Source of the DNA: a virus
Virus record (IMG/VR): IMGVR_UViG_3300048011_000023
Location: 1 to 23,366 of that record
Reading direction: 5' to 3' (one strand)
DNA length: 23,366 nucleotides
The notes beneath the pieces are model-generated. The model was not told the origin of the DNA, searched no databases, and saw only the letters and a program-made list of their open reading frames with translations. Every line of letters begins with the position of its first letter. The first letter of the stretch is position 1. Both the position numbers and the translations under genes were made by a program. This document shows, one piece after another, positions 1 to 23,366 of the stretch.

Positions 1-15
1 GCAATAATATTTTAA
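1..15 (+). CDS. Last codons of an upstream gene (partial, uncertain)
   Basis: Read in frame from base 1, the window starts with four sense codons (Ala-Ile-Ile-Phe) and a TAA whose last A is the first base of the next ATG. The same TAATG stop/start overlap joins most gene pairs in this window, so the most likely reading is that an upstream gene of the same operon ends here. Nothing can be said about its function. Confidence 0.3.
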   Translation, partial: AIIF

Positions 16-290
16 TGGGTTATTCAAAAGAACATAAAAATCCTAGTGGTGGTTTAAATGAAAGAGGCAGAGCTTTTTTTAAAAAAACAGAAGGATCAAA
101 TTTAAAAGCTCCTGTATCAAAAGGTAAGAACCCTAGAAGGATCTCGTTTGCAGCTAGGTTTGCTGGAATGAAAGGGCCATTAGAAAAAAATGGTAAACCT
201 ACTAGATTAAAACTTGCTTTAAAAAAATGGGGATTTGCAAACAAACAAGCAGCTGCTAGTTTTGCTGCTAACAATAAGGCATCAGCATGA
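15..290 (+). CDS. Small basic DUF6321-like phage protein
   Basis: A 91-residue, strongly basic protein. The stretch with NLKAPV, then Lys-Asn-Pro-Arg-Arg, then SFAARFAGMKGP (residues about 30-55) and the C-terminal LKLALKKWGF recall the DUF6321 family, known from cyanophages and other marine podoviruses and often found near the structural genes. The function of that family is not established; a small basic protein beside the portal could bind DNA or assist packaging, but this is a guess. The start follows a TAATG overlap with the preceding gene, and the end overlaps the portal start by ATGA, so it is translated as part of the structural operon. The family name is recalled by pattern and was not searched. 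Confidence 0.7.
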   Translation: MGYSKEHKNPSGGLNERGRAFFKKTEGSNLKAPVSKGKNPRRISFAARFAGMKGPLEKNGKPTRLKLALKKWGFANKQAAASFAANNKASA

Positions 291-1894
291 TGTATTTAAA
301 ACCAGAAGAAATTTTATCAAGACACAAAAAAGCATTTGCTGCAAAAGAAAATTGGAGATCTATTTATGAAGAGTGTTATCAGTATGCTTTACCCCAAAGA
401 AATTTATATGATGGTTATTATGAAGGTAATGTTCCTGGACAAAGTAAAATGTCTAGAGTGTTTGATAGTACAGCAATTCATTCTGTTCAAAGATTTGCTA
501 ATAGAATTCAATCTGGTTTATTTCCTCCATATAAAAAATGGTGCAGATTAGAACCTGGTAATGATATACCAGATGAAAGAAAAGGTGAAACGCAACAAGC
601 TCTTGATTTATATTTAGATAAATTATTTTCTGTATTAAGACAAAGTAATTTTGATTTAGCTATTGGTGAGTTTTTATTAGATCTATCAGTTGGTACAGCT
701 GCAATGTTAATTCAGCCTGGCGATGATTTAAACCCTGTAACATTTACTCCTGTTCCTCAATATTTAATTGCTATTGAAGAAGGGCCTAATGGTACAGTAG
801 ATAATGTATATAGAAAATTAAAAGTTAGAGCTGATACTATTGCTAGACAATTTCCAGACGCACAAATAAACCCAAGACTACAACAAATGATAGATGACAA
901 ACCACAAGAAAAAATAGAATTGTGTGAGGCTGTTGTAGTAGATCCAGATAAAAAAGATTATTGTTATCATGTTATTCATGAGAAATCTCAATCAGAATTA
1001 GTTTACAGAAGAATGAAACAATCACCATGGATAGTAAGTAGATATATGAAAGTGCCTGGTGAAGTAATGGGAAGAGGCCCCCTAACTACAGCAATTCCAG
1101 ATATTAAAACATTAAACAAAACTTTAGAATTATTATTAAAGAATGCGTCATTAGCAATCTCTGGAATTTATACAGCAGCTGATGATGGAGTTTTAAATCC
1201 AAACAATATTAGAATTACTCCTGGTGCAATTATTCCTGTAGCTCGTAATGGTGGGCCACAAGGTGCATCGTTAGCTCCTTTGCCTAGAGCTGGTGATTTT
1301 AATGTATCTCAAATTGTTATTAATGATTTAAGAATGAATATTAAAAAAACATTATTAGATGATACTTTACCTCCGGATAATATGTCAGCTAGATCTGCAA
1401 CAGAGATTGTAGAAAGAATGAAAGAGTTAGCTCAAAATATGGGAGCTGCATTTGGAAGATTAATTACAGAAACAATGGTTCCAATTATTCGTAGAACATT
1501 ATTCATTATGGATGAAAAAGGTTTGATACAACTTCCTCTAAAGATAGATGGATTAGAAGTTAAAGTTGTACCAATATCACCTCTTGCTAAAGCTCAAAAT
1601 TTAGAAGAAGTGAATGAGGTTATGCAGTTCTTTCAAATTGCAAACTCGTTAGGCCCTGGTGGGGTGGCTGAAATAAAACCGGATGCTATTGCTGCATTCG
1701 TTGGTGATAAACTTGGCATACCAGCTAGTTTAAGAAACAATGAAGAAGAAAAGCAACAGATCCAACAACAAGCTATGGCTATGCAGCAACAGATGATGAT
1801 GCAGCAACAAACACCTGGGAATGAGCAACCTCAAGATCAAGCTCCTCCTCCAGAAGAACCAGCGATGGCTTTAGAGGCAGAGGCTAGATCTTAA
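287..1894 (+). CDS. Portal (head-tail connector) protein, T7 gp8-like
   Basis: Portal subunit. Twelve copies would form the ring at the capsid vertex through which DNA is packaged and ejected, and onto which the tail assembles. The length (535 residues) matches T7 gp8 (536). The N-terminal part (hydrophobic and aromatic, with IHSVQRFANRIQSGLFPPYKKWCRL near residues 60-90), the central basic segment with SPWIVSRYMKVPGEVMGRGP (about 245-265) and DDTLPPDNMSARSATEIVERM (about 362-382) are typical of the head-to-tail connector family (PF12236). The C-terminal 50 residues are rich in Gln, Met and Pro and probably disordered. Two Met codons are adjacent (287 and 290); the first overlaps the upstream stop as ATGA. 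The stop overlaps the next gene as TAATG. Confidence 0.96.
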   Translation: MMYLKPEEILSRHKKAFAAKENWRSIYEECYQYALPQRNLYDGYYEGNVPGQSKMSRVFDSTAIHSVQRFANRIQSGLFPPYKKWCRLEPGNDIPDERKGETQQALDLYLDKLFSVLRQSNFDLAIGEFLLDLSVGTAAMLIQPGDDLNPVTFTPVPQYLIAIEEGPNGTVDNVYRKLKVRADTIARQFPDAQINPRLQQMIDDKPQEKIELCEAVVVDPDKKDYCYHVIHEKSQSELVYRRMKQSPWIVSRYMKVPGEVMGRGPLTTAIPDIKTLNKTLELLLKNASLAISGIYTAADDGVLNPNNIRITPGAIIPVARNGGPQGASLAPLPRAGDFNVSQIVINDLRMNIKKTLLDDTLPPDNMSARSATEIVERMKELAQNMGAAFGRLITETMVPIIRRTLFIMDEKGLIQLPLKIDGLEVKVVPISPLAKAQNLEEVNEVMQFFQIANSLGPGGVAEIKPDAIAAFVGDKLGIPASLRNNEEEKQQIQQQAMAMQQQMMMQQQTPGNEQPQDQAPPPEEPAMALEAEARS

Positions 1895-2160
1895 TGGCAG
1901 ATATTAATACTCCAGGATGGGAAGGATTAAATACTCTAGATGTTCATCGTAAAGATGATCAATTAGAATTAGATAAGGCTTATGCAAGAACCTTTGATAC
2001 TGATGAAGGTAAAAAGGTTTTAGAACATTTAAAACAAAAAACTTTAGATCAACCAACTTGGATACCAGGATCTGAAACATCTTTTGGCTTTGCTAGAGAA
2101 GGACAGAATTCTGTAATCCGAGATATATTAATGAGAATAGAAAGGGCAAAACAATCATGA
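1894..2160 (+). CDS. Small Bbp19-like phage protein
   Basis: An 88-residue protein between portal and scaffold. Residues about 33-85 (FDTDEGKKVLEHL, a short loop, then FAREGQNSVIRDILMRIE) resemble the Bbp19-like phage domain, a small family often encoded next to portal genes in podoviruses. Bbp19 was described as a structural protein of the Bordetella phages, but its precise role is unclear. Start and stop both overlap the neighbours (TAATG upstream, ATGA downstream), so it is a firm member of the morphogenesis operon. The family match is from memory of the pattern. Confidence 0.7.
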   Translation: MADINTPGWEGLNTLDVHRKDDQLELDKAYARTFDTDEGKKVLEHLKQKTLDQPTWIPGSETSFGFAREGQNSVIRDILMRIERAKQS

Positions 2161-2951
2161 GTGAAGAAAATCAAGAAGGTTTATTAGGTAATACTCCTAC
2201 AGCAGAACCGGTAGAACCATCACCAGAGGAAACTACAATACCTCATAAGGAAGAAGAAAACGCAGAGGACAAAACTTATGAGAATGAAAAACAAGTAAAA
2301 CTTGAGAAACCAGAATTTATAGAAGATAAATTTTGGGATGAAGAAAAAGGAGTTAAAACAGAAGATTTAAGTAAATCATATGCTGAATTACAAAAACAAT
2401 TTTCTATGGGTAAACATAAAGCTCCTAAAGAATATGATATGTCAGCTTTAGAAGATATAGATGAAGATGATGAATTAGCATCTTACTTTAAAGATTGGGC
2501 AAAAGAAAACAAACCTACTCAAGCTGCGTTTGATAATCTCGTAAATAAATTTAAAGAATTATCTACAGCTCAAGCAGAAGAAGATAGTATTGATATTGAA
2601 GAAGAGAAAAAAATATTAGGGCCTAATGCAGATCAAATTATTAAAGGTATTACTACTTGGGGCCAGGGTTTAGTTGCTAAAGGCATTTGGTCAGAAAGTG
2701 ACTTTGAAGAATTTAAAATCTTTGCAGCTACAGGCAATGGTATTAATGCTTTAAATAAAGTTCGTAAGTATTATGGTGAACAAACTATACCTACAGCTCC
2801 TGTTGATATTGAAGGTCAACCATCTAAAGATGAGCTTTATAGCCTAGTAAATGATCCTAAATACAAATCAGATCCAGCATTTAGAAGAAAAGTTGAAGAA
2901 CAGTTTGCAAGAGCTTTCCCTGGTACTGCTACATCAACCGGTGAAATTTAA
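2157..2951 (+). CDS. Capsid assembly scaffolding protein, T7 gp9-like
   Basis: A 264-residue acidic protein placed exactly between portal and capsid, as in T7. Scaffold proteins fill the procapsid, guide coat assembly around the portal and leave before DNA packaging. The first 60 residues are very rich in Glu, Pro and Thr and probably disordered. Residues about 50-90 (FIEDKFWDEEKGVKTEDLSKSYAELQKQF) match the conserved start of the T7-type capsid assembly protein family (PF05396), followed by long acidic helices. The C-terminal part (DPKYKSDPAFRRKVEEQFARAFPG) is basic and helical, like the coat-binding tail of known scaffolds. The stop is followed closely by further in-frame and out-of-frame stops and by a non-coding gap. 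Confidence 0.9.
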   Translation: MSEENQEGLLGNTPTAEPVEPSPEETTIPHKEEENAEDKTYENEKQVKLEKPEFIEDKFWDEEKGVKTEDLSKSYAELQKQFSMGKHKAPKEYDMSALEDIDEDDELASYFKDWAKENKPTQAAFDNLVNKFKELSTAQAEEDSIDIEEEKKILGPNADQIIKGITTWGQGLVAKGIWSESDFEEFKIFAATGNGINALNKVRKYYGEQTIPTAPVDIEGQPSKDELYSLVNDPKYKSDPAFRRKVEEQFARAFPGTATSTGEI

Positions 2952-2974
2952 TGAATAAATAATTTTTTAAACTA

Positions 2975-2993
2975 TTTACTTTTATTATAAAAT
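2975..2993 (+). promoter_or_regulatory. Candidate phage promoter before the capsid gene
   Basis: The AT-rich stretch after the scaffold stop holds TTACTTTTATTATAAAA. A closely related string (TCACTTTATTATAAC) occurs in the gap before the fibre gene at 17489, and a shorter relative (CTACTATACAA) before the T7-gp17-like fibre gene. T7 has its promoters phi10 and phi17 at the first and last-named positions, and the T7 consensus contains CACTATAG. Shared placement and partial similarity make these reasonable promoter candidates for a phage-encoded polymerase, but three AT-rich matches found by eye are weak evidence. Confidence 0.35.
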
Positions 2994-3085
2994 CGCTTAT
3001 CTTTGCGAGTGAAGATAACGAATTTCATTTCGCCTTCTGGCTGGTGGGCAACAACACCATAAGATCAGCCGGACAAGTATTCCGA
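2994..3085 (+). ncRNA. Structured 5' leader of the capsid mRNA (candidate)
   Basis: No ORF covers this stretch, which is clearly richer in GC than its surroundings (32 of 60 bases at 3031-3090). It can fold into several helices. Stem I pairs TTATCTT (2997-3003) with AAGATAA (3012-3018) and extends by two pairs across a bulged C at 2996. Stem II pairs CGAA (3019-3022) with TTCG (3029-3032). Stem III pairs TCTGGCT (3036-3042) with AGCCGGA (3067-3073), capped by GGTG/CACC (3043-3046 with 3055-3058). Stem IV pairs CGGA (3070-3073) with TCCG (3081-3084) and would compete with stem III. It ends about 35 bases before the capsid ribosome binding site. It could be a processed leader, a translation control element, a packaging-related element or an mRNA stabiliser. 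I do not recognise it as a named RNA class. Confidence 0.5.
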
Positions 3086-3133
3086 CAACTGAAAAATAAT
3101 AGTAACAATAATGTGTAATATAGGAGAAAAAAT

Positions 3134-3985
3134 ATGGCACAATCAATAACAAATGCTTTTGTTACTCTATTTGATGCTGAAGTTAAACAGGCTTACCAAT
3201 CAGAAAGTGTATTGCGACAGGCTGTTAGATTAAGATCTGGAGTACAAGGGCAAACTTACAAGTTTAATAAACTTGGTAAGGGATCTGCTACTGCAAGAAT
3301 ACCTCAAACTGATGTTACTCCTTTAAATGTAACATACAGCCAGGTAACTGCAACTATGTCAGATTACAATGCTGCTGAATACAGCGATATTTTTCATCAA
3401 GCAAAAGTTAATTTTGATGAAAGATCAGAGCTTGTTCAAGTAGTATCAAAAGCAATCGGTAGAAGAATAGACCAATTAGTCATAGATGCTCTTAATGGTG
3501 CATCTGGTGCATCAACAGTTGCAAAAACTGTTGTTACATCTGGTTCTGCTGCATCATCAAACTTGAATGTTGGAAAGTTAATAGCTGCGAAAAAAGCTCT
3601 TGACGCAAAAAATGTTCCTTTCGATGATCGTTGCATAGCTGTTCATGCTAACAATTTAGCTGGACTTCTAGGTGATGAAAGAGCAGTAAGTGGTGACTTT
3701 GCATCTATCAAAGCTCTTGTTTCTGGTGAGATCAATACTTTCATGGGAATGAAATTTATTGTTCTTGGCGACAGAGATGAAGGTGGTCTACCATTAACAT
3801 CAAACGACAGAAGTGTTTTTGCGTTCCACAGATCAGCAATAGGTATGGCTGAAAACATGGCACAAAAAACAGAGATTAACTATGTTCCGGAAAAAACTTC
3901 GTTCCTAGTTAATTCAATGTTTAGTGCCGGTGCAGTATCTATAGATGATGAAGGTATCGTAAAAGTAACTTGTGACGAAAGCTAA
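3134..3985 (+). CDS. Major capsid protein, T7-like (HK97 fold expected)
   Basis: The coat protein that forms the icosahedral head. It follows the scaffold gene and carries the best-spaced ribosome binding site so far (AGGAG, 7 bases before the ATG). The 283 residues begin MAQSITNAFVTLFDAEVKQAYQ, followed by SVLRQAVRLRSGVQGQTYKF (about 25-44) and the Gly/Lys/Thr-rich segment up to about 75 that should form the N-arm and E-loop. FDDRCIAVHANNLAGLLGD (about 158-176) and MKFIVLGDRDEGGLPL (about 205-220) fit the A-domain region of marine T7-like capsids. It is shorter than T7 gp10A (345). Codons ending in C are more common than in neighbours, as expected for a highly expressed gene. No slippery frameshift site for a longer form was seen near the stop. 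Confidence 0.93.
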   Translation: MAQSITNAFVTLFDAEVKQAYQSESVLRQAVRLRSGVQGQTYKFNKLGKGSATARIPQTDVTPLNVTYSQVTATMSDYNAAEYSDIFHQAKVNFDERSELVQVVSKAIGRRIDQLVIDALNGASGASTVAKTVVTSGSAASSNLNVGKLIAAKKALDAKNVPFDDRCIAVHANNLAGLLGDERAVSGDFASIKALVSGEINTFMGMKFIVLGDRDEGGLPLTSNDRSVFAFHRSAIGMAENMAQKTEINYVPEKTSFLVNSMFSAGAVSIDDEGIVKVTCDES

Positions 3986-4002
3986 TAGAGGAGGATATAA
4001 TT

Positions 4003-4284
4003 ATGGCTTATGATAAAACAAACCTACAACCGATAGGTGGACAAAGTAAAGCTGGTATTGCTCCTCAAATGTGGAGTTACACAGCTCCTGGATCTGATAC
4101 TTTAGCTGACATTAATACATCTGGATATTTCAATAGTGCATCCGATGTTTTAAAAGTTGGTGATCTTATTCACATCTGGGATAGTTCTGTACCTACTTCA
4201 AGTTTGGTAACTGTGTTATCGAATGCGAGTGGTGTAGTTGATGTATCTGATGGAACAGCTCTATCAGTTGCTGACGCAGACTAA
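4003..4284 (+). CDS. Probable capsid decoration or head accessory protein
   Basis: A 93-residue protein directly behind the capsid gene with a strong GAGGAGG ribosome binding site, suggesting high expression. The middle (SDTLADINTSGYFNSASDVLKVGDLIHIW, about 31-60) is a pattern seen in many small phage virion proteins, with a GYF turn followed by a lysine-valine-glycine-aspartate strand, and the whole chain looks like a small beta barrel. Gene position and expression signals suggest a head decoration or head-fibre protein; no direct evidence shows this. A strong transcription terminator-like hairpin follows, so capsid and this gene may share a high-copy transcript. Confidence 0.6.
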   Translation: MAYDKTNLQPIGGQSKAGIAPQMWSYTAPGSDTLADINTSGYFNSASDVLKVGDLIHIWDSSVPTSSLVTVLSNASGVVDVSDGTALSVADAD

Positions 4285-4292
4285 TAATAGAA

Positions 4293-4320
4293 TAGAGGAG
4301 GCCCTTATGGGCCTCTTCTA
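4293..4320 (+). terminator. Strong hairpin at the T7 T-phi position
   Basis: TAGAGGAGGCCC (4293-4304) pairs with GGGCCTCTTCTA (4309-4320) around the loop TTAT, giving a 12-bp stem with a single G-U pair. It lies between the capsid/decoration genes and tail tube A, just where T7 has its phage-polymerase terminator T-phi. The usual run of T residues does not follow directly; five T appear about 11 bases later. It may be a partial terminator that lowers tail gene expression relative to capsid, or a processing or stability element. Confidence 0.7.
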
Positions 4321-4337
4321 CAATTAGGAATTTTTAT

Positions 4338-4970
4338 ATGGCAAGTGGTGATACAAATATAACAATCTGCAACCAGGCATTAAATTTGCTGGGAGCTGAT
4401 ACAATAAGTTCATTTAGCGATACATCTAATGATGCTGCTGCTGTATGTAATAATATTTACGAAACTGTTAAAAGACAAACTCTGTCAATGTACCCTTGGA
4501 GTTTTGCTCTAACAAAATTACAATTAACTAAATCTGGAACATCACCAATAGGTGAGTGGGATAATAGATTTGATTTGCCTTCAACAGCTGTAGCTGGTCA
4601 AGCATTTCAAGTTTATAATTCAAAAGCAAATTTAGCTGTACCAATAACAAGTTACGAATTACAATACACTTCTTCTGGCCCAGCTATTTATACAAACGAA
4701 GAAACAATTTTTATTGATTATATTACAAGTGCAATTACAGAAGGTTTGATGCCTTCATATTTTGTACAACTACTTGTTTATATGATGGCCTGGCATTTAG
4801 CTGAACCGGTAACTGATCAAATAACAAAAGCAGATTATTGGAAAGTTGTAGCATTAGGTACACCATCTGAAAATGGCAGAGGTGGATATTTTAGATCAGC
4901 AAGTAATGCTGATGGCAGAGGCAAACCTAGCTATGCTATCCATGAATTTCCATTAACAGATGTTAGATAA
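4338..4970 (+). CDS. Tail tubular protein A, T7 gp11-like (adaptor/gatekeeper)
   Basis: A 210-residue protein (T7 gp11 is 196) expected to form the dodecameric ring that joins portal to nozzle. The N-terminus, ITICNQALNLLGADTISSF, then NDAAAVCNNIYETVKRQTLSMYPWSFALTKLQL (about 8-65), is the classical signature of the tail tubular A family, with the helical bundle containing Tyr-Pro-Trp. The C-terminal half carries beta strands and the helix MPSYFVQLLVYMMAWHLAEPVT. Start chosen at the ATG after TTAGGA, 8 bases upstream. The stop overlaps tail tube B as TAATG, so both subunits are probably coupled. Confidence 0.93.
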   Translation: MASGDTNITICNQALNLLGADTISSFSDTSNDAAAVCNNIYETVKRQTLSMYPWSFALTKLQLTKSGTSPIGEWDNRFDLPSTAVAGQAFQVYNSKANLAVPITSYELQYTSSGPAIYTNEETIFIDYITSAITEGLMPSYFVQLLVYMMAWHLAEPVTDQITKADYWKVVALGTPSENGRGGYFRSASNADGRGKPSYAIHEFPLTDVR

Positions 4971-7264
4971 TGAGCAGAGCTGTATCTATACAAACAAATT
5001 TTACTACAGGGGAAATAGATCCTTTATTAAAATCTAGAATAGATATTGATCAATATTATAATTCTTTAGAACAAGCTCGTAATGTAGTTATTCAGCCACA
5101 AGGTGGTATTACTCGTAGACCAGGACTACAATACATTTCAACAATACCTTCTGCTGCTAATCCACAAAATGGATGTAGATTAGTTCCTTTTGAATTTTCA
5201 ACTACACAAAGTTATATGTTGTTATTTGTACATAATAGAATGTACATTTACAAAGATAAAGTTTTACAAACAAACATTAATGGAACCGGTAATGATTATC
5301 TTGTTACTGCTATTGGATCTTCTAATTTATCAACTATTGATTATGCTCAATCAGCAGATACATTAATTGTTGTCCAGGAGGACATGGCCCCTAAACAAAT
5401 TAAAAGAGGAGCTAGTCATACTACCTGGACTATTGCAGATATTAGTTTTGAGTACACACCCAAGTATGCATTTAGTTTATCTACATCAAATCCTTCAGCA
5501 ACATTAACTCCTTCAGCTGTAGATGGTAATATAACATTAACTGCTGGATCTTCTGTTTTTGCATCTAGTAATGTTGATGATTATGTTGAGGCAGCAGATG
5601 GAATTGGTAGAGCTAGAATAACAAGATTTGTTTCTGGTACTGTTGTAGAGGCTATTGTTGAAATACCATTTTTTAATACTTCAGCTATTGCAAGTGGATC
5701 TTGGTTACTTGAAGTAGATTATGTAGATGCCTGGAGTGCTACTTATGGATACCCTAGAACAGTAACATTTCATGAAGGAAGATTATATTTTGGTGGATCT
5801 AAATCTAGGCCCAATACAATTTTTGCATCAAGAGTAGGAAGATTTTTTGATTTTAATCCAGGTGAAAGTTTAGATGATGATGCTATAGAAGTTACATTAA
5901 ACACAGGCCAGGTTAATGCTGTTACAGGATTATTCTCTGGTAGAGATTTACAAATCTTTACTAAAGGTGGTGAATTCTTTTTACCACAATCAGATCTTGA
6001 TCCAATCACACCAGGCAATGTTGTAATACAAGGTGCAACTAAAAGAGGATCTAAAGAAGGTATTAAGCCTGTAGGAGCTGAAAGTGGTACAATGTTTATA
6101 CAAAGATCTGGTAAATCATTAAGAGAATTTTTATTTAGTGATGTAGAGTTATCTTACATATCAAATAATATTTCTTTATTATCTTCTCATTTACTTGTTA
6201 CTCCAACAGATCTAGCATTAAGAAAAGCAACATCTACTGATGATGGTGATTTATTGTTAATTGTTAATACTGATGGATCTCTTGCAACTTATTCAATTTT
6301 AAGAGGTCAAAATGTTATAGCTCCTTCTTTGTCATCTACTGATGGTGAATTTGTAAAAGTTGCTGTAGATGTAGATACAATTTATTTTGTAATTAAAAGA
6401 ACAGTAAACTCTAATACAGTTTATTATATTGAAACTTTTAATGATGATAATACTACTGACAGCAATAAATTATTAACTAGCTCTGCTGGTACATTACCAA
6501 ACTCATCTACAATAACTAAAGCTGTTACTGTACAAAGTGTTTCTGGATCAAATAAATATTTTATAGATGGAGTACAACAAGCAACACTTAATTTGTATGA
6601 AGGTCATACTTATAAATTTGATCAATCAGATAATTCTAACTCTGGCCATCCATTAAGATTTTATTTAGATGCAAACAAAACTACAGCTTACACAACAGGA
6701 GTAACTACAAGTGGAACACCTGGATCTTCTGGGGCCTACACACAAATCGTAGTAGCTAGTGCAGCTCCTACTTTACATTATCAATGTTCATCTCATGCAG
6801 CCATGGGAGGTGTAGCCAACACTCCTAGTGGTGCATCTATAACAGGATTAACTCATTTAGAAGGTAAAACAGTTAAAGTGATAATTGATGATGCTATGGC
6901 AGCAGATGCTACAGTTGCCTCTGGAGCTATAGTAGTTAGCACATTGCCAACAAGTTATATTGAAATAGGATTAAATTATACACCAACTGTTAAAACAATG
7001 CCGGTAGAATTAAAATTACCAAGTGGTAATACAGTAGGACAAAAGAAAAGAATAGTAGAGGCATCAGCATTATTATACCTTTCACAAAATTTAACTTTAG
7101 ATGCTAAAGAGTTTCCATTTACAGCAGCAACTTTTTTTACAGGAAAGAAAAGAAGAAAACCAATGTTAGGTTATGATCGAGAAGGTCAACTAACATTTAG
7201 TCAATCAGCTCCCCTTTTCTTTACTTTATTAGGTGTGGAGTATAAAGTGAGTGTAGGACAATAA
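4970..7264 (+). CDS. Tail tubular protein B, T7 gp12-like nozzle, with a cupredoxin-like insert
   Basis: The nozzle protein at the tail tip. The 764 residues compare with 794 in T7 gp12. The start (FTTGEIDPLLKSRIDIDQYYNSLEQARNV, then QPQGGITRRPGLQYI, about 12-58) is the family hallmark, and the central part contains the expected propeller-like repeats (for example YPRTVTFHEGRLYFGGSKSRP near 260). Residues about 520-630 are different: they read as a compact cupredoxin-like beta sandwich with potential type-1 copper ligands His560 (in GHPLRF), Cys606, His609 and Met612 (in YQCSSHAAMGG). Related modules occur in structural proteins of other marine phages. The C-terminal segment then resumes with gp12-type sequence (FTGKKRRKPMLGYDREG). 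Whether metal is bound cannot be told from sequence. Confidence 0.93.
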   Translation: MSRAVSIQTNFTTGEIDPLLKSRIDIDQYYNSLEQARNVVIQPQGGITRRPGLQYISTIPSAANPQNGCRLVPFEFSTTQSYMLLFVHNRMYIYKDKVLQTNINGTGNDYLVTAIGSSNLSTIDYAQSADTLIVVQEDMAPKQIKRGASHTTWTIADISFEYTPKYAFSLSTSNPSATLTPSAVDGNITLTAGSSVFASSNVDDYVEAADGIGRARITRFVSGTVVEAIVEIPFFNTSAIASGSWLLEVDYVDAWSATYGYPRTVTFHEGRLYFGGSKSRPNTIFASRVGRFFDFNPGESLDDDAIEVTLNTGQVNAVTGLFSGRDLQIFTKGGEFFLPQSDLDPITPGNVVIQGATKRGSKEGIKPVGAESGTMFIQRSGKSLREFLFSDVELSYISNNISLLSSHLLVTPTDLALRKATSTDDGDLLLIVNTDGSLATYSILRGQNVIAPSLSSTDGEFVKVAVDVDTIYFVIKRTVNSNTVYYIETFNDDNTTDSNKLLTSSAGTLPNSSTITKAVTVQSVSGSNKYFIDGVQQATLNLYEGHTYKFDQSDNSNSGHPLRFYLDANKTTAYTTGVTTSGTPGSSGAYTQIVVASAAPTLHYQCSSHAAMGGVANTPSGASITGLTHLEGKTVKVIIDDAMAADATVASGAIVVSTLPTSYIEIGLNYTPTVKTMPVELKLPSGNTVGQKKRIVEASALLYLSQNLTLDAKEFPFTAATFFTGKKRRKPMLGYDREGQLTFSQSAPLFFTLLGVEYKVSVGQ

Positions 7265-7755
7265 TGGCAAACCCTTGGGCAATCATTGGAGTAATATCAA
7301 GTATAGGTAAGGCCTATGCTACTTTGTATTCAGCAGCTGCTACTAAAGCTAGTCTAGATGCTAAAGCAGATATATCTGCATTACAATTTAAAGAAAGAAG
7401 AATTGAATTTAAAGAACAAGGTGTTGAGGCATTAAAAGAAACTAATAAGGCATTAGGTACTATTGTTGCAAGAGGTGCAGCTGGTGGGGCCTTAACAAAC
7501 GAAGGATCTATTTTAACTTCACAAATAGTTTCATTAAGAGAAGGAGCAGAAGATTTTTCTCTTGCAGCAATTAACCAGGAGCTTACACAGAATTTAGGAA
7601 TTATAGAATTTAATAATTATAAGATAGCTGGTAAACAAGCTAAAAAAATGGGTTACTTAAATGCTATCTTTGGCCTGGGTACTGATATGGCTACTATGTC
7701 TACAACAGGAGTTTTTGATAAGAAACCACCAACTGATGGAAAGAAACCAGCATAA
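7264..7755 (+). CDS. Internal virion protein, T7 gp14-like position
   Basis: A 163-residue protein, the first gene after tail tube B, where T7 encodes core protein gp14 (196 residues), which forms the outer-membrane part of the ejection channel. It starts with a hydrophobic, glycine-containing helix (PWAIIGVISSIGKAYATLYSAAA, about 3-25) and continues with long helices (LQFKERRIEFKEQGVEALKETNKAL, about 41-65, and ARGAAGGALTNEGSILTSQI) before a short Lys/Pro-rich tail. The GALTNEGS segment is a common feature of gp14-like proteins in marine podoviruses. Overlaps of TAATG on both sides. Confidence 0.8.
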   Translation: MANPWAIIGVISSIGKAYATLYSAAATKASLDAKADISALQFKERRIEFKEQGVEALKETNKALGTIVARGAAGGALTNEGSILTSQIVSLREGAEDFSLAAINQELTQNLGIIEFNNYKIAGKQAKKMGYLNAIFGLGTDMATMSTTGVFDKKPPTDGKKPA

Positions 7756-9740
7756 TGGCAAGAGAAAGAAAAACATATCCAGGTGGTTTAGTTAGAGGTG
7801 GAGCTGTAGTTAATGTTGCATTTCCACAGTACCAAGTCATGGCTAGTGGTATGGATAGCTTAAATCAAAAACTAGATCGTATTAATAATTTTGCATTAAA
7901 AAAATTAGATAAGGATATGGAAAGAGCTGGTATTAAATATGCAGCAGAAAATCCTATTTCAACAGATCAATTCCTAGATGCTAATCCAGATCAAAAAAAT
8001 AAAATGGTTAAAGGTAATCCTAATACTACTTATGGATCTGCTATCAGAGCTACACAATTAAATTTACTTACTTCTCAAATTACAATGAAAGCACAAAATG
8101 ATTTTGCAGATCTTAAAACTAAAGCATATGCAAATAATATGGATCTTGAAACATACACTAACGAATTAAATGCTATTGTTAATGGATATACAGATGCTGT
8201 TTTAGAAGTAGATGGTGAGGCAAGTATTGTAGCCAATGCTAAACTTGCAACAACAGCTAATACATATCTTACATCTTATTCAGATAAATTATTAAAAGAT
8301 TATAAAAATATGAAAGATGCTACTGTATTAAGTTACAGTAATCAAACCATAGAAGAAATACCAGATATTGTTAAAGGTGGAGCTGAACAAAGTATTAATG
8401 GGCCAGATGGTCAACCTCTACTTGGTGAAAATGGTGAACCTATAAAATTATCTTTAGATGATATTTTAAAATTGCGTAAGCAAGAAAAAGAACAAGAGCT
8501 TATAGTAAACAGAATTAGTCCAGAAAAATTATTACAATGGTCTAAAGATTGGGATGCTAGAGTAAATAGAGAAAAAGCAAACTTTTTATTTAGTGAATAT
8601 GTTGATACTCCATTTAATTATAAAGCTGGTACTAATCATGCTAATCAAATTTACAAACAAGTTCAGAATGGAAACTTTGGTGGATATGAAAATTTAAAAA
8701 AAATATATGAAAGTTTACCAGAAGATAAGCAAAAAGAATTTAGAACAAAAGTTAAAGAATGGAAACAAAGTATTATTAAAGCTAAAGAAGATGATGATAC
8801 TACACTTACATTAGATAAAAAAGATGAAGTAGATAATTTAAAACTTAAATACTACACAGCCAAAGCTGATGGTAATTATGAAGAGGCAAAACAAATTGTT
8901 GAAGAGGCAAGAGCTTTAGATGATGATTTATATATAGAGCTATCAGAAAAATTAGATGATGATGATAATGGTGGTGATTTTACAAAAGACCATACAGAAG
9001 ATGGCCTAGGTTTTATAGATTTACAAGATGACTTAACAATTACAAAAGATCTTACTCATGAAAAAATACAAGAGGCTTATGACTTTAGATACATTACTAA
9101 AGAACAAAAATTAAAACTAGATGCAGATCTAGAAGTATCTAAATCTAAAAAATTTACAGAAGGTGAAAAGATTATGCGTAATGCTTTTGGTTATTCAGAG
9201 GCTACTATATTAAATAAAACTAAAAAAGATACAGCAGCTGCTAATTTGTATAGACAAAAATCAAATGAGTTACTTGCTTTTATGAGAGCTAACCCAGATG
9301 CTACAGCTACTGATATTCAAAACAAAGCATTAGAATTAACTCAAGGTGTAGAAACAAAAAAATTAAAAGAAGATGATATTAAAGAAATGAAAACTAACAT
9401 TACTTCTAAAGAATTTAAACTTTCATCTAATGTTTGGAAATTGTATTTACAAAATTATTACACAACAGAAGATGGTGGGCCTTACAATCATGCAAACTAC
9501 AGATCTGAATTTTTAGAAACACCAGAGGGTGTACAACGATTAATTGTTGAAATGGAAGAGTTAAAAGAAATAGAAGAGGGTGAATTGCTTGATAATAAAT
9601 TTGATTTTGGAACAGGAATGAGAGATGATGTTTTTAAAAGACCAAGAGTAAATGGCAAACCTATAACAAACGAATTTATTGATAAATTTATAGAACAATT
9701 ACAAACTTACAAAATAGCATTAGGGGAGCTTGAACAATAA
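7755..9740 (+). CDS. Internal virion protein, T7 gp15-like position
   Basis: A 661-residue, mostly helical, hydrophilic protein with many Lys, Asp and Glu, and no signal peptide or membrane segment. In T7 this position holds gp15 (747 residues), an ejected core protein that forms the periplasmic part of the DNA-delivery tube. The first 45 residues (PGGLVRGGAVVNVAFPQYQVMASGMDSLNQKLDRINNFALKKL) are a common start for this gene in marine podoviruses. An acidic run near residues 400-410 (LDDDDNGGD) lies in a probable linker. Assignment rests on position, size and helix content, since the gp15 family diverges quickly. Confidence 0.75.
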   Translation: MARERKTYPGGLVRGGAVVNVAFPQYQVMASGMDSLNQKLDRINNFALKKLDKDMERAGIKYAAENPISTDQFLDANPDQKNKMVKGNPNTTYGSAIRATQLNLLTSQITMKAQNDFADLKTKAYANNMDLETYTNELNAIVNGYTDAVLEVDGEASIVANAKLATTANTYLTSYSDKLLKDYKNMKDATVLSYSNQTIEEIPDIVKGGAEQSINGPDGQPLLGENGEPIKLSLDDILKLRKQEKEQELIVNRISPEKLLQWSKDWDARVNREKANFLFSEYVDTPFNYKAGTNHANQIYKQVQNGNFGGYENLKKIYESLPEDKQKEFRTKVKEWKQSIIKAKEDDDTTLTLDKKDEVDNLKLKYYTAKADGNYEEAKQIVEEARALDDDLYIELSEKLDDDDNGGDFTKDHTEDGLGFIDLQDDLTITKDLTHEKIQEAYDFRYITKEQKLKLDADLEVSKSKKFTEGEKIMRNAFGYSEATILNKTKKDTAAANLYRQKSNELLAFMRANPDATATDIQNKALELTQGVETKKLKEDDIKEMKTNITSKEFKLSSNVWKLYLQNYYTTEDGGPYNHANYRSEFLETPEGVQRLIVEMEELKEIEEGELLDNKFDFGTGMRDDVFKRPRVNGKPITNEFIDKFIEQLQTYKIALGELEQ

Positions 9741-11827
9741 TGTCATCATTAGAAGAAAAATATTTAAACTACCTAGATTTTAAAAATAGTGATAACGATT
9801 ACAAGCTAACTGAAAATGGTTATGAGTTATTTGAAAATAAGAAAAAAGGATTTTTACAATCTGCTAAAGATTACACAACTAATACATTACAAACATATAA
9901 AGATATTGGTAGCACAGTTTTAAAATATAATAATGAAATTGGAACCGGCATAGCTAGAGGTACAACTAAACTTGTAGAAAGTGTTGGTGGTTTAGGATTA
10001 GCAACATTAGAAAAATTAGATCTTGCTAGTGAAGGATCTGTACAAAAGTTTGGTGATTTTTTTGCTAAAGAAGTTTATCCAAGAATAGGTGAAACAGAAA
10101 CATTAGCTGGAGGATTTGCAGAAGGTATATCTCAATTCTTAACTCCAGGTTTAGGTTACTATAAGTTATTTGGTACATTAATAAAAGCAAAAGGTGTTAT
10201 GCCTTTTGTAACAAGAGCATTAGCAGCAGAGGCAGCAACTGTAGGTACAGCTCAAGTTCCTATGGATCCAAACTTTGTTAGCTTTATGTCAGAAATGTTT
10301 GGTATTGATACTGAACAAGCTGATAGTTTAAGTAAAGAAATATTTAATTATATTGCTACACCAGAAACAGAATACAATGCTGATACTGTTTTTAAAGAAA
10401 AAATGAAAGCTATTATTGGTGATAGTGCATTAGGCCCATTAGGTGAAGGTGTAATGTTATTAGGAAAATTATTTAAAGGATTAAAGAAACAGCCAGAAGT
10501 AGTTGAAGAATTAAACAATAGTATAAATTTATCTGGTGGATCTGCTATGAACCCAGATGGGCCTTTAGCAAAAGAAATAGATGAAGGTACTTTTTCTTAC
10601 AAATCAGAATTAGAAGGGCCAGAAAAATTTGATACTGTTATGATTATGGATAGTATTGAACCGGTTATTATTGGTACAGGAAAAAATAACAAAGTTAAAG
10701 TTGAAGATATAATTAATCATTTTGATCAAGCTCCTAAACTAGATATTAAAAATCCAGATGATTTTAAATTAATGGTAGACCAAGGTGTTAAAGAAGTAAC
10801 TTATCAATTAGATCAAAAAGTTACAGGGGCCGGATGGTATGACAAAGATATTAAAATAGCTATGGAAAAATTAGATGACATTAATCCTAAATTTAAAGGT
10901 AATGATCAAATAAAAGACATGGTAGTATTCTTTACAGCTATTGCCTCGCCAGGACAAAATGTTGGAATGGATTTTAAAGTAGCTGCACAGATTGCAGATA
11001 TTTATTTAGATACAGGAAAGTTCCCTACAACAAATCCTAACAGCCTTCGTAACGCAGAAGATGTAATGGTTAAATTAGGTAGAGCTGAAATAGGTGAAGA
11101 AAAAGGATGGACACAAAGATCTCACCTAAAAGGACAAATAGAATTTGTACAAAAATATGTTGATGCAAATGGATTAGATGCATTTTTAGAATTCCTACAT
11201 ACTCCAACTACAAGAAGAGTATTAAATGATTTAAGAAAATCTTATGGTATGAAACCTATTGCCGGTGCTTTAGATAAAGAGATCTATGGAGCTGATATGT
11301 TTGGCCCTAAAGTAAGTAAATTTATGCAGAGCTTAATGGGTACTTCTGATGAGGCTGTTCCAGATATTTGGTTTACTAGAGGCTTTAATAGAAAATCTGG
11401 TAATGTTTATACTATTAAAAAAGATGGTGTTAAAGCAAGTGCTGATCAACCAAGAAACCTTGCAGAACGAACAATTATGGATAATTATATTAATGAAATA
11501 CGAATACAATTAGAAAACAGTATAGGTGTTAAATTAAATGCTCGTGACACACAAGCTGTTCTATGGTACTTTGAGCAAGGATTATATACAAAACTAGGAG
11601 TTAAAAGTGAACCAAAAAGTTACGCAGACGCAGCAACAACAATCATCGAAAGAAAAGCCGATGACATCGAAGGAGGCCTTTCACAAAGCGATGTTGGTAA
11701 TGTTGAGAGCAAAAAAAACAAAAACAAGAAAAGATATATCGTCAACGAAGATCTAGATCTAGATACAGGGGATCTTTATGGAATTGATGCTGATGAAATT
11801 GACGAATTTAATAAAGGAGTTAAATAA
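9740..11827 (+). CDS. Internal virion protein with DUF7178-like C-terminal domain
   Basis: A 695-residue protein in the ejection-protein block. Residues about 50-250 are helical with a glycine-rich, weakly hydrophobic part (GTGIARGTTKLVESVGGLGLATL, then LAGGFAEGISQFLTPGLGYY, then FVTRALAAEAATVGTAQVP), as in proteins that enter membranes. Residues about 300-630 form a second domain with MVVFFTAIASPGQNVGMDF, AEIGEEKGWTQRSHLKGQI, PDIWFTRGFNR and QAVLWYFEQGLYTKLG (about 604-619). This pattern recalls DUF7178 of marine phages; it has no known function to me. The last 70 residues are Lys/Asp-rich and likely disordered. No lytic transglycosylase motif like that of T7 gp16 was seen. Together with the next gene it probably replaces gp16. 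Confidence 0.7.
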   Translation: MSSLEEKYLNYLDFKNSDNDYKLTENGYELFENKKKGFLQSAKDYTTNTLQTYKDIGSTVLKYNNEIGTGIARGTTKLVESVGGLGLATLEKLDLASEGSVQKFGDFFAKEVYPRIGETETLAGGFAEGISQFLTPGLGYYKLFGTLIKAKGVMPFVTRALAAEAATVGTAQVPMDPNFVSFMSEMFGIDTEQADSLSKEIFNYIATPETEYNADTVFKEKMKAIIGDSALGPLGEGVMLLGKLFKGLKKQPEVVEELNNSINLSGGSAMNPDGPLAKEIDEGTFSYKSELEGPEKFDTVMIMDSIEPVIIGTGKNNKVKVEDIINHFDQAPKLDIKNPDDFKLMVDQGVKEVTYQLDQKVTGAGWYDKDIKIAMEKLDDINPKFKGNDQIKDMVVFFTAIASPGQNVGMDFKVAAQIADIYLDTGKFPTTNPNSLRNAEDVMVKLGRAEIGEEKGWTQRSHLKGQIEFVQKYVDANGLDAFLEFLHTPTTRRVLNDLRKSYGMKPIAGALDKEIYGADMFGPKVSKFMQSLMGTSDEAVPDIWFTRGFNRKSGNVYTIKKDGVKASADQPRNLAERTIMDNYINEIRIQLENSIGVKLNARDTQAVLWYFEQGLYTKLGVKSEPKSYADAATTIIERKADDIEGGLSQSDVGNVESKKNKNKKRYIVNEDLDLDTGDLYGIDADEIDEFNKGVK

Positions 11828-14796
11828 TGTCAAAACCAGATATTTCCATAAACACTATAGAAAACCAAGATAATTCTTTTTTAAATAAAAAATTAGATAA
11901 GTTAGCTGAAGATCTTGCTCCTGTAGAAAAAGAAATTATTAACACAAGTAATAATGCTGATGTTATTCTTGAGAATGAAGTATTAGAAAAAACTAACATA
12001 GCAGAAAAAAAAGAAGATGAACAAGAAGAAGTTTTACTTGCATCTCTGTTTCCTAAAAAAATACCTAAACCAAAAGATCAACCTACTTATAAAGATAAAA
12101 CTCATGGCGATACAATAAAAGAGGCCCAAGAAAAACAAGCAGAAATTTTATCTACCAAAGTTCCAGATAATAAAATGTTTGTAATAGAAGAAGGAACAGG
12201 AAATATAATCTTTAAACAATTCAATGATGCAGAGTTAAAAATTATTGAAGATACCATGAATAATTTAAGCATGGGTAAATTAAAAATTAAAGAAGGTGCT
12301 TTACAAACTACATTAAGAAATGCTGATCATCCTAATTTATTTAAAAATGTTGCTACCTTTCAAGACTTTGTAGCTACTGTTTTTAAAGATAGTATTAATA
12401 CTGCTAAACGAGGTAAGATGACTATGGAAGAAATAGCAGCTGCTGCTGCCAAGTATGGCAGAAATGATGTGTATATGCAGATCCTTAAAAATCCAGAAGG
12501 TACACCTTTTAAAACAGAATTTGCTTATAGAGCTATTATGGAAGTAACAGTTGCAAGAGCAGAGGTAGATAGACTTGCTAAAATAGTAATGTCAGATAAA
12601 GCAACAGCAGCAGATGTAGAATTGTTTTACAGAACATTTGCATTGTATGGATCTTTATTTTCTAAAACAGCTGCTGCAATATCTGAAAGTGGTAGAACAC
12701 TTGGTATTGTATCTAAAATGGATACACCTAAAGTTGAGGGTATTGATGAGTTAGGTGATATTTTAAAACAAATGAATGTTGATCCTAAAGATACAACAGC
12801 TGCTGCTAAAATTGCTCAAGCCTATTTAGAATTAAAACCACATCAAAAATCTAAATTTGCTAAAGATGGTATTGTAACTAAATTTAGAGATGCCTGGGCA
12901 GAGCTTTGGATTAACACAAGATTAATGTCACCTATTACACACACAGTAAACATTGCTGGTAATATTACTTTTAATACTTTGAGAGTTGTAGAGTATGGAG
13001 TTGCAGCTGGTATTAATAAAGTTCCTGGAATGTCATCAGCTGATGGTGTGATGTTTAATGAAGTTTGGGCCATGATTAAATCTATGAGATATGGATCTAA
13101 ACTTGCTGTAGGTAATGCATGGGCCTCTTTAAAATCTGGTGAAAGTATTACAACAAAAATGGATTTAAGAAAAGATAAAGCAATATCAAAAGAGTTAGCT
13201 GGTAAGTATAAAGACACAGCTCTTGGTTCATTTTTTGAAGTAATGGGTACAATGGTTAGAGTGCCTGGCAGATTGTTAGTTGCAGAAGATGAAATGATGA
13301 AAGGTTTTATTTTTCAAATGGAGCTTGAAAGAATTGCAACAAGTAAAATGAATAAATTTTTAAATGATTTTCCAGACGATAAAGCTGGAGCTGAATTAGT
13401 TTATAAAAAAACTTTAGCAGATCCAGATACTGCAACTGTTAAAGAAGTACAAGAAAGTATGTTAGAGGGAACATTCCAAAAAGATTTACCTCCAGGTATA
13501 TTTTCTAAATTACAAGGAATTTTAAATGTACCAGAAATGAAAATGTTTGTGCCTTTCTACAAAACAATTATGAATATCTTTTTTGAAAGTAACAAAAGAA
13601 ACCCAGCTTTGGCTTGGTTATCTAATGATGTAAGAAAAAATTTATCTGGTAAAAATGGAACCAAAGCTAAACAACTTGCTATTGCTAAACTATCTACCGG
13701 TGCAATGTTAATGTATCAATTTGGAAGTATGGCTTATGGAGCTAATGTTACAGATCAAGGAACAATGATTACAGGAATGATGCCTACAAGAAAAGGTGAG
13801 AGAGAGGCATTTCAAAGAAAAGGTTTATTACCTTATTCAATATGTAATATGCAAGACGATGGTTTATACCAATGTACTTCTTATGCTAGATTTGATCCTG
13901 TATCATCTTTATTAGCTATCTCTGCTGACTTTGCTTACATGGCATCTCGACCAGGACAATATGAAAATCCTAATTTTGCTAATGACATGGAGGCTTTATT
14001 TAAAGCTGGAATAGCATCTGTCTTTCCATATATTATGCAGCAACCATTTGCACAAGGTGTTACTCAACTTGGTGCATTGTTTCAACCTGGGTATGGTGAT
14101 GCAGATGATATGGCAACAAGATCATTAACAACACTATTAAAAAAATTAACAGAGGCAACAGTTGGTATTGCTATAAATCCTTTAGGTACTTTTGGTAACT
14201 ACTTAACTAAACATTCAGATCCAACAATCTATGATACAATGATTACAACTGACCAGGCATCCTGGTGGAGAGAAAATTTTGATGGTGATATACCAGCTCC
14301 TATTAGAGCATTCTATAAAGAATATAATAAAGCAATGCATCAATCACCATTCTTTAATCCAGAATTAGAAGAAAGAGTTAATCTATGGGGTGAAGTAATG
14401 GTAGGCCCAGAGATGAATGTGTTTAGTCCAATTAGAACACAGAAAGAAAAATACAATAGAGTTGATGATTGGTTAGTTAAATTAGGTTTAGGTATTCCAA
14501 TGCCAAGAGCTTTTATTAGTGGCATCCCTCTTACATCAGAAGAATACAAATCTATTATTATGTACATGAATTCTGATATTGATGGTGATGGTACTATGTT
14601 AGATGAAATGTTGGATATGATTGATAATGATCAAGATTGGAATGATATGTTGCCTGGTGATAAACTTAAAGCATTAAAAAATATTGTTTCAAATAGAAGA
14701 TCATTAGCAGAAGAAAACTTTTTAAACAACAATCCTACCTTTAATGACAAAGTAGAATTGCTAAAAGAAAGAGTAAATAGAAAGGGTAAAAGATAA
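11827..14796 (+). CDS. Large internal virion protein, T7 gp16-like position
   Basis: At 989 residues the largest gene, and last of the core-protein block, where T7 has gp16 (1318 residues), which spans the inner membrane during DNA ejection. The first 120 residues are charged and low in complexity. Segments that could enter membranes are MSPITHTVNIAGNITFNTLRVVEYGVAAGI (about 367-396), MFVPFYKTIMNIFF (about 571-584) and the alanine/methionine-rich LAIAKLSTGAMLMYQFGSMAYG (about 617-638). The C-terminal third has ISGIPLTSEEYKSIIMYM. No peptidoglycan-cutting motif is visible. Similar long proteins with MFVPFYKT motifs are common in marine podoviruses. The role is inferred from order and size. Starts by TAATG overlap. 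Confidence 0.72.
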   Translation: MSKPDISINTIENQDNSFLNKKLDKLAEDLAPVEKEIINTSNNADVILENEVLEKTNIAEKKEDEQEEVLLASLFPKKIPKPKDQPTYKDKTHGDTIKEAQEKQAEILSTKVPDNKMFVIEEGTGNIIFKQFNDAELKIIEDTMNNLSMGKLKIKEGALQTTLRNADHPNLFKNVATFQDFVATVFKDSINTAKRGKMTMEEIAAAAAKYGRNDVYMQILKNPEGTPFKTEFAYRAIMEVTVARAEVDRLAKIVMSDKATAADVELFYRTFALYGSLFSKTAAAISESGRTLGIVSKMDTPKVEGIDELGDILKQMNVDPKDTTAAAKIAQAYLELKPHQKSKFAKDGIVTKFRDAWAELWINTRLMSPITHTVNIAGNITFNTLRVVEYGVAAGINKVPGMSSADGVMFNEVWAMIKSMRYGSKLAVGNAWASLKSGESITTKMDLRKDKAISKELAGKYKDTALGSFFEVMGTMVRVPGRLLVAEDEMMKGFIFQMELERIATSKMNKFLNDFPDDKAGAELVYKKTLADPDTATVKEVQESMLEGTFQKDLPPGIFSKLQGILNVPEMKMFVPFYKTIMNIFFESNKRNPALAWLSNDVRKNLSGKNGTKAKQLAIAKLSTGAMLMYQFGSMAYGANVTDQGTMITGMMPTRKGEREAFQRKGLLPYSICNMQDDGLYQCTSYARFDPVSSLLAISADFAYMASRPGQYENPNFANDMEALFKAGIASVFPYIMQQPFAQGVTQLGALFQPGYGDADDMATRSLTTLLKKLTEATVGIAINPLGTFGNYLTKHSDPTIYDTMITTDQASWWRENFDGDIPAPIRAFYKEYNKAMHQSPFFNPELEERVNLWGEVMVGPEMNVFSPIRTQKEKYNRVDDWLVKLGLGIPMPRAFISGIPLTSEEYKSIIMYMNSDIDGDGTMLDEMLDMIDNDQDWNDMLPGDKLKALKNIVSNRRSLAEENFLNNNPTFNDKVELLKERVNRKGKR

Positions 14797-14810
14797 TGGT
14801 GTTTTTTTGT

Positions 14811-14825
14811 TCTACTATACAAAAC
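14811..14825 (+). promoter_or_regulatory. Candidate phage promoter before the gp17-like fibre gene
   Basis: The 54-base gap before the fibre gene contains TTCTACTATACAAAAC. CTACTATA resembles the CACTATA core of T7 class III promoters, and T7 itself has phi17 just before its fibre gene. The related strings are at 2975 and 17456. A T-rich run lies immediately upstream (14801-14808). The transcription start cannot be fixed by eye. Confidence 0.35.
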
Positions 14826-14850
14826 AACAACAGAATATTAGGAATAATAT

Positions 14851-15954
14851 ATGGCAACATTTAATGTAAACGACACAGCAAGAAGAGTACAATCTATTGT
14901 AGGATCTAGTAATAGAGCTGGGCCTTATACTTTTAATTTCCAGGTTAATGCTACATCTGAATTATTGGTATTTCAAAATGATACAGAGCTTACTTTATCT
15001 ACTCAATACTCTGCTACTCTTAATACAGATGGAACAGGATCTATAACTTTTATAGATAACTCTGGATCTGGAGGTACTAATTATACTCCAGCACAAAATG
15101 ATCGTATTACTATTATTGGTGATCAACCATTATCTAGAACAGGAGTTTACAATACAGGCCAGGTTATTACACCAGCAGCTCTTGAAACTGATTTTGATAA
15201 TGTAGTTATTAGACAACAACAATTAAAAGAAATTACAGATAGATCTATTCAGTTAAAACCTTCTACTGCTAGAACAGTAACAGGAACAGGAACCAATGGC
15301 CCTGTATTCTTTCCAGATTTAGAGGCTAATAAAATATTAAGTGTTGATGCAGCTGGTACATCATTAATAATGTCAAAAGAGATTGGATCTTTTAAAGGTA
15401 ATTGGTCAGCTAGTACATCTTATTTTGCTAGAGATATTGTAAAAGACACAAGTACCGGAAATATTTTTATAGCTAACACAGATCATTCATCTTCTGGATC
15501 TCAACCCTTAACTACAAATAGTGATAGTGGTAAATGGGATCTATTAGTAGATGCTGCAACTGCAACTTCTGCAAGTCAAACTGCAACTGCCCAGGCAACA
15601 ATAGCAACGACAAAAGCCGGTGAGGCAGCTACATCAGCATCATCAGCTCTATCAAGTAAGAATGCAGCTGAAACTGCAAAGACAGCAGCAGAGGCAGCCA
15701 AGACAGCAGCCGAAACAGCTAAAGCAACAGCAGAAACTTTTTTAGATAATTTTCAAGATCAGTACCTAGGAGTATCATCAACTGAATTTACAGTAGATCT
15801 AGATGGTGATCCCCTAACTGAAGGTGATATTTATTTTAATAGTAACAGTAACAAATTGCGTATTTTCTCTGGAGGACAATTTAAAGATGCAGCTGTAGAT
15901 ACATCTGATTTTGCCCAGGCTGGATTTAGTATTGCAATGAGTGTAGCATTATAG
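14851..15954 (+). CDS. Tail fibre protein, T7 gp17-like N-terminal attachment domain
   Basis: A 367-residue fibre protein. Residues 1-150 (FNVNDTARRVQSIVGSSNRAGPYTFNF, PAQNDRITIIGDQPLSRTGVY, TPAALETDFDNVVIRQQQLKE) are the tail-attachment domain of the T7 gp17 family (PF03906), which binds the tail tubes. Next comes a small beta domain of the type seen in other fibres here (GNWSASTSYFARDIV, then GKWDLL, about 183-230). Residues about 234-305 are an alanine-rich coiled coil with three 7-residue repeats (AAETAKT). The end has a short conserved strand module (VDLDGDPLTEGDIYFNSNSNKLRIFSGGQF). It is shorter than T7 gp17 (553) and lacks a clear receptor-binding head, so it is probably a base onto which the following fibres attach. 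Confidence 0.92.
   Translation: MATFNVNDTARRVQSIVGSSNRAGPYTFNFQVNATSELLVFQNDTELTLSTQYSATLNTDGTGSITFIDNSGSGGTNYTPAQNDRITIIGDQPLSRTGVYNTGQVITPAALETDFDNVVIRQQQLKEITDRSIQLKPSTARTVTGTGTNGPVFFPDLEANKILSVDAAGTSLIMSKEIGSFKGNWSASTSYFARDIVKDTSTGNIFIANTDHSSSGSQPLTTNSDSGKWDLLVDAATATSASQTATAQATIATTKAGEAATSASSALSSKNAAETAKTAAEAAKTAAETAKATAETFLDNFQDQYLGVSSTEFTVDLDGDPLTEGDIYFNSNSNKLRIFSGGQFKDAAVDTSDFAQAGFSIAMSVAL
15664..15738 (+). repeat. 21-bp tandem repeats coding for a coiled coil
   Basis: Three imperfect 21-base units (15664, 15685, 15706) and a partial fourth code for AAETAKT, AAEAAKT, AAETAKA and TAET from residue 272 on. The unit length of seven codons fits a heptad coiled coil in the trimeric fibre shaft. 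Such repeats can change copy number by slippage and so alter the shaft length. Confidence 0.75.
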
Positions 15955-15967
15955 AAAGGAGTAAAAC

Positions 15968-16300
15968 ATGGCACAAAATTTTAGAAACCAATTAACACAT
16001 ACAGCTATAGGTACTAGCTATACAGATATTTTAGCTCAAGCTAATACTTTTGATACTGTAGTTGGAATTAGATTAGTTAATGTAACCGGTACATCTATCA
16101 ATGTAACTGCTGCAATAGAGAATAGTTCTAATACAACTGAATTAATTGTTAATTGTCCGATCCCTGGAGGATCTAGTTTGGAGCTTATTGATGGTGGTAG
16201 TAAAATAATTTTAAAATCTGGTGATAAGCTAAAGGCTAAAAGTGATACAAGTAGTTCACTTAAAACTGTAGTTAGTTTTATTGACAGTATTAGTACATAG
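15968..16300 (+). CDS. Small beta-rich virion accessory protein
   Basis: A 110-residue protein with an AAAGGAG ribosome binding site. It has no charged termini or hydrophobic helices and alternates beta-forming residues: VVGIRLVNVTGTSINVTAAIENSS, then CPIPGGSSLELIDGGSKIILKSGDKLKAKSDTSSSLKTVVSF. The order (strand pair, PxGSSLxLxDGxKIxLxxGDxLxxxS) is widespread among small marine phage virion proteins that lie with fibre genes, where it is thought to form a beta sandwich. It is probably a fibre- or tail-associated subunit. Exact role unknown. Confidence 0.6.
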   Translation: MAQNFRNQLTHTAIGTSYTDILAQANTFDTVVGIRLVNVTGTSINVTAAIENSSNTTELIVNCPIPGGSSLELIDGGSKIILKSGDKLKAKSDTSSSLKTVVSFIDSIST

Positions 16301-16308
16301 GAGGACAC

Positions 16309-16629
16309 ATGGGATACATAGGTAATTCAACATTTACAGGAGTTATAACTAGCTCTGATAGTATTGATGCTGGTGTAGTAGAAATATCAGATCTATCAGC
16401 AGCAGCTCAAGCTGGTTTAGGTAATGCAGATCTGTATGGTTTTAAAAAGACTAATGGAACAGGATCTCAAAAAGAAGATCTAATTATGACTACTACTAAT
16501 GGCACAGATAATATTGATGTAGCTACAAATGATGGATCCCAAACAGATCTATTTGATGAAAGTTTTTTTAGTAAGAAAGGATTATCATTTTCGGTAAATG
16601 CCGATGGTGAATTATTGGTAACAGTATAA
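16309..16629 (+). CDS. Tail-associated accessory protein A (shares a C-terminal domain with the 16847 gene)
   Basis: A 106-residue protein preceded by a good AGGAGG site. Residues about 41-106 (LYGFKKTNGTGSQKEDLIMTTTNGTDNI, ending FSVNADGELLVTV) align by eye with the C-terminal end of the 190-residue protein starting at 16847 (IYGF, TTTNGGQDNI, FSLNSDGHLIATI). The N-terminal residues resemble the start of fibre proteins that carry simple strand patterns (IGNSTFTGVITSSDSIDAGVVEISDLS). It is probably a small fibre or a fibre-tip subunit. No enzymatic motif was seen. Confidence 0.55.
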   Translation: MGYIGNSTFTGVITSSDSIDAGVVEISDLSAAAQAGLGNADLYGFKKTNGTGSQKEDLIMTTTNGTDNIDVATNDGSQTDLFDESFFSKKGLSFSVNADGELLVTV

Positions 16630-16847
16630 TGGCATTAACAAGGTTAGGATCTTTAGCAGCAACAAACTTGGTACTAGGTGGTAATGTAGGTACAGAAGGT
16701 GATGCTTATAAAAACTATAATACTATTTCTAGTTCAGTAACTTTAACAATGGCATCAACTAAAAACTATTTTTTAAAAGGGCCAATAACAATAAATAACA
16801 ATGCAACATTTACTGTTGCTGGTACAGGGGAGTTAAAAATTATCTAA
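16629..16847 (+). CDS. Small beta-structured hypothetical protein
   Basis: A 72-residue protein. Its C-terminal half (YNTISSSVTLTMASTKNYFLKGPITINNNATFTVAGTGELKII) has the short alternating strands and NNATFTVAGTGELKII pattern of one or two beta-helix coils, as in small phage fibre proteins. It overlaps both neighbours (TAATG upstream and downstream), which argues for a real gene tied to the fibre accessory set. I do not recognise a family. Confidence 0.6.
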   Translation: MALTRLGSLAATNLVLGGNVGTEGDAYKNYNTISSSVTLTMASTKNYFLKGPITINNNATFTVAGTGELKII

Positions 16848-17419
16848 TGCCATATATTGGAAGGAATTTACAAACAGGGGAATACAAGCTCATAACATTA
16901 ACAGAGAGCTTTGATGGTAGTAGAACAGCCTTTACTATGTCAGAGAGTGTACCTTCTGAAAGAGTGCTTATGGTTATCCTGTCTGGGGTACTGCAACATT
17001 GGGGTGAAAGTTTTACTGTATCTGGAAATCAATTAACTTTTTCAGCAGCTCCTAGTTCTGGGGAAACAATTAAAATTTTAAAACTAGGTGATACTTTAAA
17101 TATTGCTACTCCATCCCAGGGTACAGTAGGTACTGCTCAACTATCTACATCCGGTATTGCAGCTGGTAAAGTATTTAAAGTTAATGATGCTGGTAATGCC
17201 TGGGAGTTGGGTAATGCATCTAGTGCAGAGATCTATGGATTTACTATGATAGATACAAACTCTGATAACATCCTGGACAGCTTACAAGTAACAACAACTA
17301 ATGGTGGACAAGACAATATTACAGCTGCTGTCTATGCTGCCTTTGATGACAAGATGTTTGCAGCATCTGGATTTACTTTTAGTTTAAATAGTGATGGTCA
17401 TCTGATTGCAACGATTTGA
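16847..17419 (+). CDS. Tail-associated accessory protein B
   Basis: A 190-residue protein with three visible parts. Residues 1-85 (YIGRNLQTGEYKLITLTESFDGSRTAFTM, then RVLMVILSGVLQHWGESFTVSGNQLTFSAAPSSGETI) are a beta domain widespread in marine phage tail proteins, related to gp17-type N-terminal repeats. Then comes AAGKVFKVNDAGNAWELG (about 105-122), which is a diverged copy of the LKVNS...EFG hinge found in the three fibre genes downstream. Residues about 127-190 repeat the C-terminal domain of the protein at 16309. It probably forms part of the fibre apparatus. After its stop there is a 69-base AT-rich gap with a promoter candidate. Confidence 0.65.
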   Translation: MPYIGRNLQTGEYKLITLTESFDGSRTAFTMSESVPSERVLMVILSGVLQHWGESFTVSGNQLTFSAAPSSGETIKILKLGDTLNIATPSQGTVGTAQLSTSGIAAGKVFKVNDAGNAWELGNASSAEIYGFTMIDTNSDNILDSLQVTTTNGGQDNITAAVYAAFDDKMFAASGFTFSLNSDGHLIATI

Positions 17420-17455
17420 TGTACTCTAAATGTTTATGAATAAAAATATAGAAAA

Positions 17456-17470
17456 TCACTTTATTATAAC
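17456..17470 (+). promoter_or_regulatory. Candidate phage promoter before the fibre cassette array
   Basis: TCACTTTATTATAAC lies in the 69-base gap before the first fibre/chaperone pair, followed by AAAAAGGATATTTTAATT and the start codon. It shares ACTTT-ATTATAA with the candidate before the capsid gene. If real, it would let the receptor-binding cassettes be transcribed apart from the tail genes. Confidence 0.35.
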
Positions 17471-17488
17471 AAAAAGGATATTTTAATT

Positions 17489-18238
17489 ATGGCATCTAAA
17501 ATAATTGTAGATCAACTAGAAAGTTCTGGATCAAATATAACTATACCTACAGGAACAGGCCTGGTAGTTACTGATGGAATAGCAGCTACAAATTTATCTG
17601 GTACGATTGCTGATGCAAGATTGCCAACAGTACCAGTATCAAAAGGTGGTACTGGACTAACATCATTAGGTAGTGCTGGACACGCATTAAAAGTAAATTC
17701 TGGTGGTAATGCATTAGAGTTTGGAGAAATTGCTGGTGGTGGAAAAGTTCTTCAAGTAGTAACTAATCACGACAATACTGAAAAAGATTTGGCAACTGGA
17801 AGTACAATGACAAACTATTCTGAATTAAATACTTCAATTACACCAAGTGCAACTAATTCTAAAATTTTAGTAATGGTTCATTTTGGAGCATTACAATATG
17901 GGGGAAACGATAGCTCATTAGGTTATGGAAAAATTATGTATCAAATATCAGGTGGGAGTGTTCAAGATATGGCAGGTAGTGAGCAGTTAGGTGCTAATGC
18001 TATGTCAGTTGGTAGCAAACATCAATTCGCTATCAATTTGGAAACGAGTGAATGGCAAACATTTCAACCAAGTATGGTTTTATTACACGAACCAAACACT
18101 ACAACTTCAACAAGTTACCAAGCATTCTTTCAAGCAGAATCTAGTAATGGTATTTTAAAAATTAATAAAAATTATAGGAATAATGGAAACGATTGTTCTA
18201 CAATATCTACTATGACTTTAATGGAAATAGGAGCATAA
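17489..18238 (+). CDS. Tail fibre 1 of the cassette array
   Basis: A 249-residue fibre protein. Residues 1-60 (SKIIVDQLESSGSNITIPTGTGLVVTDG, then LPTVPVSKGGTGLTSLG) are a common fibre N-terminal part; the KGGTG turn is frequent in phage tail fibres. At about 64-79 the hinge ALKVNSGGNALEFG follows, then the distal head (residues about 85-249: GKVLQVV, SITPSATNSKILVMVHFGA, TSYQAFFQAESSNG, ISTMTLMEIGA) which by eye is a relative of the head of the next fibre. It probably forms the receptor-binding tip. It holds the only GAATC (GANTC) seen in the window, at about 18139, within the head coding part. Confidence 0.8.
   Translation: MASKIIVDQLESSGSNITIPTGTGLVVTDGIAATNLSGTIADARLPTVPVSKGGTGLTSLGSAGHALKVNSGGNALEFGEIAGGGKVLQVVTNHDNTEKDLATGSTMTNYSELNTSITPSATNSKILVMVHFGALQYGGNDSSLGYGKIMYQISGGSVQDMAGSEQLGANAMSVGSKHQFAINLETSEWQTFQPSMVLLHEPNTTTSTSYQAFFQAESSNGILKINKNYRNNGNDCSTISTMTLMEIGA
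17686..17698 (+). repeat. Hinge-coding direct repeat shared by the three fibres
   Basis: ATTAAAAGTAAAT occurs here, at 18823-18835 and at 19852-19864; the latter two extend to ATTAAAAGTAAATAGT. Each codes for LKVN(S) of the hinge before the variable head, in the same frame. It is a possible crossover point for head exchange between genes. Confidence 0.7.
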
Positions 18239-18239
18239 T

Positions 18240-18539
18240 ATGAAAAAATATGCTAACGCAATAAATGAAATTAATCCAAAAGCACATTTTGATTTAAGTA
18301 ATAATGACTTATCAACTATTGTTTGGTTACATGGTACTACACCTATTGATGTTGCTGATATAGAAACAAAAGCAACTGAAATAGAAAATAGGGACTTACA
18401 TATTGAGCCTAGACAAAGAGCATATCCATCAATTAAAGAACAATTAGATATGATGTGGCATGACAAACAAAACGATACTACAACATGGGAAGATGCTATA
18501 TCTAAAGTCAAATCAGATAACCCAAAGGCGAGTGAATAA
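18240..18539 (+). CDS. Probable fibre assembly chaperone 1
   Basis: A 99-residue protein following fibre 1 with 1 base between them. The start (YANAINEINPKAHFDLSNNDLSTIVWLHGTTPIDVADIE) is shared with the protein of the next cassette (ADAISAINPNAIFSTRDNEVTWLDGTTPISDEDI). The end (YPSIKEQLDMMWHDKQNDTTTWEDAISKVKSDNP, about 61-95) is the tail-fibre-associated pattern YPS-IxxQLDM-WHD common to small proteins encoded after fibre genes in marine phages. By position it could be a chaperone that helps trimer formation or attachment of the fibre, but it might also be a structural tip protein. Confidence 0.65.
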   Translation: MKKYANAINEINPKAHFDLSNNDLSTIVWLHGTTPIDVADIETKATEIENRDLHIEPRQRAYPSIKEQLDMMWHDKQNDTTTWEDAISKVKSDNPKASE

Positions 18540-19291
18540 TGGCAACAGTAAATTTAGGTAGAATTAAACCAGTATTCAGAGGAGCATACAATAACTCAAC
18601 TTCTTATGTGATTGACGACATTGTTACATCTGGTAACGAAACATTTATAGCTATCGCAGCTACTCAAGGTAATGCTACAAGTGATGCAAGTAAGTGGACA
18701 AAACTTGCAGCCAAAGGAGCTGATGGTACTGATGTTGCAGCAACACTACAAAACAAAGAGATTGCATTTAAAACAAATGCTGGAGCATTAGATGGTATTC
18801 CAATCGGTACTGCTGGACAAATATTAAAAGTAAATAGTGGTGCTACAGGATATGAGTTTGGTGCAGATCAAGGAGGAAAAATATTAAAAGTTTATAATGA
18901 TACTGATGCATCAAATATTACTACAAATTCAACTTCATATCAAGATACAGGACTTTCAATTACACTTACACCAACAAGTGCATCAAATGATTTTTTAATT
19001 ATAGCAGATTTAGGTGTAACTAGACACGCAAGTACGAGTGCAAGTATGTTTGTACAAATAATGAGAGATAGTACTGCAGTTGTGGCTCATGGCAATGGTT
19101 ATATGGGATATTCTGGTAATACAAATGACAGAGGATATTATCCAAGTTTCTTCCATCATTTAGATGTTCCAAATTCAACAAGTTCAATAACATACAAAAT
19201 ACAATATAAGTCAGAGAGTAGTGGAGCATCTGTTCACTCTTATGGAAGTAGAAGAATGACTATATTTGAAATAGATGGGGGTATAGAATAA
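18539..19291 (+). CDS. Tail fibre 2 of the cassette array
   Basis: A 250-residue fibre. The N-terminal module (MATVNLGRIKPVFRGAYNNSTSYVIDDIVTSGNETFIAI, then SKWTKLAAKGADG, 1-65) is like a carbohydrate-binding-module-type beta domain and is shared with fibre 3, and more weakly with the gp17-like fibre. The hinge QILKVNSGATGYEFG lies at about 94-108. The head (about 111-250) begins GGKILKVYNDTDASNITTNSTSYQDTGLSITLTPTSASNDFLII, a pattern of marine phage receptor-binding domains with short strands, and ends RRMTIFEIDGG. Overlaps TAATG with both neighbours. Confidence 0.8.
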   Translation: MATVNLGRIKPVFRGAYNNSTSYVIDDIVTSGNETFIAIAATQGNATSDASKWTKLAAKGADGTDVAATLQNKEIAFKTNAGALDGIPIGTAGQILKVNSGATGYEFGADQGGKILKVYNDTDASNITTNSTSYQDTGLSITLTPTSASNDFLIIADLGVTRHASTSASMFVQIMRDSTAVVAHGNGYMGYSGNTNDRGYYPSFFHHLDVPNSTSSITYKIQYKSESSGASVHSYGSRRMTIFEIDGGIE

Positions 19292-19542
19292 TGATTACTA
19301 TAGCAGATGCAATTTCAGCAATAAATCCTAATGCTATTTTTTCTACAAGAGATAATGAAGTCACTTGGTTAGATGGAACAACACCTATTAGTGATGAAGA
19401 TATACAAGAAAAAAAACTAGAGTTAGAAAATCAAGAAGAAATAAATAAACAAGCTAAAGCAGATTTAAAAGCTAGTGCTAAAGCAAAGTTAATTGCTGGT
19501 GAACCATTAACCGAAGAGGAGGCAGACACAATAGTGTTGTAA
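19291..19542 (+). CDS. Probable fibre assembly chaperone 2
   Basis: An 83-residue protein. The N-terminal half matches that of chaperone 1 (AINPNA, then VTWLDGTTPIS). The rest is a charged helix ending in KLIAGEPLTEEEADTIVL, which is nearly the same as the end of the protein at 20521 (KLIAGEPLTKEEADTIAL). It combines the start of one neighbour and the end of the other, a clear sign of module shuffling. The role in fibre assembly is inferred from its place only. Confidence 0.65.
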   Translation: MITIADAISAINPNAIFSTRDNEVTWLDGTTPISDEDIQEKKLELENQEEINKQAKADLKASAKAKLIAGEPLTEEEADTIVL

Positions 19543-19546
19543 TATC

Positions 19547-20521
19547 ATGGCCACGATAGATTTAGGAAAACTAGGATTTGTAAACAAAGGTACTTATAAC
19601 AATAGTACAACTTATGAGAAAAATGATTTAGTACAATTTACTGATAGTGGTATTCTATCTACTTACTTATACATAGATAGCTCTGCTCAATCTGGCCAGG
19701 CCCCATCATCATCTGGTACTGCTGGATCAAGATGGGTTTACTTTGCTAAAGGTGTAGCTGATAGTTTAGCTAGTGCTGGTAACAATAAAGTAATTGTTAC
19801 TAATGCAAGTGGACAAGTAACTCCTTTAGCTATTGGTTCTGCATCTCAAGCATTAAAAGTAAATAGTAGTGCAAATGGTTTTGAGTTTGGGGAAACTGGT
19901 GGTGGACTTCAATCACAACAAGTTTTTACATCATCTGGTACTTACACAAAACCAAGTGGCATAAATAAAATTAAAGTTATAGTTACTGGAGCTGGTGGAG
20001 GTGGTGGTTCGGGTTCTGGATCAAACAACCATGGTGGAGGAGGTGGTGCTGGAGGTACAGCAATAGAAATAATTGATGTATCTTCATTATCTTCTACTGT
20101 CGCAGTTACAGTTGGAACTGGTGGTACTGTTGGTTCTGCAAACTCAAGCACTCAAGGTGGAACTGGAGGAACATCATCTTTTGGTTCTTACTGTTCTGCA
20201 ACTGGTGGAATTGGAGGTTTCTATGCAGATGCACAAGCACAACAAAATGCAGGAGATGGTGGAGTTGGTTCTAATGCAGATATAAATTTACATGGTGGTA
20301 GAGGAGAAGAACATTCTGCTCAATCAACACAAGATCAATCTGGAGGTGGACATGGTGGTTCATCTTATTGGGGAGGTGGTGGAAGAACAGCTTCTCCTTG
20401 GACAACAACAAACGCAACAGCAGGAGAGGCATTTGGTTCTGGTGGTGGTGGAGGAGTTCACGACAACAGAGCAGGTGCAGTAGGTGCTGATGGAATATGT
20501 GTAGTAGAGGAGTATAAATAA
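19547..20521 (+). CDS. Tail fibre 3 with glycine-rich receptor-binding head
   Basis: A 324-residue fibre. The N-terminal module (MATIDLGKLGFVNKGTYNNSTTYEKNDLVQF, ending SRWVYFAKGVADS) is homologous to that of fibre 2. The hinge QALKVNSSANGFEFGETGGG lies at about 101-120. The head then changes completely: FTSSGTYTKPSGINKIKVIVTGAGGGGGSG followed by many Gly-rich runs to the end, the pattern of the glycine-rich domain (PF21722 type) and comparable in nature to the polyglycine adhesins of T-even phages. Such heads carry receptor specificity in exposed loops between glycine-rich strands. No Shine-Dalgarno site sits directly before the ATG (4-base gap after the upstream stop), so translation may be coupled to the preceding gene. 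Confidence 0.85.
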   Translation: MATIDLGKLGFVNKGTYNNSTTYEKNDLVQFTDSGILSTYLYIDSSAQSGQAPSSSGTAGSRWVYFAKGVADSLASAGNNKVIVTNASGQVTPLAIGSASQALKVNSSANGFEFGETGGGLQSQQVFTSSGTYTKPSGINKIKVIVTGAGGGGGSGSGSNNHGGGGGAGGTAIEIIDVSSLSSTVAVTVGTGGTVGSANSSTQGGTGGTSSFGSYCSATGGIGGFYADAQAQQNAGDGGVGSNADINLHGGRGEEHSAQSTQDQSGGGHGGSSYWGGGGRTASPWTTTNATAGEAFGSGGGGGVHDNRAGAVGADGICVVEEYK

Positions 20522-20796
20522 TGAAAGCATTAATATTAAATAATAAAGTAGTAGATGTTAAAGAAAATGAATTTGAAGTAGCACCTACTATGTTTTGGGT
20601 TGATTGTGATGACACAGTTAAAACTGGTTTTACTTATGATGGAAGTACATTTACATCTAATGAACCAACTGCTGAAGAAATTGCAGAGGCACAAGCAAAA
20701 CGAAAAGTTTTTGCAGATTTAAGAGTAAGTGCTAAAGAAAAGTTAATAGCTGGAGAACCTCTTACAAAAGAAGAGGCAGATACAATAGCATTATAG
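20521..20796 (+). CDS. Probable fibre assembly chaperone 3
   Basis: A 91-residue protein after fibre 3, with GAGGAG before the ATG. The N-terminal half (MKALILNNKVVDVKENEFEVAPTMFWVDCDDTVKTGFTYDGSTF) differs from the other two chaperones and resembles the widespread small phage protein with xWVDCDDxVxxGxxYDGxxF. The end (SAKEKLIAGEPLTKEEADTIAL) is shared with chaperone 2. It likely serves fibre 3, perhaps as a chaperone specific for the glycine-rich head. Confidence 0.65.
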   Translation: MKALILNNKVVDVKENEFEVAPTMFWVDCDDTVKTGFTYDGSTFTSNEPTAEEIAEAQAKRKVFADLRVSAKEKLIAGEPLTKEEADTIAL

Positions 20797-20803
20797 GTAT
20801 GCC

Positions 20804-21025
20804 ATGGGAAGAGTTACTAAAAAAGCAACAGTACAAAGTGTAACTCTTAAACACATTAACGAAAAGTTAGATCACATCCACAAAGATCTAGATCAAAACA
20901 CAAAAGACATTGTAGAATTAAAGCAGCAAGTAGCTATGGGCCGAGGTGGTCTTAAAGTGATCTTCTATATTGGAGCTATAATTTCTATAATATTAGGAGG
21001 TTTAAAAATTGGAAAATTTATTTAA
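20804..21025 (+). CDS. XhlA-like membrane protein with coiled coil (lysis)
   Basis: A 73-residue protein. Residues about 12-43 are a coiled coil (LKHINEKLDHIHKDLDQNTKDIVELKQQV) and about 50-67 one transmembrane segment (LKVIFYIGAIISIILGGL), with a short Lys-containing tail. This layout is that of XhlA-type proteins that accompany holins. It opens the lysis block, 7 bases after the fibre chaperone, and shares a TAATG overlap with the next gene. It may act as a holin or a holin partner. Confidence 0.65.
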   Translation: MGRVTKKATVQSVTLKHINEKLDHIHKDLDQNTKDIVELKQQVAMGRGGLKVIFYIGAIISIILGGLKIGKFI

Positions 21026-21252
21026 TGGAATATGTACTTGTCATGATACTATGCTCATCTATTGCAAACTCTTGTTTGCCTCCACACATATATCCTAATA
21101 CATTTCCAGATGCCTACAGCTGCATGGTGCAAGGCTATCAAAACTCATTAGACAAAATTATAGACATAGGCCCAGAGGATGTAAACTCTGCTGGTATGTA
21201 CATAAAGTTTGGATGTAACCCTCAAGAAATTAGGAAAGGAATATCAACATGA
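21025..21252 (+). CDS. Small exported cysteine-containing protein
   Basis: A 75-residue protein. The N-terminus (MEYVLVMILCSSIANSC) looks like a short signal peptide or membrane anchor; no perfect lipobox is seen. The mature part has FPDAYSCMVQGYQNS and ends VNSAGMYIKFGCNPQEI, so two cysteines could form a disulfide in the periplasm. Proteins with this pattern (sCm, then YIKFxC) are common in marine podovirus lysis regions; their function is not known. It sits between the XhlA-like and the holin gene, overlapping both. Confidence 0.6.
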   Translation: MEYVLVMILCSSIANSCLPPHIYPNTFPDAYSCMVQGYQNSLDKIIDIGPEDVNSAGMYIKFGCNPQEIRKGIST

Positions 21253-21662
21253 TACAAGGACTAACTGCTCTACTACCAATACTAAACAAAGCTGTAGATC
21301 TAGTGCCTGATAAAAATAAAATTGCAAGACAAAAAGCTGACATAGAAAAAGAATTAATGAAAGCTCTAGTTGATGTAGATAAAGAACAAGCAAAAATAAA
21401 TAGAGAAGATGCAAAAGCTACAGGAGCTATGTCTTGGATGCAAAGATTATGGAGGCCCTCTTTAGCCTGGGTATGTGTGTTTGCTTTTATGTTTCAATTT
21501 TTAGTTATACCAATCACTAATTGGATCTGTGCATTAAGAGGTACAACAATAGATCTTCCTACCCTGGACAGCTCTACCCTTATGACAGTTCTGTTTGCTT
21601 TACTTGGTATGACAGGAGCTAGAAGTTTTGATAAGTTAAAAAAAATTAATAACAAAAAATGA
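21249..21662 (+). CDS. Holin, 3-TM GTA-type family
   Basis: A 137-residue protein. The first 60 residues are helical and charged (KIARQKADIEKELMKALVDVDKEQAKINREDA), then come two transmembrane segments (about 71-93, RPSLAWVCVFAFMFQFLVIPI; about 109-123, STLMTVLFALLGMTG) and a basic tail. The RPSLAWVCVF motif and the LDSSTLMTVLFALLGMTGARSFDKLKK end are typical of the holin family named for gene-transfer-agent release (PF11351). Holins collect in the inner membrane and open it at a set time so the endolysin reaches the wall. It overlaps both the upstream gene (ATGA) and the tiny gene at 21659 (ATGA). Confidence 0.87.
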   Translation: MIQGLTALLPILNKAVDLVPDKNKIARQKADIEKELMKALVDVDKEQAKINREDAKATGAMSWMQRLWRPSLAWVCVFAFMFQFLVIPITNWICALRGTTIDLPTLDSSTLMTVLFALLGMTGARSFDKLKKINNKK

Positions 21663-21733
21663 GGTTAAGAGTTTATATGTTTTTAACTGTGTATTGGATA
21701 TTTATGTTAGGAGCTACAACAAATATTTTATGA
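21659..21733 (+). CDS. Tiny membrane protein 1 (24 residues)
   Basis: A 24-codon ORF that begins at an ATGA overlap with the holin stop. It codes for a basic start (MRLRVYM) and one hydrophobic stretch (FLTVYWIFMLGATTNIL), a one-pass membrane peptide. The ATGA overlap is the same as in proven pairs nearby, which supports it, but it is too short to judge by coding bias. It could be a holin modulator. Confidence 0.45.
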   Translation: MRLRVYMFLTVYWIFMLGATTNIL

Positions 21734-21739
21734 GGTGTT

Positions 21740-21817
21740 ATGAATTATTATTTTACAGGCTGCTTAATTATAGCAATGGTATTGTTAGCCTTATGTGGAG
21801 GGCCACCTAACTACTAA
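21740..21817 (+). CDS. Tiny membrane protein 2 (25 residues)
   Basis: A 25-codon ORF with a GAGGTG ribosome binding site just before its ATG and a TAATG overlap with the next gene. It codes for MNYYFTGCLIIAMVLLALC followed by GGPPNY: one transmembrane segment and a short polar tail. The last cysteine lies near the membrane edge in LLALCGG, but the residue before it is not one expected for a lipobox, so a lipoprotein is possible but not supported. The two signals at its ends make it more credible than the one before. Confidence 0.55.
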   Translation: MNYYFTGCLIIAMVLLALCGGPPNY

Positions 21818-22230
21818 TGAAACCTATTACAGAAAAATCAGCAATAGCTACAGATATAAAAACTATAGTTGCCCTAGTAGTTGGAGCTTGTGCTGGAGTA
21901 TGGGCCTACTTTGGTTTGATTGAAACTCAAAACAAACATAGTACACAATTAGAATTGTATGAAAAAGATATAGAATTAAATACAGAGTTTAGAATTAAAT
22001 GGCCAAGGGGCCAGGCTGGATCTTTACCAGCTGACCAGGAGCAATTTCTTTTAATAGAAAATCTTTTCAAGTCAGTAGCTACATTAGAAAAAAATCAAGA
22101 AATGAATATGACTAATAAAGTTAATATAGAATTTATAACTAAACAATTAGAGAAAGCTCTTAACGATATTGAAAAATTAAAAGATGCAAACAGAGAAATT
22201 AAATATTCAAATGGAAATGGAACACACTAA
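21817..22230 (+). CDS. Membrane-anchored coiled-coil protein, possible inner-membrane spanin
   Basis: A 137-residue protein with one N-terminal transmembrane segment (about 14-34, IKTIVALVVGACAGVWAYFGL) and a periplasmic part rich in long helices (STQLELYEKDIELNTEF, then VATLEKNQEMNM, FITKQLEKALNDIEKLKDANREI). Between them is KWPRGQAGSLPADQEQFLLIENL, a motif frequently seen in proteins of this layout in marine podoviruses. A single anchor plus periplasmic coiled coil, next to holin and endolysin, fits an i-spanin (Rz-like), which would help fuse the membranes at lysis. No clear outer-membrane partner lipoprotein was found, so this is a proposal. T7 Rz-like gp18.5 has the same topology. Confidence 0.55.
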   Translation: MKPITEKSAIATDIKTIVALVVGACAGVWAYFGLIETQNKHSTQLELYEKDIELNTEFRIKWPRGQAGSLPADQEQFLLIENLFKSVATLEKNQEMNMTNKVNIEFITKQLEKALNDIEKLKDANREIKYSNGNGTH

Positions 22231-22436
22231 TGATTGAGGTGGTAGCTTTATTAATGTTTTTAAATGGTGAGCTTACAGAATATCGTAAGCAACCAGACTT
22301 TGGAGTTTGTTTGGAGAGAGCTAGAGTAGCTAGAAGAACATCTAATCCAGATACAGTTCAGTATCAATGTGCTAAAGTTATGGCAGAATTAACAGAAGAT
22401 AAACAACATATATTAACAATAAAAAAGGTAGATTAA
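22230..22436 (+). CDS. Small hypothetical protein of the lysis region
   Basis: A 68-residue protein. It starts with a weakly hydrophobic stretch (IEVVALLMFLNGEL), followed by a helical part with two cysteines (FGVCLERARVARR, then TVQYQCAKVMAEL) and a Lys-rich end. Similar small proteins occur in marine phages and gene transfer agents near lysis genes, but I know of no assigned function. It overlaps the spanin-like gene as TAATG and is one base before the amidase start. Confidence 0.55.
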   Translation: MIEVVALLMFLNGELTEYRKQPDFGVCLERARVARRTSNPDTVQYQCAKVMAELTEDKQHILTIKKVD

Positions 22437-22437
22437 A

Positions 22438-22857
22438 ATGGCAATGGTAGAAAGAAAAGAAACTAAATATGTAGTAGTACATTGTGCTGATACTCCAGCT
22501 GATATGGATGTGGGAGCTGCTGATATTAGAAGGTGGCATGTAGATGAAAGAGGCTGGGATGATGTGGGTTATCATTGGATCATTAGAAGATCTGGACAGT
22601 TAGAACCTGGAAGAGATCAAAGGCTACAGGGTAGTCATGCTCTTGCAGTTAATAGTAAAAGTATAGGTGTGTGCTTGGTGGGAAGAGGCGATAACTTTAC
22701 AGAAGATCAGATGTACACACTTCATAATGTAATACAAACAATCAAAGATATGCACCCAGAAATCGAAGTCATTGGACATTCAGATGTGGAACCAAAGAAA
22801 CCACATTGTCCAGGCTTTAATGTAAAGGAATGGTATCGAGATGAGTTCATCGGCTAA
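22438..22857 (+). CDS. Endolysin: T7-lysozyme-like N-acetylmuramoyl-L-alanine amidase
   Basis: A zinc amidase that cleaves the bond between N-acetylmuramic acid and L-alanine in peptidoglycan. The 139 residues match an Amidase_2 domain (T7 lysozyme has 151). By alignment with T7 lysozyme (His17, Tyr46, His122, Lys128, Cys130), the zinc ligands should be His15 (in VVVHCADTP), His114 (in GHSDVEPK) and Cys124 (in HCPGF); Tyr45 (DDVGYHWII) and Lys120 or Lys121 would be the catalytic pair. No signal peptide is present, so export depends on the holin. In T7 the same protein also inhibits RNA polymerase by its N-terminus; whether this one does cannot be told. Its place after the holin and spanin genes fits lysis. 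Confidence 0.95.
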   Translation: MAMVERKETKYVVVHCADTPADMDVGAADIRRWHVDERGWDDVGYHWIIRRSGQLEPGRDQRLQGSHALAVNSKSIGVCLVGRGDNFTEDQMYTLHNVIQTIKDMHPEIEVIGHSDVEPKKPHCPGFNVKEWYRDEFIG

Positions 22858-23366
22858 AGGCTATTCAAGGGTACTTACTATATCAGATCTTCATTGCCCC
22901 TGGGAACATCCAGATGCATTCGCATTCTTAAAAGCATTAAAGAAAAAAATTAAGCCAGACTTTGTACTCAACCTGGGTGATGAGGCCGATGCTCATGCCC
23001 TATCAATGCATGATAGTGATCCGGATCTTATGTCAGCCGGTGATGAGTTGATAGCTGCTAAAAAAAGATTACATAAATTAGAAAAAATTTTTCCAGAAAT
23101 GACACTACTACATTCTAATCATTCATCTTTAATATACAGAAGAGCATTGAAACATGGAATGCCAAGAGCTTACTTAAAAAATTATAATCAGTTTTTAGAA
23201 GTAGGCCCAGGATGGGAATGGGTAGATGATATTACAATACCATTGTCAGATGGATCTAAAGCATTTGCTACGCATGGAATGTCGGCTGATGGTTTAAAAT
23301 TGGCCATGCAATATGGACTTCATACAATCCAGGGCCATTTTCATTCGAAGATGAATATACAATACT
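22841..23366 (+). CDS. Calcineurin-like metallophosphoesterase (partial, cut by window end)
   Basis: An open frame of 175 codons that starts at an ATG inside the amidase gene (17 bases of overlap) and runs off the window end. It shows the metallophosphoesterase motifs in order: SDLH (Asp16, His18), LGDEAD (Asp47), SNH (Asn93, His94), ATHG (His145) and GHFHS (His166, His168), all bind metal in this fold. The substrate could be a nucleic acid, cyclic nucleotide or phosphoprotein. Related proteins, with the SNHSSLIYRRA segment, are common in marine phages, often placed near terminase genes. AAGGA lies 11 bases before the ATG. The C-terminus is not seen. Confidence 0.9.
   Translation, partial: MSSSAKGYSRVLTISDLHCPWEHPDAFAFLKALKKKIKPDFVLNLGDEADAHALSMHDSDPDLMSAGDELIAAKKRLHKLEKIFPEMTLLHSNHSSLIYRRALKHGMPRAYLKNYNQFLEVGPGWEWVDDITIPLSDGSKAFATHGMSADGLKLAMQYGLHTIQGHFHSKMNIQY

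Follow-up and report, generated by a model that had tools for sequence, protein, structure and literature searches.

A proposed three-socket adhesin array of a marine podovirus-type phage, in which fibre heads and small-protein domains are probably exchanged together

The DNA analysed here (the window) comprises positions 1 to 23,366 of IMG/VR record IMGVR_UViG_3300048011_000023. Between positions 17489 and 20796, its plus strand carries six intact ORFs, in which three fibre genes (F1 to F3; 249, 250 and 324 aa) strictly alternate with three small genes (C1 to C3; 99, 83 and 91 aa), the order given in the first-pass annotation, and fibre and small-protein genes adjoin or overlap by one base (Table 1). 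An assembly artefact was rejected as the origin of the array, given that the paralogues are merely ~28-51% identical where aligned, that an independent contig (L007) matches 18478-21400 at 99.6%, and that the cultured phage Hodr has an identical six-gene order. A promoter and terminator scan gave no signal (20 promoter-like sites vs 19.8 in shuffles). Upstream of the array, the 106-aa and 190-aa proteins have a C-terminal domain in common (BLASTP 35%, E 2e-8) that the first-pass annotation had not noticed.

Table 1. Features of the fibre locus and its upstream neighbours, in window coordinates.
Feature	Position	Strand	Description
gp17-position tail fibre/adaptor, 367 aa	14851..15954	+	phrog_38058 tail fibre, 5e-17; C-terminal ~70 aa 58% identical to Hodr
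Conserved small proteins, 110 and 106 aa	15968..16629	+	candidate adaptors; 88% and 75% to Hodr
72-aa protein	16629..16847	+	slot holds a 434-526 aa adhesin-like protein in two-cassette relatives; N-terminal MALTR motif common to both
190-aa conserved protein	16847..17419	+	C-terminal domain common to 106-aa protein
F1, 249 aa	17489..18238	+	short stem without CBM-like module; neck ~17669-17728; head homologous to the predicted TNF-like head of F2
C1, 99 aa	18240..18539	+	N-domain related to that of C2; C-terminal tail differs (QLDMMWHDKQNDTTTWEDAISKVKSDNP)
F2, 250 aa	18539..19291	+	CBM5/12-like stem module, neck, predicted TNF-like lectin head
F2 neck	18806..18865	+	left boundary of exchange unit; homology to other phages ends there
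Position-2 exchange unit	18862..19506	+	F2 head and C2 N-domain; homology to L010 ends at 18864 and restarts at 19465
C2, 83 aa	19291..19542	+	helix and beta-hairpin N-domain, long helix, conserved C-tail (AF2)
C2 conserved tail, 26 codons including stop	19465..19542	+	final 12 codons position-specific across phages
F3, 324 aa	19547..20521	+	stem homologous to F2; neck ~19835-19894; Gly-rich head
Position-3 exchange unit	19891..20760	+	F3 head and C3 N-domain; replaced in L008, with matching flanks
C3, 91 aa	20521..20796	+	unrelated N-domain; conserved C-tail at 20719-20796

The module relationships proposed in the first-pass annotation were borne out when the cassettes were compared by BLASTP, with E-values computed against a small local database. 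Residues 1-103 of F2 align with residues 1-110 of F3 (36% identity, E 2e-10), while the neck and head of F1 align with those of F2 (27.5% over 160 aa, E 6e-10). Among the small proteins, the N-terminal half is common to C1 and C2 (44% over 52 aa, E 2e-10) and the C-terminal end to C2 and C3 (51% over 57 aa, E 2e-12). The conserved C-terminal tail has the sequence KLIAGEPLTEEEADTIVL, and at the DNA level the C2 and C3 tails form an 83-nt direct repeat (81%). All three fibres carry the neck motif GxAGxxLKVNSGxxxxEFG, encoded in three 61-nt direct repeats with 70-77% identity; this motif had been overlooked in the initial reading.

The F3 head, already described as glycine-rich, matches the Gly-rich phage domain PF21722 in Pfam (58.7 bits against a gathering cut-off of 24.3, 1.1e-15), and F3 as a whole matches phrog_863 (7e-57); the PHROG matches of both F2 and F3 are tail fibres. 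Modelling of F2 as a monomer with AF2 (pLDDT 80.5) yielded a head with a TNF-like jelly roll of the kind found in PLTL and BC2L-C, resembling TNF-like lectins at Z 16-17 (for PLTL, Z 16.7, rmsd 1.9, 129 residues). The F2 head is thus predicted to adopt a TNF-like lectin fold and may bind sugars. It also matches the C-terminal part of orf22 in PDB 9efk (E 8e-12), where 18 chains of orf22 are present, consistent with six trimers. The carbohydrate-binding family CBM_5_12 (PF02839) was matched by 16 of 32 fibre-family members (E no higher than 0.1; lowest 1.2e-6), and F2 of the window was not among them.

Three-cassette arrays were also found in the cultured SAR11 phage Hodr (Pelagibacter phage EXVC031P, OQ414635) and in metagenomic relatives, while other relatives carry two cassettes or one. 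Hodr has the same succession of a gp17-position gene, proteins of 110, 106, 72 and 190 aa and three cassettes, with 72-88% identity to the window in most fixed parts, but it has other F2 and F3 heads and several other small-protein domains in place of those of the window, and its portal is only 37% identical; every gene of its tail module is annotated as hypothetical. Whether an array has three or two cassettes tracks the content of the 72-aa slot with no exception (four vs six complete arrays), although this correlation is not independent evidence, because the tree shows only about two changes of label. The first-pass annotation had assigned the array to a T7-like phage with a standard gp17, and this part of it was not supported. 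No T7 RNA polymerase (PF00940) was found in Hodr or in four relatives of 31-36 kb, whose completeness is unknown (control HTVC142P, 1.5e-104), and the window, a 23-kb fragment that includes the 367-aa protein, gave no match up to E 10 to the T7 gp17 N-terminal domain PF03906, for which Hodr scores 12.9 bits, below the cut-off of 25.2, and HTVC142P 113.6 bits. The nearest portal match of the window is that of MEP301, a phage reported to be without RNA or DNA polymerase. The array had also been called unusual, which is only partly right, as fibre and small-protein cassettes behind a tail-fibre gene recur across this marine lineage.

Comparison with these relatives strongly supports duplication followed by module exchange, as had been suggested, and now defines the unit exchanged. 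Each array position retains its own stem and the conserved neck, while the head and the front of the next small protein are replaced as one unit, after which homology restarts in the conserved C-terminal tail. The F2 and F3 stems, for example, are 72% and 84% identical to those of Hodr, whereas the corresponding heads show either no relationship or much greater divergence, and in L008 the F3 head and C3 N-domain are wholly replaced, with no DNA homology, between flanks that are 92.8% and 97.8% identical. An initial all-against-all breakpoint run on 39 loci was too noisy at low identity, and breakpoints were instead collected from high-identity DNA blocks among ten related loci. Within the cassette, 40 of 61 block ends fell within 15 nt of the neck end, compared to 2.9% expected, and in cassettes with a recognisable tail 29 of 63 restarts fell within 15 nt of the tail start; other ends formed a second cluster ~125-135 nt before the neck end, and some restarts lay at the next gene start. 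Among ten tails from positions 2 and 3, seven nucleotides in the last 12 codons separate the positions perfectly, the first 14 codons show no such sorting, and the position-2 tail crossover lies at about codon 14/15. One unit sits on an F3 stem in L008 and on an F2 stem in L011; the two copies match at 116 bits in the head and 84 bits in the small N-domain. A diversity-generating retroelement was rejected as the source of variation for want of a reverse transcriptase: RVT_1 was matched in control genomes but not in the window, Hodr or three larger relatives. When an invertible fibre switch was sought in the 23-kb fragment, all six genes lay on the same strand and one inverted pair was found, at merely 74% identity.

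The small proteins had been called chaperones in the first-pass annotation, a designation that we regard as plausible. C1 matches phrog_9114 (7.8e-19), and the PHROG families best matched by C1 and C2 are without known function. Searches of Pfam and PHROG gave no match between the window small proteins and a known chaperone family; specifically, no Tfa or DUF4376 family was matched by C1-C3 up to E 1 or by 40 members of the small-protein family up to E 0.1. Matches to Pirin_C, Glycos_trans_3N and similar Pfam families were below cut-offs and were taken as chance. A PDB profile search with the small proteins found nothing, and neither did a Foldseek search of the PDB with C2 below E 2. The monomeric AF2 model of C2 (pLDDT 88.2) bears a weak resemblance to the NMR structure of XkdW (2HG7; Z 3.0 over 51 residues), and a related small protein in L053 matches the XkdW family PF09636 (61.2 bits, cut-off 24.6), to which C1-C3 of the window give no match. 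To our knowledge, XkdW is not a tested chaperone.

In its organization, the small protein nonetheless follows a Tfa-type plan, with a variable N-domain matched to the fibre head, a conserved helical C-domain and a gene directly downstream of the fibre. The Pam3 gp24/gp25 pair (PDB 7YPX, PMC9608196) provides a precedent, in which a fibre with a TNF-like and Gly-rich tip is followed by a chaperone whose variable N-domain sits on that tip and whose helical C-domain is conserved; Pam3 differs in being a myophage with a single fibre, and its gp25 is a Tfa-like protein of 162 aa, compared to 83-99 aa and no detected Tfa similarity for the window proteins. On the strength of this precedent, the helical tail, the tight coupling to the fibre gene and co-inheritance with specific heads, it is plausible that the small proteins are head-specific fibre assembly chaperones of Tfa-like logic.

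Co-inheritance was assessed across the related arrays, where 32 of 70 pairs of homologous heads also had homologous small N-domains, compared to 4.7 in shuffles (p 0.0005), an association that also holds within stem types; neither these pairs nor the breakpoints are mutually independent. It could partly reflect physical linkage, and a stricter reading would hold that the two travel together as mere neighbours, with the small protein serving another role. The close packing of the genes means that an exchange block will often carry both, and for 38 of the 70 pairs with homologous heads the small proteins do not match at the chosen threshold. However, recurrent crossovers inside the small-protein tail keep the N-domain with the head, the association persists on unrelated stems (a small N-domain match in 11 of 27 head-homologous pairs vs 43 of 595), and six of seven head matches above 100 bits also carry a small-protein match. 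In a small linkage control, the fibre's own small protein matched in four of seven pairs and the preceding one in one of seven. We judge that linkage is unlikely to be the whole explanation. Slightly less unlikely, though still improbable, is that the small proteins stay attached to the virion, tipping or capping the fibre heads like Mu Tfa or gp38 of T2/S16, and that the adhesin consists of both head and small protein. Co-inheritance is equally expected in that case, and Mu Tfa stays on its fibre while the chaperones of phages A5 and V22 remain loosely bound (PMC10579305); yet a tail common to otherwise unrelated small proteins is more easily understood as a general assembly or oligomerisation part than as a receptor tip, and Pam3 gp25, a close functional analogue, was not detected in virions (PMC9608196).

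Two further alternatives concern the fibres themselves. One is that a single fibre is functional or virion-bound at a time, the rest being spares or decay products of duplication; one- and two-cassette arrays are common. Against this, the six ORFs are intact both here and in Hodr, and three cassettes persist, with different heads, in the divergent relatives L009, L014 and L039, which leads us to rate this explanation, like that of linkage, as unlikely. Far less probable is that the fibres decorate the capsid or another structure instead of serving as tail receptor-binding proteins: decoration proteins can carry similar lectin folds, but in all mapped relatives the fibres come after the tail-fibre gene and its conserved partners, and the PHROG matches and the chain count of orf22 noted above also point to the tail.

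Based on the data presented above, we consider it likely that this region of a small marine podovirus-type phage functions as a three-socket adhesin array, in which each head and its matching assembly-factor N-domain are exchanged together. Each socket would encode one probably trimeric fibre, with a fixed N-terminal stem docking on the tail, the conserved neck and a head, lectin-like or Gly-rich, that can be replaced, together with one small coupled assembly factor composed of a replaceable, head-recognising N-domain and a fixed helical C-tail. Homologous recombination would proceed through one crossover in the neck and a second within the C-tail, allowing units to move between phages and between positions. 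The phage may display several receptor-binding proteins at once, as the first-pass annotation had it, with all three fibres on each particle. A broader and distinctly more tentative version is a plug-in system of two or three fixed sockets with a recombinogenic neck and chaperone tail, in which a shared marine pool of head and chaperone units might circulate between positions and different phage lineages while adhesin genes are held near three (the 72-aa stub with three cassettes, or the large adhesin with two).

Invertible or modular fibre and Tfa loci are known from Mu, P1, P2 and R-type tailocins, and there too the fibre C-terminus is exchanged as one module with its chaperone while the N-terminus stays fixed, but the variants replace or alternate with one another within a single fibre, and there are no tandem cassettes. 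For the branched tailspike complex of Ackermannviridae, we know of no per-fibre small assembly gene. In that complex several receptor-binding proteins are encoded together, as here, although these are multiple polysaccharide-binding tailspikes (PMC11414711). The Alteromonas phages V22 and A5 have a fibre and downstream chaperone common to unrelated marine phages (PMC7289586, PMC10579305), but there is one pair per phage, the chaperones are larger, V22 gp27-like proteins carry DUF4376, and the excerpted text of these papers describes no stem-neck-tail socket. Carbohydrate-binding protein, tail fibre, C1q-like, XkdW and tail fibre assembly genes, kinds of gene encountered here as well, are reported to be hypervariable in the metaviromic islands of marine phages (PMC3909814), and the excerpted text of that report defines no exchange unit of head and assembly factor.

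SAR11 and OM43 rank among the dominant bacteria of the ocean, and the means by which their phages recognise them are poorly known. Exchange of the head together with the small N-domain would let such viruses alter what they attach to. From the defined exchange unit one can predict the parts that set attachment and the small gene required by each head, a rule that aids annotators of genes now labelled hypothetical, and the small proteins provide a set of very small (<100 aa) candidate fibre chaperones for structural work.

The window carries six intact genes at 17489-20796, in which three fibre genes (F1-F3) are each directly followed by a small gene (C1-C3), confirming the strict alternation described by the first-pass annotation. 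Here, one fibre/small-protein pair is termed a cassette and its position a socket. The genes overlap by one base (TAATG) at the C1/F2, F2/C2 and F3/C3 junctions, and gaps of 1 base and 4 bases separate F1 from C1 and C2 from F3. All four module relationships that had been spotted by eye were recovered among the window proteins. Two features had been overlooked: a neck motif, GxAGxxLKVNSGxxxxEFG, common to the three fibres and visible as three 61-nt direct repeats, and a C-terminal domain common to the 106- and 190-aa proteins encoded upstream at 16309-17419 (35%, E 2e-8). In L017 and L018, two of the related loci, the latter domain forms the terminal part of longer, fused tail-fibre proteins.

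Genes of the cassette array
Gene	Coordinates	Strand	Product
F1	17489-18238	+	fibre, 249 aa, intact ORF
C1	18240-18539	+	small protein, 99 aa, intact ORF
F2	18539-19291	+	fibre, 250 aa, intact ORF
C2	19291-19542	+	small protein, 83 aa, intact ORF
F3	19547-20521	+	fibre, 324 aa, intact ORF
C3	20521-20796	+	small protein, 91 aa, intact ORF

IMG/VR was scanned with F2, the 190-aa protein, C1 and the protein at the gp17 position, yielding 94 loci. Three cassettes are present in the cultured SAR11 phage Hodr, L009, L014 and L039, two fibres in L034, L036, L041-L047 and L051 (the small gene being absent in some), and one cassette in, e.g., L016, as well as in more distant pelagiphages. The N-terminal stems of Hodr match those of the window for both F2 (72% over ~155 aa including the neck) and F3 (84% over residues 1-110), and in both cases the C-terminal heads differ. 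Comparison across relatives for copy number and head swaps, as had been proposed, revealed both one to three cassettes and heads replaced on kept stems. Judging from these sequences, the fixed parts of the cassettes are position-specific. The locus tags of the GenBank records OQ414635 (Hodr, L002) and OQ414636 (Baldr, L004) are apparently swapped, with EXVC032PBaldr_ tags in the former and EXVC031PHodr_ tags in the latter.

DNA alignments delimit the exchanged unit. Homology to L010 covers 18536-18864, breaks, covers 19465-19890, breaks, and returns from 20715, while homology to L008 covers 18536-19890 (92.8%), breaks, and returns from 20715 (97.8%). Necks end at 18861 and 19890, and the C-tails of the small proteins start at 19465 and 20715. 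Across ten related loci, 40 of the 61 block ends inside cassettes fell within 15 nt of a neck end (a random position would do so in 2.9% of cases) and 29/63 block starts within 15 nt of a tail start, although, since each comparison enters in both directions and shared ancestry is included, these counts represent a regularity and not a probability. The block starts away from the tail start were mostly at the start of the next gene. Seven nucleotides in the last 12 tail codons separate position 2 from position 3 perfectly (n = 10 tails; permutation p 0.007), and the first 14 codons of ten position-2/position-3 tails showed no association with position (p 0.18). The simplest reading would place crossing-over inside the small-protein tail. 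The position-3 unit of L008 has a relative on a position-2 stem in L011 (116 bits for the head and 84 bits for the small-protein N-domain, compared to only 40 bits for the stems), and therefore units also switch position. These recurrent edges, the switching, and the differing heads on matching stems support the earlier proposal of duplication with module exchange. One unit of head plus N-domain recurs in L047, L008 and L011, spanning two- and three-cassette loci and different stems.

The small proteins are bipartite, with many N-domain types and few C-tails. The type of C-tail goes with the socket, the KLIAGEPLTEEEADTIVL tail occurring on 2/11 F1-type stems versus 42/54 other stems (Fisher p 0.0003). 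Among 65 non-redundant cassettes, pairs with homologous heads also had homologous N-domains in 32 of 70 cases, versus 4.7 in shuffles (p 0.0005). This association persisted when shuffling was confined to stem types, and was seen on unrelated stems (11/27 head-homologous pairs versus 43/595). It may partly reflect linkage; in a control of seven pairs, the score was 4/7 for a fibre's own small protein and 1/7 for the preceding one. The first-pass annotation had termed the small proteins chaperones. In Pam3 gp25, the known chaperone of a tail fibre, a variable N-domain holds the TNF-like/Gly-rich fibre tip and a conserved helical domain trimerises (PMC9608196), and the small proteins share this layout of variable N-domain and conserved helical C-terminal part. 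In the C2 model (pLDDT 88.2), a helix and a beta-hairpin are followed by one long and one short helix. C2 resembles XkdW weakly (Z 3.0), and another family member, from L053, matches XkdW genuinely, at 61.2 bits. From co-inheritance and layout, we infer that the small proteins are probably chaperones of their fibres.

In the F2 model (pLDDT 80.5), the C-terminal domain is TNF-like and closest to the bacterial lectin PLTL (Z 16.7, 129 residues, rmsd 1.9), with BC2L-C, also a bacterial lectin, at Z 16.0. The family profile additionally matches orf22 of PDB 9efk (18 chains) across neck and head (E 8e-12). The F3 head is Gly-rich, and half of the family members show a CBM5/12-like stem module. Sugar binding is predicted.

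Cassette number can also be set beside the slot at 16629-16847. The slot is short (72 aa) in complete arrays with three cassettes (the window, Hodr, L014 and L039) and holds a 434-526 aa protein in those with two (L036, L041, L044, L045, L047 and L051). The large proteins, seen also in L035, share the MALTR N-terminus of the 72-aa protein, and in several of them there is a lectin domain (Laminin_G_3), a Gly-rich domain or an Ig-like one. It is possible that a three-adhesin rule applies, with either a short slot and three cassettes or a large slot protein and two, but because the slot label changes only about twice on the tree of neighbouring proteins, this is a lead.

The window, a 23.4-kb virus contig, had been labelled T7-like with a standard gp17. 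A search that detected a known positive gave no T7 RNA polymerase either in Hodr or in four larger relatives (31-36 kb), and PF03906 had no match in the window's gp17-position protein and only 12.9 bits in that of Hodr, so the label should be dropped. The portal is nearest to that of the OM43 phage MEP301 (65.6%), followed by Hodr (37%), and the tail module is nearest to that of Hodr. MEP301 is reported to be without RNA polymerase and DNA polymerase (PMC8024684). SAR11 or OM43 are candidate hosts, as leads only. A holin with three TM segments (GTA_holin_3TM, PF11351, 1.2e-11) lies near an Amidase_2 endolysin (8e-15), at 21249-21662 and 22438-22857. Tail tubular protein B, the nozzle (4970-7264), contains an inserted domain at about residues 508-633 (GHPLRF...YQCSSHAAMGG), cupredoxin-like by eye, which reappears, 44-59% identical, in the tail adaptors of L018, L023, L045 and L053, suggesting a mobile domain in structural proteins of marine phages.

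The array is real, orderly, modular and informative, and its three fibres may all be displayed on the virion. A fibre and its chaperone are already known as an exchange module; what is new here is the arrangement of probable modules of this kind as tandem sockets.
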